Assembly: GCA_022450155.1 (NCBI GenBank)
Contig: JAKUQR010000004.1
Span: forward strand, 1-64,000
Source of the DNA: Gammaproteobacteria bacterium
Lineage (GTDB): Bacteria; Pseudomonadota; Gammaproteobacteria; Arenicellales; UBA868
Length of the DNA: 64,000 nt
Direction: 5' to 3'
In this document: positions 1 through 64,000 of the stretch, one piece after another
Layout: each line of letters starts with the position of its first letter
How positions within the stretch are numbered: the stretch's first letter is position 1
Program-made: the position numbers and the translations under genes
The notes under the pieces: model-generated
The model's input: only the letters and a program-made list of their open reading frames with translations
Told to the model about the DNA's origin: nothing
Databases searched by the model: none

Positions 1-60
1 ACGAAATGCTGTGACCTCGGCCCACGGGTCAAAACACTGATCGCGCAGTTCGATGTGCAT
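1..60 (-). CDS. moaE: molybdopterin synthase catalytic subunit MoaE (N-terminal fragment)
   Basis: Only the first 20 codons lie in the window, running off its left edge. They begin MHIELRDQCFDPWAEV, which fits the start of MoaE, the large subunit of molybdopterin synthase that puts the dithiolene sulfurs into precursor Z. The ATG at 60 has AGGAAA a few bases upstream. It follows moaD by about 11 bases on the same strand, so the two subunits of the enzyme are in one operon. The identification rests on this short stretch plus its neighbour. Confidence 0.72.
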   Translation of the reverse strand, partial: MHIELRDQCFDPWAEVTAFR

Positions 61-71
61 GGAATTTCCTT

Positions 72-302
72 TTAGCCGCCGGTCACAGGCGGAAAGAAAG
101 CCACCTCATCACCGTCTGTCACAGTGTGATCCAGGCTCGCGTAATTATGGTTGATCGCAACGAGCACTTCCTCATCGAGCGGCTGCCGGCTGATCGCCTG
201 CCAGACATCACGGACATCATTGACAGAATCAGCGGGAATTTCGGTCCGCGCAACACCAATGCGTTCGCGCAGGCTGGCAAAAAACCGAACATTGATCGTC
301 AT
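72..302 (-). CDS. moaD: molybdopterin synthase sulfur carrier subunit MoaD
   Basis: A 76-residue ubiquitin-like protein. It opens MTINVRFFASLRERIG and ends FFPPVTGG. The C-terminal Gly-Gly is the site that is adenylated and converted to thiocarboxylate to carry sulfur to MoaE. Length and both ends match the MoaD family. An upstream in-frame start at 392 would add 30 residues unlike the family and overlap moaB, so the ATG at 302 is preferred. moaE follows directly downstream. Confidence 0.9.
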   Translation of the reverse strand: MTINVRFFASLRERIGVARTEIPADSVNDVRDVWQAISRQPLDEEVLVAINHNYASLDHTVTDGDEVAFFPPVTGG

Positions 303-391
303 ACTAAGGTGATAACCTCTGCATACGGTGTTCAGAGAAGGCAAACTATAATAGGCTGTCAACGACAAGGCCACAACAGGTATCGGGAGCA

Positions 392-925
392 ATGACGGCG
401 ATCCAACGTGAATTCATACCGGTGAACATTGCCGTATTGACGGTCTCGGATTCAAGGACTGAAGCCGACGATAAGTCCGGCAAGCTTTTGGTGTCGCGCC
501 TCAATGACGCGGGTCACCAGTTGTTCGAGAAGACCATTGTCAAAGACAACATCTTTGCAGTGCGGGCAGTGGTCTCAAACTGGATTGCCGAACCTGACGC
601 TCAGGTTGTTGTCACCACAGGGGGTACTGGTGTGACCGGATTTGACGGCACCCCGGAAGCCGTGTGTCCACTGCTCGAAAAAACGCTGGACGGATTTGGT
701 GAAGTCTTTCGCATGATCTCCTACGAGGAGATCGGCACATCAACGTTGCAATCACGGGCCGTCGCAGGGGTCGCCAATGGCACCTATGTTTTCTGTCTGC
801 CCGGGTCTTCCGGCGCCTGTGCTACGGCGTGGGACAAGCTTTTGGTACACCAGCTGGATTACCGAACCCGACCGTGTAATCTGGTCGAACTGATGCCCAG
901 ATTGCTGGAACACCGACAGGCTTGA
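392..925 (+). CDS. moaB: molybdenum cofactor biosynthesis protein MoaB
   Basis: 177 residues of the MoaB/Mog family, which binds molybdopterin and in the Mog branch adenylates it before metal insertion. Visible family signatures are VLTVSDSR near the start, VVTTGGTGVTGFDGTPEA in the middle, and the C-terminal GACATAWDKL followed by RTRPCN. It is divergent from moaD and moaE and shares their promoter region. Its 3' portion (814-884) is repeated almost exactly at 2227-2297, next to a ruined integrase, so this gene probably served as an attachment site while keeping its natural C-terminus. Confidence 0.92.
   Translation: MTAIQREFIPVNIAVLTVSDSRTEADDKSGKLLVSRLNDAGHQLFEKTIVKDNIFAVRAVVSNWIAEPDAQVVVTTGGTGVTGFDGTPEAVCPLLEKTLDGFGEVFRMISYEEIGTSTLQSRAVAGVANGTYVFCLPGSSGACATAWDKLLVHQLDYRTRPCNLVELMPRLLEHRQA
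814..884 (+). repeat. direct repeat copy 1 (candidate attachment site in moaB 3' end)
   Basis: This 71-base stretch of moaB recurs at 2227-2297 in the same orientation with three transitions as the only differences (at 855, 872 and 882). It begins cgcctgtgctacggcgtggg. A duplicated gene 3' end flanking an integrase remnant is the usual trace of site-specific integration. Confidence 0.8.
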
Positions 926-1076
926 CCGATTCCCCGTTTGCTTAATGTACCGTCACGCTTGAAATTGGTTCAGGTGGTAGTTCTGGTTCTAGCGGTTCTA
1001 TACCCATCTGTTCACAAGCATAGTTGACCCCGGCTAGACTTTCCGAAGAGCAGTGGAAGACAGCGAGGATCAACCG

Positions 1077-1640
1077 ATGAATGAAAACGCGTTGTGTCCT
1101 GGACTCGGCGATTACCTCATAGCCCAAGCCAGAAACAACCACTGGAGCAATCATCGCCTGCATTCGGCATGTTTGCGACTGCCTGCCTCGGAGTACTACG
1201 CGAACCGCCCGAGCTTTTTCGGCTCCATACACATCCACCTGGATCACATCGTCTTCGTAGATTGGCTCTACTTAGAGCGCTTAACTGGAGAGCAGTACCT
1301 GCCCGCCGACGTTGGGGACGAATTGCACAACGAACTCGCGCCACTAGTGGAAGATCAGGTGACAGCCGATAGAGCGCTGATCGAGTACTGCGACGCCGCG
1401 ACGCCCGAAACCCTTGCCTCAGAGGTGTCGTTCAAGCTTTTGGACGGTACACAGTACACGGAGGCTGTCTGGAGCGTGCTTGCGCATCTGTTCACGCACC
1501 AGATTCATCATCGTGGTCAGGTGCACGATATGCTCTCGGCAACATCAGTGGCGCCGCCGCAGCTTGACGAGTTTTTCCTCAGCTCCGATTTGCCGCTTCG
1601 TGAGGCCGAGTTAAAGGCACTGAACCTACCCATTGAGTAA
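1077..1640 (+). CDS. DinB family protein
   Basis: 187 residues with the four-helix DinB/YfiT-like fold pattern. An early HIHLDHIVFVDWLYLERL supplies the first metal-binding histidine, and a late HLFTHQIHHRGQVHDML supplies the pair of histidines that complete a divalent metal site. Family members include thiol-dependent S-transferases, and the substrate here cannot be told. An upstream in-frame ATG at 1053 adds eight residues; 1077 is preferred because GAGGA lies just before it. The gene sits inside the moaB-flanked relic and its stop abuts the truncated end of the integrase homology at about 1641, so it is probably cargo of the element. Confidence 0.82.
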   Translation: MNENALCPGLGDYLIAQARNNHWSNHRLHSACLRLPASEYYANRPSFFGSIHIHLDHIVFVDWLYLERLTGEQYLPADVGDELHNELAPLVEDQVTADRALIEYCDAATPETLASEVSFKLLDGTQYTEAVWSVLAHLFTHQIHHRGQVHDMLSATSVAPPQLDEFFLSSDLPLREAELKALNLPIE

Positions 1641-2157
1641 CGTGACCAGTGATACTGGCAACTTCTATGACATTGAATCCACTCTCAAATAATCGTGATG
1701 TAGCCTCATGCCGTAAATCGTGGAACCGCAGACCATCAATACCGCAGTCATCGTTCAGTTTTGTAAAACGATTCCATTCTGTCCATCTATTCACACAAAA
1801 AATTGGTCTATCAGCCAGCTGGACTACCTTCCCTGGCGCTCTCAGTTGCTCTGTAAGCGCATTTAACGCTCTTTTGGACAAATGAAAAGATGGTGCGAGG
1901 TGTATCCGTCTTAGTCTGAGGAATAAGGAGCGTCTGATCTTTGAAATTAATATCGTGCTTCCTGATGTTATAGATTTCCCCCTGCCGCATAGCCGTTTCT
2001 ATAGCTACAATAAATTGACGTTTTAAACATGGTGGAGCGTGACGTAAAAAAACCGCTTTGCAAAGTCACGGCTGGTAAAGGTCTTGGTTACTGGCGCATA
2101 ACCCTTGCGTCTGACATTAGCCTGATAACGGCCCTCGCGTACTCTGATATAACCCAT
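1641..2157 (-). pseudogene. tyrosine recombinase (phage-type integrase) remnant
   Basis: Three pieces of one integrase are visible in different frames. From 2157 an N-terminal arm-binding domain (MGYIRVREGRYQANVRRKGY) runs 44 codons to a stop. Near 2015 the catalytic core resumes in another frame with ETAMRQGEIYNIRKHDI and QTKTDTPRT. From about 1881 a further shift gives SKRALNAL and then LRFHDLRHEATSRLFE and ITGHVT. Box I Arg, HxxR and the GH pair are present. The core-binding domain between the first two pieces is missing, and everything after GHVT, including the nucleophilic tyrosine, is lost where dinB begins. It cannot be functional. The N-terminus lies about 70 bases from repeat copy 2. 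Confidence 0.85.
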
Positions 2158-2226
2158 GATTCAGTCTCCATGTACGTACAATATTCAGCTATGGCGTCAT
2201 TGATGGGCAAAAAAGACTTGGAAAAA

Positions 2227-2297
2227 CGCCTGTGCTACGGCGTGGGACAAGCTTTTGGTACACCAGCCGGATTACCGAACCCGACTGTGTAATCCGG
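2227..2297 (+). repeat. direct repeat copy 2 (candidate attachment site)
   Basis: Near-identical copy of moaB 814-884 (68 of 71 bases). It is not attached to a moaB reading frame start and soon loses coding similarity. With copy 1 it bounds about 1.4 kb holding dinB and the integrase remnant. The following stretch, 2298-2479, holds nothing I recognise. Confidence 0.8.
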
Positions 2298-2479
2298 CAT
2301 CGGCTATCTGCACCATCTCTGGAGTATGCTTGTTGACTGAACACATATCGACATCAGGTGCCATCCGCTCCATGTTGATGACCAGTTGAAATTTCAATCA
2401 GGGTGCAATACGACCGTACAGTGATCTACGAGGTATTGTCACGTCGCCAACAGACGGTTTGTATGGCGAACTGACATCC

Positions 2480-4132
2480 TCAGGTGGCGCTGTGATCTCC
2501 GAAGTGGAAGTGGGGGTGTTCCGGCGACAGCGGTGGTTTGCCCAGTAGATAATCTGCTGCACGCTCGGCGATCATCTGGGTAGGCGCGTTTAGATTCCCG
2601 CTGACTATGCTCGGCATCACCGAAGCATCCACCACGCGCAGACCGTCTATACCGTGCACCCGCAACTCGGAATCGACAACTGCCTGATCATCACTACCCA
2701 TCTTGCAGGTGCCACAGGGATGGTAGTCGGTGTCGGCGGTAGCACGCACGTAGTCCGCAAGCTCCCGATCTGAGGTGACCTCCGGTGCCGGGGTTATTCG
2801 TTTGCCCCGAAATCCATCGAACGCCGGTTGTGTCAGGATGTCCTGCATCACCTTCAAGGCTTCGATCAGTTCCTTGAGATCCTGTGGATGACTGAGATAA
2901 TTGAAATGTGCTGCAGGCCTGTCACGTGGGTCAGCGGAATGGAGTTTTACTTGCCCACGGCTGAGTGGTCGCAACTGGTCGCAATTGAGCTGATATCCGG
3001 GGTATAACAGGAGTTTACGGTCGGCCCACTCACTGTATACGGGTGTGAAGTGGTATTGGAGGTTCGGATGTGCGGCATCAGTATTGCCGTAGACCATGCC
3101 GCCCATTTCCCAGATATTGGAGGCACCAATACCTGAGCGTGTCAGCAGCCACTGTACACCGACCCGCAGCTTTGACAGCGGCTGAGTTAAATGATGCAGG
3201 GTGACCGGTTGGGTGCACTCGAAACCTGTAATGATGGTCAGGTGATCCTGCAGGTTTTGTCCCACGCCAGGCAAATCTAACTCGGAGCGAATATTCATGG
3301 ACTTCAGATAGTCAGTAGGCCCGATACCGGACAACATCAATAGTTGCGGTGTTTTGATCGCCCCACAGCAGACAATCACTGCTTTGGCGGCCCGCAGCTC
3401 ACGAGTGTTACCGCGTGAAACGTATTCCACGCCGACAGCTCGTTTGTTCTCGATAAGAATGCGATTGACCAGTGTACCTGTCTCGAGACTCAAATTTGGC
3501 CGCGTCAGTGCAGGCTTGAGATGGGCAACCGCGGCACTGCTGCGGCGCCCGTTTTTGGTGGTACTGTCTAGCCGGGCGATCCCTTCTGGCTTGTAGCCGT
3601 TCAGGTCCTCGGAAGTACCCTGGCCAGACTGTTGGCCAGCTTCCCATAACGCATCAAACAGCGGGTTCTCGAGATGACCCCGGGTCACTCCAAGGGGGCC
3701 ATGGCCGCCGCGCCATTCGTTTTCTCCACGATCTGAAGATTCACAGCGCTTGAAGTAGGGAAGACACTGCGCATAGCGCCAGGCTTTCAGACCAGGGGTT
3801 TGTGCCCAGCGGTCGTAGTCCAGCGGATGGCCGCGCATGTATACCATCGAATTGATCGACGACGATCCGCCAATGACCTTTCCTCTTGGCAGCTGAATCT
3901 TTCGCCCGTCACACTCTGGCTCTGATTCGCTGTTGTAGTTCCAGTTGATACTCGGATCTTTATAAACGTTATAGACCCCGGCGGGTATGTGAATCATCAG
4001 TTTATGATCCATCGGCCCGGCTTCAAGCACGTGAACATCCAATGCCGGGTCTTCTGAAAGGCGGTTGGCGAGTACGCAACCTGCAGAGCCCGCACCCAGA
4101 ATGATGTAATCAAACAGCTTGTCTTCTGCCAA
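2480..4132 (-). CDS. GMC family FAD-dependent oxidoreductase (choline dehydrogenase-like)
   Basis: 550 residues, a normal length for glucose-methanol-choline oxidoreductases, which oxidise an alcohol while reducing FAD. The N-terminus carries the Rossmann FAD motif GAGSAGCVLANRL at about residue 13. GMC signature 1 (GKVIGGSSSINSMVYMRG) follows near residue 85 and signature 2 (GAIKTPQLLMLSGIGP) near 257. The C-terminal active-site region has YHPCGTCKMG and GNLNAPTQMIAERAADYLL. It resembles BetA and alkanol dehydrogenases, and the substrate is unknown. The start is TTG with AGGAG about nine bases upstream. It is last of three minus-strand genes with a hydrolase and a Rid-domain protein. Confidence 0.88.
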   Translation of the reverse strand: MAEDKLFDYIILGAGSAGCVLANRLSEDPALDVHVLEAGPMDHKLMIHIPAGVYNVYKDPSINWNYNSESEPECDGRKIQLPRGKVIGGSSSINSMVYMRGHPLDYDRWAQTPGLKAWRYAQCLPYFKRCESSDRGENEWRGGHGPLGVTRGHLENPLFDALWEAGQQSGQGTSEDLNGYKPEGIARLDSTTKNGRRSSAAVAHLKPALTRPNLSLETGTLVNRILIENKRAVGVEYVSRGNTRELRAAKAVIVCCGAIKTPQLLMLSGIGPTDYLKSMNIRSELDLPGVGQNLQDHLTIITGFECTQPVTLHHLTQPLSKLRVGVQWLLTRSGIGASNIWEMGGMVYGNTDAAHPNLQYHFTPVYSEWADRKLLLYPGYQLNCDQLRPLSRGQVKLHSADPRDRPAAHFNYLSHPQDLKELIEALKVMQDILTQPAFDGFRGKRITPAPEVTSDRELADYVRATADTDYHPCGTCKMGSDDQAVVDSELRVHGIDGLRVVDASVMPSIVSGNLNAPTQMIAERAADYLLGKPPLSPEHPHFHFGDHSAT

Positions 4133-4173
4133 TCTGATCTGCTCCTGGGCGGGTTTAGCGCAAGGGTTGAAGC

Positions 4174-4941
4174 TTATCGCAGAAATGAATCGAGTTTTTC
4201 AGCGATGAGTTGCGGGGCCTCCACCAGAACACTGTGTCGCAGACCGGGCAGGATCTCGAGCTGTGAGGCGGGAATTTTTTCATGCATCAAACGGGCCATG
4301 CGAACATTTGAACCGGGGTCATATTCACCGGTCATAACTAGAGTTTCACATTGAATCTGAGACAGGTGTTCTGCAAGGTCACTGAGCACAAATACCCGGT
4401 AGGCCTGAAAATAACCTTCCGGTGAAGTGGCACGTAACTCAGCAATTCGTTTTTGAACTCGTTCGGGATGATTCTGCCGAAATTCAGGGGAGAACCAGCG
4501 TTCCAGTGCCAACTCGATGTTGGTGTCTAAATCCCCTTTTTCCAGGTTGCAAATCCTTTCCTGTACGTGTTGTCGCTCGGCATCCGTACGCCCGGCAACT
4601 GCACTGAGAATTGCGAGTTGTCCAACACGCTCAGGATAGCTAAGCGCAAACTGCTGAACGATTAAACCACCCAATGAAAAACCGACCAGATGCGCGTGCG
4701 GCAGGCTTTCGTCGATAAAGATCGCTTCAAGGTCGTGTACGAAATCCTCAAGAGACCAGTCACCAGCCGGCACATCACTTTGACCGTGGCCCCTGAGATC
4801 GTACCGGAGCACACTGAAACGATTCTCCAGAACACCCGCGATCGGGTCCCAGATATTGAGCGTGCCGCCCAGACCGTGTATCAGGATCACGGTAGGGTGC
4901 TGTGCTGGATCCTGCCCGGAACAAAAAACATGCGTATACAT
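4174..4941 (-). CDS. alpha/beta hydrolase (3-oxoadipate enol-lactonase-like)
   Basis: 255 residues with the alpha/beta hydrolase fold. The oxyanion motif HGLGG is at 22-26, DLRGHGQSD at 48-56, the nucleophile elbow GFSLGG with Ser89, an acid in GEYDPGSN, and the catalytic His in LRHSVL near the C-terminus. Overall it looks like PcaD-type enol-lactone hydrolases, but that class of similarity is shared by many esterases. A TTG five codons upstream (4956) is possible; the ATG at 4941 is used here. It sits 41 bases before the GMC gene and 60 after the Rid-domain gene, likely one operon. Confidence 0.82.
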   Translation of the reverse strand: MYTHVFCSGQDPAQHPTVILIHGLGGTLNIWDPIAGVLENRFSVLRYDLRGHGQSDVPAGDWSLEDFVHDLEAIFIDESLPHAHLVGFSLGGLIVQQFALSYPERVGQLAILSAVAGRTDAERQHVQERICNLEKGDLDTNIELALERWFSPEFRQNHPERVQKRIAELRATSPEGYFQAYRVFVLSDLAEHLSQIQCETLVMTGEYDPGSNVRMARLMHEKIPASQLEILPGLRHSVLVEAPQLIAEKLDSFLR

Positions 4942-5001
4942 GGCGCCAGAACTCAAAGCCCTCAGTTGTATTCAATGATCTTAGGCTGCAATACCGAATT
5001 G

Positions 5002-6234
5002 TTAACCCTGTGCCACGCCCCAGATCTCGACCATCGAGTCTGCGGTCTGCATGTGGGGTACCGGCACCAGCGTGACCGGGGGTAGAACACCGCCACAGCA
5101 ATCACGCAGCAGCTGTAACAAATGCGGAGTGTTGTCTTCCTCATCTGAAGCGGTGTAGTAACAGACTATCAGTTTGAGGTCTGCCGGACTGCGGCCGAAT
5201 GGGCGCAGTAGATCGTCGATGTAACTCATGGTGAAGCGTGTCTGGGGTAATAGCTGACCGGACAAGACCCGTTTGCCAGTGTTGGAAAACGGCTCGGCCG
5301 GCACCTGCCCGCCCAGCCAGATCATGCCGCGCAATTTCTGAGCCTGACGGTAGGGCAGGCTCAACGGCCAGTCCCAGACCCGATCTGGCCAGGCGTCTTC
5401 TCGAGGGATGTACTTGTCATAACTGTGGCGGCGCTCGCGCATGGCGAGCACCTCGATCTTGGTCACCGTTTTATCCGGCCACAGCGTGTGACAGGGGACG
5501 ACTGTTGCTGGCGGACCAGGTTCGCTGAAGTAGGATGCCCGAGCCTGAGCCAGTGGCGCCCAGTCCTTACGTGTGGTGCCGAAGTAATAGCCCTCCATTT
5601 TCACACTGTCCTGAAGTGAGGCACCCACTGCGGTCAGGCTGTTTTGGAGCGAGGGCATAATGATATGTGACTGACCTGCCCCATCCAGGGCCGTATCGAA
5701 CGTGGCGTTGAAGTGCGCCGCGGTCCGGTTGGCCACAGCTATAAATTCCCCCGCCCGTAGGGCGGTCGTGACTACAGGGCATGTCGATGCATTGTTGCCT
5801 GCCACCTGCAGCGACTGGGTTTCAAATTGGAAATCTCCTGAGTCGCGCCAGTTGCGCACGGCAATGACCTGTACCTGGATTTCCTGGCCCTTGAAGGGCT
5901 GTAGCGGTACCGGCAAGGTCGAGATCACGGGTGAGGGCGCGTTGGGAAATGCGTCCTGCAGGGCCTGAACGATCGCGATTTCATCGCGGTTATCCTCGGG
6001 CCTGTAAAACGCTTTTACCCGCACGGCATCAGCCAGTGAGCAGTGTTCCTGATGAAGCGCTGCGGCAATGTTTTCGACAGCCCCTGTAATCTGCCGGGAC
6101 ATGTCACCGGGGTTGCGTAGGGCGCCGGTCGAATCAAAGTCACCGGCGCCGCCGACGAACGACAGCGCGCCGGCAGAGGCACAGACATTGTGAGTGAACG
6201 GTGTGGGTAATGACCAGATGGGTTTATTCGACAT
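5002..6234 (-). CDS. triple-domain Rid (YjgF/YER057c/UK114) family protein
   Basis: 410 residues made of three consecutive Rid folds, roughly 1-130, 145-270 and 285-410. RidA proper is a single domain of about 130 residues that deaminates enamine/imine intermediates. Its key Arg, in a PxRAA-type context, is absent here: the equivalent stretches read PSPVISTLPV, PPATVVPCHT and LPPVTLVPVP. The protein therefore probably belongs to the Arg-less Rid subfamilies and may bind or isomerise a small molecule. It is the first gene of the minus-strand group with the hydrolase and GMC oxidoreductase, pointing to a catabolic pathway. A canonical ridA exists at 28190. Confidence 0.75.
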   Translation of the reverse strand: MSNKPIWSLPTPFTHNVCASAGALSFVGGAGDFDSTGALRNPGDMSRQITGAVENIAAALHQEHCSLADAVRVKAFYRPEDNRDEIAIVQALQDAFPNAPSPVISTLPVPLQPFKGQEIQVQVIAVRNWRDSGDFQFETQSLQVAGNNASTCPVVTTALRAGEFIAVANRTAAHFNATFDTALDGAGQSHIIMPSLQNSLTAVGASLQDSVKMEGYYFGTTRKDWAPLAQARASYFSEPGPPATVVPCHTLWPDKTVTKIEVLAMRERRHSYDKYIPREDAWPDRVWDWPLSLPYRQAQKLRGMIWLGGQVPAEPFSNTGKRVLSGQLLPQTRFTMSYIDDLLRPFGRSPADLKLIVCYYTASDEEDNTPHLLQLLRDCCGGVLPPVTLVPVPHMQTADSMVEIWGVAQG

Positions 6235-6435
6235 GGTATTCAGGTGGGCGTGTTGGCCATGTTGGCAGAGCGTGAATTACACTGTGCCACAGACCCGCGT
6301 CAGGATGCACAAGCCTAATTTGTAATTCGATCGTACGCAAATCGCAGGCGCGTTTGTCTGTCTTTTGTTTATTATTGGCTCATATTCAGATTGAAGATCA
6401 TGTTGGCCGAATAAGGGACAACAGGAGAACATCGA

Positions 6436-7476
6436 ATGATCAAGTCATTTTACGCAACTCGTCAATGGGCATTGTGGGCCTACGGTGGCGGCCTGCTGCT
6501 GTTATCGTCGATCTGGCTACAGGTACAAATGACTGTGGCCATAAACACTTGGTATGGACGATTCTACGATCTGCTGCAGAATGCGGCCAGTTACAAAGAT
6601 AATCCCGACGACGGCATCTCGTTGTTCATAGCAGAGCTGGTCTCTATCAGTTACATCCGAAACGGATTTGAAGGCGATCTGTCATTTGTCGTCATAGCGT
6701 TTCCCTATATTCTGCTGGCGATTTTTACAGGTTGGTTTACACGCATCTACGGTCTGCGCTGGCGCGAAGCCATCACCTTTAATTACGTGCCGCGTTGGCG
6801 TAGCGTTCAGCAGGAGATCGAGGGTGCATCCCAGCGTATGCAGGAGGACTGCAACCGTTTTGCCCGGATCGTCGAGTCTCTGGGGCTGCAGGTTGTCCGC
6901 GCAGTCATGACCCTCATCGCTTTTATACCGGTGCTCTATGGACTGTCTGACAAGGTCGACCTACCGGTGTTAAGAGATATCGAAGGGTCATTGGTCTGGG
7001 GCGCTTTGATCGTCTCGCTCGGCGGTTTGGTTATTTCCTGGTTCGTGGGCTGGAAGCTGCCGGGCCTGGAATACAACAACCAGAAGGTTGAGGCGGCCTT
7101 CCGTAAAGACCTGGTGCTGGGTGAGGACGACAAAGCTCGTCACGCAGACCCCATAGCACTTCGAGGATTCTTCGGGGGTATACGATACAACTACCATCGA
7201 CTGTATCTACATTACGGTTACTTCGACGCCTGGATCTCTACCTATGACCAGTTTATGGTTATTGCCCCCTACCTCGTGATGGGGCCCGGATTATTCACAG
7301 GCGTTATTACATTAGGTGTCATGGTTCAGGTGTCCAATGCGTTCGGTAAAGTGCACGGCAGCTTTTCGCTGTTTCTACATAACTGGACCACCATCACCGA
7401 ACTACGCTCGATCTGGAAACGCCTGCATGAGTTTGAAGACAATCTCGACCGCTATGCGGTCCCAGCACCTGCTTAA
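6436..7476 (+). CDS. sbmA: SbmA/BacA-like inner-membrane peptide transporter
   Basis: 346 residues of the SbmA/BacA family, proton-driven importers of peptides and peptide-like drugs that resemble an ABC membrane domain without an ATPase. The sequence is strongly hydrophobic, with the family signatures WRxW-like TRIYGLRWREAITFNYVPRW, EGASQRMQEDCNRFARIVESLG, and the C-terminal NWTTITELRSIWKRLHEFE. The ATG follows CAGGAGAAC. No ATPase gene is adjacent, as expected for this family. It is divergent from the Rid-domain gene. Confidence 0.85.
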   Translation: MIKSFYATRQWALWAYGGGLLLLSSIWLQVQMTVAINTWYGRFYDLLQNAASYKDNPDDGISLFIAELVSISYIRNGFEGDLSFVVIAFPYILLAIFTGWFTRIYGLRWREAITFNYVPRWRSVQQEIEGASQRMQEDCNRFARIVESLGLQVVRAVMTLIAFIPVLYGLSDKVDLPVLRDIEGSLVWGALIVSLGGLVISWFVGWKLPGLEYNNQKVEAAFRKDLVLGEDDKARHADPIALRGFFGGIRYNYHRLYLHYGYFDAWISTYDQFMVIAPYLVMGPGLFTGVITLGVMVQVSNAFGKVHGSFSLFLHNWTTITELRSIWKRLHEFEDNLDRYAVPAPA

Positions 7477-7543
7477 GGGAGGTCTTTAATACGACGGTTC
7501 CGGTCACAATAGGGGCATTACTTACTGGTAATCCTACCGGGTG

Positions 7544-7882
7544 CTACTTGGGGTGTACCTCGAGATAAATTAGGCTGGCGTGGCCAGACTCGCCGTGGCT
7601 TTTGACCGAAAAGCGTCCGCTGGCGAAGGCTTTGAACTGCATTGCTGCGGGGACATGTGGGGTTACTTTGGTGTGTATATCGTAACCGTGGAGATGCAGC
7701 ACATCGGGTTTGTCGCTGGACCAGTACAGTTCAACCTGGTCGCCCTGGCTCACGCGAATCGTGCGCTCGTCGGTCAAGATTTTGCCATGCTGTATGTACA
7801 GTTCAAACCGCTTGACCGGTCCGGGGCCATTTGCCGCTACTGAGCCAGTCTGGTCATGTTTATGGGGCGTCTGCCCCGCGCC
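7544..7882 (-). pseudogene. cupredoxin-like domain, lacking its own start and signal peptide
   Basis: A cupredoxin-like beta-sandwich is readable (QGDQVELYW, DVLHLHGYDIH, GRFSVKSHGESGH, ending LEVHPK). In frame upstream, a His/Gly/Pro-rich linker (TPHKHDQTGSVAANGPGPV) leads back without any ATG or GTG to the TAG that ends the copper chaperone. The first possible start, TTG at 7777, would cut into the domain. No signal peptide is encoded. The simplest reading is the second half of a chaperone-cupredoxin fusion interrupted by the TAG. Confidence 0.6.
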
Positions 7883-8331
7883 CTACGTATCGACCATCTG
7901 CACCACGACCTGGACCAAAGTTTGTTCTGCCTGGTCAAATATCAGCAAAAGCGGGAAGCGGTCTTCCACCACGAGCGGTTGCTTAAGACCCATCAGCATA
8001 ATGTGGTGACCACCTGGCGCAAACAGCACATCTTCATGGGGGGCAGGATCACCGAATCGACCCGACGCATCTTCATCATTCCGTCCTCGAGGATATGCGA
8101 ATGAACTTCTACGCGCTCGGCAATCTCAGCCGATGCACCCAACAGTTTGTCAGGATGAGCGCCGTGGTTTGTCAGTGTCAGATAGACGGCGCCGTTGGGG
8201 CTGATGGGGGGTAGCGCTCGCGACCAGGGCGACAGGATATGGATGTTGCCAGCTTCATAATGCTGAGCAAAGGTAACGGCAGCTGCTAGCGGAAATACCA
8301 GCAGTCCAACAAGATATCGCAATAGTTTCAC
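7883..8331 (-). pseudogene. PCu(A)C family copper chaperone, frameshifted
   Basis: A periplasmic copper chaperone of the PCu(A)C family, which delivers Cu(I) to cytochrome oxidase CuA. The frame from GTG 8331 gives a signal peptide, then ILSPWSRALPP, AVYLTLTNHG and EVHSHILEDGMMKMR, and then goes wrong after VILPP. In the next frame the expected HEDVLFAPGGHHIMLMGLKQPL continues to a TAG at 7883. The shift lies at a run of six G (8038-8043 on the plus strand). With one base corrected the protein would be about 149 residues, the usual size. It may be a true mutation or a homopolymer sequencing error. Confidence 0.78.
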
Positions 8332-8351
8332 ACTCAGGCAGGACTGAACGG
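8248..8351 (-). repeat. signal-peptide repeat, copy A (copper chaperone)
   Basis: About 104 bases, also found at 11260-11363 in the same orientation with roughly 12 differences, nearly all transitions. It covers the GTG start, the signal peptide (KLLRYLVGLLVF...) through QHYEAG, and about 20 bases upstream of the start. The similarity stops at the start of the mature domain. Confidence 0.85.
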
Positions 8352-8463
8352 TCGCGAGTTTGAAATGCCGCGCGGCCAGAACACGACCGACTTTCACAGA
8401 CAATTCGATCAGACTCCCCATTACTGACTGCTCAAGACACTTGCCCCTACACGGAGCCTATGT

Positions 8464-11343
8464 TTATTCATCGACCGGAAAAAATCGACCAAGGCTCGAA
8501 CGAAATGCCAGTGGATCGACAATTTCATTTCTAGGCAGCGCTGCCTCGGCGCCCGTCACTGCACCAAAACTGCGGACTACCAGGTGCGGACGAGCGAGAT
8601 CAAGCACCGATGTTTGGAAGAACTTACGGAAGTCGTCCAGTGAAACTTCGTTGATTGCTGCTGCGAGCCGTTCACGACTATCAAATCCGTAGTCGTTCCG
8701 ATCGATCTCGAGCCAGTAGCGACTGCTTCGATACGACAATTTTTCCTCCTGGCGCATCACATCACCCACCAAACTGCTGCGGTGCTGTTCAAACTCGGCG
8801 CTGGTCATGCTATCGATCGACGCTGCATAATCATGCAAAAATTCAATCATTGCCGCCTCTATCGCGTCAGGTGCTTGATTCGGCGACTGCACTATAAACA
8901 CCAGGCCCGGCAACTGCATCACGTCCATAGCCCCACTGAACACGAAATACCCCATCTGCTGTTCAGTCCTCAAACTCTGATAAAACGGTGCGTTCATGAC
9001 TTGCCCCGCTAAATAATATTTCGCCCGATCGCTAAGTTCGTGACTCTCCCCCTGCAGATACAGTGCTAGCACGGCATCGGGATGGTCGATCGATAAAGTT
9101 CGAACCCGTGCCTCACTCGCCGCTAGTCGGACTACCTGGCCGTGGGGAACGACAGCGGCGCGGTTCGTCCCCAGCAATTCTCCAGCAACAAGCGCAGCAA
9201 GCGACAGTGCTTCCTCCCGGGTGTAATTCCCATGGGCGAGCGCCACTGATTCGACCGACTCCAACAACTGCGGAACGAAAGCTTCTAGGGCTTCGCGGGT
9301 TGCAGCTTCAGCAGCTTCGATCTTAACGTTGGGCCACCAGATCGTATCGAGCAACAAACGTCGTAAATCCGCTATGGCCTGTTCGTAGGGCTGTTCGAGT
9401 GCCAAGTTACGAAGTTGTTGGACTAGATTATCCTGAAGTCGGTCGAAGCGTTCCGATGTTACCTCGGGAACTCGAAGTGCGGCGAGGATCGTCTCCAGCA
9501 ACACTGCCTGTTTATCCGTATACCCCGAGATCTTCAAGGTGAACCCACGCTGGTGATCGTATAACTCAAATCCAAGCCCGGCGAGTTGGGCGGGGTATGA
9601 AAATGCATTCAACTGATCGGCCACCACCGCCGCATACAAGTTTGTCAACACGGCTTCTCTTGGCGTCGTTCGCGCGTGAGGCGAGCGAATACTTACGTAA
9701 AAATTTCCGCGCGGCGACCCGTAGGAGGTATCGTGGTCGAACCACAACGTAAACCCATCTTGAATGTCGATGCGTGTGGGCTTAGATACCTCTAGTTGCT
9801 CCTGGCGCAACTCCAGATCTACAGCAAGAAACGGATTGGGCTTCGGAAGGTAAAGATCAGGATTGGTCGATAGACCTGACCAATCCTCGAGTACATCGCT
9901 AGGCAAAGTCTCCAAACTGTAGTGAACCCCATAGTGGGTCTCTACCTGGTCGGTTTCGAGCTCCGGCCCGACCAGTAACAAGTGGAGATTGCGGGGTTGC
10001 AATCGATCAAGGTAGGAAAGAATCAGTTCCCTATTGAACTTGTCATAACGATATGGCGCGTAATAAAGATCTTGAACTGGGTAATCATGCATGCGAGCCG
10101 CGAATGCCCGAACCAGAGTGTAGGCTTCAACGTCCTCTCGAAATCGAAAATCAATCTCGGCCAGTTTGCGCTGCTCATCGAATACCCACGACGTTACGCC
10201 CTCTTCACTAATCTGCCGGATAAGTGCAAACAACCAAGCCCCGATACGCTGGTAGTTCTCGAGGCCCGACTCGGTTAACGAAATCGTGACTTCAAAGGTG
10301 CCGTAATGTTCGTAACTCAACCCGCCGCCGGCCGATAGCCCCTCGGCCCAGCCCTGTTCTTTCAATAACGCAAACAGCGAACCGGGCCCCTCATCTCCGA
10401 GGAGGCTCGCAATGTAAGACAGCGGTTTTGCCGCATAGTCGTCGAGCGCCGAAGGTATTGCAAACGAGAAAACAGCTTGCCGGATTTCCTTAACAGGGAT
10501 GATCTTCTGAAGCAGCGGTAATGTCCCGAGCGGGTAGATTGGAACTTCCGTCTGTGGGGCAATGGCCTTCCCGGCCGGCACGCCTTCAAACAATTCTTCG
10601 ACCCAGTCACGCAGCAGGACCGTTGATTCCCGGCCTAAAACGACCAAAGTCATACTCTCAGCCCGGTAATGTGCCTCGTAAAAACCGATGAGGTCTTCCC
10701 GCACCAAGTCTCCTTCACGATCAGCGAGAGTATTCTCGTTCCCAACAGCAAAACCCGACTCGGGATGCCGTGGGTCAAATGCTTGGCGTCTGGCTGCCAG
10801 ATAGCGTCTTCCATCCGACTGCAATTTGGCGCTGAATTCGGCGTGTACGATACCGCGTTCTCGCTCTATAAACCTGGGGTTGAAAAGCGCGGCGACAAAA
10901 AATTGGGAGAACCTCTCCAGTGCACCCCTAAGATATTGGGACTCAATATCAAAATAATAATTGGTGTGATCCGGCATCGTGTAAGCGTTATCATTGCCAC
11001 CGTGCAGCTGGATAAAGGCCTGATACTCCCCCGCTTCCGGATACCGCTCTGTACCCAGGAACAACATATGCTCAAGCAAATGAGCAAGACCCGGCCGTTC
11101 TTCCGGATCACTGCCACTGCCCACCCGAACATCGAGCGCCGCCGCCGCCTTGTCCGTATGGGGGTCGGATATTAACAATACCCGCAGTCCATTTTTGAGA
11201 CGATGTGCGAGATAATCCCGATCATCGGATGGGCTGGTGATGATATCCGCAACAGCTTGGCCAGCTTCATAATGCTGAGCAGGAGTAACGGCAGTTGCCA
11301 GCAGAAATACCAGCAGTCCGGCGAGATATCGCAATAGTTTCAC
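8464..11343 (-). CDS. M16 family zinc peptidase (pitrilysin/insulinase type)
   Basis: 959 residues, the length of protease III/insulin-degrading enzymes, acting in the periplasm. A signal peptide (KLLRYLAGLLVFLLATAVTPA) precedes the catalytic half. The inverted zinc motif HLLEH is at His88-Glu91-His92, followed by MLFLGTERYPEAGEY and NAYTMPDHTNYYF; the third zinc ligand should be a Glu near residue 169 (RGIVHAEF region). The catalytically inactive C-terminal half closes the chamber. The start is GTG, inside the repeat shared with the copper chaperone gene. It appears to be transcribed alone or ahead of the broken copper locus. Confidence 0.9.
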   Translation of the reverse strand: MKLLRYLAGLLVFLLATAVTPAQHYEAGQAVADIITSPSDDRDYLAHRLKNGLRVLLISDPHTDKAAAALDVRVGSGSDPEERPGLAHLLEHMLFLGTERYPEAGEYQAFIQLHGGNDNAYTMPDHTNYYFDIESQYLRGALERFSQFFVAALFNPRFIERERGIVHAEFSAKLQSDGRRYLAARRQAFDPRHPESGFAVGNENTLADREGDLVREDLIGFYEAHYRAESMTLVVLGRESTVLLRDWVEELFEGVPAGKAIAPQTEVPIYPLGTLPLLQKIIPVKEIRQAVFSFAIPSALDDYAAKPLSYIASLLGDEGPGSLFALLKEQGWAEGLSAGGGLSYEHYGTFEVTISLTESGLENYQRIGAWLFALIRQISEEGVTSWVFDEQRKLAEIDFRFREDVEAYTLVRAFAARMHDYPVQDLYYAPYRYDKFNRELILSYLDRLQPRNLHLLLVGPELETDQVETHYGVHYSLETLPSDVLEDWSGLSTNPDLYLPKPNPFLAVDLELRQEQLEVSKPTRIDIQDGFTLWFDHDTSYGSPRGNFYVSIRSPHARTTPREAVLTNLYAAVVADQLNAFSYPAQLAGLGFELYDHQRGFTLKISGYTDKQAVLLETILAALRVPEVTSERFDRLQDNLVQQLRNLALEQPYEQAIADLRRLLLDTIWWPNVKIEAAEAATREALEAFVPQLLESVESVALAHGNYTREEALSLAALVAGELLGTNRAAVVPHGQVVRLAASEARVRTLSIDHPDAVLALYLQGESHELSDRAKYYLAGQVMNAPFYQSLRTEQQMGYFVFSGAMDVMQLPGLVFIVQSPNQAPDAIEAAMIEFLHDYAASIDSMTSAEFEQHRSSLVGDVMRQEEKLSYRSSRYWLEIDRNDYGFDSRERLAAAINEVSLDDFRKFFQTSVLDLARPHLVVRSFGAVTGAEAALPRNEIVDPLAFRSSLGRFFPVDE

Positions 11344-11363
11344 ACTCAGGCAGGGGTCAACGG
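11260..11363 (-). repeat. signal-peptide repeat, copy B (M16 peptidase)
   Basis: Second copy of the approximately 104-base segment at 8248-8351. It includes the GTG start and signal peptide of the M16 peptidase up to QHYEAG. Confidence 0.85.
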
Positions 11364-11396
11364 AAGTACATCGTTAGAACAATGACCGTCACAGGA

Positions 11397-12671
11397 TCAG
11401 GTAGTCAGTATAGTGCGCCACCGGGCGACGATTACTAAGGTCGTCAGTATACCGGTCAACCCGAATATGACGGTAGTCGCCGGTACGCCAATCCACTCAA
11501 TCAACGCCCCGCCCGTGAGTAGTCCCATTGGCATACCGTAAACGGCCAGCATGCGCACACCGGATACCCGTCCCCGATAGACCTCATCAGTAATCTTAAG
11601 TAACAGAACAGACATTGGGATCATCGCGAAACTCTGCGCGAGCCCGATCACTGTAATTACCACGCCGGCAACCATCGGTATAGAGAATAGACCCAACAAC
11701 AAAATAAACAGGTGCCATATCACCAACCAGATCACCATCATGCGGACGGGTTTTGTGACACGAAGGACCGTCGCTGTTGCCAGGGACCCCAGCAATGCAC
11801 CCATTGCCAACAGCGCGATCAGCTGTGCCAGACCGGTTTCATCCATTGCGTATACGTCACGGGCCAGGGCGGGCAACAGACCGCGGATCATCGGGAACCC
11901 AGTGAAGTTGGCGAGAAAAGCCAGCGCCATGATCGCGACGATAGTTTCATTACGGCGGATGTAAGAAAAACCCAGCTTCAGGTCTGTCCAGGGCCTTGAA
12001 TTCTCGGTGGGTTGTCTGGGTATTGGCGTGATCCGCCAGGCGAGCAGTACGCTCGCCAGGTAAAGCCCCACGACAGCGCCATAGGCTGCGCCGATACCCA
12101 GAGTAGAAAACAGGCCCGCACCCAGCAGTGCGCCGAATATGCGCGCTGAGTCCATGGTCGCCCGTGAAAAGCCCATCGCATTGTGCAGATCTCTAGTGGG
12201 TACTGTGTCGGCGATCAGCGCGAACTTCACAGCAAAATCCGATGGTCGTACTAGCCCAGCTATACCGGAAATAACAAAGACCTGCCACGGCTGTACGGTA
12301 CCGACAAGTGCCAGCAATAGGATGGCACTAGCCAGAGCGCCGTAAATCAACCGCAGTATGATCAGTATCGCCCGGCGGTCGACCCGGTCTGCCAGCACGC
12401 CGAAAAACGGGCTGAGCAGAGTTCCACTGAAAGTCAGGGCCGCGAATGCGGCCAGCAAGAAAGGTGAATCGGTGGTAACCAGTACAAACCAGCCCAGGAT
12501 GAGCGTTTCCATTTCGAATGCCCATGAGTTAAGCAGATCCGATCCCCACTGGAAGCGGTAACTCTGAATCCGAAATGCACTCAGAAATTTCGGTAGTCGC
12601 ACGGTGGAATAATTAAGCCTATGTTCTGCGCTTCTGGCTGCCACCGAAAGTCTGCGGCGAAGTGCTGGCAT
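11397..12671 (-). CDS. MFS transporter (EntS-like drug/siderophore exporter type)
   Basis: 424 residues with about 12 hydrophobic segments. The loop motif GVLADRVDRRAILI, between helices 2 and 3, is the MFS signature in the form used by the MFS_3/EntS-like group. The polar first 30 residues before FRIQSYRFQWGSDLL suggest the true start may be internal, although the ATG at 12671 is acceptable. The substrate cannot be predicted. It is divergent from the Rieske gene across about 200 bases. Confidence 0.8.
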   Translation of the reverse strand: MPALRRRLSVAARSAEHRLNYSTVRLPKFLSAFRIQSYRFQWGSDLLNSWAFEMETLILGWFVLVTTDSPFLLAAFAALTFSGTLLSPFFGVLADRVDRRAILIILRLIYGALASAILLLALVGTVQPWQVFVISGIAGLVRPSDFAVKFALIADTVPTRDLHNAMGFSRATMDSARIFGALLGAGLFSTLGIGAAYGAVVGLYLASVLLAWRITPIPRQPTENSRPWTDLKLGFSYIRRNETIVAIMALAFLANFTGFPMIRGLLPALARDVYAMDETGLAQLIALLAMGALLGSLATATVLRVTKPVRMMVIWLVIWHLFILLLGLFSIPMVAGVVITVIGLAQSFAMIPMSVLLLKITDEVYRGRVSGVRMLAVYGMPMGLLTGGALIEWIGVPATTVIFGLTGILTTLVIVARWRTILTT

Positions 12672-12885
12672 TTCGGGCGTTATAACGTGATAGGGTCATG
12701 TGTTACTGTCAGGCAGAATCCGCGCAAAGAATCCGCGTAGCATACGCGAAAACCCTGAGATAAGGCTGGGGGATGGTGGTTGATGAGTTTGGGTTTTCAT
12801 GAGCACATGATGAAGATGAGTCTGAACGAGCCCCAGCGTGTACAACGCCATAACGTTTCACACCTCGTGAGTGATTTTGCCCGTA
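12672..12885. promoter_or_regulatory. divergent intergenic region with a short direct repeat
   Basis: This 214-base gap separates the MFS gene from the Rieske gene. It carries GAATCCGCG twice, 13 bases apart (about 12717 and 12730), which could be an operator. A 40-codon open frame (12783-12905) overlaps the Rieske start in another frame. I see no clear promoter hexamers. Confidence 0.25.
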
Positions 12886-14499
12886 ATGGTCGATCACAGC
12901 ACTAGCGATCACATCATGACTCAAGGCTGGATCAAATCAGTCAGCTGCGATGCACTCAAGCGCGGCGGCCGAAAGGTGTTCCGTTTTGAGGGTCGTCAGA
13001 TCGTGCTGTTCGATACCAGGCAGGGAATTTACGCGTGCAACAATCGTTGTCCACACGAAGGCTATCCACTGCGAGAAGGAGTATTGGATGAACAGTGTCG
13101 GCTGACCTGTAACTGGCACAACTGGAAATTCGATCTTCAGACAGGCGAAAACCAACGGGATGGTGACAAGCTTCGGGTTTATCCGGTTGAAGTACGCGGT
13201 GATCATATCTGGATACAGATCATCGATCCGCCACTGGCCGAACAACAGGAGAAAACGATTAATGATCTAAACCACGCTTTTTGTAATTATGATTACGAAC
13301 GCCTGGCTCGGGAACTCGCCCGATTGTTCCAGATGGGTGTAGACCCTACCGTAGCGATAACCAAGGCGATTGAATGGTCCAGTGAGCGCATGGAGTTTGG
13401 CTGGACACACGCCTATGCGGGGGCTGCAGAGTGGTTGCAGCTTTACGATGATCACGACGGGAAACGGGAACAACAGCTGATTTGCCTGCTAGAAGCGATT
13501 GGGCACATGTCGGAAGATACGTTGCGCGAGTCCCGTTACCCGTTCGTTTCCGGCGCGCTTGCCTGGGATGAAGATGCTTTTGTTGCGGCCGTAGAGCATG
13601 AAGACGAGACAGCAGCGTTACAACGCACCCGTGGAGCGCTCGTAGACGGTGGTGCTTTTGCCACCATGGAACGTGGTCTTGCCCGAGCAGCCCTGGCGCA
13701 CTACCACAGTTTTGGGCATGCCCTGATTTACATCCCCAGGGCTGCCGAGTTGATCCATCGCTTGGGTGAGGGTGTGGCGGCACCCGTGTTGCTCTCTTTG
13801 GTGCGCAGTATTGTCACTGGGTTCCGGGAAGATCTGATTCCCGAGTTCCGGCACTACGGTGAGGCACTTACTAGTTTTGGTCGGGGCCTAAATGGTCACT
13901 CACCACCACCCGAGGCTTATGTTGGCCTTAATCCAGCTAAAGCCATGGCTTTGACGGTAGAACACGGCAGCGCTCCACCGGAGGAACTCTACCGCAGTCT
14001 GCTGGCAGTGAACGCCCAGAACATGCTGACTTTTGATCTTACGTGCCTGGACGATATCGACCAGCCTTATGGCAGTGATCGGGGGTGGCTCGATTTTACG
14101 CACGGACTGACTTTCGCGGATGCTGTCTACACTTTGTGTGGGCGTTATCCGGAATTGTGGCCGGCAGGCCTCCTGCAGATGGCCTGTTTTGCGGGTCGTA
14201 ATGTTGGCCATGCTGATCCGGCCGTGGCGCTTGAAGACTGGGTGGTGAGTGAACCACAGACATTTTTTCAAGAAACGACCGGCATGCTGATGGACCACGG
14301 ACAATCGGAGTACATAGTGTCAGTTCATTTGCTCAAAACCGTTCAGGCGGTGAAACGACTTTCAGCTTTGCCTCAGGTTGGCGCAGCCGGCCAAATCGCG
14401 CTGGCGGCATTGAACCGACTGCTCTCGGCCCCGGTTCGACGAAAGATGGTGAAGCGGACAGCCCGTCAGGCGATACGCTTTATCCGTCAGGACAAATGA
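12886..14499 (+). CDS. Rieske [2Fe-2S] protein with a large helical C-terminal domain
   Basis: 537 residues. The first 110 form a Rieske domain with cluster ligands C55-x-H57 (RCPHEGYPL) and C75-x2-H78 (CNWHNWKF). The remaining roughly 420 residues are not the usual ring-hydroxylase catalytic domain. They are predicted mostly helical and rich in conserved-looking His and Glu (EWSSERMEFGWTHAY, HSFGHALIYIPRAAELIHRLG, MACFAGRNVGH). This could be a metal or haem-like site fed electrons by the cluster, but I do not recognise the family. Start options are GTG 12871, ATG 12886 and ATG 12916; none has a strong ribosome site. Converges with the nitronate monooxygenase gene. Confidence 0.75.
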   Translation: MVDHSTSDHIMTQGWIKSVSCDALKRGGRKVFRFEGRQIVLFDTRQGIYACNNRCPHEGYPLREGVLDEQCRLTCNWHNWKFDLQTGENQRDGDKLRVYPVEVRGDHIWIQIIDPPLAEQQEKTINDLNHAFCNYDYERLARELARLFQMGVDPTVAITKAIEWSSERMEFGWTHAYAGAAEWLQLYDDHDGKREQQLICLLEAIGHMSEDTLRESRYPFVSGALAWDEDAFVAAVEHEDETAALQRTRGALVDGGAFATMERGLARAALAHYHSFGHALIYIPRAAELIHRLGEGVAAPVLLSLVRSIVTGFREDLIPEFRHYGEALTSFGRGLNGHSPPPEAYVGLNPAKAMALTVEHGSAPPEELYRSLLAVNAQNMLTFDLTCLDDIDQPYGSDRGWLDFTHGLTFADAVYTLCGRYPELWPAGLLQMACFAGRNVGHADPAVALEDWVVSEPQTFFQETTGMLMDHGQSEYIVSVHLLKTVQAVKRLSALPQVGAAGQIALAALNRLLSAPVRRKMVKRTARQAIRFIRQDK

Positions 14500-14529
14500 A
14501 ATTCTGTCGGCGTCAGTGACCGGGCACAA

Positions 14530-15615
14530 TTAACGTTCTGGTGCCAGACGCTCTAGGACAGATTCTGTTTCTGTGACCAGCAGCTGTATCAGTTCGGAGG
14601 CAGGCAGGTTTCTCGACATCACGGCACTTTGACCGGACCATAGAGATAGAAAATCGGGGTTGTTTTCTTTTGCACTGGCTTTACGCAGCGGTCCTGTCAG
14701 GGTGTTGAGAATCGGAAAATCCGGATAACGGGCTTCATGACCTGCCATCTCAAGCAGATAACGGTTTTCCAGGCCTCGAGCCGGCCGACCGGAGAAAGCG
14801 TGTGTGATCCGTGTTTGATCGTCGCGGGCCGCGTTGAGTGCCCGACGGTAAAGCGGATGCGCGGCTGATTCAGGACAGGTTAGAAACGCCGTGCCAAGCT
14901 GCACGGCACTAGCGCCAAGGGCAAGCGCAGCAGCGATACCGCGGCCGTCGCCGATGCCCCCTGCAGCAATCACGGGGATGGATACCGCGTCGACAACCTG
15001 GGGAACCAGCGCCAAAGTGCCCACGTGACCCCTTTCGTAAGGTTCTGAAAACGTGCCGCGATGCCCGCCGGCTTCAAAACCCTGGGCGATAACCGCATCG
15101 ACACCTCGGGCCTCGAGTTCACGGGCTTCCGCCACGTTGGTTGCCGACGACAGAGTGAACAGACCAGCTGCCTTGATCGCCTTGAACGCATCATCACCTG
15201 GCAGACCAAAGTGAAAACTCACCACCGGCGGACGAAGATCAAGCACGGCTTGCAGGTGGGTTTCATTGAAAGACGGTGCTGGCGTAACCACATCCGGTAC
15301 TTGGCCGAGTCCCAGTTCACGATAGTAGGGTGCCAGCAGTGAGCGGGTCTCTTCAGTGCGCTCTGGGTCATCGACCGGCTCGCTGTGGACAAAAAAGTTG
15401 GCGTTATAGGGCGCATCGGTGGCATTGGATACTGTGGCACAGTCATTGCGCAGGGCCTCTTGGGTGTGCATGGCGAGGCCAAGCGAGCCCAGTCCGCCGG
15501 CGGTCGAGACTGCGATAGCGAGCGCCGGTGTTGACGCACTAGCCATCGGCGCCTGAATAATTGGATAGCGAATGCCAAGATGGTCGGTCAGTTCAGTATC
15601 AGGCCAGGCGCTCAT
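14530..15615 (-). CDS. nitronate monooxygenase (NMO/2-nitropropane dioxygenase family)
   Basis: 361 residues, an FMN-dependent TIM-barrel enzyme that oxidises alkyl nitronates such as propionate-3-nitronate. It begins with the family pattern LGIRYPIIQAPMA. Further signatures are VVSFHFGLP, the phosphate-binding region VIAQGFEAGGHRG, PVIAAGGIGDGRGIAAALALGASAVQLGTAF, and a C-terminal LWSGQS. This matches class I NMOs. It stands between the Rieske gene (convergent) and the end of the mrp operon (same strand, about 70 bases away), so it could be read through from mrp. Confidence 0.88.
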   Translation of the reverse strand: MSAWPDTELTDHLGIRYPIIQAPMASASTPALAIAVSTAGGLGSLGLAMHTQEALRNDCATVSNATDAPYNANFFVHSEPVDDPERTEETRSLLAPYYRELGLGQVPDVVTPAPSFNETHLQAVLDLRPPVVSFHFGLPGDDAFKAIKAAGLFTLSSATNVAEARELEARGVDAVIAQGFEAGGHRGTFSEPYERGHVGTLALVPQVVDAVSIPVIAAGGIGDGRGIAAALALGASAVQLGTAFLTCPESAAHPLYRRALNAARDDQTRITHAFSGRPARGLENRYLLEMAGHEARYPDFPILNTLTGPLRKASAKENNPDFLSLWSGQSAVMSRNLPASELIQLLVTETESVLERLAPER

Positions 15616-15685
15616 CAGCTTATTTTATCCACTTTTAGGATGCCTACAGCGGTTGGTGTGGTCATCAGCGCCAGTGGATCTTGGA

Positions 15686-17398
15686 CTAAACAAAGTACAG
15701 CACTAGGCTGGCGGCCAGCAGCACCGCGATCCACAGCACCATGCTGCCGGTTGGCCAGGTTCTGGCCAGCGTACCTTCGGGCCCATAGTGGCGGATTACG
15801 GAACGCATTAGGGTTCGACCAGCTAACCGTGTCGTTGCGGTCAACCGGTCTGTAACATTTGCCAGGTTGTTCGTAATGCTATGGATAACGTTAGGCGCCA
15901 GTCGACGGTAGAACCAGTCGGTATCGAGGTTGATGGCATTCTGCTCGGGCGGATACAGACCCATTCGTAGGAGTACGGCAAAGGCTAAAGCGGCGAAGAG
16001 CAGTAGCTGAATCTGTGTCAACGAGTGGCCAAAGTCAGCGTAAGGTTCGTAGTCCACCGGATAAGGCAAAAGGGCATATAGAGGATCAGGAAACCAGCCA
16101 ATGCCGACGCACAGCACAGCGGTTGCGCCCATGGCAAGGCACATGTGAATCGGTGCTTCCCGACATCGAATCCCCGAATCGCGTCCGAAAAATGCGAAGT
16201 ACGGAATTTTGATACCCGAGTGCTCCATGACGCCAGCAGATGCTACCAAAAGCCCTATAAAGGTCAAAACATAATATCCTTCGATCACTGCGGACATGGT
16301 CAACGACTTTGCGACAAACCCACTGAACAACGGAAAGGCAGAAATCGACATCGCACCGACGATGCAGAACGCCGCTGTCCAGGGCATCGACCGGTAGAGT
16401 CCACCGAGGTCAGACGCGCGGATCGTTCCGGTGCGATAAAGCACAGCGCCCATAGACATGAACAGAAGTGCCTTGTAAAGGATGTGTACGAAAGCATGGG
16501 CGACAGCGCCATTGAGGGCCAGTTCGGTGCCGATCCCAATTCCAACGACCATGAATCCCAGTTGGTTGTTAAGGCTGTAGCACAATACTTTGCGCAGATC
16601 ATTCTCAATCACCGCAAAGAAAATCGGGAAAAGGGTCATCACGACACCAATACCGATGAGCGCTTCTGTGCCCGGGAATCCCCTGGCCAGCGCGTAAACT
16701 GCGAGCTTGGTTGTAAACGCACTCAGAAATACTGCGCCGGTTATCGTGGCCTGTGGGTAGGCGTCCTGTAGCCAGTTGTGCAGCAGTGGAAAGGCGCACT
16801 TAATCCCAAACGCGAGAAAGATCAGCCATACGCCCGGGCCAGCTGTGACAAGACTCTCTCCCGGGCCGATCAGTTGGGTGAATAACAGCGAGCCCGACTC
16901 ATGGAAGTAAAACAAGATGCCGGAGAGCAACAACACCCCAGAACCGATTTGGATTAGCAGATATCTCAGGCCCGCCCGGTAGGCGCGTTCGCTGCGGTTA
17001 GCCCAGATCAGGAAAACCGACGTCAACGCGGTGATTTCCCAGTACACAAACAGGGTGATCAGGTCTCCCGCAAACACTGCACCTATGGCACTCCCGACAT
17101 ACATCATCGCGGCCACGTGTTGGGTTGTGTCCCGGACATGCAGTGCGTAGAGCGCCGCGAGAAAAGCAGCGATATAAAAAATGTAGCCAAACACCAGGCT
17201 CAGTCTGTCTACCCGCACCGGGAGCAGGCTATAGCCAGCGATTTCGACATCGACAGACATCCCTTCAGACAGAAATAGCAGCTGTAACAGCCCCAGTGCC
17301 GGCAGCACCAGTGCACCTTTCGCTTGGACTGACCGGGGCAACACAGGCAGGACTAGGCCACCGAGAATTAGGATCAGTCCTGGCGGGAGACTACTCAT
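15686..17398 (-). CDS. Mrp-type cation/proton antiporter, third NuoL/M/N-like subunit (subunit D family)
   Basis: 570 residues with about 14-16 membrane segments and the proton-translocating core shared with complex I subunits. Diagnostic pieces are LFVYWEITALTSVFLIW, KCAFPLLHNWLQDAYPQATITGAVFLSAFTTKLAVYALARG (split by family as HNWLQDAYP and AFTTKLAVY) and YSLNNQLGFMVVG. The C-terminal extension after residue 460 is longer than in the other two D-like subunits. Its start overlaps the stop of the small protein upstream by 8 bases. Last gene of the mrp operon. Confidence 0.85.
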   Translation of the reverse strand: MSSLPPGLILILGGLVLPVLPRSVQAKGALVLPALGLLQLLFLSEGMSVDVEIAGYSLLPVRVDRLSLVFGYIFYIAAFLAALYALHVRDTTQHVAAMMYVGSAIGAVFAGDLITLFVYWEITALTSVFLIWANRSERAYRAGLRYLLIQIGSGVLLLSGILFYFHESGSLLFTQLIGPGESLVTAGPGVWLIFLAFGIKCAFPLLHNWLQDAYPQATITGAVFLSAFTTKLAVYALARGFPGTEALIGIGVVMTLFPIFFAVIENDLRKVLCYSLNNQLGFMVVGIGIGTELALNGAVAHAFVHILYKALLFMSMGAVLYRTGTIRASDLGGLYRSMPWTAAFCIVGAMSISAFPLFSGFVAKSLTMSAVIEGYYVLTFIGLLVASAGVMEHSGIKIPYFAFFGRDSGIRCREAPIHMCLAMGATAVLCVGIGWFPDPLYALLPYPVDYEPYADFGHSLTQIQLLLFAALAFAVLLRMGLYPPEQNAINLDTDWFYRRLAPNVIHSITNNLANVTDRLTATTRLAGRTLMRSVIRHYGPEGTLARTWPTGSMVLWIAVLLAASLVLYFV

Positions 17399-17591
17399 CG
17401 TAGTAGTCCTTATGTCGCTTTATGACCCGGCGCAGATGCTTGCCGAGGATGACGATGCCGAATAAGGAGACGAAGCCCCAAACCGCGTAAAACCCGATCC
17501 ACCCCTCCCATGGGAATATCGGGTGTCGATTCACAATGATCTCCACGCCCACCAGTACAACGCACAGTGCTAGAAGCAAACGGAAAATCAT
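17391..17591 (-). CDS. small membrane protein in the mrp operon
   Basis: 66 residues from ATG 17591: two hydrophobic helices (MIFRLLLALCVVLVGVEI and IGFYAVWGFVSLFGIVILG) joined by NRHPIFPWEGW, then a basic tail KHLRRVIKRHKDYYDE. The open frame extends further upstream into the preceding gene without family sense. It lies between two large antiporter subunits and overlaps the next start, so it is translated with them and may be an accessory subunit. I do not recognise a named family. Confidence 0.65.
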   Translation of the reverse strand: MIFRLLLALCVVLVGVEIIVNRHPIFPWEGWIGFYAVWGFVSLFGIVILGKHLRRVIKRHKDYYDE

Positions 17592-17644
17592 GTTCTTGTG
17601 ATCACTTGTGTTCTGATGACTGGCGCCGGCATGGGTCGTCGATC

Positions 17645-19090
17645 TCAGCGGACCAGCAGGGAAGCCAACTGCAGGATCGGATCCGGATAGAAGAACAGTA
17701 CCAAACACATCGCGGTTGTGGCACCGATTGCGATGAGGCAGGGTACAGGCGCTTCCGTAATTGCCCCGGCAGTGTTTCGATCACCAGCAAAAAACGCTCG
17801 AATCGGAATCGGAAGCAGGTAGGCGATGTTCAAGAGTGTGCTCAACATCAGGACCCCCACCAGTACGCCATAACCCGCGTCCAGTGACCCAAGAACCAGG
17901 TACCATTTGCTCCAGAGGCCACCAAGCGGTGGCAGTCCGGCAATACTGATGCTGGCGATAAAAAATGCTCCCATGGTGAAAGGCATACGTCGACCCAGGC
18001 CATTCATCTCGCTGACTTCGGATTTGTGGGTGGCGACCAGGATAGCGCCAGCACAGAAAAACAACGTGATCTTTCCGAACGCGTGCATCGCGATATGAGT
18101 AGTTGCACCGATGATGCTACTGGCGTTGGCAAGTAATGCACCCAGGATGATGTAGGACAACTGGCTGATAGTCGAGTAGGCCAGACGACGCTTGAGATTA
18201 TCCTGCTGTAAAGCGATGAGTGAAGCTATGATGATAGTGCCTGCTGCGATCCACAGCAGCCAGCCGGATGCCCAGCTCGTACTGACGAGGTCGAGTCCAA
18301 ACACATAAAGGGTTACTTTAAGAATAGAGAAAACGCCAGCCTTGACCACGGCGACCGCATGTAATAGCGCGCTAACGGGTGTAGGTGCCACCATAGCTGC
18401 CGGCAGCCAGCGGTGAAATGGCATCAGCGCAGCTTTTCCAATACCAAAGGCGAACAGGGCGTACAGAAGCCCAATCACAAATGGTGATGTTTTGCCTGCC
18501 AAGATGCCACCAACGCGAAAATCGGTCGTGTCAGCAATAGTCCAGGTCCAGATTATTGCCAGCAGGAAGAAAACGATTGAAGTCGACAGGAGAATGCCCA
18601 GATAAACTCTACCGCCTCGCATCGCTTCTTGGGTACCGGCGTGGGTGACAAGCGGGTAGGTCGACAACGTCAGCAATTCATAGAAGATGAATAAAGTAAA
18701 GAGGTTCTGTGAGAAAGCGATACCCATAGTGCTGCCAATGGCCACGGCAAAAAACGCATAGAAGCGGGTCTGATTGGTTTCACCGTGACCACGCATGTAG
18801 CCAATCGAGTAGAGGGTAGTGACGATCCAAAGCACACTGGCAATCAACGCAAAGAGCATCCCAAGCGGTTCCGCTTCCAGTGCGATAGGTATACCGGGGA
18901 TGGGTTCAGCAAGCACGCTGACGGGCCGCTCGCCGGCGAATACTGCGGGTAGCAGGCTGACGACCAATCCCACCAGGGTTATCCCGGCACCAAGACTCAA
19001 ACATTCACGCAGGTTAGGGCGAGAACCAGTTGCCAACACCGCCACGGCGCCTATAAAAGGCAGCAACACTATCAGCGCGAGGGCGTTCAT
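17645..19090 (-). CDS. Mrp-type antiporter, second NuoL/M/N-like subunit
   Basis: 481 residues of the NADH-quinone oxidoreductase/Mrp antiporter membrane subunit family. The segment PFHRWLPAAMVAPTPVSALLHA followed by VVKAGVFSILKV is closer to the NuoL/MrpA version than to MrpD, and it contains the functional Lys in VVKAG. LFIFYELLTLSTYPLV holds the conserved Glu of helix 5. Its ATG overlaps the upstream mrpD stop as ATGA. Since the MrpA C-terminal domains are a separate gene here, this protein may stand in for the MrpA N-terminal part. Confidence 0.85.
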   Translation of the reverse strand: MNALALIVLLPFIGAVAVLATGSRPNLRECLSLGAGITLVGLVVSLLPAVFAGERPVSVLAEPIPGIPIALEAEPLGMLFALIASVLWIVTTLYSIGYMRGHGETNQTRFYAFFAVAIGSTMGIAFSQNLFTLFIFYELLTLSTYPLVTHAGTQEAMRGGRVYLGILLSTSIVFFLLAIIWTWTIADTTDFRVGGILAGKTSPFVIGLLYALFAFGIGKAALMPFHRWLPAAMVAPTPVSALLHAVAVVKAGVFSILKVTLYVFGLDLVSTSWASGWLLWIAAGTIIIASLIALQQDNLKRRLAYSTISQLSYIILGALLANASSIIGATTHIAMHAFGKITLFFCAGAILVATHKSEVSEMNGLGRRMPFTMGAFFIASISIAGLPPLGGLWSKWYLVLGSLDAGYGVLVGVLMLSTLLNIAYLLPIPIRAFFAGDRNTAGAITEAPVPCLIAIGATTAMCLVLFFYPDPILQLASLLVR

Positions 19091-20568
19091 GCGTGAACTC
19101 CAAATAATAACTGTGCTGCAAGCCGAGCCACGTCAACCGACCATTGGGTGTCGATTCCAAAGTAAATGTTGGCAGCAATCAACAGCCAAACCGGTGCGAG
19201 CAAAGACCAGTGTGCTTCTTGCGGCGGCCCGTCTGCCGTTGCGGCTGACCTAAAGTAGATCATCTCAATCACTCGCCAGATATAGGCGACGGTCAGCAAT
19301 GAACCCGCGGCGATGACAATCAGCAGTGGCCACCAGCCGGTCTCCAGGACGGCAACGACCAGCATCCACTTGCTGATAAAGCCAGCAGTCAGCGGCACAC
19401 CGATAAGGCTCAGTCCTCCAACTACAAACGCAGCCGAGGTCCAGGGCATACGTTGTCCGGTGCCAGCCAGATCGGCCAGGCGCACACCGCCCAACTGATA
19501 GGCCATACAAGCCACCGCTAAAAACAGGCCGCCTTTCATCAGCGCGTGGTTCAAAATATGTACCAACGTGGCTGTAAGGCCGCTGACTGATGCGAGGCTA
19601 AGGCCCAAAATCATGTAGCCGATCTGAGCCACGCTGGAATATCCCAGCATGCGTTTGATATTGTGCTGAAATACTGCAATGGTGGACCCAGACAACACAG
19701 CCAATGCGCCGAGCACCATCAATATGAACTGCAACGGCATACTGTCGAAGGTAAAACTTGATCCGAAAACACCGTACATGAAACGCAAAAGAACATAGAC
19801 CGCGACTTTTGTTGCGGTTGCGGCGAGAAATGCACTGACTACGTGTGGTGCGTACGCGTACGCGTTGGGTAACCACAGGTGCAGCGGAAACAATGCCAGC
19901 TTAAGCCCTATACCGACCGTCAGAAAAGCAAACGCGACACGCAGGGTGCGACTCTGTGCCAGAGCGGGGAGCCGATTGGCCAGATCGGCCATATTCAAGG
20001 TACCCGTGACCATGTAGAGCAGGCCAACTGCGATCAGAATGAAGGTTGCACCAATCGTGCCCATGATGAGGTACTGGTAAGCTGCAGTCAGTCCTCGTCG
20101 ATCTGGCCCCATCGCAATAAGGACATAACTGGACAACGATGAAATTTCCAGAAAAACGAAAAGATTGAAGGCGTCACCGGTCGCGGTCATTCCCAGCAGA
20201 CCGGTCAGGCACAGCAGATAAGCCGTGTAAAAAAGACTTTGGTCGGAAGACTTAATTTCGTAGGAAACGCCAACCCGTGAAAACAGCAATACGACGGTGC
20301 TGATACCAGCAACGATCGCCAGCACAAACGCGTTAGCAATATCCACGCGATATTCAATTCCCCAGGGAGCTGCCCAGCCACCATAGGAATAGATGACAGT
20401 GCCGTTTTCAAGAACCAGTCTGAGCAGCAGTACGGCAATTATCAGGGCTGTTGTACTGACCAGGATGCTCAGCAACCAGGCCAGACGGCCGCTGCGAAGC
20501 AGTAGACACACAGGTGCTGCGATCAACGGCAGTATGACCTGAAGCGCAGGCAGTTGGGTCAGTGTCAC
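19087..20568 (-). CDS. mrpD: Na+/H+ antiporter subunit D
   Basis: 493 residues, MrpD/MnhD. It has LFVFLEISSLSSYVLIA with the conserved helix-5 Glu, LKLALFPLHLWLPNAYAYAP with the helix-7 Lys and HLWLP, and AFLAATATKVAVYVLLR. These are the residues that carry protons in the Mrp complex. The GTG start overlaps mrpC's stop as GTGA, implying translational coupling. Acts in the inner membrane for Na+ efflux, pH homeostasis or both. Confidence 0.9.
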   Translation of the reverse strand: MTLTQLPALQVILPLIAAPVCLLLRSGRLAWLLSILVSTTALIIAVLLLRLVLENGTVIYSYGGWAAPWGIEYRVDIANAFVLAIVAGISTVVLLFSRVGVSYEIKSSDQSLFYTAYLLCLTGLLGMTATGDAFNLFVFLEISSLSSYVLIAMGPDRRGLTAAYQYLIMGTIGATFILIAVGLLYMVTGTLNMADLANRLPALAQSRTLRVAFAFLTVGIGLKLALFPLHLWLPNAYAYAPHVVSAFLAATATKVAVYVLLRFMYGVFGSSFTFDSMPLQFILMVLGALAVLSGSTIAVFQHNIKRMLGYSSVAQIGYMILGLSLASVSGLTATLVHILNHALMKGGLFLAVACMAYQLGGVRLADLAGTGQRMPWTSAAFVVGGLSLIGVPLTAGFISKWMLVVAVLETGWWPLLIVIAAGSLLTVAYIWRVIEMIYFRSAATADGPPQEAHWSLLAPVWLLIAANIYFGIDTQWSVDVARLAAQLLFGVHA

Positions 20569-20918
20569 AGAGATTCATCCTGGCTATGGATTTCATCTTC
20601 CTCGGCCGTGCCATAGGCCTCTTTTATACGAACAACCAAGGCCAGTCCCAGTGCCGTGGTGGCCACCCCGACCACGATTGCAGTCAGAATCAACACATGG
20701 GGCAGTGGGTTGGAGTAGGTTTGCACTGTCTCGCGCAGAATAGGTGCAGCACCACCACTGACCTTGCCCATGCTGATGTAGAGGATGAAGACCGAGGCTT
20801 GAAACAGATTAAGACCGATGATTTTTTTGACGAGGTTACCGCTCGCAATAACCACGTAAAACCCCGTCATCATCAGAAATATGACGACCCAGTAATTGTA
20901 CAGCGCGAACATATCCAT
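20565..20918 (-). CDS. mrpC: Na+/H+ antiporter subunit C (NuoK-like)
   Basis: 117 residues with three membrane helices, MrpC/MnhC, the NuoK homologue. Typical segments are GFYVVIASGNLVKKIIGLNLFQASVFILYISMG (in pieces) and PLPHVLILTAIVVGVATTALGLALVVRI. Two bases separate it from mrpB and it overlaps mrpD. Confidence 0.9.
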   Translation of the reverse strand: MDMFALYNYWVVIFLMMTGFYVVIASGNLVKKIIGLNLFQASVFILYISMGKVSGGAAPILRETVQTYSNPLPHVLILTAIVVGVATTALGLALVVRIKEAYGTAEEDEIHSQDESL

Positions 20919-20920
20919 GC

Positions 20921-21337
20921 TCAGTCCCTGCGTCCGGCAAAGGCCAGAAAAACAGTGATCATGACAGCGGCGACTGTGATACCGACCCCGAGTTCGACCA
21001 GGAAGATCCCCAGATGCTGGCCATGTAAAGGATTTTGGGCCAGTGTGTCGTAGTCCAGATAATGGCCACCCAGCAGCATGGTGACCATGCCGACACCGGC
21101 AAACAACAACAGACCCGATGCCGTCAGCAGTCGCAAAATTGACGGTGAAACTACAATCCGGACAGCCTGAGTACCAAAGACCAGGGCGTATAGAATAAAC
21201 GCAGCGGCGAAAATGACGCCGGCTTGGAACCCCCCCCCGGGTCCATAGTCCCCGTGAAACTGCACGTACAGCGAAAACAGCAGGATGATCGGGATGGTGA
21301 TCTTGGTAACTACCCGAAGTACAGGGTTGTCTCTCAC
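20921..21337 (-). CDS. mrpB: Na+/H+ antiporter subunit B
   Basis: 138 residues, MrpB/MnhB, with four helices. The family pattern LYVQFHGDYGPGGGFQAGVIFAAAFILYAL is clear near residue 25, and the N-terminal DNPVLRVVTKITIPIILLFSLY is typical. The GTG start overlaps the previous gene's stop as GTGA. Sits between the MrpA-C-terminal-like gene and mrpC, the conserved Mrp order. Confidence 0.9.
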   Translation of the reverse strand: MRDNPVLRVVTKITIPIILLFSLYVQFHGDYGPGGGFQAGVIFAAAFILYALVFGTQAVRIVVSPSILRLLTASGLLLFAGVGMVTMLLGGHYLDYDTLAQNPLHGQHLGIFLVELGVGITVAAVMITVFLAFAGRRD

Positions 21338-21894
21338 GGTTCTTCTTCCGGGGAGTCGGCCAGGCGACTACGCCGCCGTCTCAATCCCAGTAGCGCCAGT
21401 ACACCGATGCCAGCGGTGAAAATCACAGTTAACTCACCTAGCGTATCGTAGCCACGGTAACTGGCGAGTACTGCGGTTACCACATTGGGTATTCCGATCT
21501 CGTTGGGAGATTGTTCAAGGTAGCGGGGCGCAACATGCTGTTGTATAGGTGCGTCCGGGGCAGCAAAGTGCGGCATGTCAAAGGTGCCGTAAACTAGAGC
21601 CGCGCCGGTGACAGCTACCACGATCAACGGCAGCAGTGGCCGGTGCGTGGGTTGTTTTTCCTGCCGACCGACAAGACCGATAGTTGCCAGCATGAGTATG
21701 GTGGAAATACCAACGCCCACGGCTGCTTCAGTAAATGCAACATCGACCGCGTCTAAAACTACAAACAACACGGCGGCCAGAAGACTGAAGATCCCGAACA
21801 TAATCGTCACGGCGAAAAGATCGTGCAGGCGAATCGCCGCTATAGCGGTAATAACCAGCAGCCCCAGTAATACAATGTTGATCAGTTCGATCAC
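21334..21894 (-). CDS. MrpA C-terminal-like subunit (MbhD/DUF4040 plus MbhE-like domains)
   Basis: 186 residues from GTG 21894. The first half (IELINIVLLGLLVITAIAAI through FTEAAVGVGISTILML) is the DUF4040/MbhD domain. The second half (NVVTAVLASYRGYDTLGE) is the MbhE-like piece that forms the end of MrpA in classical operons. So the MrpA C-terminus is a free-standing gene here. The open frame extends upstream to 22029, but those codons lie within mrpG in another frame. GTGA overlap with mrpG's stop supports the chosen start. Confidence 0.85.
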   Translation of the reverse strand: MIELINIVLLGLLVITAIAAIRLHDLFAVTIMFGIFSLLAAVLFVVLDAVDVAFTEAAVGVGISTILMLATIGLVGRQEKQPTHRPLLPLIVVAVTGAALVYGTFDMPHFAAPDAPIQQHVAPRYLEQSPNEIGIPNVVTAVLASYRGYDTLGELTVIFTAGIGVLALLGLRRRRSRLADSPEEEP

Positions 21895-22208
21895 TGTTGT
21901 TCTGACTCTCCCTGCCATGGACTTCGAATGCCATGGACAGCTGCACGAGCCAGTGCGTGGCAGGCTGTCGGATTCAGCAACATCAGGAAAAGCAAAACAA
22001 CCAAGAGCTTGATCAGAACAATCGTCCATCCAGCCACCAGCATAAGGCCCAGGATGATAGCTGCGGCTCCGATTGTGTCGGTGACGCCTGCGGCATGCAT
22101 GCGGGTAAAAACATCAGGCATGCGCAGCAGGCCGATGCTGCCCACCAGGATAAACAGCGCACCGAGGAAAAGCAGCATCCCGCTCAACATATTGAGAGCT
22201 TGGCTCAC
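21891..22208 (-). CDS. mrpG: Na+/H+ antiporter subunit G
   Basis: 105 residues, MrpG/MnhG. The conserved GSIGLLRMPDVFTRMHAAGVTDTIGAAAI motif (in two parts, LLRMPDVFTRMHAAG and TIGAAAIILG) marks the family. Three hydrophobic helices. ATGA overlap with mrpF and GTGA overlap with the next gene. Confidence 0.9.
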   Translation of the reverse strand: MSQALNMLSGMLLFLGALFILVGSIGLLRMPDVFTRMHAAGVTDTIGAAAIILGLMLVAGWTIVLIKLLVVLLFLMLLNPTACHALARAAVHGIRSPWQGESEQQ

Positions 22209-22495
22209 GGTGTGTTTTTTCCTGAATCCGGTCGGGATTGCCCGAGGTCACCGAACTCAGAAACCTTGAGCACGGCAACGGTGACGATGAATCCTACCAG
22301 CGTGTACATCAGAGCGATATCAAGGTAGAGCTCGGCTTCCCCGGTCAAGAATCCCAGCACACATACCATCAGGACAGTTTTTGTGCTGAACGTATTTGAA
22401 GCAAGAATACGGTCGTAAACGGTCGGTCCCTTGATCGCTCGAATCAGCGCCAGCCCCATCGCTGCCAGCAAAGTTGTGGTCACCAGTAGCAGCAT
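22205..22495 (-). CDS. mrpF: Na+/H+ antiporter subunit F
   Basis: 96 residues, MrpF/MnhF, three helices. RAIKGPTVYDRILASNTFSTK is the family signature, followed by LYLDIALMYTLVGFIVTVAV. The start shares an A with mrpE's stop (TAATG). Confidence 0.9.
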   Translation of the reverse strand: MLLLVTTTLLAAMGLALIRAIKGPTVYDRILASNTFSTKTVLMVCVLGFLTGEAELYLDIALMYTLVGFIVTVAVLKVSEFGDLGQSRPDSGKNTP

Positions 22496-22968
22496 TAGCC
22501 AGTTTCTAGATGCTCGACGCGCTTGCCCATTTCTCCACTTTCGAGGTCCGCCGCAGATTCTGCAGTCAGAGCATGTACTTCAATCTGTTTCTCGAGCACA
22601 TCGAGGGAGATGGTCCCGGGTGTCAGGGTGATCGAGTTGGCAAAGCTGACACGACCCGTCACCGTCCGCTGATTTGCGGGCACTCGGATTATGGTCGGTT
22701 GAATCGGAAGACTGGGCTGCACGATCCGCCATGCGACATCAATACAGGCGCGGACGATTTCTTTGGCCAGCCAGGGTGCATAGCGAAGCAGCCCGGGCAT
22801 CAGTTCCAAAGGCTGTCCTTCTGCATCGATAATACCCATGCGCCGGCTGACGAAGGATACGGTTGCCGCGGAGAGCAGTCCGAGACTGAGCAGAAGCGGA
22901 TCGAAATGTCCGGACAACGCGAGCCACAAGCCGGTTGTTAGGAAAAAAAGTATTAACAGACGTAACAA
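22495..22968 (-). CDS. mrpE: Na+/H+ antiporter subunit E
   Basis: 157 residues, MrpE/MnhE. An N-terminal hydrophobic pair (LILFFLTTGLWLALSG and LSLGLLSAATVSFV) is followed by LRYAPWLAKEIVRACIDVAWRI and a soluble domain with SLDVLEKQIEVHAL. First gene of the operon. The start is TTG with no strong ribosome site, so it may be a few codons off. Confidence 0.88.
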   Translation of the reverse strand: MLRLLILFFLTTGLWLALSGHFDPLLLSLGLLSAATVSFVSRRMGIIDAEGQPLELMPGLLRYAPWLAKEIVRACIDVAWRIVQPSLPIQPTIIRVPANQRTVTGRVSFANSITLTPGTISLDVLEKQIEVHALTAESAADLESGEMGKRVEHLETG

Positions 22969-23026
22969 GTCGGTGGTCCAGTAGTCGGTCGCGATCGAGC
23001 GAGATGGTGGGTGTCTCGCGCCGATT

Positions 23027-23779
23027 CTAGGCTGCGGCTACCCCTAATGCTCGTCGGTTAGCACGTGCTTCTCGTTGCCGCTGAGAATCAGTATCAATCA
23101 ATACCCGCTCTATGTAGTCGATATGTCGATCTGATGCAGAGCGCGCATCATCAGGTTCACCGTTTATGATTGCGGTCATCAAGTGATAGTGCTGGTCTCG
23201 CACGTGTTCAAAGCGCCCTGACTGTTTGTAGACATTCTCCAGGTTGTAGCGGATGCTTTTCCGCAGTAGCGAAAACAGACTGCGCATCACATGTACCAGA
23301 ACAACATTGTGTGATGCTTCCGCAATGGCGAGGTGGAAGTGTGCATCGGCTTTGGCTTCTAGCGCAGCATCCTTGAGGCTGTGGGAAATAATCAGCCGCT
23401 TGTAACAGGTTCGAATCTGTTCGATATCCGACTCGGTTCTTCGACTGGCTGCGTAATAGGCAGACAATGATTCAATCGCATGCCGCAGTTCAAGCACGTC
23501 TGCATGAGAGTCCGGTGAATTACTGATGAGTTCCAGCAGTGGATTCTCAAGTGCGGGATTCAGGGATTTTGTCACGGTGGTGCCCCCACCGCGCTTTGCG
23601 ACCAGCATACCGCGGGCGGACAGTTTCTGAAGCGCTTCACGCAACGACGGGCGGGAGACACCCATTTGCTGAGCAAATTTACGTTCGGCGGGTAGGCGCT
23701 GACCTGGTTTCAGCGTGCCTTCGAGAATCAACTGCTCAATTTTTTCGACGACGATGTCTGAAACGCGCGGAGTATCCAT
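23027..23779 (-). CDS. pdhR: GntR/FCD family transcriptional regulator, PdhR-like
   Basis: 250 residues from ATG 23779. Winged helix at 1-75 (EQLILEGTLKPGQRLPAERKFAQ, then GVSRPSLREALQKL as recognition helix) and an FCD ligand domain after residue 90 (ELRHAIESLSAYYAA, HFHLAIAEASHNVVLVHVMR). It aligns closely by eye with E. coli PdhR, the pyruvate-sensing repressor of the pyruvate dehydrogenase operon. No pdh genes are present nearby, so its targets are elsewhere or it may control mrp, which lies just downstream. Upstream in-frame codons to 23860 run through the operator and are not used. Confidence 0.82.
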   Translation of the reverse strand: MDTPRVSDIVVEKIEQLILEGTLKPGQRLPAERKFAQQMGVSRPSLREALQKLSARGMLVAKRGGGTTVTKSLNPALENPLLELISNSPDSHADVLELRHAIESLSAYYAASRRTESDIEQIRTCYKRLIISHSLKDAALEAKADAHFHLAIAEASHNVVLVHVMRSLFSLLRKSIRYNLENVYKQSGRFEHVRDQHYHLMTAIINGEPDDARSASDRHIDYIERVLIDTDSQRQREARANRRALGVAAA

Positions 23780-23793
23780 CAGTTTTTTGGTAA

Positions 23794-23808
23794 TTTGGTA
23801 AGACCATA
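23794..23808. promoter_or_regulatory. PdhR/FadR-type operator upstream of the regulator
   Basis: The palindrome TTTGGTAAGACCATA contains TGGTNNNACCA, the core recognised by FCD-type GntR proteins, and matches the known E. coli PdhR box almost exactly. It lies 15 bases upstream of the regulator's start, a good position for autorepression. Confidence 0.65.
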
Positions 23809-23987
23809 GAAATGTCGACCATAACACTGCGGGCGTTTCAGGTAAATGACAAGCAACCACTTTTGCTGTCAGACCGTCCGCTGGCCGGGGAGAAAGCGTT
23901 ACCCGGCATCAACTACACTATTAGGTGTGGTGGTGTACGCGGGGTCGATGAGACCGATCCCTTCAACCTAATATCGGAGACCTGCGT

Positions 23988-24854
23988 TTGATCAGCAGTA
24001 TGACAGCTTTTGTTCAGCACGAATCACAGTCAGAACAGGGCCGGTTGGTGTGGGAAATTCGTAGCGTAAATCATCGGTATCTGGAAGTCTCCATGAGGCT
24101 GCCGGAGGAACTTCGTAGTGCAGAAATGATGTTCCGTGAGACTATAAAGGCGTCATTGGGCCGGGGCCGGATAGACGCCGTGCTCAGATACCAGTCAGCT
24201 GAAACATTATCCAGTGGCCCCGAGCTCAATCTGGACACAATAAAGCAGCTGATGGCGTGGTCGAAAACCGTGCAGTCCACAGTGCCCGTTGCGGGTGAAT
24301 TATCTATAGCAGATATTCTTAAGTGGCCTGGGGTGCTGACAGCCGCGCGGATTGACGAGGACCAGCTGAGCGTAACTGCTAAAGATGCTCTAGCGAATGC
24401 CTTGTCTGCACTGGTCAGTCAGCGGCAGCGTGAGGGTCGACAGTTGGCCGCGGTGATCAACGCGAGAATTGCGGCTGCTCAAGATGTTGTCGTCGGTGTG
24501 CAAGGCCGCGTGCCCGAACTGGAGCGTTACGCCCGTCAGCGCCTCAACGAACGTGTCAGTGAATTCGCTGAACAGTTGGAGTCCGGACGATTCGAACAGG
24601 AGCTGGTACTGTTACTGTCCAAATCCGACGTAACTGAGGAGACCGACCGGCTACAACTTCACCTGGCCGAGGTTGAAAAAATTCTCAACGGACCGGGCCC
24701 CGTGGGCCGAAGACTCGATTTCCTGATGCAAGAACTCAACCGAGAAGCCAATACCCTGGGCTCAAAATCAAATCATCCCGATACCACAACTGCAGCGGTC
24801 GACCTGAAAGTACTTACCGAACAGATGCGCGAGCAGATCCAGAACATTGAGTAG
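23988..24854 (+). CDS. yicC: YicC family endoribonuclease
   Basis: 288 residues, YicC/YloC. It opens MISSMTAFVQHE (family consensus MIxSMTAF), then GRLVWEIRSVNHRYLEVSMRLPEEL, and ends with DFLMQELNREANTLGSKSNHPD, which leads to a C-terminal acid-rich catalytic segment. YicC is a small-RNA-degrading endoribonuclease in E. coli. The start is TTG at 23988 with GGAGA seven bases upstream. It precedes gmk by less than ten bases, a common pairing. Confidence 0.92.
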   Translation: MISSMTAFVQHESQSEQGRLVWEIRSVNHRYLEVSMRLPEELRSAEMMFRETIKASLGRGRIDAVLRYQSAETLSSGPELNLDTIKQLMAWSKTVQSTVPVAGELSIADILKWPGVLTAARIDEDQLSVTAKDALANALSALVSQRQREGRQLAAVINARIAAAQDVVVGVQGRVPELERYARQRLNERVSEFAEQLESGRFEQELVLLLSKSDVTEETDRLQLHLAEVEKILNGPGPVGRRLDFLMQELNREANTLGSKSNHPDTTTAAVDLKVLTEQMREQIQNIE

Positions 24855-24863
24855 GTGCAGTGC

Positions 24864-25505
24864 GTGACTGGCCGGCAGAAGATACCGCAGCTGTTGATAT
24901 TTTCAGCACCTTCAGGGGGCGGCAAGACCAGTCTGGCCCAGGCCATCGCGGATGGCTGCCCGCATGTTGTGGTTTCCGTATCCCACACGACCCGTAGTCC
25001 GCGCCGAGGAGAAGTAGACGGTGTTGATTATTTCTTTGTCAGTCCAGCTGTTTTCGAACAAATGATCGAACGCGGGGAATTTCTTGAGTATGCGATGGTG
25101 TTTGACCATTACTATGGGACATCCAGCGGTAGTGTGAACAGAGCTCTGGCAGCAGAGCAGACAGTGATTCTGGATATCGATTGGCAGGGGGCGCGAAAAG
25201 TTCGAGCGTTAAATTTCGATGCGGTCAGTGTCTTTATCCTGCCGCCTTCCATTGAAGCGCTCCAAGAACGTCTCGTCGGGCGCGGACGCGATAACCGGGA
25301 TCAGATCGGCCATCGCATGCAACGAGCAATCACTGAGATGCGGCATTACGTTGAATACAATCATGTCGTGATCAACGACAAGTTTGACGATACCGTGGCT
25401 GAACTCAAACAACTCGTGCTCCATCAGCAGCCACCGACGTCAGCAGCTGGCTTAGACCTGGCTGCCCTTGTGAATTCCACAGAAAACGTTACACTAAAAA
25501 CTTAG
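24864..25505 (+). CDS. gmk: guanylate kinase
   Basis: 213 residues. Phosphorylates GMP to GDP with ATP. P-loop SAPSGGGKTSL at about residue 14, the GMP-binding SHTTRSPRRGEVDGVDYFF, and DIDWQGARKVR are all present. An in-frame GTG at 24855 is possible, but AGGTG at 24853-24857 would serve as ribosome site for the GTG at 24864, which is used here. Begins the gmk-rpoZ-spoT group, which ties purine nucleotides to ppGpp metabolism. Confidence 0.93.
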   Translation: MTGRQKIPQLLIFSAPSGGGKTSLAQAIADGCPHVVVSVSHTTRSPRRGEVDGVDYFFVSPAVFEQMIERGEFLEYAMVFDHYYGTSSGSVNRALAAEQTVILDIDWQGARKVRALNFDAVSVFILPPSIEALQERLVGRGRDNRDQIGHRMQRAITEMRHYVEYNHVVINDKFDDTVAELKQLVLHQQPPTSAAGLDLAALVNSTENVTLKT

Positions 25506-25626
25506 ATACCCCAGACAGTTAGCGCAGCCTTCTCGACCGGATTGAATACAGACCTGGTCAGTCGCGCGTTTGTTCGTGGCCCCGGACGGAAACGGGCTGC
25601 ATCCCCTGGTTTGCCGGAGAAACAAA

Positions 25627-26019
25627 ATGGCCAGAGTTACCGTCGAGGATTGCCTCGAAAACGTCGAGAACCGATTTCAACTGGTGTTGGTTGCCGCAAA
25701 ACGCACTCGGCAACTGGTATTTGGTGCCGATCCCTTGGTACCGGAAGACCGTGACAAACCGACAGTCATTGCACTGCGAGAGATTGCAGAAGGGTTGGTA
25801 ACGCCGGCTATTCTCGAAGAAGAGGAAATCGATCTCGAGAAAGTACTGTTCGGTGAAAGCGAAGAGGTTCAAGCCGAAGCTGGGACGGAGACAAAAGATC
25901 TGAGTCTGAAAAAAGATACCGCAGCCAACGAATCTGATGCGGCAGACGACGATACAGGTGACAGCAATGCCGACGACAGCAGCAACAACAACGAGGAGGA
26001 AAGAACCTCAGTCCAGTAA
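25627..26019 (+). CDS. rpoZ: RNA polymerase omega subunit with long acidic tail
   Basis: 130 residues from ATG 25627, preceded by GGAGA. The first 75 are normal omega ([20 protein letters not shown], then AAKRTRQL and [11 protein letters not shown]), which helps assemble beta-prime. Omega usually ends near residue 80-90. Here a tail of about 45 residues rich in Asp, Glu, Ser and Asn follows (ending [11 protein letters not shown]). The tail overlaps the start of spoT by 53 bases in another frame, so the extension may have arisen by reading into spoT's upstream region. Confidence 0.92.
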
Positions 26020-28150
26020 AGCAGGACAACCGCCTGCATCAACAGGCAAGGCGGTCATCAGTGATCTGATCGAGGTTCTTGAGGAGTATCTAGATCCCAA
26101 AGAAGTAAAAGCCGTCTATGAGGCTTATCTGTTCGGTGCGGATGCCCACGATGGCCAACGCCGCCGCAGCGGTGAGGCATTCATATCCCATCCCCTGTCT
26201 GTTGCGCTGATTCTTGCGGATATGCGGCTTGACAGTCCCAGCATTTCTGCTGCCATCCTTCACGATGTTATAGAAGACACCCCCACTTTGCGCGAGCAGC
26301 TGGCGGAATCGTTTGGTGAAGACGTCGCGTTATTGGTTGACGGTGTCAGCAAGATCGACCAGATCGAGTTTGAATCTAAGGAACATGCGGAAGCGGAGAA
26401 CTTCCGCAAGATGCTCCTGGCAATGGCGAAGGATATCAGGGTGATACTGATCAAGCTGGCTGATCGAATTCATAATATGCGCACCCTAGATTCTTTGCGT
26501 TCAGATAAGCGCAAGCGAATCGCCCAACAAACAATCGATATATTTGCACCCATCGCCAACCGTCTGGGTATGCATACCTGGACTCAGGAACTGGAAGATT
26601 TAAGTTTCCAACACCTCTATCCCAAACGTTACTCTGCGATTCACAAAGAGATCAGTAAACGTCGGGGTAATCGCAAGCGGGTTATCGACCGCACACGTTT
26701 GAAGATTACTGAAGAGCTCGAGGAGACTGGGATAAACGCGACCGTGGTCGGTCGTGAGAAAAACATCTACAGCGTCTACCGAAAAATGCACGATCGGCGG
26801 GTACCGATGGCGGAAATGGGTGATATCTTTGCGATTCGCATTATCGTGGACACAGTGGACGAATGTTATCGGGTGCTGGGTATCATTCACAACTTGTACA
26901 AACCGGTACCCGGTAAGTTCAAGGACTACATCGCGATCTCCAAAATCAACGGCTATCAATCATTGCATACGCAGTTGTTCGGCACTTTTGGCCAGAGTAT
27001 CGAAGTACAGATCCGGACCACCGACATGCACTGGGTCGCAGAGTCGGGCGTTGCCTCACACTGGCGTTACAAATCTCATGACGGCGAAGCACCACCGCAG
27101 ATACTGGCCCATCGCTGGGTAGTCGATCTGATAGAAACCCAGCAAGAGTCCGGTAATCCCTCGGAATTTCTCGAGCACCTAAAGACCGACCTTTTCCCCG
27201 ATGAAATCTATGTGTTTACACCTAAAGGCGATATAAAGAAGCTCCCCAAAGGCGCCAGCGCGCTGGATTTTGCCTACGCGGTTCACTCGGACATCGGAAA
27301 TCACTGCATCGGTGCCAAGATCAACAATGAAGCCATACCGCTGCACCAGGTGCTCAATAATGGGGATCACATCGAAGTGCTCACAGCACGGTCTGCAGGC
27401 CCGACACCGTTATGGCTTCATTATGTTGTCACCGGCAAAGCCCGCGCATCAATACGAATTTACCTCAAGTCCCGGCGGGAAGGTGATGCTGCCAAACTCG
27501 GTCGTCAGTTACTTGACCAGGCACTGAAATCTGTGGGTCTGACGGCTCGGCTGAAGACCAGCCAGAAGATTGGGTTGCTCAAGCGGCTCAATCGAGAAGA
27601 CTGGAATGAGCTGTTGGCGGATATCGGTTTGGGCAAACGCCTACCCATGGTCGTCGCGCGCCAGTTGTTGCCCGGCAGCAGTGTACCTTTGAAGAAATCA
27701 ACAAGTGGGCCGCTCCCGATCAAGGGTGTTGAGGGTATGAGTGTGTCTTATGGCCGATGTTGTCGGCCCATTCCCGGCGACAAGATCACCGGCCTGTTTT
27801 CGGTTGGTCGTGGCATTGTTATTCACACCACAACCTGCCCTAATGCCGCTAAACAAGCAAAAACTGTTGAAAACTGGATCAGCGTACAGTGGTCGGATGA
27901 AGTTAAGGGGGAATTCGCGGCGGACATACGACTGGAAGTACTCAACCGCCGGGGTGTACTTGCTCAGCTGGCTGCACTGGTCGCCGAAGAAGGATCCAAT
28001 ATCAACAGTGTTGCGGTCAATGCACGGGATAATCGTAACTCAACGATTCGTTTTACGATAGAAGTCTCAAACCGCCAACACCTTGCCCGGATTATCCGCC
28101 GGTTAAGAGCGCGCCGGTCAGTAATTCGCGTATTCCGAGCACGGGGATAA
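25967..28150 (+). CDS. spoT: bifunctional (p)ppGpp synthetase/hydrolase SpoT
   Basis: 727 residues, standard for SpoT/Rel. The N-terminal HD hydrolase domain has the metal site in [12 protein letters not shown] and [11 protein letters not shown]. The synthetase domain follows ([32 protein letters not shown]). Then come TGS ([27 protein letters not shown]), the conserved Cys/His region ([14 protein letters not shown]) and a C-terminal ACT domain ([12 protein letters not shown] region). Start ATG 25967 has AGGTGA five bases upstream; an earlier in-frame start at 25937 lies deeper in rpoZ. Confidence 0.95.
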
Positions 28151-28189
28151 TACATCCAGATGTAGCCAACTGAACGGGGACAAAAAACG

Positions 28190-28579
28190 ATGACCAGTAG
28201 ACAGGCTATCAGCACTTCGCAGGCGCCGGATGCGATCGGTGCTTATTCGCAAGCAGTTGTTGCCGGTCAGACGCTCTATGTATCCGGGCAGATACCCTTG
28301 GACCCAGAAAGTATGGAGGTGGTCGAAGGTGACATGGAAACTCAGATTCGACGGGTTTTTGATAACCTGTCGGCAGTTGCTGAGGCTGCCGGCGCGAGCC
28401 TTGCCGATGCTGTCAAGTTGACAGTTTTCTTGACCGACCTGACTGACTTTCCGATGGTTAACCAAGTCATGGCCGAGTATTTTGATGAGCCGTATCCTGC
28501 CCGTGCCGCTATCGGTGTGGCTGCTCTGCCCAAGGGTGTTCCGGTCGAAATTGAGGCGATAGTTTATCTGCCGGCATAG
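28190..28579 (+). CDS. ridA: RidA family reactive intermediate/imine deaminase
   Basis: 129 residues, canonical RidA, which hydrolyses 2-aminoacrylate and related enamines that damage PLP enzymes. It has [21 protein letters not shown], and the active-site Arg in [21 protein letters not shown] (split across two strands). It sits between spoT and recG, as in Pseudomonas relatives. Contrast with the Arg-less triple-Rid protein at 5002. Confidence 0.95.
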
Positions 28580-28635
28580 GACGCTGCGAACACCCGTTTG
28601 ATTGGTGGAGAGCTAGACTCGCCTCATGCTGCCGG

Positions 28636-30756
28636 TTGACCCATCCTGTGGCTGACCAACATTTGCCCCAACCCGCTGGGGCCAGGTTAGCGTCGCAGGA
28701 AATCACCGCGCTTAAGGGAGTGGGTCCCCAAATCCAATCCCGGCTTGCCCGGTTGGGTATCCGCACAGTCCAGGACGTCCTGTTTCATTTGCCACTGCGC
28801 TACCAGGATCGCACGCGATTTTCACCTATGGGTGGACTTACGGCCGGTAGCGAAGCACTTGTGACCGGTGTGATCGAGCTCTCCGGCGTACGCCTGGGCC
28901 GTCGTCGTAGCCTGGTGTCGGTTATTTCAGACAATACCGGCAGAATTACTATGCGACAGTTCCGATTCACAGCAACCCAGCAACGCGCACTGGCACGAGG
29001 CGGCTTGATCCAATGCTTTGGTGGAGTCCGCCAAGGTTCAACTGGCCTGGAGATGGTCCACCCTGAATACCGTTTGCTGCAGAGCGAGTCAGAGGCCACT
29101 GCGGAGCAGACATTGACGGCCGTGTATCCGACTACCGATGGCGTCGGCCAGCGCAAATGGCGGGATATGATCAGACAGGCGCTGCCACTTTGTGTAACGG
29201 AGATTGAAGAGTTATTACCTAAGGGTGTCGACGTCCCGGGCGTGGAGATATCGTTGGCCGACGCCCTCACCATTTTGCATTGCCCGCCTGTGGGAACCGA
29301 TCCTCTTTTGCTGATGCAAGGATCTCATCCTGCCCGGCTAAGGCTGGCATTTGAGGAAATGCTCTCGCATCATATTGCGATACGACAACGGCGATCCTAC
29401 CGCGATCGACTGTGTGCTCCGTTGATGCCGCCGTCCACCAGGCTTTGGCCACAACTCTGTGAACAACTGCATTTTCCGCTGACCAGTGCACAGGTACGGG
29501 TTGTTGAAGAGGTGTTCAACGACCTGGCCAGTACGGTTCCTGCAATGCGACTGGTTCAAGGGGATGTGGGATCCGGGAAAACTGTGGTGGCTGCTGCTGC
29601 AGTGCTCGCCGCAGTAGAAGCCGGTTGCCAAGCTGTGGTTATGGCGCCGACAGAACTGTTGGCCAGACAGCATTTCGAGAGTTTTGAAAACTGGCTCCAG
29701 GCCCTAGGAATAGATGTAGTGTGGCTGACCAGTCGGGCAACAGTTGCGACTCGTCGACAAGCCTGTCAGCGCTTGGCCAATGGTGATGTTCAGGTCGGTA
29801 TTGGTACCCATGCGTTGTTTCAAGACGGTGTTCACTATCACAACCTGGGGCTGGTGGTCGTAGACGAACAGCACCGCTTCGGTGTCGAGCAGCGACTGGC
29901 GCTGCGGGACAAAGGGCGCACAGATAATTGTGCACCCCACCAGCTGGTGATGACAGCCACCCCGATACCGCGTTCTTTGGCTATGGTGATGTATGCAGAC
30001 ATGGATGTTTCGGTCATCGATGAGATGCCGCCTGGGCGACAACCGGTAGAGACAGTTGTGATGCCCAATTCCAGACGTCAGGCAGTACAGGAACGTATCC
30101 GAGAATCCTGTGCCCGGGGTATGCGAGCTTACTGGGTCTGTCCTTTGATCGATGAGTCAGAGCTGTTAGACGTAGAGGCGGTCACGCAACGTGCAGAGTC
30201 CTTACGCCAGGACCTGCCTGAACTGCGGATCGAGCTGTTGCATGGTCGCAATACACCGACAGAAAAAGACGCCGTCATGAACGGGTTCAGGAGCGGCCAG
30301 GTCGACCTGCTGGTCGCAACTACGGTTATTGAGGTCGGTGTCGATGTGCCTGAAGCCAGTTTGATGGTGATCGAGAACGCCGAAAGACTGGGGTTGGCCC
30401 AGTTACATCAGTTACGTGGTCGAGTGGGCCGCGGAGACCGAAAGTCAGCCTGCGTCTTGATGTATCAGGCCCCACTTGGAGAACGTGCGAAGGTGCGGCT
30501 GTCGACGATGCGCGTGACCAATGATGGATTCGAGATCGCGCAGAAGGACCTCGAACTGCGTGGTCCGGGCGAGTTACTGGGCACGCGTCAAAGTGGCCTG
30601 CCGCAATTTCGCATTGCTGATCTGACCCGCGATCACATGTTATTACAAGACGTCCGGGAGGTTGCTGCTCAACTGCTTGAAAACGGTGAGACGAAGCTGA
30701 TCGATCGGTTGATCCGTCGCTGGCTCAGAACTGAAGACGGCTTTTACAGTGCGTGA
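28636..30756 (+). CDS. recG: ATP-dependent DNA helicase RecG
   Basis: 706 residues. Remodels stalled forks and branched DNA. An N-terminal helix-hairpin region (ALKGVGPQIQSRLARLGI) and OB-fold wedge domain come first. The SF2 helicase motor follows with QGDVGSGKTVVAAAA (motif I), VVDEQHRFGVEQR (the RecG DEQH box), TATPIPRSLAM (III), and HQLRGRVGRGD (VI). The start is a TTG without a clear ribosome site; GTG 28648 is an alternative. Confidence 0.94.
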   Translation: MTHPVADQHLPQPAGARLASQEITALKGVGPQIQSRLARLGIRTVQDVLFHLPLRYQDRTRFSPMGGLTAGSEALVTGVIELSGVRLGRRRSLVSVISDNTGRITMRQFRFTATQQRALARGGLIQCFGGVRQGSTGLEMVHPEYRLLQSESEATAEQTLTAVYPTTDGVGQRKWRDMIRQALPLCVTEIEELLPKGVDVPGVEISLADALTILHCPPVGTDPLLLMQGSHPARLRLAFEEMLSHHIAIRQRRSYRDRLCAPLMPPSTRLWPQLCEQLHFPLTSAQVRVVEEVFNDLASTVPAMRLVQGDVGSGKTVVAAAAVLAAVEAGCQAVVMAPTELLARQHFESFENWLQALGIDVVWLTSRATVATRRQACQRLANGDVQVGIGTHALFQDGVHYHNLGLVVVDEQHRFGVEQRLALRDKGRTDNCAPHQLVMTATPIPRSLAMVMYADMDVSVIDEMPPGRQPVETVVMPNSRRQAVQERIRESCARGMRAYWVCPLIDESELLDVEAVTQRAESLRQDLPELRIELLHGRNTPTEKDAVMNGFRSGQVDLLVATTVIEVGVDVPEASLMVIENAERLGLAQLHQLRGRVGRGDRKSACVLMYQAPLGERAKVRLSTMRVTNDGFEIAQKDLELRGPGELLGTRQSGLPQFRIADLTRDHMLLQDVREVAAQLLENGETKLIDRLIRRWLRTEDGFYSA

Positions 30757-31606
30757 TCGCCTGTTTCTTTACGTGCGCCTGGCAAGGCTCGATCGACCGA
30801 TCGGCTGGCTGTTGCTGATGTGGCCCACACTTTGGGCTGTCTGGATCGCAGGTGATGGTCAACCACAAGTGCAGATCGTCGCAGTGTTTGTTACTGGCGT
30901 AATTGTTATGCGTGCAGCAGGATGTGTGATAAACGATTACTTTGATCGCGCATTTGATCCGCACGTCCAAAGAACTCGAAACCGACCCTTGGCAACAGGC
31001 AAGGTCTCTACCCGGGAGGCACTGATCCTGTTTGCAGCCCTTATCATGGGAGCACTGGGATTGTTGTTAACCCTGAACCGACAAACCATTGTACTGGGCT
31101 TGATCGGGGCGGCGATTGCGATCAGTTACCCCTTATTCAAACGCTTTACACACCTGCCACAACTGTACCTAGGGATTGCATTTTCCTGGGGGATTCCGAT
31201 GGCATTTGCTGCGCAAACCGGTCGTGTGCCGGCGCTGGCCTGGTGGATTCTGTGCGCCAATCTGTTGTGGACGGTCGCTTACGATACCATGTATGCGATG
31301 GCTGATCGGCCTGACGACCTCAAAATCGGGCTCAAATCTACCGCCATTCTTTTCGGCCAATACGATCTATTGGTTAACGCAGTGTTGCAGGCTCTCGCAC
31401 TGGCGGTACTTGGCATCATCGGCTGGGGGCTGCATCTGAACGGTTGGTACTATCTGGGCCTGGTCGGCGCTGCGGGAACGGCTGTTTATCAATACCGACT
31501 GTGTCGCGGTCGCGATCGAGACATGTGTCTGAAGGCGTTTATCAACAATACCTGGTTCGGTGCTTGTGTATTTGCCGGTCTTGTTTTTTCCTACCGCCTG
31601 AACTGA
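30749..31606 (+). CDS. ubiA: 4-hydroxybenzoate polyprenyltransferase
   Basis: 285 residues with about eight membrane helices. Attaches the polyprenyl chain to 4-hydroxybenzoate in ubiquinone synthesis. Both Asp-rich prenyl-diphosphate motifs are visible: NDYFDRAFDPHVQRTRNRPL near residue 70 and YDTMYAMADRPDDLKIGLKS near 190. The GTG start overlaps the recG stop by 8 bases, so it is coupled to recG. Converges with uvrD. Confidence 0.94.
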   Translation: MRDRLFLYVRLARLDRPIGWLLLMWPTLWAVWIAGDGQPQVQIVAVFVTGVIVMRAAGCVINDYFDRAFDPHVQRTRNRPLATGKVSTREALILFAALIMGALGLLLTLNRQTIVLGLIGAAIAISYPLFKRFTHLPQLYLGIAFSWGIPMAFAAQTGRVPALAWWILCANLLWTVAYDTMYAMADRPDDLKIGLKSTAILFGQYDLLVNAVLQALALAVLGIIGWGLHLNGWYYLGLVGAAGTAVYQYRLCRGRDRDMCLKAFINNTWFGACVFAGLVFSYRLN

Positions 31607-31640
31607 GTAGCAGCAGCAAACACACACCCACCGACGTCAA

Positions 31641-33812
31641 TCAAGCGGGATCCAGGTTGGCGTAGGCCAACACCAGCCATTTATTGCCAGCAGTTTCGAA
31701 TCGAACCTGAACTCGGGCATGCTCACCCTGCCCCTCTACACTAAGGACAGTACCATGACCGAACTTGACATGATGTACGCGAGCACCCAGGTCAATACCC
31801 GGGCTGCTTGTCTGAGCCTTGCTGTTCAAGGCTTCGGCAGGTGTCGAGATAGCTCCGGTCAATACGGTGGACGAACGTACCTCAGCAACCAGTTCTGCTG
31901 GGATTTCTCTTAGAAAACGAGACGGGCGGGTATAGCTTTCCCTGCCATGCAGCCGCCGGACCTCGGCCCAGGTCAGAAAAAGTTGCACCATGGCCCGAGT
32001 CATACCGACGTAACACAGACGTCTTTCCTCCTCGAGTCGACCCGGTTCATCGATCGAGCGCTGATGCGGAAAGAGGCCTTCTTCCAGGCCGCTCAGAAAT
32101 ACAAGCGGGAACTCAAGCCCTTTGGCCGAATGAAGACTCATCAGCTGTACGCAATCTTCCCACTCTTCTGCTTGCCCTTCACCAGCCTCCAGTGCAGCGT
32201 GTGCGAGAAATTCCGATAGTGGATCCGGATGTTGGTCGTCGGCCGGATCGTAATTGAAATGACGGGCTGCAGTGACGAGTTCTTCGAGGTTTTCTACCCG
32301 CGTCTGCGCTTTTTCACCGTGCTGTTTACGGTAGTGATCGATAAGCCCGCTGCGCTGCACAACGATGTCCGTCTGTTCCGTCAGATCAAGATCTTGTGTC
32401 GATGCGTCAAGCGCTTCGATGAGATCGGTAAAGTGCTTCAACGAGGTCCGGGCTCTGGTCGGTATTTGTGTTTTACTTGCCAATTCAATCGCAGCGGACC
32501 ACATGGAGGTGTCAGACGCCCTGGCATGTTCACGGATTGCGGTAGCTGTTCGCGCACCGATGCCGCGAGTGGGGACATTGACGACCCGTTCAAAAGACGG
32601 ATCAGAGTGGCGATTTGAGATCAGGCGCAGGTACGCCAGAGCATCTTTGATCTCGGCCCGCTCGAAAAACCGGAGTCCACCATAGACCCGGTAAGGAATG
32701 CCTTCACTGAGCAGGAGTTCCTCAAAAACACGGGACTGTGCGTTCGAGCGATAGAGGATAGCAATAGAATCACGGCGATGGCCTTCATGCACCCACTCGC
32801 GGAGGCGTTCCACGACGAACTGAGCTTCGTCGATTTCGTTAAAAGCAGCGTAAAGCCTGATCGGCGCACCAGCCTGATCTTCAGTCCACAGTTTTTTCCC
32901 CATTCGGCCGACGTTGTGGTCGATTACGCTGTTTGCTGCCGCGAGAATTGTTCCAGTCGATCGATAGTTCTGTTCCAGCCGTAGGATCTGCGTATCGGGA
33001 AAGTCTTTCTGAAACAAGTCCATGTTCTCAATTCGGGCACCCCGCCAGCCGTAGATCGACTGATCGTCATCGCCTACAGCAGTGATGCTGTTACGCGGCT
33101 GTGCCAACAGCTTCAGCCAACGGTACTGTATGGTATTGGTATCCTGAAACTCGTCGATGAGGATGTGCTGAAAACGTTCCCGATAAGCGTCTCGGATTGG
33201 CCCGTTGTTCTGAAATAGCTCTAGGCACCGCAGCAGAAGTTCTGCAAAGTCAACCAGTCCAAAGCGCTGACACAGTGATTCGTAGTGGGCGTAAACTTGG
33301 GTCAGAGTCTGATGCTGGTTATCTGATGTCCCTTCAAGTTGTGGGGGACGCCGGCCCTCGTCCTTGTTGCTGTTAATAAACCACTGTACCTGTCGCGGTG
33401 GCCAGAATCCCTCATCAAGATTAAGTTCTCTAAGTGAACGGCGCACCAGACGGTGCTGGTCCTGGGCATCAAGGATCTCGAAAGAATCCGAAAGACCGGC
33501 GTCGGCGCAATGAGTGCGCAGGAAACGGTGTGACAAACCATGAAACGTGCCGAGCCACATGTTGCGCATTGGAGAACCGATCATGCGTTCTACCCGGTGG
33601 CGCATTTCCAGGGCCGCTTTGTTGGTAAACGTAACAGCGAGGATAGACAGTGGCGACACCTCGAGTGCTGTCACAAGCCAGGCGATTCTATGGGTCAGAA
33701 CGCGGGTCTTGCCACTGCCGGCGCCGGCAAGAACAAGCATCGGACCGGGATCCTTGGATACTGCCTGACGCTGAGCGTCGTTCAGATCATCAAAAATGAA
33801 AGACACGTCCAT
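31641..33812 (-). CDS. uvrD: DNA helicase II (UvrD/Rep family)
   Basis: 723 residues, SF1A 3'-5' helicase for mismatch and nucleotide excision repair. Motifs: LNDAQRQAV (Q), AGAGSGKTRVLTHRI (I), VTFTNKAALEM (Ia), DEFQDTN (II), GDDDQSIYGWRGA (III), QNYRS (IV), SLHSAKGLEFPLVF (V) and RLCYVGMTRA (VI). The C-terminal 50 residues (GARVHHVKFGHGTVLSVEG) form the Tudor-like RNA-polymerase-binding tail seen in UvrD. Closer to UvrD than Rep. Confidence 0.93.
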   Translation of the reverse strand: MDVSFIFDDLNDAQRQAVSKDPGPMLVLAGAGSGKTRVLTHRIAWLVTALEVSPLSILAVTFTNKAALEMRHRVERMIGSPMRNMWLGTFHGLSHRFLRTHCADAGLSDSFEILDAQDQHRLVRRSLRELNLDEGFWPPRQVQWFINSNKDEGRRPPQLEGTSDNQHQTLTQVYAHYESLCQRFGLVDFAELLLRCLELFQNNGPIRDAYRERFQHILIDEFQDTNTIQYRWLKLLAQPRNSITAVGDDDQSIYGWRGARIENMDLFQKDFPDTQILRLEQNYRSTGTILAAANSVIDHNVGRMGKKLWTEDQAGAPIRLYAAFNEIDEAQFVVERLREWVHEGHRRDSIAILYRSNAQSRVFEELLLSEGIPYRVYGGLRFFERAEIKDALAYLRLISNRHSDPSFERVVNVPTRGIGARTATAIREHARASDTSMWSAAIELASKTQIPTRARTSLKHFTDLIEALDASTQDLDLTEQTDIVVQRSGLIDHYRKQHGEKAQTRVENLEELVTAARHFNYDPADDQHPDPLSEFLAHAALEAGEGQAEEWEDCVQLMSLHSAKGLEFPLVFLSGLEEGLFPHQRSIDEPGRLEEERRLCYVGMTRAMVQLFLTWAEVRRLHGRESYTRPSRFLREIPAELVAEVRSSTVLTGAISTPAEALNSKAQTSSPGIDLGARVHHVKFGHGTVLSVEGQGEHARVQVRFETAGNKWLVLAYANLDPA

Positions 33813-33851
33813 ACCCGCTAAACACTCAAGTCAAGGACACGAGGTTGAATG

Positions 33852-34343
33852 TTACCCGTCGGCACTTCGGGTTACAGTCGATTGTCGGTAATAGCGGCCA
33901 TGACACAACCTGGGATCCTCCACCAGCGGCGTCATCGGTTCTGCCTGCCACACAGACGGGTCCAGTTCAGGGAAAAACACGGTATTTCCAGCCGAGATTT
34001 TGTCAGGCACCTGCGTGACATCGATGAAATCACAATATTCGAGAGCCGCTGCATAGAGCTGTCCGCCGCCGATAAACCAGACATCGCCAGTGCAGGTGGC
34101 CAGTGCAGCCGGGATCGTTGTATAGCACTGGACATCATCGAGCACCGAGCGGGTGATCACAACGTTGCGTCGTCCTGCCAGTGGTTTTGCGCCAATCGAT
34201 TCCCACGTGCCCCGGCCCATAATGATGGTGGCGCCCAGAGTCAGCCGCTTAAATCGTTTCAGGTCGGCCGAATAGTGCCAGGGCAGTTTTCCATCTACCC
34301 CAATGACACGGTCTTGAGTGATTGCCACAATTGCTGCGCGCAA
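33852..34343 (-). CDS. folA: dihydrofolate reductase
   Basis: 163 residues. Reduces dihydrofolate to tetrahydrofolate with NADPH. Visible: AIVAITQDRVIGVDGKLPWHY (folate and Met20-loop region), RFKRLTLGATIIMGRGTWESIG (NADPH site), and VWFIGGGQLYAAAL. The start is TTG. It follows thyA by about 70 bases on the same strand; thyA makes the dihydrofolate that this enzyme recycles. Confidence 0.93.
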   Translation of the reverse strand: MRAAIVAITQDRVIGVDGKLPWHYSADLKRFKRLTLGATIIMGRGTWESIGAKPLAGRRNVVITRSVLDDVQCYTTIPAALATCTGDVWFIGGGQLYAAALEYCDFIDVTQVPDKISAGNTVFFPELDPSVWQAEPMTPLVEDPRLCHGRYYRQSTVTRSADG

Positions 34344-34412
34344 TGTCAGCCCCTAACTTGAGCCAGCAGAAGATTTCTGGCAATCCGTGCAGCTACTGCT
34401 GTCATCGTACAA

Positions 34413-35291
34413 CTACACGGCCACCTTGAAAGCAATCGCCTGGTGGGGTTCGTAGCCGGCCAGAGAAAAAGTGCCGAGCAACTCGTCCGTCGTGGCACTG
34501 AGGAGATCTTCCACGTCGTTGAGTGATCGAACAGCACTGTTTATGGTCAACTGTGGCAATGGTTTGGGTTTCCGCAGCAGCTGATCACGTAAACCGGGTA
34601 CATGGTCGTACTCTGCCATACTGCCATCAGGCTTGGCGGTATAGATGTGCGCATCGATCAAGGTGTGACCAAAGTAACCCACCGGTATACCCGCAAAACG
34701 ACTAAACAGCTCGAGCAGGAAAGCGTAGCCGGCGATGTTATAGGGCAGCCCTAGCGCAACGTCACAACTTCGTTGGGTTAAATGCAGACAGAGCAGCGGC
34801 TCGGCAGCCTCATCGCGCTGAACATTGAGTACCCACAGCGCATGGCAGGGGGGTAAACCGCTGAACTGGGCATTGCCTGGTGCCCAGGCGGATACCACCA
34901 AACGGCGACTGTCCGGATTTTGCCTGAGTTCGTTCACAACCCAGGCCACCTGATCGTTAAACGAGGCGTCGTCTTGATTATGTACGGGGAAGTGTCGCCA
35001 GAAGTTGCCATAGGCACTGGGCACGCGGCCGTCTTCATCCGCCCAAGGGTCCCAAAACTTACAGCCATGCCGGCGCAGCAGGCCAATATCGGTGCTGCCG
35101 GAGAGAAACCACAGATTTTCAACGACGATATTTTTCCAGGAAATCTCTTTGGTGGTCAGTAGTGGAAAACCCTGGCGCAGGTCAATCTGAAAATTTAAGT
35201 TAAAAGTTGAAAGAGTATCGACGCCAGTTCGATTGGTCTTTCGATGACCGCTACCGAGTACGGTTTCGACGACATCAAGATACTGCTGCAA
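34413..35291 (-). CDS. thyA: thymidylate synthase
   Basis: 292 residues. Methylates dUMP with methylene-tetrahydrofolate. NRTGVDTLSTFNLNFQIDL at the N-terminus, the catalytic Cys in GLPPCHALWVLNV, then LTQRSCDVALGLPYNIAGYAF, and AHIYTAKPDG. Length and motifs are normal. The start is a TTG giving QQYLDVVETVL, equivalent to the MKQYLDL start of E. coli ThyA. Upstream partner of folA. Confidence 0.95.
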   Translation of the reverse strand: MQQYLDVVETVLGSGHRKTNRTGVDTLSTFNLNFQIDLRQGFPLLTTKEISWKNIVVENLWFLSGSTDIGLLRRHGCKFWDPWADEDGRVPSAYGNFWRHFPVHNQDDASFNDQVAWVVNELRQNPDSRRLVVSAWAPGNAQFSGLPPCHALWVLNVQRDEAAEPLLCLHLTQRSCDVALGLPYNIAGYAFLLELFSRFAGIPVGYFGHTLIDAHIYTAKPDGSMAEYDHVPGLRDQLLRKPKPLPQLTINSAVRSLNDVEDLLSATTDELLGTFSLAGYEPHQAIAFKVAV

Positions 35292-35334
35292 TATGCTGTG
35301 CTCTACCTGTGCTAGGGATTTGCTGAGCCAGTGG

Positions 35335-36594
35335 CTACAGCGCTTGGTCAGAGAAATAATGCTCTATCGCTATACGTGCAACGTAGGCCGATTTTACATA
35401 CCACTTTTCCTTGTTGATGCAAAGTACCGCGTAAGCGAGCTTACGGTCACCGCGCTTGGCATAGCCCACAAACCAATCGTAAGTACCGGCAGGGTCTGTC
35501 CCGTTGAGTGTGCCGGTTTTGCCACCGACTTCGACGTTTGACATCTTGCCGGTGAAAAAGTTGTTAAAAGACTTTTTTGCCGATCCTTTGCGTACAGTTA
35601 AAGTCATCATATTCTGCAGTTGGTGGGCGGTTGACTCGCTGAACACTTGGCGGGCATAGGGCTCATCATCAGCATATAGAACGATACCGTTGGTATCGGT
35701 AATCGCATCGACCAGACTCGGCTGGACAATAAACCCGCCGTTGATGGTCGCCGCGGCCAGGACCGCAGCATGAACCGGACTCATCGTGGTTTTTTGGGTC
35801 CAGCCGGACGCGGCTTCTACGATAGACCAGGGGTTGTCCAGGTTTAACGCGAGGCGGCTTGGGCTGATCTCGACATCACTTTTTATCTCCCGGTTGAACC
35901 CCAGTCGCTGAGCGTAATCCAGCAGTGCTTTACCGCCGACATGCTGGACGCCCAGTCGACCGAATACGCTGTTGACAGATTTGGCAAAGGACATTTTCAG
36001 AGGCAAGTGCCGGGTCCATTGATTGTCCTTGTGGTGCAGTACTTGTTGGCGGTAAAGGCTGGTGGTTTTGCCGTTGAATGGAATGACGGTGTCAGCATTA
36101 ACCTTCCCCAGATCGATAGCAGCGCTGGCCGTTACAAGTTTGAAGACCGAAGCAGACGGATACGTCGCCTGTAAAGCGAAATTGGCAGCGGGCTTTGTTT
36201 TTCGGCGGTGATTGACCAGTGCCAGAATCTTGCCGGTATCCGGGTCCAGTCCAACAAACATCCCGTAATCCGGTCCATATTTTTCAAAAATCGCGTTGAC
36301 AGAATCACGTAGTACCCGATCGGTGTTGTAGTGGATTGTTGCCGGGAGTCGCCGGCCTTGGCTGGTAATGGTGATCTCGCGCGGATACGCATTGTTCTGC
36401 ACTGATGGCGTTATTGCGTCACTGATGACGTGCCGGTCCACACCCCACACGGCGCTGCGTTGCCATTCTGTGGAACTCAGATGCTCCGGCCAGGACAACA
36501 TGCCACCGATCAGGATCACGGTTACAAGCGCAATCTGCAGCGGACCAGACAGGGTTGTCTGTCTGACAGTTTTACGACTGCGCTGGTTGCTCAT
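35335..36594 (-). CDS. penicillin-binding transpeptidase-domain protein
   Basis: 419 residues from ATG 36594. One N-terminal membrane anchor (LQIALVTVILIGGML) is followed by a periplasmic transpeptidase domain. The serine motif is S149-VFK in YPSASVFKLV, the SxN motif is in FAKSVNSVFG, and KTG in VGGKTGTLNG. No transglycosylase domain is present, and the pedestal is short, so this is a monofunctional class B-like or low-mass PBP of uncertain role. An upstream ATG at 36657 gives 21 unlikely residues. Confidence 0.82.
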   Translation of the reverse strand: MSNQRSRKTVRQTTLSGPLQIALVTVILIGGMLSWPEHLSSTEWQRSAVWGVDRHVISDAITPSVQNNAYPREITITSQGRRLPATIHYNTDRVLRDSVNAIFEKYGPDYGMFVGLDPDTGKILALVNHRRKTKPAANFALQATYPSASVFKLVTASAAIDLGKVNADTVIPFNGKTTSLYRQQVLHHKDNQWTRHLPLKMSFAKSVNSVFGRLGVQHVGGKALLDYAQRLGFNREIKSDVEISPSRLALNLDNPWSIVEAASGWTQKTTMSPVHAAVLAAATINGGFIVQPSLVDAITDTNGIVLYADDEPYARQVFSESTAHQLQNMMTLTVRKGSAKKSFNNFFTGKMSNVEVGGKTGTLNGTDPAGTYDWFVGYAKRGDRKLAYAVLCINKEKWYVKSAYVARIAIEHYFSDQAL

Positions 36595-36761
36595 ATGCAC
36601 GGGGTGTGTAGTTCTTGACCAGGATGGCAGTTGCGCCGGCGTTCGGCGGTGCCTCATGCAGCACCTTTTTCGTGAATCGCCCTGCGTTTAGCCCGCACGG
36701 TCCACATGATATCTGAGTATAAAGCGACTGAAGGGAAGAAAACATATCGATGGCTGTTTGG

Positions 36762-37469
36762 TCAGCTGGTCATGGTTTCTCGGGCCTGGTTGATCAGAGT
36801 AGCCAGGTAATCCGATCCCCCACGATCGCTGTGCAGACGCTGTATCAGGCGGCGATGTGCGGCCTTGATTTCTTTATTCGATGCGTCTTCGGCCACACCT
36901 AGAATTTCCGCAGCTTGCCGCCGGCTCATGGAGCCGCTGGGTGGCACCGCCGCCGTGTCCCCGGTGTCGGTATCCGCTCTCCAGTTTTCGCCGTGGTGGC
37001 GATCAAGATAGGATTCGAGCAAAGCAGCAGACTGGGCATCCTGCACCTGACAGGTGGACAGCAACTCGAGTAGATTTTCGAGGCTCATCTGCTCGAGCTG
37101 TTGTCCGGCAAACGCTCCGGCAATTACTTCACCTGCCAGATCGCCGCTGTCGTGATCCAGTGTCATGCGCAGAAAAGCGGTTTCCACCTTTGAGACCTGG
37201 CCAGAAGCAGGGCTCCGTGTCGATTTAAACATCTGCCATACCCGCCGTGCCATTAATACTCGTTGTAGCCAGGGAAGTGCCGCACTGACTGCTGCGAACA
37301 TCCAGTGAATTCGCCCAGTGACCACCAGCAGCAACAGCACACCGGCGACGCCGTAGAGCAAAATCATCTTGAGCGCCTTGCTGCGTTGGGCCGGCGAGAC
37401 CTTGCCGAGCCACGATGCCAGCCACATCAGACCCACCAGAGCGAGTAAAGCGAGTACCAGTCTGATCAC
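36762..37469 (-). CDS. membrane-anchored J-domain protein with altered HPD motif
   Basis: 235 residues from GTG 37469, four bases after the von Willebrand A gene. Two membrane helices (VIRLVLALLALVGLMWLASW and ILLYGVAGVLLLLVV), a middle region, and a C-terminal J domain from residue 181 (MSRRQAAEILGVAEDASNKE). The Hsp70-activating HPD triad reads His213-Ser214-Asp215 (RLHSDRGGSDYLA): the Pro is Ser. The long open frame continuing upstream to 37865 is antisense to the vWA coding sense and not used. The Pro change could blunt DnaK stimulation. Confidence 0.8.
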   Translation of the reverse strand: MIRLVLALLALVGLMWLASWLGKVSPAQRSKALKMILLYGVAGVLLLLVVTGRIHWMFAAVSAALPWLQRVLMARRVWQMFKSTRSPASGQVSKVETAFLRMTLDHDSGDLAGEVIAGAFAGQQLEQMSLENLLELLSTCQVQDAQSAALLESYLDRHHGENWRADTDTGDTAAVPPSGSMSRRQAAEILGVAEDASNKEIKAAHRRLIQRLHSDRGGSDYLATLINQARETMTS

Positions 37470-37473
37470 GTTT

Positions 37474-38190
37474 TCAGTTCTTTTTGCTGATCTGGTGGCT
37501 GAGTTTGAGTACAGTGCCGCCCCGTTCACGGCCGAATTTTTCAAGCGCTTTCTGCCCACCGGCTGCATAAACCGCCACAGCACAAAGGAGATCGCGCAAC
37601 TGTGCAGCGCTGTTGGCGTCGAACCGGCACCAGGCACCCGAGCTGAGCCGTGCAACCTGGCGAAACGTTCGCTCAGCAATTGGGTTGTCACCGTCCTGAA
37701 AAATGAACACCGGGATCCGGAGGATGCCAAGCTCACCAGCCAGTTTGCACAGAACGTCCGGGTCTTCCTCCATGGCATCACCGACAAATACCAGAGCGTT
37801 GACAGGCTGGTCCTGTTTTGTGGCGTGTGAGAGAACGCGGGCAATCTGGGTCTGTCCTGCGGCACAACGTATGGCCGTCATGTGTTTGAGCAATGCCTCA
37901 GTGTTGCTCATCCAGGGTGTCGAGGAGAACTCCATAAAACCGCGGTAGTGAACCAGCTGTATGTCGAGACCGCCCAATGCGTCGGTTTCTTCAAACATCC
38001 GACCCTGAATGTGACAGGCCCTGTCCCACAGGGGTTCCCGACTGGCCGTAGCATCCATGGCGAACAGCAGTCGTCCCCGGCCAGCTGGGCGGGAAGCCAG
38101 TGGCGTGGACCTCACCTGCTGCAGAAAGTTGTCAATGTCCTCGCGGCTTGATGTTTCCAGCGATCTGTTGGGCGGTTTTTTCAATTGCAA
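37474..38190 (-). CDS. von Willebrand factor A domain protein
   Basis: 238 residues. The metal-ion-dependent adhesion site DATAS (Asp46, Thr48, Ser50) follows GRLLFAM, then GMxF-like region, TQIARVL (Thr ligand) and VFVGDAMEEDPD (Asp ligand). No signal peptide, so cytoplasmic. Paired with the J-domain gene four bases downstream, which suggests a shared chaperone or assembly task. The TTG start is uncertain. Confidence 0.8.
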   Translation of the reverse strand: MQLKKPPNRSLETSSREDIDNFLQQVRSTPLASRPAGRGRLLFAMDATASREPLWDRACHIQGRMFEETDALGGLDIQLVHYRGFMEFSSTPWMSNTEALLKHMTAIRCAAGQTQIARVLSHATKQDQPVNALVFVGDAMEEDPDVLCKLAGELGILRIPVFIFQDGDNPIAERTFRQVARLSSGAWCRFDANSAAQLRDLLCAVAVYAAGGQKALEKFGRERGGTVLKLSHQISKKN

Positions 38191-38279
38191 CAGCGCTTAA
38201 CAATCAGGTGATCAAGACGGATCATAACACTGTAGAGAGTCTGTCAGCAGGTGGTCGAGGTGAGGATCCGAACTGCCAT

Positions 38280-40919
38280 TTAAGAGAGAATACGATCAAT
38301 GATTTCAGACACATCTTTGGACAAATCGGGTTGTGCTTGAATGTGTTCAAGCTGCCCCCGCATCATTTCCTGTCGTTCGCTGTTGTAACGCCGCCAGAGA
38401 TTGAAGGCTGACAGTAGTCGGGCTGCGACCTGCGGATTAGTATGGTCCAGTTTCAATATGTATTTACTAATGAATGCATAGCCTTGACCATCGATCTGGT
38501 GAAAATGTACCGGGTTGGCATGGGCGAAGGCTCCGAGCAGGGAGAACACTTTGTTTGGATTTTCCAGCTGAAACAGGTCATGTGATGTGAGCGCTTTTAC
38601 GTGATCAAGCGTTCCAGGCAAATCCGACATTGCCTGAACCCGGAACCACTTATCCATGACCAGCGGGTAATCGTGCCAGCGATCGAAATAGTGAGCCAGA
38701 GCAGCGCTGCGTTCTGGATGTGGTGAACAGGCGAGCAAGGTTAAAGCAGCCAGGGCGTCAGTCATGTTATCGGCTGCGTACAGCTGTTGGCTGGCAAGAC
38801 GTGTGAATTCTGGTTGTTCAAGCGCCATCAAGTAAGACAAGCAGGCGTTACGCAGAGCCCGCCGAGCGCTGTTGATGCTGTCTGTCGGATTGTTCCCTGT
38901 CGTCTCGAACCGGTGGTAGAGCGCTTCAAAATCGGCTGTAAATCGTCTAGCTAGTGCCAGTTTGACCGTCTTTCTGGCCTGGTGGAGCCGGTCCGGCTCA
39001 ATAACGGGGGTGATCTGCGAAAGGTGGGCATGATCGGGTAGGGTTAAAACGTAGGCTTGAAAGGATCTGTCATCGAAGTCGTGCCGTAACGTATTTTCAA
39101 AGGCCACTGCAAAACGATCATTGAGCGAAAACGTACTGCTCTCAACAGTTGTCTCAAACGCTCGCAATACTTCGGTGCTGGAAAGGCGCTGCCCCGCATC
39201 CCACCGGTTAAATGGATCGTCGTCATGCTCCATCAGAATCGCGAGTTCGTCATCTGACAGATCAGGTTCAAGTTCTACTGGTGCCGAAAACCGTCGCAAC
39301 AAGGAAACCACTGGTTCTTTCACGACGCCTTCAAATACAAATTGCTGCTCTTTCTGGTACAGGCTCAACATATGTTCATGTTTGGGTTCGCCCTGCTCCT
39401 CGACGGTTGTCTTCATCGCCCGTCCGGAGCGATCAAATAAGGCCGTGGCGAGGGGAATGTGAAACGGTTTCTTGTGATCCTGATCAGGGGTGGGCGGGCA
39501 CTGCTGAGCAACAGTCAGGGTATAGCATGCCGCCTCGGCATTATAAGTGCCTCGGGCAGTCAGTTTGGGGGTGCCAGCCTGCTCGTACCAGAGTCTGAAC
39601 TGCGAGAGATCCAGGCCACTGACGTGTTCCATAGCGCAGACAAACTCCTCAGTTGTCACCGCTTGGCCATCGTGGTGATCAAAATACTGGTCGCAGCCTT
39701 TTCGAAACAGAACCGGGCCAAGTAGGTTCGCCAGCATTCGCACCACTTCAGCGCCTTTGATGTAAACCGTCAGTGTATAGAAGTTGTTGATTTCGGCATA
39801 AGAGGCAGGTCTGACAGGGTGAGCCATCGGCCCGCTGTCTTCGAGAAATTGTTGGCCGCGTACTAGTTTGGCGTCTTCAATCCGCTTGACACCGGCCGAA
39901 CCCAGTTCTGCACTGAATTCCTGGTCACGGAAAACAGTGAAACCCTCTTTCAGACTGAGTTGAAACCAGTCTCGGCAGGTGACGCGGTTCCCGGACCAGT
40001 TGTGGAAGTATTCGTGACCGATCACCCCGGTGATCGCCTGATAATCCTGGTCACTCGCTGTTTCAGGAAGTGCGAGGACGTAACGGGTGTTGAAAATATT
40101 GAGACTCTTGTTTTCCATGGCTCCCATGTTGAAATCCTCGACCGCAACAATGTTGAAACAATCAAGGTCATACTCCCGGCCATAGCGCAGTTCGTCCCAC
40201 CGCATTGCTTGCATAAGCGCATCCAGCGCGTGACGGCATTGTCCGAGGTCTCGCTCAACAGCGTAGATTCGCAAGCGAACATCCCGGGCACCTGCGGTTG
40301 TGAAACTATCCTCGATAAACCCCAGATTTCCTGCAACCAATGCAAACAGGTAGCTGGGTTTAGGGTGCGGGTCGTGCCAAATGACCTGATGACGACCGTT
40401 TGGAAGCGTTTTTGTTGATAACCTGTTTCCGTTGCTCAATAGGACGGGACAATCAGTCGCGGACGCGTTGAGGGTCACGGTATATTCAGAGAGCACATCC
40501 GGCCGGTCGATAAAATAGGTGATCCGTCTGAACCCTTCCGGTTCACACTGGGTGCAGAAATTACCACTGGACAGATACAGCCCTTCTAGTGTGGTATTGG
40601 CTGCTGGGTTTATCCAGTTTTCAATCTGCAGCGTAAACTGACTTGGCACATCGTGTACTGTGAGCGAGTGGTCATCGATGGTGTACTGATCGGATGTCAG
40701 TTCTTTGCCATCGAGCCTGATACTCTCCAATACAAGTGCCTCGCCATCGAGACGCAGCGAACCTTGGTCACCACTGAGTCGTCTGATTGACAGTTGCGAG
40801 CGGACCCGAGTGTTATTGGCTGACAGCTCGAAGTGGAGCACCGTCTTGGTGATCAGAAAATCCGGTGGCTGGTAGTCACGCAGATAAATACGGTCCAGCG
40901 TGGTCTTTTCAGGTGTCAT
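38280..40919 (-). CDS. pepN: aminopeptidase N
   Basis: 879 residues, M1 family alanyl aminopeptidase. Substrate motif GAMEN at 266-270, zinc motif HEYFHNW with His302, Glu303 and His306, and the third ligand Glu in LKEGFTVFRDQEFS about 20 residues on. The length and the C-terminal helical cap match E. coli PepN. Cytosolic peptide turnover. Probably monocistronic. Confidence 0.95.
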   Translation of the reverse strand: MTPEKTTLDRIYLRDYQPPDFLITKTVLHFELSANNTRVRSQLSIRRLSGDQGSLRLDGEALVLESIRLDGKELTSDQYTIDDHSLTVHDVPSQFTLQIENWINPAANTTLEGLYLSSGNFCTQCEPEGFRRITYFIDRPDVLSEYTVTLNASATDCPVLLSNGNRLSTKTLPNGRHQVIWHDPHPKPSYLFALVAGNLGFIEDSFTTAGARDVRLRIYAVERDLGQCRHALDALMQAMRWDELRYGREYDLDCFNIVAVEDFNMGAMENKSLNIFNTRYVLALPETASDQDYQAITGVIGHEYFHNWSGNRVTCRDWFQLSLKEGFTVFRDQEFSAELGSAGVKRIEDAKLVRGQQFLEDSGPMAHPVRPASYAEINNFYTLTVYIKGAEVVRMLANLLGPVLFRKGCDQYFDHHDGQAVTTEEFVCAMEHVSGLDLSQFRLWYEQAGTPKLTARGTYNAEAACYTLTVAQQCPPTPDQDHKKPFHIPLATALFDRSGRAMKTTVEEQGEPKHEHMLSLYQKEQQFVFEGVVKEPVVSLLRRFSAPVELEPDLSDDELAILMEHDDDPFNRWDAGQRLSSTEVLRAFETTVESSTFSLNDRFAVAFENTLRHDFDDRSFQAYVLTLPDHAHLSQITPVIEPDRLHQARKTVKLALARRFTADFEALYHRFETTGNNPTDSINSARRALRNACLSYLMALEQPEFTRLASQQLYAADNMTDALAALTLLACSPHPERSAALAHYFDRWHDYPLVMDKWFRVQAMSDLPGTLDHVKALTSHDLFQLENPNKVFSLLGAFAHANPVHFHQIDGQGYAFISKYILKLDHTNPQVAARLLSAFNLWRRYNSERQEMMRGQLEHIQAQPDLSKDVSEIIDRILS

Positions 40920-40986
40920 GAGGTATCCGGGTTAGGGTTATGGCGTTACTGTAATAGTCAGCTTTATTTTCACCGCAGCGTTGATT

Positions 40987-41175
40987 TCAGATTATCTGGA
41001 TCAACACAAACACGAAAAGACTTATCATCGCGATGGGTATGATTAACCCAATCCAGTCGCTTTTTGCCTCACGACTGACCTTCATCATCTTCTTGATACC
41101 CGGGGAAAACCACAGAATTACCAGTAGGACCAGTACACCCAACAGCAGCTTTTCCCAGGTAGCAATCGGCTCCAT
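40987..41175 (-). CDS. small two-helix membrane protein
   Basis: 62 residues from ATG 41175, with GGAAGA just upstream. Two hydrophobic helices (LLLGVLVLLVILWF and IGLIIPIAMISLFVFVLIQII) around a basic loop (GIKKMMKVSREAKSDW). The pattern is common in gammaproteobacterial small proteins of unknown function. Not in an obvious operon, though it points towards pepN. Confidence 0.7.
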   Translation of the reverse strand: MEPIATWEKLLLGVLVLLVILWFSPGIKKMMKVSREAKSDWIGLIIPIAMISLFVFVLIQII

Positions 41176-41440
41176 TTTCTTCCGGTCGTTCGAGTACCGG
41201 CCATAGCCATGATTGGCCGGGATTACCCGGATTGTGGGCGAGATCTCTGGTTTGAACAAGCTGCGTAAGAGTCTGGGGGGCAGTACCAAACAGAGGGGTG
41301 AAAGCCGTGTGAAAAAGGAGTAACATGGATTTTAGGGCAGGCAACACGGGACCTGACCTGCGGTTGAAACTGAAAACATGATCCCCGGGGTATTATTAGG
41401 CACAGCGCTTTGACCAAGAGCGCATGAGGAAAGCGATCCT

Positions 41441-41647
41441 ATGACACAAGAGCAAGGTGCTGGTGTTGCGGCGAAGATCCAGGAACTCAAATCCGAGCAT
41501 CGCGCGCTGGACCAAGAACTCCAGAACATGAGCAACGATCCAACATTCGATGACCTTCAGATTCGAAGACTCAAAAAACGAAAGCTTTTTCTCAAGGACA
41601 GTATTACACTGCTCGAAAGTAGACTCGTTCCTGACATAACAGCTTGA
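41441..41647 (+). CDS. ydcH: YdcH family protein (DUF465)
   Basis: 68 residues, helical. The C-terminal half (DLQIRRLKKRKLFLKDSITLLES) is the DUF465/YdcH signature, usually KxLKxxKLxLKDxIxxLE. Function unknown; it may bind nucleic acid or a protein partner. ATG follows AGGAAAG, and a strong terminator follows the stop. Confidence 0.85.
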   Translation: MTQEQGAGVAAKIQELKSEHRALDQELQNMSNDPTFDDLQIRRLKKRKLFLKDSITLLESRLVPDITA

Positions 41648-41669
41648 AGCGATGTATTAAACGATACTA

Positions 41670-41700
41670 AAAACGCCCCCAACTTGGGGGCGTTTTCGTT
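41670..41700. terminator. bidirectional Rho-independent terminator
   Basis: Stem AAAACGCCCCC / GGGGGCGTTTT around loop AACTT (41670-41696), with a T-rich run after it on the plus strand and TTTTTAG after it on the minus strand. It ends both ydcH and the convergent ahcY transcript. Confidence 0.9.
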
Positions 41701-41711
41701 TTGACGTCGGC

Positions 41712-43127
41712 TTAATAGCGATAGTAGTCTGGTTTATAGGGGCCGTCTTTGTCGACGTTGATATAAGCGGCTTGTTGGTCATTGAGCTGCGTAAGTTTTA
41801 CACCGATCTTTTCCAGATGAAGCCGCGCGACCATTTCGTCTAGTTTCTTGGGTAAAACGTATACTTTGTTGTCGTACTGATCTGGGTTGTTCCACAATTC
41901 GATCTGCGCCAGAGTCTGGTTAGTAAAGGAATTGGACATTACAAAACTGGGATGACCGGTGGCACAGCCCAGATTGACCAGTCGCCCTTCGGCCAGCAAT
42001 ATGATCCGCTTGCCGTCAGGAAAAATGATGTGGTCGACCTGAGGTTTGATGTTCTCCCAGGTGTACTGTTTCAGCGACGCGCAGTCAATTTCGTTGTCGA
42101 AGTGGCCGATGTTGCAGACGATCGCCTGATTCTTCATCTGCAACAGGTGGTCGTGCTTGATCACCTGGTAATTACCGGTGGCTGTCACGAATATATCCAC
42201 CTCTGAGACCACGTCATCCAGAGTGACCACACGATAGCCCTCCATTGCGGCTTGAAGTGCACAGATCGGATCGATCTCGGTAATCCAGACGGTAGCGCCA
42301 AGACCCCGCAGCGATTGCGCCGAGCCTTTTCCCACATCGCCATAACCCATGACCAAGGCAATTTTCCCGGCCACCATGACATCGGTCGCCCGCTTAATTC
42401 CGTCGACCAGGGACTCACGACAGCCATAGAGGTTATCGAATTTTGACTTTGTCACCGAATCATTGACGTTGATGGCCGGAAACGGCAGTTCGCCGGAACT
42501 TTCCATGTGGTATAGACGATGTACGCCGGTGGTGGTTTCTTCCGTTACGCCACGGATGTTCTGAAGGATCTTCGAGTACCAGCCGGGTTGCTGGTTCAGG
42601 CGCTCTCGAATTGACGAGAACAGCACCGCTTCCTCCTCACTCCCAGGGTTGTCCAGCACGCTGGGATCCTGTTCGGCTTTACTCCCCAGCGTGACCAGCA
42701 TAGTCGCGTCGCCCCCATCATCTAGAATCATATTTGGCGTTCCACCGTCACTCCACTCCATAATGCGATGGCTATAGGCCCAGTATTCACTCAAGGATTC
42801 TCCCTTGAAAGCAAATACGGGTGTGCCCGCTGCAGCGATGGCGGCGGCGGCGTGGTCCTGAGTTGAGAAAATGTTGCACGATGCCCAGCGGACCTCGGCA
42901 CCCAGCGCTTCAAGGGTTTCGATCAGAACCGCGGTTTGAATGGTCATATGCAGACTGCCGGCAACACGAGCGCCTTGGAGTGGAAATTGGCCCGCATACT
43001 TTTCCCGCATCGCCATCAGCCCGGGCATTTCGGTTTCGGCAATGGATATTTCTTTCCGACCCCAGTCTGCCAGCGACAAGTCGGCGACCTGGAAATCAGA
43101 AAATTCTGGTTTAACAGCAGCACTCAT
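41712..43127 (-). CDS. ahcY: S-adenosylhomocysteine hydrolase
   Basis: 471 residues. Splits SAH to adenosine and homocysteine with bound NAD. NAD fold [20 protein letters not shown] (about residue 260), [17 protein letters not shown], and the C-terminal [17 protein letters not shown]. Ends with the family C-terminal KPDYYRY. The SAH riboswitch upstream explains its control. Works with metK, the gene before it on the strand, in the SAM cycle. Confidence 0.96.
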
Positions 43128-43145
43128 GGTTACGCTCCAGTCTTA

Positions 43146-43225
43146 GAAAACGCCGTTAAATCGAAAATGACGACTGGGAATCCGAGCCTGGCGGGCCAGT
43201 GCCCGTTGCAGCGCTTCTCGGCAGC
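43146..43225 (-). promoter_or_regulatory. SAH riboswitch
   Basis: Directly upstream of ahcY. Conserved core on the minus strand: CCGAGAAGCGCTGCAACGGG, followed after a short loop by GCCAGGCTCGGATT and later AACGGCGTTTTC. P1 pairs CCGAG (43221-43217) with CTCGG (43186-43182). The last part can pair with GAAGCGC as the pseudoknot, with one bulge. This matches the ahcY-motif consensus, which turns the gene on when SAH accumulates. Confidence 0.88.
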
Positions 43226-43347
43226 GTCATAGGACTACTAACAAATTGTGTATGGAATTGGTGTCAGATTATATCCATTCGGTGTGATGAACAAGTGTAC
43301 GAAGGCCTCCAACGGTACCGCAAAGGCCCCAGTCAGCCCGAGCTGGA

Positions 43348-44517
43348 CTACAGCCCGGCTGCGTCCCGCAGCGCGGCAGCCTTGTCAGTTCGTTCCCAGG
43401 GGAATCCGTCCACCTCGCTGCGGCCAAAATGTCCGTAAGCCGCCGTGTTTTTGTATATCGGGCGCAGTAGGTCCAGCATCTGGATGATAGCTTTGGGTCG
43501 CAGGTCGAAATGTTCCCGTACGAGGCGTTCAATCTCCTCTTCAGGTATTTTGGAGGTGCCCGCGGTATTGACGAGTAAGGAGACCGGTTGGGCGACCCCA
43601 ATGGCATACGCCACCTGTACCTCGCATTGGTCGGCAAGGCCCGCGGCCACAATGTTTTTGGCCACGTAGCGGATAGCGTAGGCTGCCGATCGATCGACTT
43701 TGGAGGGGTCTTTGCCGGAAAACGCACCACCACCGTGATGAGCGGACCCACCGTACGTATCGACTATGATCTTTCGGCCAGTCAATCCGCAGTCTCCATG
43801 CGGGCCGCCAACCACGAATCGGCCAGTCGGATTCACCAGATACCGTGTGTCGGCTGTGATCATATTTTCCGGCAGGATGGGCTTGATAATTTCTTCAATC
43901 ACAGCGTCACTGAGCGTTTGATGATCGACGTCATCGAGATGTTGGGTGGATAGAACCACGGTTTCGACGCTGACCGGGTCGCCGTCTTCGTAACGTACGG
44001 ATACCTGGCTTTTGGCATCCGGACACAGCCATGGCAAAGTGCCGGCCCGGCGCACGTCAGCTTGCTGTTTAACCAGTCGGTGAGCATAAGTGATCGGAAA
44101 GGGCATCAAAACGTCGGTCTCGTTACAGGCAAAGCCGAACATCAGCCCCTGATCACCTGCACCCTGTTCAAGGTCTACGCCCTCACCCTCGTTGACACCC
44201 TGTGCGATATCTGGTGACTGTTTGTCCAACGCAACAACTACGGAGCAACTATTGTAATCGTAGCCCATATCAGATGAGCAGTATCCGATCTGTTTAATCG
44301 TGTCGCGTACTACGTCGATGGTATCGATCTGGGCGGTGGTCGTGATTTCGCCGGACACCATAGCGAGTCCGGTGTTGACCAGCGTTTCGCATCCCACGCG
44401 CGAGTTCGGATCTTGTTCAAGCACGGCATCGAGAATGGCATCAGAAATCTGATCAGCCATTTTGTCGGGATGGCCTTCGGAAACTGATTCAGAGGTGAAA
44501 AGAAAACGACGCGACAT
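43348..44517 (-). CDS. metK: S-adenosylmethionine synthetase
   Basis: 389 residues from ATG 44517 with a perfect AAAGGAGG. Makes SAM from methionine and [36 protein letters not shown] (methionine site), and [20 protein letters not shown] (P-loop) are all present. An upstream in-frame start at 44577 is ruled out by the ribosome site. 220 bases before ahcY. Confidence 0.96.
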
Positions 44518-44563
44518 TGGGCCTCCTTTGGGCGTTATGAGCGTAAGGCAATTCTGGGTAGGA

Positions 44564-44590
44564 ATTTTATCAGACACCCAACCCCGACAA
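44564..44590 (-). promoter_or_regulatory. possible metK promoter
   Basis: TTGTCG and TAAAAT with a 15-base spacer, about 50 bases upstream of the metK start. The spacer is short, so this is tentative. The 44518-44758 gap otherwise shows a small CCCATC/GATGGG hairpin after ileS and no SAM-riboswitch pattern I recognise. Confidence 0.3.
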
Positions 44591-44758
44591 TGGTTATTTT
44601 AATCACGCTGCGCAAACCCAAAAACTGATCACAGCCTGTTGGTGCAGCGAATAGTTTAATAACAAAAGATGGTAGTGTTTGGCGTGGGCTTTTGCCCATT
44701 CATGTCGACCTGTTGATGTAGTGTGTCGCCCATCGAAGTGAGATGGGATTGGTCAGCA

Positions 44759-47700
44759 TCAGTGTTTGCTCAGTTCGATATGCCAGTTGTGCACTTCAAG
44801 CGAACCGTCGACTGAATAATCTGGGTTGTGCCCAGAGTCAGTCCAGGATTCAGCCAGCGTCTCGGCCATGATCCAGTCGCGGTAGGACAGCAAGATACGG
44901 TCGATATCGGCTGAACCGGAGACATGCAGCCGAATGCGATCCGAGACTTCAAGACCCGCATTCTTGCGTGCTTCCTGAACACTGCGGACGATCTCGCGGG
45001 CCAACCCTTCATCGATCAACTCTGGCGTCAGCTTTGTATCCAGGCCGACGAGGAATCCTTCTGACTCGGCACTTGAATAGCCTGCGGCCGAGGTGGTTTC
45101 AAGCAACAGGTCATCGGGCTCAAATTCAATCTCCTGACCCGCGACGTCGAGGGTCACCGATTCGCCCCGAGCATGAGCAGACGCAACAGCTGCAGCGTCG
45201 GCCTTGGACAATGCTTCGCGGATAGCGGGGATGAGGCGGCCGTGGCGTTTGCCAATTCGCGGCAGGTTGGGCTTCAACCGGTAGGAGATAAGCTCAGCAT
45301 CTCGGGCAATAAACTCGAGGGACTTGACATTGAGTTCTTCCAGAACCTGTGTTTGCTGGTGTTTTATGGCGGCAGCGTGGCTGTCGGTGGGAACGCGGAC
45401 CAGCAGTCTGGCCAATGGCTGGCGTACTCGGATTCGACTACTTTCCCGGGCTGCCCGGCCAAGTCCGACCACTTTCTGGACAACATCGACCGAGGCGATC
45501 AGGTCGTCATCTTTCCACGCTGGATCAGGCTTTGGCCAATCGGTCATGTGGACACTGAGTGGGGCTGCCGTGTCCACAGTCCGTTCAAGGTTCTGGTAGA
45601 CCGACTCAGTCAGGAAAGGCATGAACGGCGCCATCAATCGATTAATTGTCTTGAGGCACAGATAAAGTGTCAGGTAGGCTGAATCCTTATCTTCACCGGC
45701 TTCGCTTTTCCAGAAGCGCCTGCGATTGCGCCGCACGTACCAGTTGCTCAACTGACCGACAAAACTCTCAATTGCTTCTCCGCTCGCCCGAGCATCGTAT
45801 TGATCCAGCGCCGCGGTGACGGTTTCAGTGGTGCGGTGGAGCAGTGCCAGGACCCAACGGTCGATTTCCGGTCGCTTTGAAACATCTAATGTTTGGGAGT
45901 AATCAATATTGTCCAGGCTCGCATAAAGCGTGAAAAATGCGTAGGTGTTCCAGAGTGTATTGATGAAGGAGCTTGCGACTTCAGCAATAATATTGATGGA
46001 GATCCGCTTCTGAACTTCCGGAGCAAGACGGGCCAGGAAATACCAGCGTAGTGGGTCTGCGCCTATGTGGTCAAATACATCGTAGGGGTTGACGATGTTA
46101 CCCAACGACTTGGACATTTTTTTGCCGTCTTTATCGACAATGTGACTCAGACAGACACAGTTGCGGTAGGCGACACTGTCAGAGACCAGTGTTGCAATGG
46201 CGTGCAGGCTGTAGAACCAGCCGCGTGTCTGGTCAATCGCTTCGCAGATGTATTCAGCTGGAAAATGTCGGTCAAAGATCTCCTGATTTTCGAACGGGTA
46301 GTGCCATTGGGCATAAGACATTGCCCCTGAGTCAAACCAGCAGTCAATCACTTCCGGAACACGGCGATACTCCTGACCCGTCTCAGGATGGTTGAATACG
46401 ATATCGTCAACGGCGGGTCGGTGGAGATCAACTTCGTCCAAAGACCGACCGCACAGCGCTTCGAGTTCCGCAATCGAGCCGATGCACACAAAATCCCCTT
46501 CTCCGTCGGTCCACAGTGGTAGAGGCGTACCCCAGAACCGTTCGCGTGAGAGCGCCCAGTCGACATTGTGTTCGAGCCAGTTGCCAAATCGCCCGTCGCG
46601 AATGGTATGTGGCACCCAGTTGATGGTCTGGTTCAGTGACACCATCCGTTCCCGAACAGCAGTCGTCTGGATGTACCAGGCGTTTTTGGCGTAATAGATC
46701 AGCGGGTCACCCGTCCGCCAGCCGAATGGATAGTTGTGCAGATATTTTTCCTGGCGGAACAACAGGCCTTGTGTTTCGAGCAGGTCGATAATGACGGGAT
46801 CGGCATCTTTGAAAAACAAGCCCGCTACCGGTGTCACCTCGGATTTGAAATAGCCATCGAGCCCGACGCCGTGGACGACCGGCAGATCATTGCGTTGTCC
46901 CAGCTCGAGGTCGTCGACCCCGTAGGCGGGTGCAACGTGCACAATCCCGGTACCATTGTCTGTGCTGACAAAGTCTGCCGCATGTACCCGACAGATGTCG
47001 CCGTCGGCTGCCAAGTGGTCAAACAGGCGTTGGTAGCGAAGTCCAACCAGATCCCGGCCCTTGACGGTTTTGATGACTTTGTGATCGGCTTCTCGCATGG
47101 TGCTTTGAAGTTGTGCCGCGGCAAGGATCAGAACCTCATCACCGTATTGGATGTAGACATAGTCGATGTCCGCACCCACAGCCAGGGCGAGATTGGATGG
47201 CAGGGTCCAGGGAGTGGTCGTCCAGACGAGAAAGGCGGTGTTGTCGGTCTCGGTCAGTCTAAAACGGACGGTGACTGACGGATCTTCGACCTCGCGATAA
47301 CCCTGCGCCACTTCGTGTGAAGATAGGGTTGCACCAATTCGGGGGTCGTAGGGGACAACTTTGTAGTCCTGATAGATCAGACCTTTGTCCCAGATGATTT
47401 TCAGCAGCTGCCAGACCGATTCAATGTACTGGTTATCCAGGGTGTAGTAGGCCTGGTCAAGATCCACCCAGAAACCCATCCGCTCGGTCATTTTTTCCCA
47501 GTCGCCGATATAACGCATAACAGACTCTCGACAACGTCGGTTAAATTCTGCGACCCCGATCTGCGACTCGATTTTTTGTTTGTCGAAAATACCCAGTTCT
47601 TTCTCGATTTCGTGCTCTACTGGCAGGCCATGGGTGTCCCAACCGCCCTTCCGCGGAGCATGAAAACCGCGCATTGTCTTATAGCGTGGGTAAATATCCT

Positions 47701-47911
47701 TGAATGTACGGGCGAGTACGTGATGTATGCCGGGACGCCCGTTGGCTGTTGGCGGCCCTTCGTTGAAGGTAAACAGAGGGCGGCCTTCGGTATTGGCTAG
47801 GGTTTTTTCGAATACCTGATTTTCTCGCCAGAAATCGAGCACATCAGATTCCAGTGTCGGACCATCGTATCGGCTAGAAGCCCTCTGGAATACCATCTCA
47901 TCGCTCTCCAT
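44759..47911 (-). CDS. ileS: isoleucyl-tRNA synthetase, type 2 (eukaryote-like)
   Basis: 1050 residues from ATG 47911. Charges tRNA-Ile. The HIGH region has the type 2 form PTANGRPGIHHVLARTFKD (Gly61-Ile-His63-His64), and KMSKS is at 598-602. The editing CP1 domain contains WTTTPWTLPSN. No C-terminal zinc-finger Cys cluster is visible, typical of type 2, the group with members that tolerate mupirocin. Gammaproteobacteria usually carry type 1 ileS with ribF and lspA, which are absent here. GGGGG lies six bases upstream of the ATG, inside a sequestering hairpin of the T-box leader. Probably acquired by transfer. Confidence 0.93.
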   Translation of the reverse strand: MESDEMVFQRASSRYDGPTLESDVLDFWRENQVFEKTLANTEGRPLFTFNEGPPTANGRPGIHHVLARTFKDIYPRYKTMRGFHAPRKGGWDTHGLPVEHEIEKELGIFDKQKIESQIGVAEFNRRCRESVMRYIGDWEKMTERMGFWVDLDQAYYTLDNQYIESVWQLLKIIWDKGLIYQDYKVVPYDPRIGATLSSHEVAQGYREVEDPSVTVRFRLTETDNTAFLVWTTTPWTLPSNLALAVGADIDYVYIQYGDEVLILAAAQLQSTMREADHKVIKTVKGRDLVGLRYQRLFDHLAADGDICRVHAADFVSTDNGTGIVHVAPAYGVDDLELGQRNDLPVVHGVGLDGYFKSEVTPVAGLFFKDADPVIIDLLETQGLLFRQEKYLHNYPFGWRTGDPLIYYAKNAWYIQTTAVRERMVSLNQTINWVPHTIRDGRFGNWLEHNVDWALSRERFWGTPLPLWTDGEGDFVCIGSIAELEALCGRSLDEVDLHRPAVDDIVFNHPETGQEYRRVPEVIDCWFDSGAMSYAQWHYPFENQEIFDRHFPAEYICEAIDQTRGWFYSLHAIATLVSDSVAYRNCVCLSHIVDKDGKKMSKSLGNIVNPYDVFDHIGADPLRWYFLARLAPEVQKRISINIIAEVASSFINTLWNTYAFFTLYASLDNIDYSQTLDVSKRPEIDRWVLALLHRTTETVTAALDQYDARASGEAIESFVGQLSNWYVRRNRRRFWKSEAGEDKDSAYLTLYLCLKTINRLMAPFMPFLTESVYQNLERTVDTAAPLSVHMTDWPKPDPAWKDDDLIASVDVVQKVVGLGRAARESSRIRVRQPLARLLVRVPTDSHAAAIKHQQTQVLEELNVKSLEFIARDAELISYRLKPNLPRIGKRHGRLIPAIREALSKADAAAVASAHARGESVTLDVAGQEIEFEPDDLLLETTSAAGYSSAESEGFLVGLDTKLTPELIDEGLAREIVRSVQEARKNAGLEVSDRIRLHVSGSADIDRILLSYRDWIMAETLAESWTDSGHNPDYSVDGSLEVHNWHIELSKH

Positions 47912-48215
47912 GAGTGAGCCCCCGGGATGCCTTGATTTGCGGCCTCCGGGGCGACTCGAACCTGTGGGGTCAATCAGAATCGGCGCGCGGTACCACCCGG
48001 CTTCGTCACCGGTCAAAGCTCGGCGACCTCATGGACAGCGTGCTGTCCGCAACCCGGTTTCGGGGGTCAACCGACTGAGTCTAGTGAACGCCGTGGCGTT
48101 GTTCGGTCAGTGGCTCAGGGGTGATATTCACCGGGGTCCGGCCCGGGGATTTCAGCGCCCCCCGGTCTCTGCTGCGCGAGCACGATCGGTTACTCGTCCC
48201 CATCATCGCCTTGAC
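47912..48215 (-). promoter_or_regulatory. T-box riboswitch leader of ileS (isoleucine-specific, translational type)
   Basis: On the minus strand the parts occur in the right order. Stem I base GGGG (48201-48198) pairs with CCCC after the specifier. AGTA at 48194-48191 and GAA at 48129-48127 make the loop-E motif. The specifier ATC (48125-48123) is an Ile codon. A distal AGAGA bulge and GNUG-like loop lie between. Stem II ACCGA..TCGGT and stem III GGACAGC/GCTGTCC follow. The T-box GGGTGGTACCGCG (47998-47986) has UGGU complementary to tRNA ACCA. GCCCC downstream can pair with GGGGGC just before the ATG, hiding the ribosome site, so control is probably of translation: uncharged tRNA-Ile would open it. 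Confidence 0.88.
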
Positions 48216-48218
48216 TGT

Positions 48219-48240
48219 GGCATTTCTTCTAACAAATGCC
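48219..48240. other. hairpin upstream of the T-box
   Basis: GGCATTT and AAATGCC form a 7-bp stem with an 8-base loop. If transcription starts near 48248 it would be the 5' end of the ileS leader. It could also be an operator between the divergent ileS and AEC genes. Confidence 0.4.
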
Positions 48241-48254
48241 CTACAGTGGAGCAA

Positions 48255-48283
48255 AATCTAACCGCGCGATCGGCAAATAGCAA
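48255..48283 (-). promoter_or_regulatory. possible ileS promoter
   Basis: TTGCTA (48283-48278) and TAGATT (48260-48255) with a 17-base spacer, placing a start near 48248, about 335 bases before the ileS ATG and just ahead of the T-box. Sequence match to sigma-70 is moderate. The rest of the gap to 48423 shows nothing else clear. Confidence 0.35.
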
Positions 48284-48423
48284 ACTGTAAACCAGCAAAC
48301 CTATTTTGTTTAACTGCAATGGAGATTTAGCTGAGGCTAGGCCTGGAACGACTTGCCGATGCCCAGGCACCGGCAGCACTATGATGTGTGTCGCGTTGCG
48401 GTTGGTTGACAGGAGATCCGACT

Positions 48424-49365
48424 ATGGCTGATGTGGTCATTGCTATCGTTGCCCCCATCTTTGGCGTCGTGATCTGTGGCTATATCGCAGGTCGTGTCCG
48501 GTTGCTGGACAAGGCGGCCATCCGTGGCATTTCGATCTATGTATTCAACCTCGCAATTCCACTGCTGTTGTTCTACGCCATGGCCAAGATTGATCTGCCC
48601 GAAGTTTTGCCCTGGAGTTATCTGCTGGGCTACTACGGATGCGCGCTGGGCTTTTTCGCTCTGGCATTTACCTTATCTGGCCGGGTCTTCGGCTATCGTC
48701 CTAGGGAGGCCGGTATATTTGCGTTTGGCAGCAGTTACGGCAGTTTCATCCCGCTGGGCATCCCTCTGGTGCTGACTATCTTCGGTGAGCGAGCGACCCT
48801 GCCATTGTTTACGTTGGTGGCGACCCAGGCGCTGGTGATGTTTCCCGTGATGACGCTGGTTCAGGTCTCGGGTGCTGCCCACAGAGACCAGGATTCGCGT
48901 CTGTGGTCGTTTACCCGGGGTGTTATTGCCAATCAGTACCTTGCCGGGATTGCACTGGGCACGTTGGTCAACCTGATGGACGTGCCTTTACCTGAGGTGC
49001 TGGTGGGTGTACTTGAGCTTTTCGCTCAATCAGCAACCCCGTGTGCGTTGTTTGCATTGGGTGCTGCACTGAGCCAGTACCGCGTTGCGGGCTCCTTGGG
49101 CGCATCGGTTGCAATCTGCGTGATGAAGACAATGGTTTTTCCAGCAGGCGTCTGGCTGGTTCTGCGCTTTGTGCTGGAGTTAGACCCGCTGTGGCTGTCG
49201 GTCGCCGTGGTGCTGGCGGCCCTGCCGGTAGGCATTAACACTTATCTGTTTGCGGAACGCTACACGACAGGGGTGCCTTTGGCTGCTGCGTCGACTGTTG
49301 TCAGCACAGCCGTGTCGATGATTACGATCTCGCTGGTTCTTCTGTTACTTGGGCTCTCCGGATGA
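48424..49365 (+). CDS. AEC family transporter (auxin efflux carrier-like permease)
   Basis: 313 residues from ATG 48424, with AGGAGA upstream. Ten hydrophobic helices in the AEC pattern: early VVIAIVAPIFGVVICGYIAG, a NLAIP motif in IYVFNLAIPLLLFYAMA, and the second-half repeat SATPCALFALGAAL with LPVGINTYLFAERY. Related bacterial proteins export or import organic acids such as malate or malonate; the substrate here is unknown. Its 3' end overlaps the convergent deacetylase gene by about 20 bases. Confidence 0.85.
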   Translation: MADVVIAIVAPIFGVVICGYIAGRVRLLDKAAIRGISIYVFNLAIPLLLFYAMAKIDLPEVLPWSYLLGYYGCALGFFALAFTLSGRVFGYRPREAGIFAFGSSYGSFIPLGIPLVLTIFGERATLPLFTLVATQALVMFPVMTLVQVSGAAHRDQDSRLWSFTRGVIANQYLAGIALGTLVNLMDVPLPEVLVGVLELFAQSATPCALFALGAALSQYRVAGSLGASVAICVMKTMVFPAGVWLVLRFVLELDPLWLSVAVVLAALPVGINTYLFAERYTTGVPLAAASTVVSTAVSMITISLVLLLLGLSG

Positions 49366-50322
49366 GCGCCCGTCGGGTCGCGAAATGCCGGCCAGGGACT
49401 GAAGATGACCGCTGACACTGGCGGCCAGTGCATCCAGTGCATAGCCCCCTTCAAGCACAGAAATAAGTCGTCCATTGGCATGCTGGTCGGCGGTTTCCAG
49501 CATCCGCTCGGTCATCCACGCGTAGAACGCGGTAGACAGGTTGATACTGCCGAGAGGATCCGCCTGGTGGGCGTCAAATCCCGCTGAAATCAGGATCACG
49601 TCGGGGCTATAGCTGTTGACAGCCGGCAGGATCTTTTCTCGGAAGGCTTGTTCGTAGTGGCTGTCGTCGCTGCCCGCGGGCATTGGACAGTTCAGTGTGG
49701 TACCGGACCCGTCGCCGATTCCGGTTTCGGAATAAGCGCCAGTTCCAGGATAGTGTGGGTATTGGTGCAGGCTGATATAGAAAATACTGGGATCGCTTTC
49801 GAAGCTGTGCTGCGTCCCGTTCCCATGATGGACGTCCCAGTCCAGAATAACGATCTTCTCCAGCCCGTATTCTTGCTGCAGATAACGGGCGGCGATCGCA
49901 ATGTTGTTGAACAGGCAGAAGCCAAGTGCGACGTCTCGCTCGGCGTGATGGCCAGGAGGTCGGACCAGAGCAAAGCCGTTATTTGCTTTACCTTGGATCA
50001 CGGCATCGGCCAGGGCAAGTACGCCGCCGGCGGCCAGCAGCGCGATCTCGAATGAGGCTTGGCTCACCGCGACGTCGGGGCTGTCCAGATACGCCCGTCC
50101 CTGGCTACACGCCTGTCGAGCCCGCTCGATCAGCGTACGATCATGGATGCTGCGTAGCCAGCGCTCGTCACAGGTCTGTGATTCGACGGGCAGCAGCTGG
50201 CTGAACCATTGTTGTGCGCGCAGGTGGTCCAGCGTGTGGGTCAGGCGGGCGGCGCGCTCCGGATGTCCAGGCCCGGTTTCATGTTCGGCAAACCTCGGGT
50301 CGGTCAGAAAAGCGGTTTTCAT
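49345..50322 (-). CDS. histone deacetylase family protein (class II HDAC/acetylpolyamine amidohydrolase-like)
   Basis: 325 residues from ATG 50322. Zinc-dependent amide hydrolase. RPPGHHAERDVALGFCLFNN holds the His pair, ILDWDVHHGNGTQ the Asp and His zinc ligands, and ISAGFDAHQADPLG the third Asp; LEGGYAL carries the Gly-Gly-Tyr transition-state residue. Bacterial relatives deacetylate polyamines or protein lysines. A TTG seven codons upstream is possible, but MKTAFLTDPRF fits the family start. Confidence 0.9.
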   Translation of the reverse strand: MKTAFLTDPRFAEHETGPGHPERAARLTHTLDHLRAQQWFSQLLPVESQTCDERWLRSIHDRTLIERARQACSQGRAYLDSPDVAVSQASFEIALLAAGGVLALADAVIQGKANNGFALVRPPGHHAERDVALGFCLFNNIAIAARYLQQEYGLEKIVILDWDVHHGNGTQHSFESDPSIFYISLHQYPHYPGTGAYSETGIGDGSGTTLNCPMPAGSDDSHYEQAFREKILPAVNSYSPDVILISAGFDAHQADPLGSINLSTAFYAWMTERMLETADQHANGRLISVLEGGYALDALAASVSGHLQSLAGISRPDGRSSGEPK

Positions 50323-50512
50323 AGGGTGTTTATCCGAATTCAAGAACCTCGCTACAATGATGGTCCCTGATCAAGCATGCCTCGTCAATGCGGCACGATT
50401 GAACTGACCGGATTTGCAGACTTGATGTTATCGACAAGACCCCATTGTTTTGACGCAACACTGGTCGATGACGATGGACCAGACGTGATAGATACTCAAA
50501 CCGAGTGGTCGG

Positions 50513-51301
50513 ATGCCGCTGCTTGATGTCGTGGTTTCGGCAGTGGCAGCAGTTGGCGGTTATCTGCTGCTGTTTAAGTACTGGCCGTTGGGTCCCGCCG
50601 CAGGCTCAGGAGTTAAGCACATGACCTGGGTGGATCCGCCGACCGGCGACAGCTTTACCATCGGCACCTACAATATTCACCGGTCCCGGGGGACTGACGG
50701 CCGACGCGACCTTAATCGTATTGCCGAGGTTATTAAAGACTGTGACATTGTTGGATTGCAGGAAGTCGAAGGATCAACCTGGCGCGGACTGAACAACCAG
50801 GCCTACTTGTTGTCAGAAAAGCTCGCTTGCGCGGTTCATTTCGCGCCCACCCGGCGGCGATGTCTGGTGGCGAATCGAGGCAATGCCCTGCTTACGCGTA
50901 TTCCCGTCGAACGCTGGCATCGTGAACCCTTATTGCCGACGCACGGCAAGCGTTATCGCAACCTGACACGATACGAGATCGGTGTGAACGGCAAGACGGT
51001 GCATGTCATTAACACGCACCTATCTCATCCGGATCGTCAACGCCATCCGTTTGAACGGGTATTGGATGTTTTTGAACAATACGATCACGCGATTCTGCTC
51101 GGTGACTTTAACGTTGAAGCGGGTCACGAGTGCCTTGACCGACTGCGAACGCTTGCAGCGCAGGACGCAGCTAGCCAGGCCGGAGGGCCACCCGGGCGCA
51201 TTGACTGGTTGCTTGTTCGCGGGTTGAAGATTATTGATGCGTGGTACACCCCGGCCGGACCATCAGACCATCCGTTCTACGCGGTGCGCGTTTCCTTCTA
51301 A
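50513..51301 (+). CDS. endonuclease/exonuclease/phosphatase family protein
   Basis: 262 residues. A hydrophobic N-terminus (VVVSAVAAVGGYLLLF) anchors or exports a domain of the DNase I-like fold. Motifs: TYNIHRSRG (Asn), GLQEVEG (Glu metal ligand), NTHLSH (His), LGDFNVEAG (Asp, Asn), RIDWLLVRG (Asp) and PSDHPFYAV (Asp-His). The complete active site suggests a phosphodiesterase or nuclease, substrate unknown. Its stop overlaps the convergent LPS-kinase-like gene by four bases. Confidence 0.85.
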   Translation: MPLLDVVVSAVAAVGGYLLLFKYWPLGPAAGSGVKHMTWVDPPTGDSFTIGTYNIHRSRGTDGRRDLNRIAEVIKDCDIVGLQEVEGSTWRGLNNQAYLLSEKLACAVHFAPTRRRCLVANRGNALLTRIPVERWHREPLLPTHGKRYRNLTRYEIGVNGKTVHVINTHLSHPDRQRHPFERVLDVFEQYDHAILLGDFNVEAGHECLDRLRTLAAQDAASQAGGPPGRIDWLLVRGLKIIDAWYTPAGPSDHPFYAVRVSF

Positions 51302-52074
51302 GACGGGTGGTCGGTCAGGAAACCTTGGGCCGACAGCAATTGCCGGGCGGTCGCCAGTAAAACCGGGTTGTCTTGCCAGTTTCGAAGAAAGCGGTTGATG
51401 TCTTTTCTGGCGGCCTGTTGATAAGTTGATTCACTCTTATGCTGCCGCATGACGTCGAGATCGATCAGTACCGGCCCACGGCTCGACAGCAAAATGTTGC
51501 TGGCTTTAAGGTCACCATGTGAGATCCGCTCACGCCTCAGCTTGCACAGGATCTCGACTATCTCGCCCAAGGTTCTTTCGATCTCGGCAGGGGGAACATC
51601 ACCTTTGAAATGGTCTAGACAGCTGATTCCATCCACAAATTCAGATACAAACCAGGATCTACCCTTTAAACCAACCTGGATTTCCTGGATCCAGGCAACG
51701 GCCGGTGCCACAGAAATATCCAGGCTCCGCAAGGTTCGGGTGAAGTGCCAGCAGTTCTCAGCTCGTGAGCTGCGAACGGTGCGGCGGAGACGATGCCAGG
51801 CATTCTTGGTGTTGTAACGCTTGATTACAAATGTGTGACTATCTCGGAAGATTAGTCCAACCGTAGTTGTGTTGTCGTTTTTTACGATGTGACATTCTGG
51901 ATCGGACAGTGCTAGATCTGGGTTCTTGAGAGTGTGGCGTATCAGCGGTGAATCATCGCGTAAATAATGGTGTATATGTAGATGACCTGAGGAAAGTTGA
52001 TTCGCCATATCGGAGAGCAGCGTGAGGTTGTCCGTCGGGATCTGCGATTGTGTTTCCATCTGTAAATCGCGCAT
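51298..52074 (-). CDS. lipopolysaccharide kinase (InaA/WaaP-like) family protein
   Basis: 258 residues of the bacterial protein-kinase-like fold. FVIKRYN holds the ATP-binding Lys, FVSEFVDG is the hinge, ISHGDLKASNILL is the catalytic loop with Asp, and VLIDLDVM is the DFG-equivalent. It probably phosphorylates a heptose or Kdo of the LPS inner core. It sits 30 bases after the fused transferase/kinase, so this cell has two such kinases in tandem. Confidence 0.82.
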   Translation of the reverse strand: MRDLQMETQSQIPTDNLTLLSDMANQLSSGHLHIHHYLRDDSPLIRHTLKNPDLALSDPECHIVKNDNTTTVGLIFRDSHTFVIKRYNTKNAWHRLRRTVRSSRAENCWHFTRTLRSLDISVAPAVAWIQEIQVGLKGRSWFVSEFVDGISCLDHFKGDVPPAEIERTLGEIVEILCKLRRERISHGDLKASNILLSSRGPVLIDLDVMRQHKSESTYQQAARKDINRFLRNWQDNPVLLATARQLLSAQGFLTDHPS

Positions 52075-52103
52075 CCCAGACCGTGTCGCGCCCCTTGGTA
52101 AGG

Positions 52104-54311
52104 TCAGTGCTGGATCCTGGCCGGTGTCAGAGGGGTGTTAGCAACATTGCCTGTCTTTCTCGTCCGACGCGGTTCAGAACGATACAGGTTCTGGGCGCGT
52201 GATCGCACTTTGCGCCAAAAGCGGTTGTTGTTTTGCAACGCCTCGAGTACCTGTCGGTTGCTGATATTTTCGTAAGTAGACATGAATCTTATAAGGTCGC
52301 GTTTGGTTAGGCCGAGACCCATACTGGAGTAGTGCAGTCCGGACACGTCTCTCATCTTCCAGCGGGAGGGAGTTACGCTCTGTGGTGGTTGGGGTCGCTG
52401 CAGTTTTAGCGCCCCTTGTACGATCGCCTTGATCCAGGCGCTTTTCGTTGGTTTATGAATCTGCATTCGGTGTAGGTCGATAAGGAAAAGACTGCAATTT
52501 TCGGGAGTTGGTTCATGCGACTCTTTGGTCCGCTGCAGCAGGAAATGACTGAGGTAGAAGTCCCGATGGTTGGCACCGCTGTTGTGCAGAATTCGAGCTG
52601 TTTGTGCTAGTTGTTCGATTAACCAGCGTTTAAAGCAAATTTTGTCGGGTAGCTTGTTGGCATTACGCCCCCAAAATTTTTTATCTTTGAACAGATCTTC
52701 AAGACTTATAGCTCTTGGAATCTCATCTGTCACGATCAGCGATTGGCGTTTAGCAGGATTGTTTAATATCTTCCCAAAGCGGCGTTCCCGGGTGCCATAA
52801 CCCGCGATGTTGAGGGTATTCAGTCCAATATTCTGGAGCAGTGTCAGGCGACGAAGGTGGTGGACACCTTTCCATTCATTTTCCGCACCGAGTACGGGCA
52901 ACCGGAGGGAGGTCAGGTTTTTCCCAATTTCTTTCCAACCCACACCATCATGGATTTTCAAGTAGTAACGTTGACCGTTGTGACTGAAGGAAACAGTTCG
53001 GCGACCCTCATCAGCTAGCTTGTCTCGAGCCTCTACGACGTTATGGCGACCACCAATTGCGTTCTTCCCGATATCCAAGAGCTCATCAAAATTCAATTGG
53101 CCAAGATCTTCGCGCAAGTAGATGTTATGTATATTTTGGGTGTCAGGTATGCAGTTTATCGGGGAGATTTTTCTACGTTCGTAAGTCTCAATTGCGTCAA
53201 CGGCTCTAGCTGGCATTTTGTAAAGGACCGGATTCTTGCCGTAGCGTTGGCCATTTTCAGACCATCGGTCGTGATAAGGTGAGGTTAGCATGCTCTCCAA
53301 CTGGGAATTCAGCGCTTCCTGGTCGAACGGTGAGTCCAACACGATACCTGCCTCGGCGGCTTTTATATGGTCCGCATAACCGCACACATCCGTTGCTAAG
53401 ACGGGGAGTCCTGCAGATATAGCTTCAAGCAGAACCGTACCTGTATTTTCGTTATGTGCCGGGTGCACCATCAGATCACCGACGGCAAGCAGTTTGGGGA
53501 TGTCTTCTCGTGATCGCCCACCTAGGAAAAGGACTTGCTTAGATACCGACAGCCTATCGGCCTGTTTTCGGTATTGTTTTTCATCATCATCGTCACCAAC
53601 AACAATCAGACTAGTGCGTTCTTGGATATCTATTGGCAGACTGGCTAGAGCAGTGATGCCCCGATCAAGCCCTTTAGTTCTGAAGCCAGAACCAATAAAC
53701 ATCAGCAATAGATCGTTGATAGGCAGGTCGAGTTCTACGCGGAGCTTTTCTCTTTGGTGAACGCGATCTGTAATTGGTGAAAAACTTGCGTCCAGTGTCG
53801 GAGGAAGCAAGTGGAATCGCTCATTGGGAGTGAAATAATACTCTTGGTACTCGCTTTTTTGTCGCTCTGACAGCGAAAGAATGAGTGTTTGGCTTTTCAC
53901 GCCGAATACAGCTTCTTCAAATGAATACCGACCCTTGTAGCGTCGCGTCAGTTTGTAGATGGCGGGGTACTGAGTACCTTTATCCCCGACGTAGCAGCTG
54001 TCTGCTCCATAGTAAAGATCAAGACCGGGCATTTTGTTGAAGCCGACGACTACATCAAAGGCCTGTTTCTTGAGCTCTACCTGTAGTTTGTTATGGAACT
54101 GCTCATTTTGGGCATGATTTGAGAATTTCAACGATATCTTCGGAGACTCTAGAACTGTAAACTGGGCCCCCTCCGGACGCTCTCCCTGCCACTCCGACAC
54201 AAAAACGTGTGCACTGTGTCCTCGGTTCAGGCACTCCTCCAGAATACGGCCAAAGTCGAGTGATAGACCGCTGTAGGGCGAATACTTAAACAGACAGAAT
54301 GCGATTTTCAT
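52104..54311 (-). CDS. fused LPS-core glycosyltransferase (WaaG-like) and heptose kinase (WaaP-like)
   Basis: 735 residues with two domains. Residues 1-385 are a GT-B glycosyltransferase of family 4, like WaaG: MKIAFCLFKYSPYSGLSLDF, FIGSGFRTKGLDRGI, and the E-x7-E pair E288/E296 in NENTGTVLLEAISAGLPVL. Residues 400-735 are a WaaP-type kinase: YYLKIH with Lys452, ENEW, the catalytic loop NHRDFYLSHFLL with Asp584 and the metal-binding IDLHRMQI with Asp612. In Pseudomonas these are separate adjacent genes. The fusion would add glucose to and phosphorylate inner-core heptose. No stop or frame break separates the halves. Confidence 0.88.
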   Translation of the reverse strand: MKIAFCLFKYSPYSGLSLDFGRILEECLNRGHSAHVFVSEWQGERPEGAQFTVLESPKISLKFSNHAQNEQFHNKLQVELKKQAFDVVVGFNKMPGLDLYYGADSCYVGDKGTQYPAIYKLTRRYKGRYSFEEAVFGVKSQTLILSLSERQKSEYQEYYFTPNERFHLLPPTLDASFSPITDRVHQREKLRVELDLPINDLLLMFIGSGFRTKGLDRGITALASLPIDIQERTSLIVVGDDDDEKQYRKQADRLSVSKQVLFLGGRSREDIPKLLAVGDLMVHPAHNENTGTVLLEAISAGLPVLATDVCGYADHIKAAEAGIVLDSPFDQEALNSQLESMLTSPYHDRWSENGQRYGKNPVLYKMPARAVDAIETYERRKISPINCIPDTQNIHNIYLREDLGQLNFDELLDIGKNAIGGRHNVVEARDKLADEGRRTVSFSHNGQRYYLKIHDGVGWKEIGKNLTSLRLPVLGAENEWKGVHHLRRLTLLQNIGLNTLNIAGYGTRERRFGKILNNPAKRQSLIVTDEIPRAISLEDLFKDKKFWGRNANKLPDKICFKRWLIEQLAQTARILHNSGANHRDFYLSHFLLQRTKESHEPTPENCSLFLIDLHRMQIHKPTKSAWIKAIVQGALKLQRPQPPQSVTPSRWKMRDVSGLHYSSMGLGLTKRDLIRFMSTYENISNRQVLEALQNNNRFWRKVRSRAQNLYRSEPRRTRKTGNVANTPLTPARIQH

Positions 54312-54417
54312 GAGGAGAACGGCCCCTTATTCGATAGGCCATTGTGGATAGTTTAACCGTCTTTACTGCCGATTTTCGGGATCAGAATTAATGCAAGTAG
54401 ATAGCCGGCTATTGCAG

Positions 54418-55416
54418 CTAACGGCACTCCCAGTTGTAGGCCGTGCGGCAGATTATCGCCAGGTCATCGTATTGCGGTGTCCACTTCAAGACCTCCCGAA
54501 TCGCACGGTTATCGGCCACTAATTGGGCAGGATCCCCCGCCCGACGGTCCGCCTCTACGATGGCTAAGTGCTTGCCGCTGACCTGCTCGATGGTATCAAG
54601 GACCTGACGGACACTGAAACCCCGACCATAACCACAATTCAGAACCTGTGATTCGCCCCCTGACTGCAGGTGATCGAGCGCGCACAGATGGGCTGCTGCG
54701 AGATCTTCGACATGAATGTAATCCCGGATACAGGTGCCATCGGGTGTAGCGTAATCGTGGCCGAATATCGATATCGACGGGCGCTGCCCGGTTGCGGTTT
54801 CACAGGCGACCTTGATTAAGTGGGTTGCCTCCGGAGTCGCCTGACCCAGAGTGCCGTCAAGACTGGCACCGGCAACATTGAAGTAGCGAAGTGCAACGTA
54901 CTTGAGACCCGTATCGCCTTGCCCACCGCCGAGCGCCATATCACGCAGCGTCCATTCGGTAATCAGCTTGGTCCGGCCGTAGGGGTTGACCGGTATCGTG
55001 GGATGGTGTTCTGCAACCGGGACTTGTTCGGGGTCTCCGTAAACAGCGGCACTGGAAGAAAAAATAAAGTACCCTACTCCTGATTCACAACATGCACGGA
55101 TCAGGTTCAACGATGCGACCACGTTGTTGCGATAGTACTTTGCTGGTTCAGCGACGGATTCGGGTACAACGATATGCCCGGCAAAGTGGATGACCGCATC
55201 GATCCGCTGCTGGCGTAGGAGTGACGACATGGCGGTCTTATCGCTGACATCAAGCTGGTGAAAGTCAGCCGTTGGTGGCACTGCCCAACGATGGCCACTG
55301 TACAGGTTGTCGACAACGGTCACCTGATGTCCGGCTGCCAGCAATTGCCGGACGGTGTGCGAGCCAATATATCCCGCACCACCGGTAACCAGGATTTTTA
55401 GGGGTGATGTCGGCAA
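54418..55416 (-). CDS. galE: UDP-glucose 4-epimerase
   Basis: 332 residues, extended short-chain dehydrogenase. NAD motif VTGGAGYIGSH, catalytic Ser/Tyr/Lys in FSSSAAVYGDP and NPYGRTK, and LNCGYGRGFSVRQVLD. Supplies UDP-galactose for surface sugars, in keeping with the LPS genes around it. TTG start. About 100 bases before the fusion gene on the same strand. Confidence 0.93.
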   Translation of the reverse strand: MPTSPLKILVTGGAGYIGSHTVRQLLAAGHQVTVVDNLYSGHRWAVPPTADFHQLDVSDKTAMSSLLRQQRIDAVIHFAGHIVVPESVAEPAKYYRNNVVASLNLIRACCESGVGYFIFSSSAAVYGDPEQVPVAEHHPTIPVNPYGRTKLITEWTLRDMALGGGQGDTGLKYVALRYFNVAGASLDGTLGQATPEATHLIKVACETATGQRPSISIFGHDYATPDGTCIRDYIHVEDLAAAHLCALDHLQSGGESQVLNCGYGRGFSVRQVLDTIEQVSGKHLAIVEADRRAGDPAQLVADNRAIREVLKWTPQYDDLAIICRTAYNWECR

Positions 55417-55481
55417 ATCTAGGCCTCAGGCGGTTGCAACAACGGGCATTATATCTATGCCTGCGACCCTTTCTGGTTTGA

Positions 55482-56513
55482 TCATTCCCGTATCTGATTG
55501 AGTTCGGTCAATGCGCTGACGACGCGTTCAGGTAACAGGTCTTCAAGACATCGAGTATGTCCCAGTGGACAGGATCGCTGAAAACAAAGACAGTCGGGTT
55601 CCAGTGACACGCTTCGAGCCATACGGCTCAGGGGTGGTGTGAATTCAGGGGTGGACGCACCGTAAACGACTACCAGCGGTCTACCGACAGCGGCTGCAAT
55701 ATGCATCAGTCCAGAATCGTTGCTGACGACCTGGGTTACTGCGCTCAGCAGGTCAACAACTTGGCCAAGACTGGTCCGCCCGGTGAGGTCGACACAGCGC
55801 CCATTGACGGTGTCATTGACAGCCTGGGCAAAAGGCGCGTCCCGGGTAGCGCCCAGTAGCCAGACCTGCCAGCCTTCGTCCAATTTGAGAGACGCAAGTT
55901 CGGCAAAATGCCTGGCTGGCCAGCGTTTTGCCGGGCCGTACTCTGCACCGGGACACAGCGCCAGGACCGGGGTATCGGCGACTGGGACGGCGAGTTTCGC
56001 CAGGATGTCGGGCACAGATTCAGGCCTAGATGCTAACCGGGGTCTCGGGGTGTTTTCGATAAGCGGGGCATCCGCCGACAGCCCAAGTTGCACGAAGCGC
56101 TGTACCTGCAGGGGCTGGTTCTCCTGGTTGAGTGTGCGCAAGTCATTGAGCAATCCGTAACGGGGTTCTTTCCGGTAGCCAGTCCGGTGCGAGATACCCG
56201 CAATAAACGGTACCAGCGCCGATTTGATCGAGCCCGGCAGGACAATGGCCTGATCAAATTTGTGGTGTCGCAGTTGCCGGCCGAGGCGGATACGGTCAGT
56301 GAGTTGCAGGTGATTGTGTACAAAAGGCGTCGCAATGGCGTCATCGACTTCCGGCATGCGGCTCAACAAGGGTAAAGTTGTTTCTGGGGCGGCGACCGTT
56401 ATCCGGCACTGGGGCCGGATCTGTTTTAATTTAATGAAAAGACTCTGCGCCATGATCATGTCACCGACCCAGGCCGGACCCACCACCAGAATATTAGAGG
56501 CGATTGTGGTCAT
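55482..56513 (-). CDS. waaF: ADP-heptose:LPS heptosyltransferase II
   Basis: 343 residues, GT9 family. VVGPAWVGDMIMAQSLF at the start (substrate loop), LCPGAEYGPAKRWPARHFAEL for nucleotide sugar, and VSNDSGLMHIAAAVGRPLVVVYG. Adds the second heptose to the LPS inner core. Follows the zinc finger gene and ilvE, as in Pseudomonas. Confidence 0.94.
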   Translation of the reverse strand: MTTIASNILVVGPAWVGDMIMAQSLFIKLKQIRPQCRITVAAPETTLPLLSRMPEVDDAIATPFVHNHLQLTDRIRLGRQLRHHKFDQAIVLPGSIKSALVPFIAGISHRTGYRKEPRYGLLNDLRTLNQENQPLQVQRFVQLGLSADAPLIENTPRPRLASRPESVPDILAKLAVPVADTPVLALCPGAEYGPAKRWPARHFAELASLKLDEGWQVWLLGATRDAPFAQAVNDTVNGRCVDLTGRTSLGQVVDLLSAVTQVVSNDSGLMHIAAAVGRPLVVVYGASTPEFTPPLSRMARSVSLEPDCLCFQRSCPLGHTRCLEDLLPERVVSALTELNQIRE

Positions 56514-56556
56514 GGCGGTACCAGATCAGGTGGACCCACCTCCCGAGGTTGGCCTG

Positions 56557-56787
56557 TCAGGGGCTGTCTTTAAGAATGAATCGCGTACCGCAATAAGGAC
56601 ATAGGGCATCGCCACCCTGCTCGATCGGTAGATAAACACGCGGGTGTTGGCTCCATAGCGTCGTGTCTTCACGGGGGCAGAAAAGGGGCAGTTCGCTATG
56701 TGTGATCTCCCTGGTTTGGACTGGCGTAGGCTGATCGGGTGTTACCGTCTCGGTCGGGTCGATCGGGAACTTTGTTGGAATTGGCAT
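56557..56787 (-). CDS. small zinc-finger protein (zf-CHCC type)
   Basis: 76 residues. The C-terminal half has FCPRED, HPRVYLPI and CPYCGTRF, giving the Cys-His-Cys-Cys zinc pattern of the zf-CHCC family related to mitochondrial complex I subunit NDUFS6. The same small gene lies between ilvE and waaF in many gammaproteobacteria. Function unproven. Confidence 0.88.
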   Translation of the reverse strand: MPIPTKFPIDPTETVTPDQPTPVQTREITHSELPLFCPREDTTLWSQHPRVYLPIEQGGDALCPYCGTRFILKDSP

Positions 56788-56801
56788 CTCGGCAGTGTTT
56801 G

Positions 56802-57722
56802 TTATATTGGGGTCAGCCAGTCACGATGCGCTTGGTGGCGACCCAGGACACAGTCAAAAAACAATGACTGGATTTTTTCAGTGATCGGACCGCGCTTACC
56901 CGAACCGATGGTGCGGTTATCGAGTTCCCGGACAGGTGTGACCTCAGCGGCTGTACCGGTGAAAAATACCTCATCTGCGATATAGACCTCATCACGGGTG
57001 ATCCGTTTTTCCACCAACTCGATACCGAGTTCTTTGATCAACGTAATTACTGTATCGCGGGTAATACCTTCCAGTGCGGAGGTCAGATCAGGCGTGTAGA
57101 TCTTGTTATCGCGCACAATGAAGATGTTTTCGCCAGTGCCTTCCATGACATACCCCTCAGCATCAAGCATCAGTGCTTCGTCTGCACCGGCCGAGACGGC
57201 TTCCTGCAGGGCCAGAATCGAGTTGATGTAGTTACCACAAGCTTTGGCTTTGCACATGGTGATGTTGACATGATGCCGCGTCAAGGACGAAGTGCGGACC
57301 TTGATGCCGTTTTTCAATCCGTCATCACCGAGATAAGCACCCCACTCCCAGGTCGCTATCGCCACATGTGTTGTGAGCATGTCGGCACGAATTCCCATGC
57401 CCTCGGATCCATAAAAAGCCAGTGGTCTGATATAGGAAGCTTCAAGGCCGCTGGCCCGGACCACCTGTTTTTGGGCGTCATTCAGTGTGTCGGCATCATA
57501 GGGCATATTCATACCGAGAATGTGTGCTGATCGAAAAAACCGATTCGTGTGGTCGTGCAGACGAAAAATGGCTGTCCCCTGTTCGCTCTGATAGGCCCGC
57601 ACGCCTTCAAACACACCCAGTCCATAATGCAGTGAATGGGTGAGCACATGAACTTTGGCCTCTCGCCACGGCACCATCTCGCCGTCCATCCAGATAGTGC
57701 CGTCGCGGTCTGAAAATGACAT
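56802..57722 (-). CDS. ilvE: branched-chain amino acid aminotransferase
   Basis: 306 residues, PLP fold type IV. Interconverts Ile, Leu and Val with their keto acids. HYGLGVFEGVRAY near residue 32, the catalytic Lys in CKAKACGNYINSILALQEA (near 160), EGTGENIFIV and TSALEGITRDTVI follow. Only 14 bases before the zinc finger gene, so they share a transcript. The 57723-57817 gap has two CGCCCCTGT copies and no clear promoter. Confidence 0.95.
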   Translation of the reverse strand: MSFSDRDGTIWMDGEMVPWREAKVHVLTHSLHYGLGVFEGVRAYQSEQGTAIFRLHDHTNRFFRSAHILGMNMPYDADTLNDAQKQVVRASGLEASYIRPLAFYGSEGMGIRADMLTTHVAIATWEWGAYLGDDGLKNGIKVRTSSLTRHHVNITMCKAKACGNYINSILALQEAVSAGADEALMLDAEGYVMEGTGENIFIVRDNKIYTPDLTSALEGITRDTVITLIKELGIELVEKRITRDEVYIADEVFFTGTAAEVTPVRELDNRTIGSGKRGPITEKIQSLFFDCVLGRHQAHRDWLTPI

Positions 57723-57817
57723 CAGAATTTCCCCAGTGTGTTGTGTTCTTTGTATCTGAACATCGAGCGCCCCTGTTTAGAGCACAAATACGCCCCTGTC
57801 AACCAGTGATGTTCTGT

Positions 57818-58246
57818 CTAGATCGGGATATTTTCCGTTTCCCGAAGCATCGAGCTGACTGCGAGCACAGCATCTCGCGCATAAGGCTCAAGCCGGGGTT
57901 GAATCTGCTCCGCTGTGATTTCGGGCCCCAATATACCGACTCCAATCGGTTTCATCGTTTCCAACTGAAGGTCGATGATCGACTTGATCACGGCTTGCGC
58001 CATGACGAGACCGTGCCCAGTTTCACCGCGTTCAATAATACCCAGTGTCACAGCACCCACAATATCAGCCCGCTTTAACGCCTTTTTCAGTGCAAGCGGT
58101 TTTTCCATTGAGCCGGGGACCCAGACTGGTTCGTCCAGCTGCAGTCCTACACTTATCGCGGTGTCGCGCGCCTGGGCCAGCATGATTTCTCCATAGGCTC
58201 GGTGAAAAGATCCAATGATGACGGCAATGGTGGGTCCTTTGTGCAT
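57818..58246 (-). CDS. ribH: 6,7-dimethyl-8-ribityllumazine synthase-like protein
   Basis: 142 residues. IGSFHRAYGEIML, VWVPGSMEKPLALKKAL and TLGIIERGETGHGLVMAQAVI follow the lumazine synthase layout (substrate loops VPGxxExP and IRGET-H). The enzyme joins ribityl-aminouracil and dihydroxybutanone phosphate in riboflavin synthesis. Details (ERGETGHGLVM, IGVGILGPEIT) look nearer the archaeal branch than the usual bacterial RibH, which has IRGETPHFDYV. It may be a second or divergent copy. Other rib genes are not nearby. Confidence 0.7.
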   Translation of the reverse strand: MHKGPTIAVIIGSFHRAYGEIMLAQARDTAISVGLQLDEPVWVPGSMEKPLALKKALKRADIVGAVTLGIIERGETGHGLVMAQAVIKSIIDLQLETMKPIGVGILGPEITAEQIQPRLEPYARDAVLAVSSMLRETENIPI

Positions 58247-58344
58247 AACTGTGGAGCAGCGTGTGCAGGGCTAATTGAGAGGATAATTCTACCGCATGGT
58301 AGTCAGAGTACGGGCCGAATGGAGCGTGCGGGATTTTTTTTGGT

Positions 58345-61224
58345 TCAGTCGACAGACAAATGTTGCTGCCAGAGCGATGTGATTCTGTTGCGTTCCGTGA
58401 CCAGCTGGTCCTGGTCGATCAGTGGAGGCATCTCCTGGAGCTTGAGCCGGTTTTCTGTGGTCAGGTAGAGCGTAAGGATTTCCAATAGGGAAGACCCGGC
58501 GTCCGCATCAATCAGGCCTGAGTCGAGCAATGCCTTGATGATGGAATAGCTGTCTCGATTCACCACGAGTTGGGGGTAATCCCGGGCCCAGTTTAGGACC
58601 CAGTACTGGACCAGGAATTCTATGTCGACCAACCCGCCTCGATCCAGTTTCAGATCGTACTGGCTTATTGTGCTGCGGCAGTTGGCGGCGATGGTTTGAT
58701 CACGCATGTTGGCAATCGTTTGGGCGAGCGTAGTTGGTTCGCGAAACGTCAGCAGAATATCTTCCCGGATTGCTTCAAACCGCTCTTCCAATGCCGCATC
58801 TCCACAGATCATCCGGGCCCGAACGAGTGCCTGGTGTTCCCAGGTCCAGGCGCTGTCCTGCAGATACTGTGCATAGGCATCCAATGGTGTAACGACCGTA
58901 CCGGATCGCCCGTCAGGCCTAAGACGCAGGTCAATCTCATAGAGATTTCCGGCCGGGGTTCGCACCGTGAGAATGTGGACCAGTCGTTGTACCAGCCGAC
59001 TAAGTCGGTAGCGACGTTCTGCGGCCGCTGATGCACTTATCGAAGACGGCTGGTCATAGACGAATATGATGTCCAGATCGGAGTTGTATCCCAACTCACC
59101 ACTGCCGAGCTTCCCATACGCAACAATTCCCAGTTCGGTTGTGTCTATGTCCAGTAGCGACGGTATTAGAGTATTGCGCGCGCTATCTAACGCCTGTTCA
59201 ACGAGTGCTTCTGCTAACGCAGATAGTGCTCGGGACACGTCGCGTACACTGAGTAGCCCGGCAATATCGGCGGCACCGACACGAAGGTTATAACCCCAGC
59301 GGTATTCGCGCAGCAGGTCCATGTCTCGTTCGAGATCTGTACTGTTGACATCGCCCAGTTTTCTGGCGATGTCCTGTGTAATAGTCGACCGTTTTTCAAC
59401 CTCAAAATTTGTGATCGGATCCAGTAGTTCGTCCAGGATAACCGGGTGTTGCCCGATCCAGTTGCTGATGGAACTTGATGCCGTCGTGAGTTCTACCAGC
59501 TGCCTGAGCGCGAGAGGATTTTCGGCCAGCAGTGAGAGATAAGCGGAGCGTCGGCCGATTGTTTCGATAACCGACAATAGTCGGGTGAGCGTGACTTCCG
59601 GTTCGCTGGACTGCCCACATTCCTCGAGGACAAGCGGCAACAGTCGATCGAAGCGTTCACGGCCTTCTCGCGAATAAGCGAGATAAAAACGGCTTGTGCG
59701 AACGTTTTTCAGCAACTGGTAAATGCGGTCGGATTCCCTAAAGCCCGCCGCAGCCAACTTTTTGCCCGCTGCGTCGGCCGGCAGTACACCCTGCCAGATA
59801 TCGGCAAGATAGGTCGACTCTGTAGCGTCGAGGTCTGCAACAGGCGTGAATATGTCAACAAATATCTGATGGACGCCTTCGGTTACCTGGTTGAGCCGAG
59901 AAAGAAGATGACTTTCAGACTCGAAGTTCATGGCTGTGGCGATGCGTCGTTTCTCCACGGAACCCGTTGGGATACGATGAGTCTGTTGATCGTCCAAGAC
60001 CTGGAGACGGTGTTCGAGCCGGCGTAGAAAATCATAGGCCGAGCACAGTTGTTCAACACATTGGTGGTCTACAATGCCCAACGATTCGAGAGCAGTCAGC
60101 GCCAACCAGATACTGGCTGTCTGGAGCGTCTGATGACGACCACCGTAGATGATCTGATGGCTCTGCACGACAAACTCGATTTCCCGTATACCCCCTCGAC
60201 CTAACTTGATGTGGTCGGACATATCCTGGTATTGAAGCTCCCGCTCAATCAGTGCTTTCATCGAACGGATCGCTTCAATGGCGCCGAAGTCCAGGTACTT
60301 GCGGTATACGAAGGGCCTGAGTGTCTCGAGTAACTGGTTACCCCCGAGTCGATCCCCGGCAACAGGCCTGGCCTTGATCAAGGCGTAACGTTCCCAGTCC
60401 CGGCCGTGTGTCAGGTAATAGTGATCCATCGCGTCGTAAGACAGTACGAGCGGGCCGCTGTCGCCATTGGGACGTAACCGCATGTCGGTGCGGTAGACGA
60501 TGCCGTCTGCTGTGGGTTCCTCCAGGATAGCGATCAGGATCTGACCCAGTTTGACAAAGAATTCCTGATTGCTTATTTTGCTGGGACCGAGAGTTTCGCC
60601 TGGTTCAGCATAGGCAAATATAAGATCAACGTCAGAAGACAGGTTCAGTTCCCTGCCGCCGAGTTTGCCAAGCCCAAACACCGTCAACCGTATGGGGAGG
60701 CCACTGTCATCCCCTATAGGTTGTCCGTAGCGATCTGCAACTTCGCGGTGAGCACAGGCCAGCGCTATTTCGATGATGGCATCGGCGAGTTCCGACAGCG
60801 TGGCAACTACTTCTTCCAGTGTTGCCCACCCTGCGAGATCGCGCCAGCCAATTCGCGCGACTTCGCGCTGTCTTAAGCGACGCAGTTCTGCTGCCAGCTC
60901 GGCACGATGAACTATCCGTCTCCCGATCTCTTGCACAATGGCTGTTAGCTCACCCGGGTGCCGCGGCTGTTCAACGCCCGACGGACCACAGAATGTTTGA
61001 AGCAGTCCCGGTTCACGAGACAAAACGCGGGCGATAAAGTCACTGCAGGCGACGATTCGGGCCAATGCCTGCACGGCCTGTTGACTTGAACCGGCTGTAT
61101 TGATTTGGCCCGCCAGGTTTTCAGGGCGGTCCAGTAGGCTTTCCAGGCGTGACAGCACTAGAGGCCGAAGGGCGGGCGGCAGGCCAACAACACTATCTTT
61201 GGCAATGTCTTTGGCTGTTGTCAT
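58345..61224 (-). CDS. glnE: bifunctional glutamine synthetase adenylyltransferase/adenylyl-removing enzyme
   Basis: 959 residues. Adds or removes AMP on glutamine synthetase in answer to P-II signalling. Two nucleotidyltransferase domains each carry the GGxELxxxSDxD pattern: LGGRELNLSSDVDLIFAYAEPG in the N-terminal (removing) half, and GSGELGYNSDLDIIFVYDQP in the C-terminal (adding) half. RLRPDGRSGTVV and the His-rich linker agree. TTG 61227 lies one codon earlier; ATG 61224 is used. Confidence 0.95.
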   Translation of the reverse strand: MTTAKDIAKDSVVGLPPALRPLVLSRLESLLDRPENLAGQINTAGSSQQAVQALARIVACSDFIARVLSREPGLLQTFCGPSGVEQPRHPGELTAIVQEIGRRIVHRAELAAELRRLRQREVARIGWRDLAGWATLEEVVATLSELADAIIEIALACAHREVADRYGQPIGDDSGLPIRLTVFGLGKLGGRELNLSSDVDLIFAYAEPGETLGPSKISNQEFFVKLGQILIAILEEPTADGIVYRTDMRLRPNGDSGPLVLSYDAMDHYYLTHGRDWERYALIKARPVAGDRLGGNQLLETLRPFVYRKYLDFGAIEAIRSMKALIERELQYQDMSDHIKLGRGGIREIEFVVQSHQIIYGGRHQTLQTASIWLALTALESLGIVDHQCVEQLCSAYDFLRRLEHRLQVLDDQQTHRIPTGSVEKRRIATAMNFESESHLLSRLNQVTEGVHQIFVDIFTPVADLDATESTYLADIWQGVLPADAAGKKLAAAGFRESDRIYQLLKNVRTSRFYLAYSREGRERFDRLLPLVLEECGQSSEPEVTLTRLLSVIETIGRRSAYLSLLAENPLALRQLVELTTASSSISNWIGQHPVILDELLDPITNFEVEKRSTITQDIARKLGDVNSTDLERDMDLLREYRWGYNLRVGAADIAGLLSVRDVSRALSALAEALVEQALDSARNTLIPSLLDIDTTELGIVAYGKLGSGELGYNSDLDIIFVYDQPSSISASAAAERRYRLSRLVQRLVHILTVRTPAGNLYEIDLRLRPDGRSGTVVTPLDAYAQYLQDSAWTWEHQALVRARMICGDAALEERFEAIREDILLTFREPTTLAQTIANMRDQTIAANCRSTISQYDLKLDRGGLVDIEFLVQYWVLNWARDYPQLVVNRDSYSIIKALLDSGLIDADAGSSLLEILTLYLTTENRLKLQEMPPLIDQDQLVTERNRITSLWQQHLSVD

Positions 61225-61275
61225 CAATTCAGAGGTATGGACCTACACATTAATACCGAGGGTCTTTTTGTGGAC

Positions 61276-62526
61276 TCAGGACTGTAGACGATAGGCGCTC
61301 GGGTCAACAGAAGGGACCTGTTCATCGATCATCTGTGCAATCATCTGACCGGTGCCGGTTGCCATCGACATGCCCAGCATATTGTGCCCGGCGGCGACAT
61401 AGACATTGGACGCGATAGGACAACGACCAATACAGGGCAACCCGTTTGGCGTCATCGAGCGCCATCCAACCCAGGTTTCCTCGATCATATCGGCACAGGT
61501 TTCTTTAAGATATTCATTGGCACCGGTTTGAAGCAGCGCCACTCGACGTGGGTCGATTCGCCGGTTGTAACCCGAAAATTCAAGTATCGATCCCAGACGG
61601 TAACCACTTTTCCAGGGTGTTGCGACGACGCCGTGATCAACGAGGTTAAGTGGATAGTTCGGACAACGCTTGGGTCGGGGCATGGTCAGTGAGTAGCCCT
61701 TGGCCGGTTGAATCGGCGGTGACCAGCCAAGCTGGCCGGAAAGCTGTGGGGTGAATGCGCCGGTCGCAAAAACAAAATGGTCTGCCGCGATTTCGCCCCG
61801 TGTCGTGCGAGCAGCGATGGGCCGACCATCGTTAAACACGAGCTCTTGTAACGCTGTGTTTTCCAGTATCTTGACATCTCGTTCGACCAAAGAATCTCGC
61901 CAACTTTGAAGCAGGCGATCCGGCCTGAGATGAGCGTCTCCAGGAAAATGCCAGGCGCCGGCCAACCCGGGGCGCAGCGCAGGTTCCAACGCCGTCATGT
62001 TTTCGCCAAGATAAGCCTTTGCGGCAACGCCGTATTCGGTCTGCAAGAGTTTGACTGTGCTGGAAAACGAGGCGAACGTCTTGGGCAGCTTACACACATA
62101 AAGTGTCCCCGTGGTTTCCCAGTCACAACCTAACCCGTATTCCTTCATTAACTCGTCATAGAGCCGTCTAGATTGCTGCAACAGACCAAGTGCTGCGTGA
62201 CCTGTCTTAATCATCAGATCTTCACGACAATGACCGGCAAATCTGAATAGCCAGCGCCATAGATCAAAATCTATGCGGGGCGCTACAAAAAAGGGTGAGC
62301 GTCGCCGAAAAAACGAACCCAACGCCTGTCCAACCACACCGGGTTCTGCCAGGGGTAAAAGGTGACTCGGACAGATCACGCCACAGTTACCGTGCGATGC
62401 CTCACCACCGATTCGGCCCCGGTCTATCAGTGAGACGGTATAACCCACTGCCTCGAGGTAATGTGCACAGGCTGTGCCAATAACGCCTCCGCCTATCACC
62501 AGAACGTGTTTTGCGTGATGGCTCAT
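61276..62526 (-). CDS. FAD-dependent D-amino acid dehydrogenase (DadA-like, probable D-hydroxyproline dehydrogenase)
   Basis: 416 residues from ATG 62526. FAD motif VLVIGGGVIGTACAHYLEA, then GEASHGNCGVI, and C-terminal WVGWRSMTPNGLPCIGR and GHNMLGMSMATGTG. DAO/DadA family, membrane-associated flavoenzyme. Its start overlaps the stop of the epimerase gene (ATGA), so it most likely oxidises the epimerase product, cis-4-hydroxy-D-proline, to a pyrroline. The open frame runs upstream to 62751 inside the epimerase gene and is not used. Confidence 0.88.
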   Translation of the reverse strand: MSHHAKHVLVIGGGVIGTACAHYLEAVGYTVSLIDRGRIGGEASHGNCGVICPSHLLPLAEPGVVGQALGSFFRRRSPFFVAPRIDFDLWRWLFRFAGHCREDLMIKTGHAALGLLQQSRRLYDELMKEYGLGCDWETTGTLYVCKLPKTFASFSSTVKLLQTEYGVAAKAYLGENMTALEPALRPGLAGAWHFPGDAHLRPDRLLQSWRDSLVERDVKILENTALQELVFNDGRPIAARTTRGEIAADHFVFATGAFTPQLSGQLGWSPPIQPAKGYSLTMPRPKRCPNYPLNLVDHGVVATPWKSGYRLGSILEFSGYNRRIDPRRVALLQTGANEYLKETCADMIEETWVGWRSMTPNGLPCIGRCPIASNVYVAAGHNMLGMSMATGTGQMIAQMIDEQVPSVDPSAYRLQS

Positions 62527-63464
62527 CCGGTTATACCCATACAGAAAGGATCCCCCGGATCTAGAATCAAAGTAGATTCGGCATTGACATGCGCACTGCC
62601 AGTAATCTCGGGTATTACCCGGTCTTGGTGCCACTGTCCCTCTGCTTCGAAGACACTGCCGACGATGCTTTGCTGGCGCCAGATCGTTCCTGGTGCGAGT
62701 TTGCCATCGGCCATCAAGCAAGCCAGTTTGGCGCTGGTACCCGTACCACAAGGAGATCGGTCGTAGGCACCGCCCGGGCAGAGTACAAAATTGCGACTGT
62801 CCGCTGGCTCATCTGCCGGACCAAACAGTTCGATATGGTCGATCTCTCCGCCATCGTCTCCAGTGATCCCATCGCGGATCAGCGCCGCGCGGATCTGGTT
62901 GGCGATTTCACTGAGGCGCGGGATATGGTCAACCGTGACCTGTTGCTGTGGGTCTTGCGCGAGAAAGAACCAGTTCCCGCCCCAGGCAATGTCACCATAA
63001 ATGGTGTCGCCACCAGCAAGTTCGAGTTTGACGCACTGTCTGTAACGATAGCTTGGAACGTTCGTGACAGTAACTCGGTTGTTTTCGTGAAGGCGGATGC
63101 TGACATCGCCAACCGGTGTTTCGATCAGATGGTTACCGAGAGCGATTCTGCCCAGGTGATGTAACGTGACTGCCAGACCAATGGTGCCGTGACCACACAT
63201 GTTGAGTACACCCACATTGTTGAAAAAGACGATTCCGGCGGTTGTCTCCGTTCGGGTTGGTTCACACAGAATACCACCAATCCAAACGTCGCTGCCGCGG
63301 GGTTCGTTGACAATTGCGGATCGAAATTCGTCATATTTATCTCGGAATATTTTCCGCCGACTGGCCATGTCACCTTTGCCGAGATCCGGCCCTCCCGAGA
63401 CCACAATTCTTGTGGGCTCACCACCTGTGTGGGAGTCAATTACGTTGACGTGCTGTAATTTCAT
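62523..63464 (-). CDS. 4-hydroxyproline 2-epimerase (proline racemase family)
   Basis: 313 residues from ATG 63464, with AGGTGA upstream. DSHTGGEPTRIVVSGGP at the N-terminus. Both catalytic Cys are present, in NMCGHGTIG and in RSPCGTGTSAK, which fits epimerase or racemase and argues against trans-3-hydroxyproline dehydratase. It would convert trans-4-hydroxy-L-proline to cis-4-hydroxy-D-proline, feeding the dehydrogenase gene. In-frame codons up to 63527 are possible but unlike the family. Confidence 0.88.
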   Translation of the reverse strand: MKLQHVNVIDSHTGGEPTRIVVSGGPDLGKGDMASRRKIFRDKYDEFRSAIVNEPRGSDVWIGGILCEPTRTETTAGIVFFNNVGVLNMCGHGTIGLAVTLHHLGRIALGNHLIETPVGDVSIRLHENNRVTVTNVPSYRYRQCVKLELAGGDTIYGDIAWGGNWFFLAQDPQQQVTVDHIPRLSEIANQIRAALIRDGITGDDGGEIDHIELFGPADEPADSRNFVLCPGGAYDRSPCGTGTSAKLACLMADGKLAPGTIWRQQSIVGSVFEAEGQWHQDRVIPEITGSAHVNAESTLILDPGDPFCMGITG

Positions 63465-63621
63465 CTTTAGGGTCACCTGCTGCTGAGGAGTTTCCGGCAT
63501 GACGCATACCGATGGTATGGAATACACTCGATGGAAGCCGAGATGAGATTATGCGGTCAGGCTACCCGCAGTGTCAGTACTGTTTCGATGGTACGCACAT
63601 TCAGGATAACCACACAGCGTA

Positions 63622-64000
63622 ATGAAAGATTTGTTTGACCTCGGAGCAAAAAAACGCCGGTTCGGTGTGGTGGGGCACCCGGTAGAACACAGTAAATCTC
63701 CCCCGATTCACCGACTTTTTGCGCAGCAGTGCGGGCTCGAACTCGAATACATGGCGATTCAGCTTGACCGGGGTGGTTTCGTTCAGGGCGTACACAACCT
63801 GCAGGCAGGCGGTGTGTGCGGTCTCAACGTGACCCTTCCGTTCAAGGAAGAAGCTCGCCAGTTGTGTGATCATGTGAGTGATCGCGCTGAGGTCGCCGCT
63901 GCGGTAAACACGCTCTGCTTTAGAAACGAGGGGGATATTTATGGTGATAACACCGATGGTGTCGGCCTAGTAACAGATGTCGAGGAAAACCTAGGACTGC
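63622..64000 (+). CDS. aroE: shikimate dehydrogenase (N-terminal part)
   Basis: The frame from ATG 63622 runs off the right edge. It reads FGVVGHPVEHSKSPPIHRLF, then LNVTLPFKEEARQLCDH, AAAVNTL and GDNTDGVGLV, the shikimate-binding motifs of AroE (SxS, K in LPFKE, N and D of NTDG). Reduces 3-dehydroshikimate with NADPH. Confidence 0.93.
   Translation, partial: MKDLFDLGAKKRRFGVVGHPVEHSKSPPIHRLFAQQCGLELEYMAIQLDRGGFVQGVHNLQAGGVCGLNVTLPFKEEARQLCDHVSDRAEVAAAVNTLCFRNEGDIYGDNTDGVGLVTDVEENLGL

Follow-up and report, generated by a model that had tools for sequence, protein, structure and literature searches.

T-boxes have been described as limited to the Firmicutes, Actinobacteria, Chloroflexi and Thermus/Deinococcus, plus Geobacter (PMC3766115), and leuA T-boxes have been documented in Geobacter and Pelobacter (PMC2494555). 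The hisS leader of isolated Gammaproteobacteria was also found to resemble Firmicute T-boxes, with horizontal transfer suggested (PMC2965389). Described ileS T-boxes include the terminator-type elements of RF00230, as in Caldicoprobacter and Petroclostridium, and the actinobacterial elements (TBDB class II; Nocardia farcinica, Mycobacterium tuberculosis; PMC1262725, PMC10651847), which are translational and have a short stem I (PMC7778990) in which nucleotide C14 already lies within the apical loop (PMC10651847); in TBDB, translational T-boxes were searched for mainly in Actinobacteria. Proteobacteria generally have a type 1 isoleucyl-tRNA synthetase (IleRS; PMC4861432), and the GXHH motif of the type-2 enzyme has been linked to strong mupirocin resistance (hyper-resistance; PMC10485003).

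Here we analysed a window, that is, the whole stretch of 64,000 nucleotides under study, from a gammaproteobacterium of the order Arenicellales (contig JAKUQR010000004.1), in which a T-box lies in front of a type-2 ileS gene (ileS2). The original prediction had stated that no T-box was known to be described in Gammaproteobacteria; we found no report of an ileS T-box from this class in the open-access literature, but the hisS leader mentioned above is an earlier hint of a T-box there.

The window's leader has in common with the Caldicoprobacter and Petroclostridium type a full stem I with distal module, an AUC specifier, stem II, a IIA/B pseudoknot, stem III, a UGGNACC bulge and a type-2 ileS downstream, and its gammaproteobacterial relatives also have the terminator. 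It is unlike them in its missing U-tract, its hairpin by the start codon and its gammaproteobacterial host, and the clostridial enzymes of the terminator-type group have HXGH where those of the window's group have GIHH. With the actinobacterial class II elements it shares an isoleucine specifier in front of ileS, the lack of a U-tract and a hairpin able to bury a G-rich stretch before the start codon, and it was to these that the original prediction had likened it. The likeness does not extend to the architecture: the actinobacterial stem I is very short, whereas here it is full length, at about 99 nt with an AGAGA bulge and a distal helix, and the element descends from terminator-type relatives that use intrinsic terminators. 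The ancestral platform is most simply taken to be a terminator. The leuA (PMC2494555) and hisS (PMC2965389) leaders are likewise T-box or T-box-like elements in a proteobacterium; unlike them, the present unit comprises ileS and a type-2 enzyme, occurs in several families and is kept by covariation.

The T-box leader and its specificity

The leader as a whole spans 48210-47918 on the minus strand, upstream of ileS. Every element named in the original prediction of a T-box in front of ileS was found on this strand, at the coordinates it had given. The features of the leader and of the gene are:

48112..48210, minus strand: T-box stem I, full length, from the model alignment; pairing in helices 1-4 reaches 91-100%, and both sides of the pairs have changed. 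The base helix GGC/GCC has a kink-turn-like GATGA/TGAG; the other parts are GGGG/CCCC, the specifier loop, ACCG/CGGT, the AGAGA bulge and the distal helix CCGGGG/CCCCGG.
48194-48191, minus strand: AGTA, a loop-E part, read from the sequence.
48170-48143, minus strand: AGAGA and the stem I distal loop, read from the sequence.
48123..48125, minus strand: AUC, the isoleucine specifier codon, read within GAA-U-AUC, from the sequence and its conservation in the aligned leaders.
48074..48111, minus strand: stem II with internal GAA / ACTA S-turn-like segments; helices 5 and 6 are 93.5% and 85.7% paired, with changes on both sides in every pair among the aligned leaders.
48051..48073, minus strand: stem IIA/B pseudoknot, CGG/CCG and GACCC/GGGTT; helices 7 and 8 are 87.1% and 68.6% paired, with some double changes, helix 8 being the weakest supported.
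48033..48048, minus strand: additional hairpin GGACAG-CTGTCC, lying after the pseudoknot and before stem III; helix 9, 58% paired, varies among relatives and is missing in some, in a region that aligns poorly.
48005..48027, minus strand: stem III, GTCGCC/GGTGAC; helix 10 is 93.2% paired, with changes on both sides in every pair.
47986..47998, minus strand: T-box sequence GGGTGGTACCGCG, whose bulge UGGUACC (47995-47989) would receive the ACCA end of the tRNA.
47946..48000, minus strand: antisequestrator or antiterminator, -17.2 kcal/mol when enforced; CCGGG (48000-47996) pairs with CCCGG (47950-47946), and GCG (47988-47986) with CGC (47953-47951). Its 3' arm, CGCCCCGG, is kept across relatives.
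47918..47952, minus strand: competing hairpin GCCCCGG...CCGGGGGC, without U-tract, -17.6 kcal/mol, enclosing GGGGG (47923-47919).
47909..47911, minus strand: upstream in-frame ATG (MESDEM...), 7 nt after GGGGG.
47894..47896, minus strand: probable ancestral start ATG (MVFQ...), which aligns with the N-termini of relatives, e.g. MSFSKV...
44759..47911, minus strand: ileS2, type-2 isoleucyl-tRNA synthetase with GIHH for HIGH (TIGR00392, E 1.4e-283; Pfam tRNA-synt_1; motif; tree).

RF00230 matched the window at 48215-47978 over the full model length, on the minus strand, with 61.6 bits (E = 6.9e-13), and when run against the whole genome it returned this leader as its one match (E 7.0e-13). The score is under the Rfam gathering score for RF00230 of 93 bits, which is a curation cut-off and not a biological feature, so that a default scan misses the T-box and reports only an S-adenosylhomocysteine (SAH) riboswitch in the window; three relatives exceed the cut-off, with 115.8, 99.4 and 96.4 bits. 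That SAH riboswitch (RF01057, 43.8 bits, above its cut-off; 43141-43225, minus strand) lies directly before ahcY, next to metK, and is a usual element in proteobacteria, in keeping with a gammaproteobacterial placement.

As had been proposed, other gammaproteobacterial ileS leaders were searched, and close relatives have the element at the same place. In an alignment of 31 leaders, the window's and those of its gammaproteobacterial relatives, with the structure taken from the window's leader, 86.4% of cells were paired against 69.7% in shuffles, and sliding the partner by 1-3 columns brought the paired cells down to 33-49%. Changes on both sides occurred in 40 of the 47 base pairs, and none of 500 shuffles matched the real alignment on any of five pairing measures. 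Reading the structure from one aligned sequence favours the percentage paired, but not double changes to such an extent. Covariation thus backs stem I, stem II, the IIA/B pseudoknot and stem III, and the pseudoknot least; the leader is a genuine T-box riboswitch.

The AUC specifier, which fits isoleucine, the amino acid of the regulated gene, does not change across the 31 aligned leaders, while the base preceding it does. The window's own tRNA-Ile gene was looked for in its assembly and not found; tRNA-Ile(GAU) of a same-genus genome (G002) has the discriminator A (A73), which matches the U of the UGGU bulge. In family f5 the bulge of two leaders (L027 and L028) is UGGC and not UGGU, and its expected partner would be a G discriminator; a search of family f5 genomes for tRNA-Ile found none.

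Distribution of the unit and loss of the native ileS

Within the window's order, 43 of 109 genomes had exactly one T-box match each, and all 39 of the T-boxes inspected precede ileS. Evenly drawn samples of the class and of the phylum gave a T-box in 2 of 369 and 2 of 399 genomes, one of the latter weak (26.1 bits, E 2.9e-4, in another Pseudomonadota genome), counts that are lower bounds since these scans used stricter filters. Records carrying the element include Woeseiaceae, Arenicellales and Chromatiales, together with a 4.3-Mb chromosome titled Pseudomonadales (L048). In one genome of the Arenicellales (G027; L022, 3323-4252, minus strand) a glutathione S-transferase-like gene stands between the T-box with its terminator and ileS, and there the switch may control a two-gene operon of this gene and ileS. 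We detected no T-box upstream of ileS2 in L175, L176, L177 and L178 (genus g6), L179, L180, L051 and L077, so that the T-box has apparently been lost repeatedly, in genus g6 and in a few others where ileS2 remains. One genome (G012, contigs C43 and C35; L175, L176) has a pair of almost identical ileS2 copies that share the very same upstream sequence, possibly as an assembly duplicate.

The enzyme groups with type-2 IleRS, and its GIHH fits the G/AXHH pattern and not HXGH. Its similarity to MupA and MupB is distant (836 and 791 bits, far under the 1900-bit cut-offs), and GIHH is the kind of change that PMC10485003 ties to mupirocin hyper-resistance. The genome holds one strong IleRS match. In the IleRS tree the gammaproteobacterial enzymes of the T-box type fall into a single clade (33 rows, SH-aLRT 100), whose sister is one other bacterium and which is separate from the other gammaproteobacterial type-2 enzymes, and the window's enzyme stands alongside Bacillota and Chloroflexota relatives; its nearest IleRS are those of other Gammaproteobacteria, then one other bacterium, Chloroflexota and Clostridia. 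The other gammaproteobacterial ileS2 lineages, about 44-47% identical, had no T-box, and in several members of the order without ileS2 the matches were only ~30% identical, as expected for the native type.

In E. coli, ileS sits between ribF and lspA. In the window's genome ribF is followed after 9 bases by lspA and then by genes reading as fkpB and ispH, with no ileS between ribF and lspA, which indicates that the native ileS was lost from its site; the T-box and ileS2 are located away from it, next to metK. Because a type-2 ileS is unusual in proteobacteria and the native gene is missing from ribF-lspA, the T-box with ileS2 would have displaced the native gene. An actinobacterial origin is ruled out by the long stem I and the IleRS affinities. 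A donor of the unit was searched for and not found: the nearest outside IleRS2 (L058, L060, L089, L094, L116) had no T-box, L060 with only 203 nt of upstream sequence, and the Clostridia that have T-boxes have HXGH enzymes. That T-box and gene were transferred together is thus suggested by their tight linkage and not by a donor.

The near absence of T-box reports from Gammaproteobacteria, and the fact that the genomes here are mostly MAGs, might suggest that a Gram-positive T-box and ileS were joined to gammaproteobacterial DNA through contamination or misassembly. We regard this as having a negligible chance of being true, given that the neighbours (a transporter gene, the T-box, ileS and metK) are constant across genera of the family in many independent assemblies, an order whose sharing already refutes it, and that the 4.3-Mb chromosome record has the unit as well. 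Moreover, IleS proteins inside the group are 65-94% identical, those from outside it reach only about 42-51%, and ileS is absent from the native site. The common gene order and the chromosome record likewise exclude misassembly with actinobacterial DNA in particular.

Terminators in relatives and the output of the switch

In 31 gammaproteobacterial relatives the 3' arm of the antiterminator, with CGCCCCGG or a sequence close to it, also opens a strong hairpin, and 5-8 T follow in nine bases, which marks them, as read from sequence, as classic transcription-terminating T-boxes. In the window 2 of the 9 bases that follow the stem are T, short of the U-tract of an intrinsic terminator, and all four genomes of its genus have only 2-3 in nine; the competing hairpin at 47952-47918 is, judging by its sequence, a descendant of the terminator hairpin. 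The U-tract is gone in the window's genus (four genomes), in the sister genus g5 and in genus g4, and is kept in genera g2 and g3 of the same family; it was lost once or twice within the family, the tree leaving this fork open. In the 13 U-less leaders alone, 91.9% of cells were paired against 78.5% in shuffles, with 89 compensated cells, and this compensated pairing implies that where the U-tract was lost the aptamer has been kept and is not decaying.

Family f12 shows a separate U-tract loss. Two of its leaders (L072 and L025) have no U-tract and a very long hairpin upstream of ileS, and their T-box strand and pre-start sequence pair at -18.0 kcal/mol, a value that none of 500 shuffles reached; this family has perhaps made a further independent change of platform. 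In genus g4 an invariant GCGCGA block, often trailed by a CCA-like triplet, stands immediately ahead of the start codon, and the T-box strand (UGGUACCGCGCG, which carries the bulge for the tRNA end) can pair with it. The pairing energies, from -10.6 to -16.5 kcal/mol, are only modestly better than those of shuffles (fractions 0.03-0.34 per sequence), and we offer the g4 pairing as a suggestive hypothesis. Two leaders of Woeseiaceae (L056 and L064) have long near-perfect inverted repeats within the loop of the T-box terminator hairpin, just upstream of ileS; these spare the CCCCGG/CCGGGG base and the U-tract, and they resemble insertions of small mobile elements.

In the window the antisequestrator (48000-47946, -17.2 kcal/mol) and the competing hairpin (47952-47918, -17.6 kcal/mol) share the arm 47952-47946, so that the two structures are mutually exclusive and nearly balanced. 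Uncharged tRNA-Ile(GAU) would pair with the AUC specifier through its anticodon and with the UGGU bulge through its ACCA end, stabilising the antisequestrator and withdrawing the 5' arm from the competing hairpin, so that ileS2 would be expressed; charged tRNA would be unable to pair in this way, the hairpin would form and expression would fall. For the window's T-box we infer both tRNA binding and this ON/OFF direction. In most relatives the switch would end transcription, and in the window's lineage, with the U-tract gone, the same switch would most likely act on translation start. Translational control is supported by the lack of a U-tract, the burial of GGGGG 7 nt before ATG 47911 and the exclusive structures. 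All four genomes of the genus have ATG 47911, but the likelier start is ATG 47896, which has its own Shine-Dalgarno-like GGAG at 47909-47906; this GGAG lies outside the hairpin and the buried GGGGG serves only ATG 47911, which weakens the sequestration model. A promoter scan recognised none.

It could be that the switch still terminates transcription, the GC-rich hairpin stopping RNA polymerase alone or with Rho or NusA, for the hairpin descends directly from the terminator kept in 31 relatives and still competes with the antiterminator. Against this stand the few T after the stem in every genome of the genus, a stem weaker (-17.6) than those of the U-tract sister genera (-24.7, -24.8 kcal/mol) and an in-frame ATG that now comes 7 nt after the hairpin, and we consider continued termination unlikely. 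That the element is a relic, which arrived along with the gene, has since lost the terminator and has ceased to regulate, appears more improbable still: although the U-tract has been lost, the whole T-box has disappeared from a sister genus and some others, and model scores are lower in the window's family (48-76 bits) than in several other families of the order (up to 116), compensating changes maintain the pairs within the U-less lineages, and the specifier, the T-box core and the antisequestrator 3' arm are invariant across genera while the intervening sequence varies.

The best explanation as a whole, which we hold to be likely, is that a tRNA-Ile T-box, forming a unit with a foreign type-2 ileS that displaced the native ileS in the ancestors of these Gammaproteobacteria, controls the only detected IleRS and does so at translation here. 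The aptamer, its specificity, the two competing structures, the terminators in relatives and the absence of the native gene from its site form its computed basis; for the last step alone, the proposed translational output, we would claim reasonable confidence. The original prediction, that the element works and controls translation by tRNA-Ile charging, is borne out as to a complete isoleucine-specific T-box before ileS in a gammaproteobacterium, while its translational step is plausible and no firmer. We propose only tentatively that a T-box with full stem I, which Gammaproteobacteria acquired together with an essential gene of foreign origin, switched inside one family from terminating transcription to controlling translation along at least two routes: in the window's genus and g5 the former terminator hairpin came to sit beside the start codon, and in g4 the tRNA end would compete with an mRNA imitation of it at GCGCGA.

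Implications for the host lineages

T-boxes are otherwise known mainly from Gram-positive bacteria, and here one stands before a gammaproteobacterium's only detected ileS. Most of these members stay hidden beneath the Rfam cut-off, so the T-boxes of Proteobacteria are undercounted in surveys. The outright loss of the T-box in genus g6 and some others indicates that the switch is useful but dispensable in some lineages. Related genera with the terminator, without it and without the T-box constitute a natural series for a change of riboswitch output from transcription to translation. Our data point to an RNA switch and a foreign synthetase having taken the place of an essential native gene in several families of Gammaproteobacteria, and such a replacement means that the switch must work with the tRNA-Ile, the polymerase and the ribosome of the host.

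What the first reader, a model, noticed from the sequence alone, without database searches (positions are those of the whole stretch)
52104..54311. WaaG-like glycosyltransferase fused to a WaaP-like kinase
One uninterrupted frame has a GT4 domain with the E-x7-E pair and a complete kinase domain (Lys452, HRD with Asp584, Asp612). These functions are separate adjacent genes in Pseudomonas. Fusion suggests direct handover of the core oligosaccharide from glucosylation to phosphorylation. A second LPS-kinase-like gene lies next to it.
Basis: partly seen in the sequence, partly recalled or inferred. Interest (0 to 1): 0.6.

Follow-up and report, generated by a model that had tools for sequence, protein, structure and literature searches.

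The report
Fused LPS-core glycosyltransferase and heptose kinase
One marine-bacterial gene joins two enzymes that are usually made separately, one adding a sugar to the lipopolysaccharide core and one phosphorylating it; the fusion is genuine, shared by nearly a whole bacterial order, has arisen more than once, and seems not to have been described.

Summary
It is not an assembly artefact: the same uninterrupted fusion occurs in separate assemblies of two other species of the genus (88-89% identity) and in 62 of the 70 genomes of the order that have a match. Both halves form single clades there, so the order's fusion probably arose once. Similar fusions occur sporadically in at least three other gammaproteobacterial families. 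In some Pseudomonas, waaG and waaP are adjacent and in frame, separated only by TAA before the waaP ATG, so loss of one stop codon would suffice. I found no published description. The most likely function is a bifunctional core enzyme doing two consecutive steps. 'Direct handover' is untested. Notable extra: in one family of the order the glycosyltransferase is fused to the neighbouring second kinase instead, and no WaaP was found. New variant of a known kind; moderate interest.

The parts
52104..54311 (-). waaG::waaP fusion gene, 735 aa, ATG start at 54311, stop at 52104-52106
   Evidence: full-length orthologues
53187..54311 (-). residues 1-375: GT4 glycosyltransferase (WaaG) with E288-x7-E296 and PaWaaG-like sugar-pocket residues D19, Y101, T212, N289, T290, T292
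   Evidence: (Z 47-48 to WaaG structures)
53010..53186 (-). residues 376-434: linker, roughly the N-terminal extension of free WaaP plus a short clade-specific insertion; relaxed selection (dN/dS 0.59-0.76); no in-frame ATG between residue 366 and the kinase
52152..53009 (-). residues 435-720: WaaP/RfaP heptose kinase domain (K452, E479, HRD 582-584, H589, D612); 6 of 7 acyl-ACP-contact basic positions of PaWaaP kept
   Evidence: PMC6147952
52374..52448 (-). residues 622-646: 25-residue insertion between DLHR and the RW helix (activation segment), predicted helical, only in the window's nearest relatives
51298..52074 (-). kin2: second LPS-kinase-like protein (258 aa; K85, HGD188, N193, D205), related to the C-terminal half of a ~490-aa kinase in the Pseudomonas waa cluster
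54418..55416 (-). galE, UDP-glucose/UDP-GlcNAc 4-epimerase type; the only hit over the GalE cut-off in this genome
55482..56513 (-). waaF, LPS heptosyltransferase II

Best explanation
A bifunctional inner-core LPS enzyme. The N-terminal GT4 domain adds the first outer-core sugar to heptose II (more likely from UDP-GalNAc than UDP-glucose), and the C-terminal WaaP domain phosphorylates heptose I of the same core, probably stabilised by acyl-ACP like its free homologue. It arose by loss of the stop codon between adjacent same-frame waaG and waaP genes in an ancestor of the order and has been kept since, which gives 1:1 co-production and keeps two consecutive enzymes at the same membrane substrate. 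Shown: domains, catalytic residues, conservation, synteny, single clade for each half. Inferred: both activities, donor sugar, acceptor positions, benefit of tethering.
For: Both domains complete with catalytic residues conserved. AF2 model mean pLDDT 83.5, pTM 0.80; its GT half matches E. coli and P. aeruginosa WaaG at Z 47-48, rmsd 1.4-1.8 Å. Purifying selection on both domains between congeners (dN/dS 0.17-0.28). 62 of 70 matching genomes of the order fused. The order's GT halves form one clade (100/100, together with two family-f4 proteins), and so do the kinase halves (99). Conserved cluster glnE-ilvE-waaF-(waaC)-galE-[waaG::waaP]-kin2, like Pseudomonas glnE-ilvE-waaF-waaC-waaG-waaP. The Pseudomonas junction is TAA directly followed by in-frame ATG. 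In E. coli WaaP prefers the WaaG product (PMC4942254, PMC6286764). Donor: T212/N289/T290/T292 equal PaWaaG T208/N282/T283/T285, and PaWaaG hydrolyses UDP-GalNAc only (PMC10579960). A second heptosyltransferase, presumably WaaC, is on another contig.
Against: No activity, LPS structure or expression data. The ENTGT motif is widespread in split WaaG too, and galE is missing beside some fusions with the same motif, so the donor is uncertain. The fusion comes and goes in another order, so it is dispensable there and may be nearly neutral.
Confidence: 0.83

Rival explanations
1. Neutral tether: a lost stop codon joined two enzymes that work independently, with no handover of substrate; the fusion persists because nothing selects against it.
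For: Pseudomonas needs only one codon change; in the order of G350 fused, one-stop and fully split forms coexist; the linker is under weak constraint.
Against: Retained in 62 of 70 matching genomes over many families of the order and gained independently elsewhere, which suggests at least mild benefit.
Confidence: 0.45
2. The GT domain uses UDP-glucose as in E. coli.
For: Family-level resemblance to E. coli WaaG (2iv7, 1e-83; Z 48.0).
Against: The diagnostic Arg208/Ala283/Ile285 of glucose-type WaaG are Thr212/Thr290/Thr292 here (PMC10579960); galE adjacent.
Confidence: 0.2
3. The single frame is processed into two proteins (internal start or proteolysis).
For: Long, variable, weakly constrained linker.
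Against: No in-frame ATG or GTG between residues 367 and 450, only three TTG codons without a clear ribosome site.
Confidence: 0.05
4. Assembly or sequencing artefact at the domain boundary.
For: None found.
Against: Same fusion in dozens of independent assemblies.
Confidence: 0.01

Closest known systems
P. aeruginosa WaaG (PA5010; PDB 8b5q/8b5s/8b62), GT4
   Same: Whole GT domain, sugar-pocket residues, position in the waaF-waaC-waaG-waaP cluster
   Different: Free-standing; here fused at its C-terminus to WaaP
P. aeruginosa WaaP / RfaP (PDB 6dfl)
   Same: Catalytic K51/E78/HRD163/H168/D188 equivalents and most basic acyl-ACP contacts
   Different: Free-standing; here preceded by WaaG and, in the window's clade, carrying insertions, one of 25 residues in the activation segment
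E. coli WaaG and WaaP (waaQGP operon)
   Same: Consecutive steps, gene order G then P, WaaP favouring the WaaG product (literature)
   Different: Separate proteins; glucose donor
WaaG::kin2 fusion in family f4 of the same order (L142, L143)
   Same: Same kind of GT half, same locus beside galE
   Different: Kinase half belongs to the neighbouring KdkA/RIO-like family; GT has D19V and EAAGN in place of ENTGT

Membership tests
WaaG (GT4, LPS core) | GT4 fold with E-x7-E and UDP-sugar pocket | tested here: met
   E288/E296, D19; PDB WaaG 1e-94; model Z 47-48 to WaaG
WaaG (GT4, LPS core) | Locus in the core cluster beside heptosyltransferase genes | tested here: met
   waaF two genes upstream; cluster conserved in the order
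WaaG (GT4, LPS core) | Transfer of Glc or GalNAc to HepII | not testable with these tools
   residue comparison only
WaaP/RfaP heptose-I kinase | NCBIfam RfaP equivalog cut-off | tested here: met
   222.6 bits against 170
WaaP/RfaP heptose-I kinase | Catalytic Lys, alphaC Glu, HRD, Mg-binding His, DFG-like Asp | tested here: met
   K452, E479, 582-HRD-584, H589, D612 (PMC6147952)
WaaP/RfaP heptose-I kinase | Basic surface for acyl-ACP | tested here: met
   K561, R562, K670, R671, R675, R686 kept; S678 replaces R229 (read from the alignment); binding itself not tested
WaaP/RfaP heptose-I kinase | Phosphorylates HepI O4 | not testable with these tools
   needs enzyme assay or LPS analysis
KdkA (Kdo kinase), considered for kin2 | NCBIfam KdkA equivalog cut-off | tested here: not met
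   29.7 bits against 142; kin2 is not filed as KdkA

The most novel reading that the evidence does not exclude
An order-wide bifunctional enzyme that passes the LPS core directly from glycosylation to phosphorylation at one membrane site, built on a GT scaffold whose kinase partner can be exchanged: in one family the WaaP half was replaced by the neighbouring kinase, with matching changes in the sugar pocket.
Probability: 0.2. Interest if true: 0.62.

Novelty: new variant of a known kind. Interest (0 to 1): 0.42.

Why it matters
Repeated fusion of WaaG and WaaP implies that the two enzymes may act as a unit where they are separate too, which would give a structural reason for the long-known loss of core phosphorylation in E. 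coli waaG mutants. WaaP is essential in P. aeruginosa and both enzymes are drug targets; a natural fusion with fixed geometry could be a good construct for assays and structures of the pair.

Tried and rejected
Assembly artefact: rejected by orthologues. Internal start: no in-frame ATG or GTG near the junction. kin2 as KdkA: below cut-off. Family f4 as an ordinary split or WaaP fusion: rejected, its C-terminal half is kin2-like and no WaaP was found in G027. Claim that f4 certainly derives from a WaaG::WaaP ancestor: it nests among fused proteins in the tree and no bootstrap tree groups the fused rows without f4, but the AU test does not reject the alternative (p 0.30). G435 as split: its ORF runs off the contig end. 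Papers on a WaaG-WaaP or RfaG-RfaP fusion: none found in four searches of the open library; subscription papers were not searchable. Fold search listed only GT structures because the GT half filled the list; the kinase rests on sequence matches. Coordinates of the model were not available, so distance and orientation of the two active sites could not be measured.

Full report
OBSERVATION. The gene is on the minus strand, 54311→52104, ATG start, 735 codons, no internal stop. Residues 1-375 are a complete WaaG-type GT4 and residues 435-720 a complete WaaP-type kinase. These match PaWaaP K51, D163 and D188 in the printed alignment and the residue list in PMC6147952; E479 (K51's salt-bridge partner E78) and H589 (Mg ligand H168) are also present. 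In 28 fused homologues K452, E479, D584, H589 and D612 are invariant.

IS IT REAL? The same uninterrupted frame is in two other species of the genus at 88-89% identity and in relatives across the family and order. In the order, 70 of 109 genomes have a match at E ≤ 1e-30. In 62 of these one open frame spans both halves. Two (family f4) have another kinase attached. Four are cut by contig ends (G019, G435, G474, G468), and two (G448, G450) have a GT of different ancestry that is not fused (my count from the table). Between congeners dN/dS is 0.17-0.28 in both domains and 0.59-0.76 in the linker (the 25-codon insertion is too short to read). An assembly join is excluded.

ORIGIN. In a tree of 90 GT domains the order's fused proteins group together, apart from the divergent L152 and L077, and fused proteins also appear in at least three other gammaproteobacterial families (L026/L027; L048; L033/L074/L075); well supported branches force at least three changes of state. 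A careful tree puts 29 fused rows of the order and the two f4 rows in one clade (100/100), and the matching kinase halves also form one clade (99), so a single fusion for this clade is the simplest reading. The route is visible in Pseudomonas: waaG and waaP are adjacent, and in L081, L083 and L097 the waaG stop TAA is followed at once by the in-frame ATG of waaP. In the order of G350, fused genes (G350, G495, G502), genes parted by one or two in-frame stops, and fully separate genes coexist; in the order of G328, three of ten genomes are fused. Fusion is therefore easy and recurrent, and fixed in the window's order. Record titles (e.g. 'uncultured Arenicellaceae', L071) suggest that the order is Arenicellales; this is an inference, and names in this group are inconsistent (L052 is titled Candidatus Thioglobus, others Acidiferrobacteraceae).

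CONTEXT. The cluster is glnE-ilvE-waaF-(waaC)-galE-[waaG::waaP]-kin2, the Pseudomonas layout with galE inserted in most members of the order. The window lacks waaC in the cluster, but a second heptosyltransferase-family gene lies on contig C29. kin2 has all kinase motifs (K85, HGD188, N193, D205 invariant in 25 homologues), is below the KdkA cut-off, and corresponds to the C-terminal half of a ~490-aa kinase-like protein further along the Pseudomonas waa cluster. The window's genome has only these two Kdo-family proteins.

MECHANISM. Literature: in E. coli, HepI and HepII phosphorylation by WaaP and WaaY depends largely on the sugar added by WaaG (PMC6286764, PMC4942254). The fusion thus joins two consecutive steps on the same acceptor. 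Donor: PaWaaG hydrolyses only UDP-GalNAc, and the determinants T208, N282, T283 and T285 (R, mostly A, A and I in glucose-type WaaG; PMC10579960) correspond to T212, N289, T290 and T292 here. galE next door, the only hit over the GalE cut-off in the genome, fits a galacto-configured donor. Both points are circumstantial: the motif is common in split WaaG as well, and some fusions with the motif lack galE. Six of seven basic acyl-ACP contacts of PaWaaP are kept, so acyl-ACP binding is likely (one search read against PMC6147952).

EXTRA FINDING. In both genomes of family f4 (G027, G037) the GT half is fused to a kin2-type kinase; no WaaP-type gene was found in G027, whose only other Kdo-family hit is a divergent 304-aa protein beside a xerC-like gene, and G037 is an incomplete genome. 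The GT has lost D19 (V) and has EAAGN instead of ENTGT. It nests among WaaG::WaaP proteins in the tree (98/85 with L068), which would mean a kinase swap by deletion between waaG and kin2, but the AU test does not reject a sister position (p 0.30).

VERDICT. Real, conserved, apparently undescribed bifunctional architecture made of two well-known enzymes: new variant of a known kind.

Noticed in passing
L142 2921-4837 (G027), L143 2096-4015 (G037): WaaG-type GT fused to the kin2-type kinase instead of WaaP, with D19V and EAAGN in the sugar pocket; no WaaP gene found in G027.
   Followed up: partly
window 52374-52448: 25-residue, predicted helical insertion in the kinase activation segment (SAWIKAIVQGALKLQ...), seen only in the window's nearest relatives in the alignment (e.g. 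L004, L006, L007).
   Followed up: partly
L073 7911-10256: Two WaaG-type GT4 domains fused in tandem in one 782-aa frame, followed in the same frame after one stop by waaP.
   Followed up: partly
L081, L083, L097 around 9119-9125: Pseudomonas waaG stop TAA abuts the in-frame waaP ATG; a single codon change would fuse them.
   Followed up: yes
L052 record title: Same-genus genome is titled Candidatus Thioglobus sp. MED-G25 SUP05-clade, while relatives of the same order are titled Acidiferrobacteraceae or Arenicellaceae; public names look inconsistent.
   Followed up: no
P0003 (L083 11313-12860): Pseudomonas ~490-aa protein with two kinase-like halves; only its C-terminal half corresponds to kin2 of the window's order.
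   Followed up: partly
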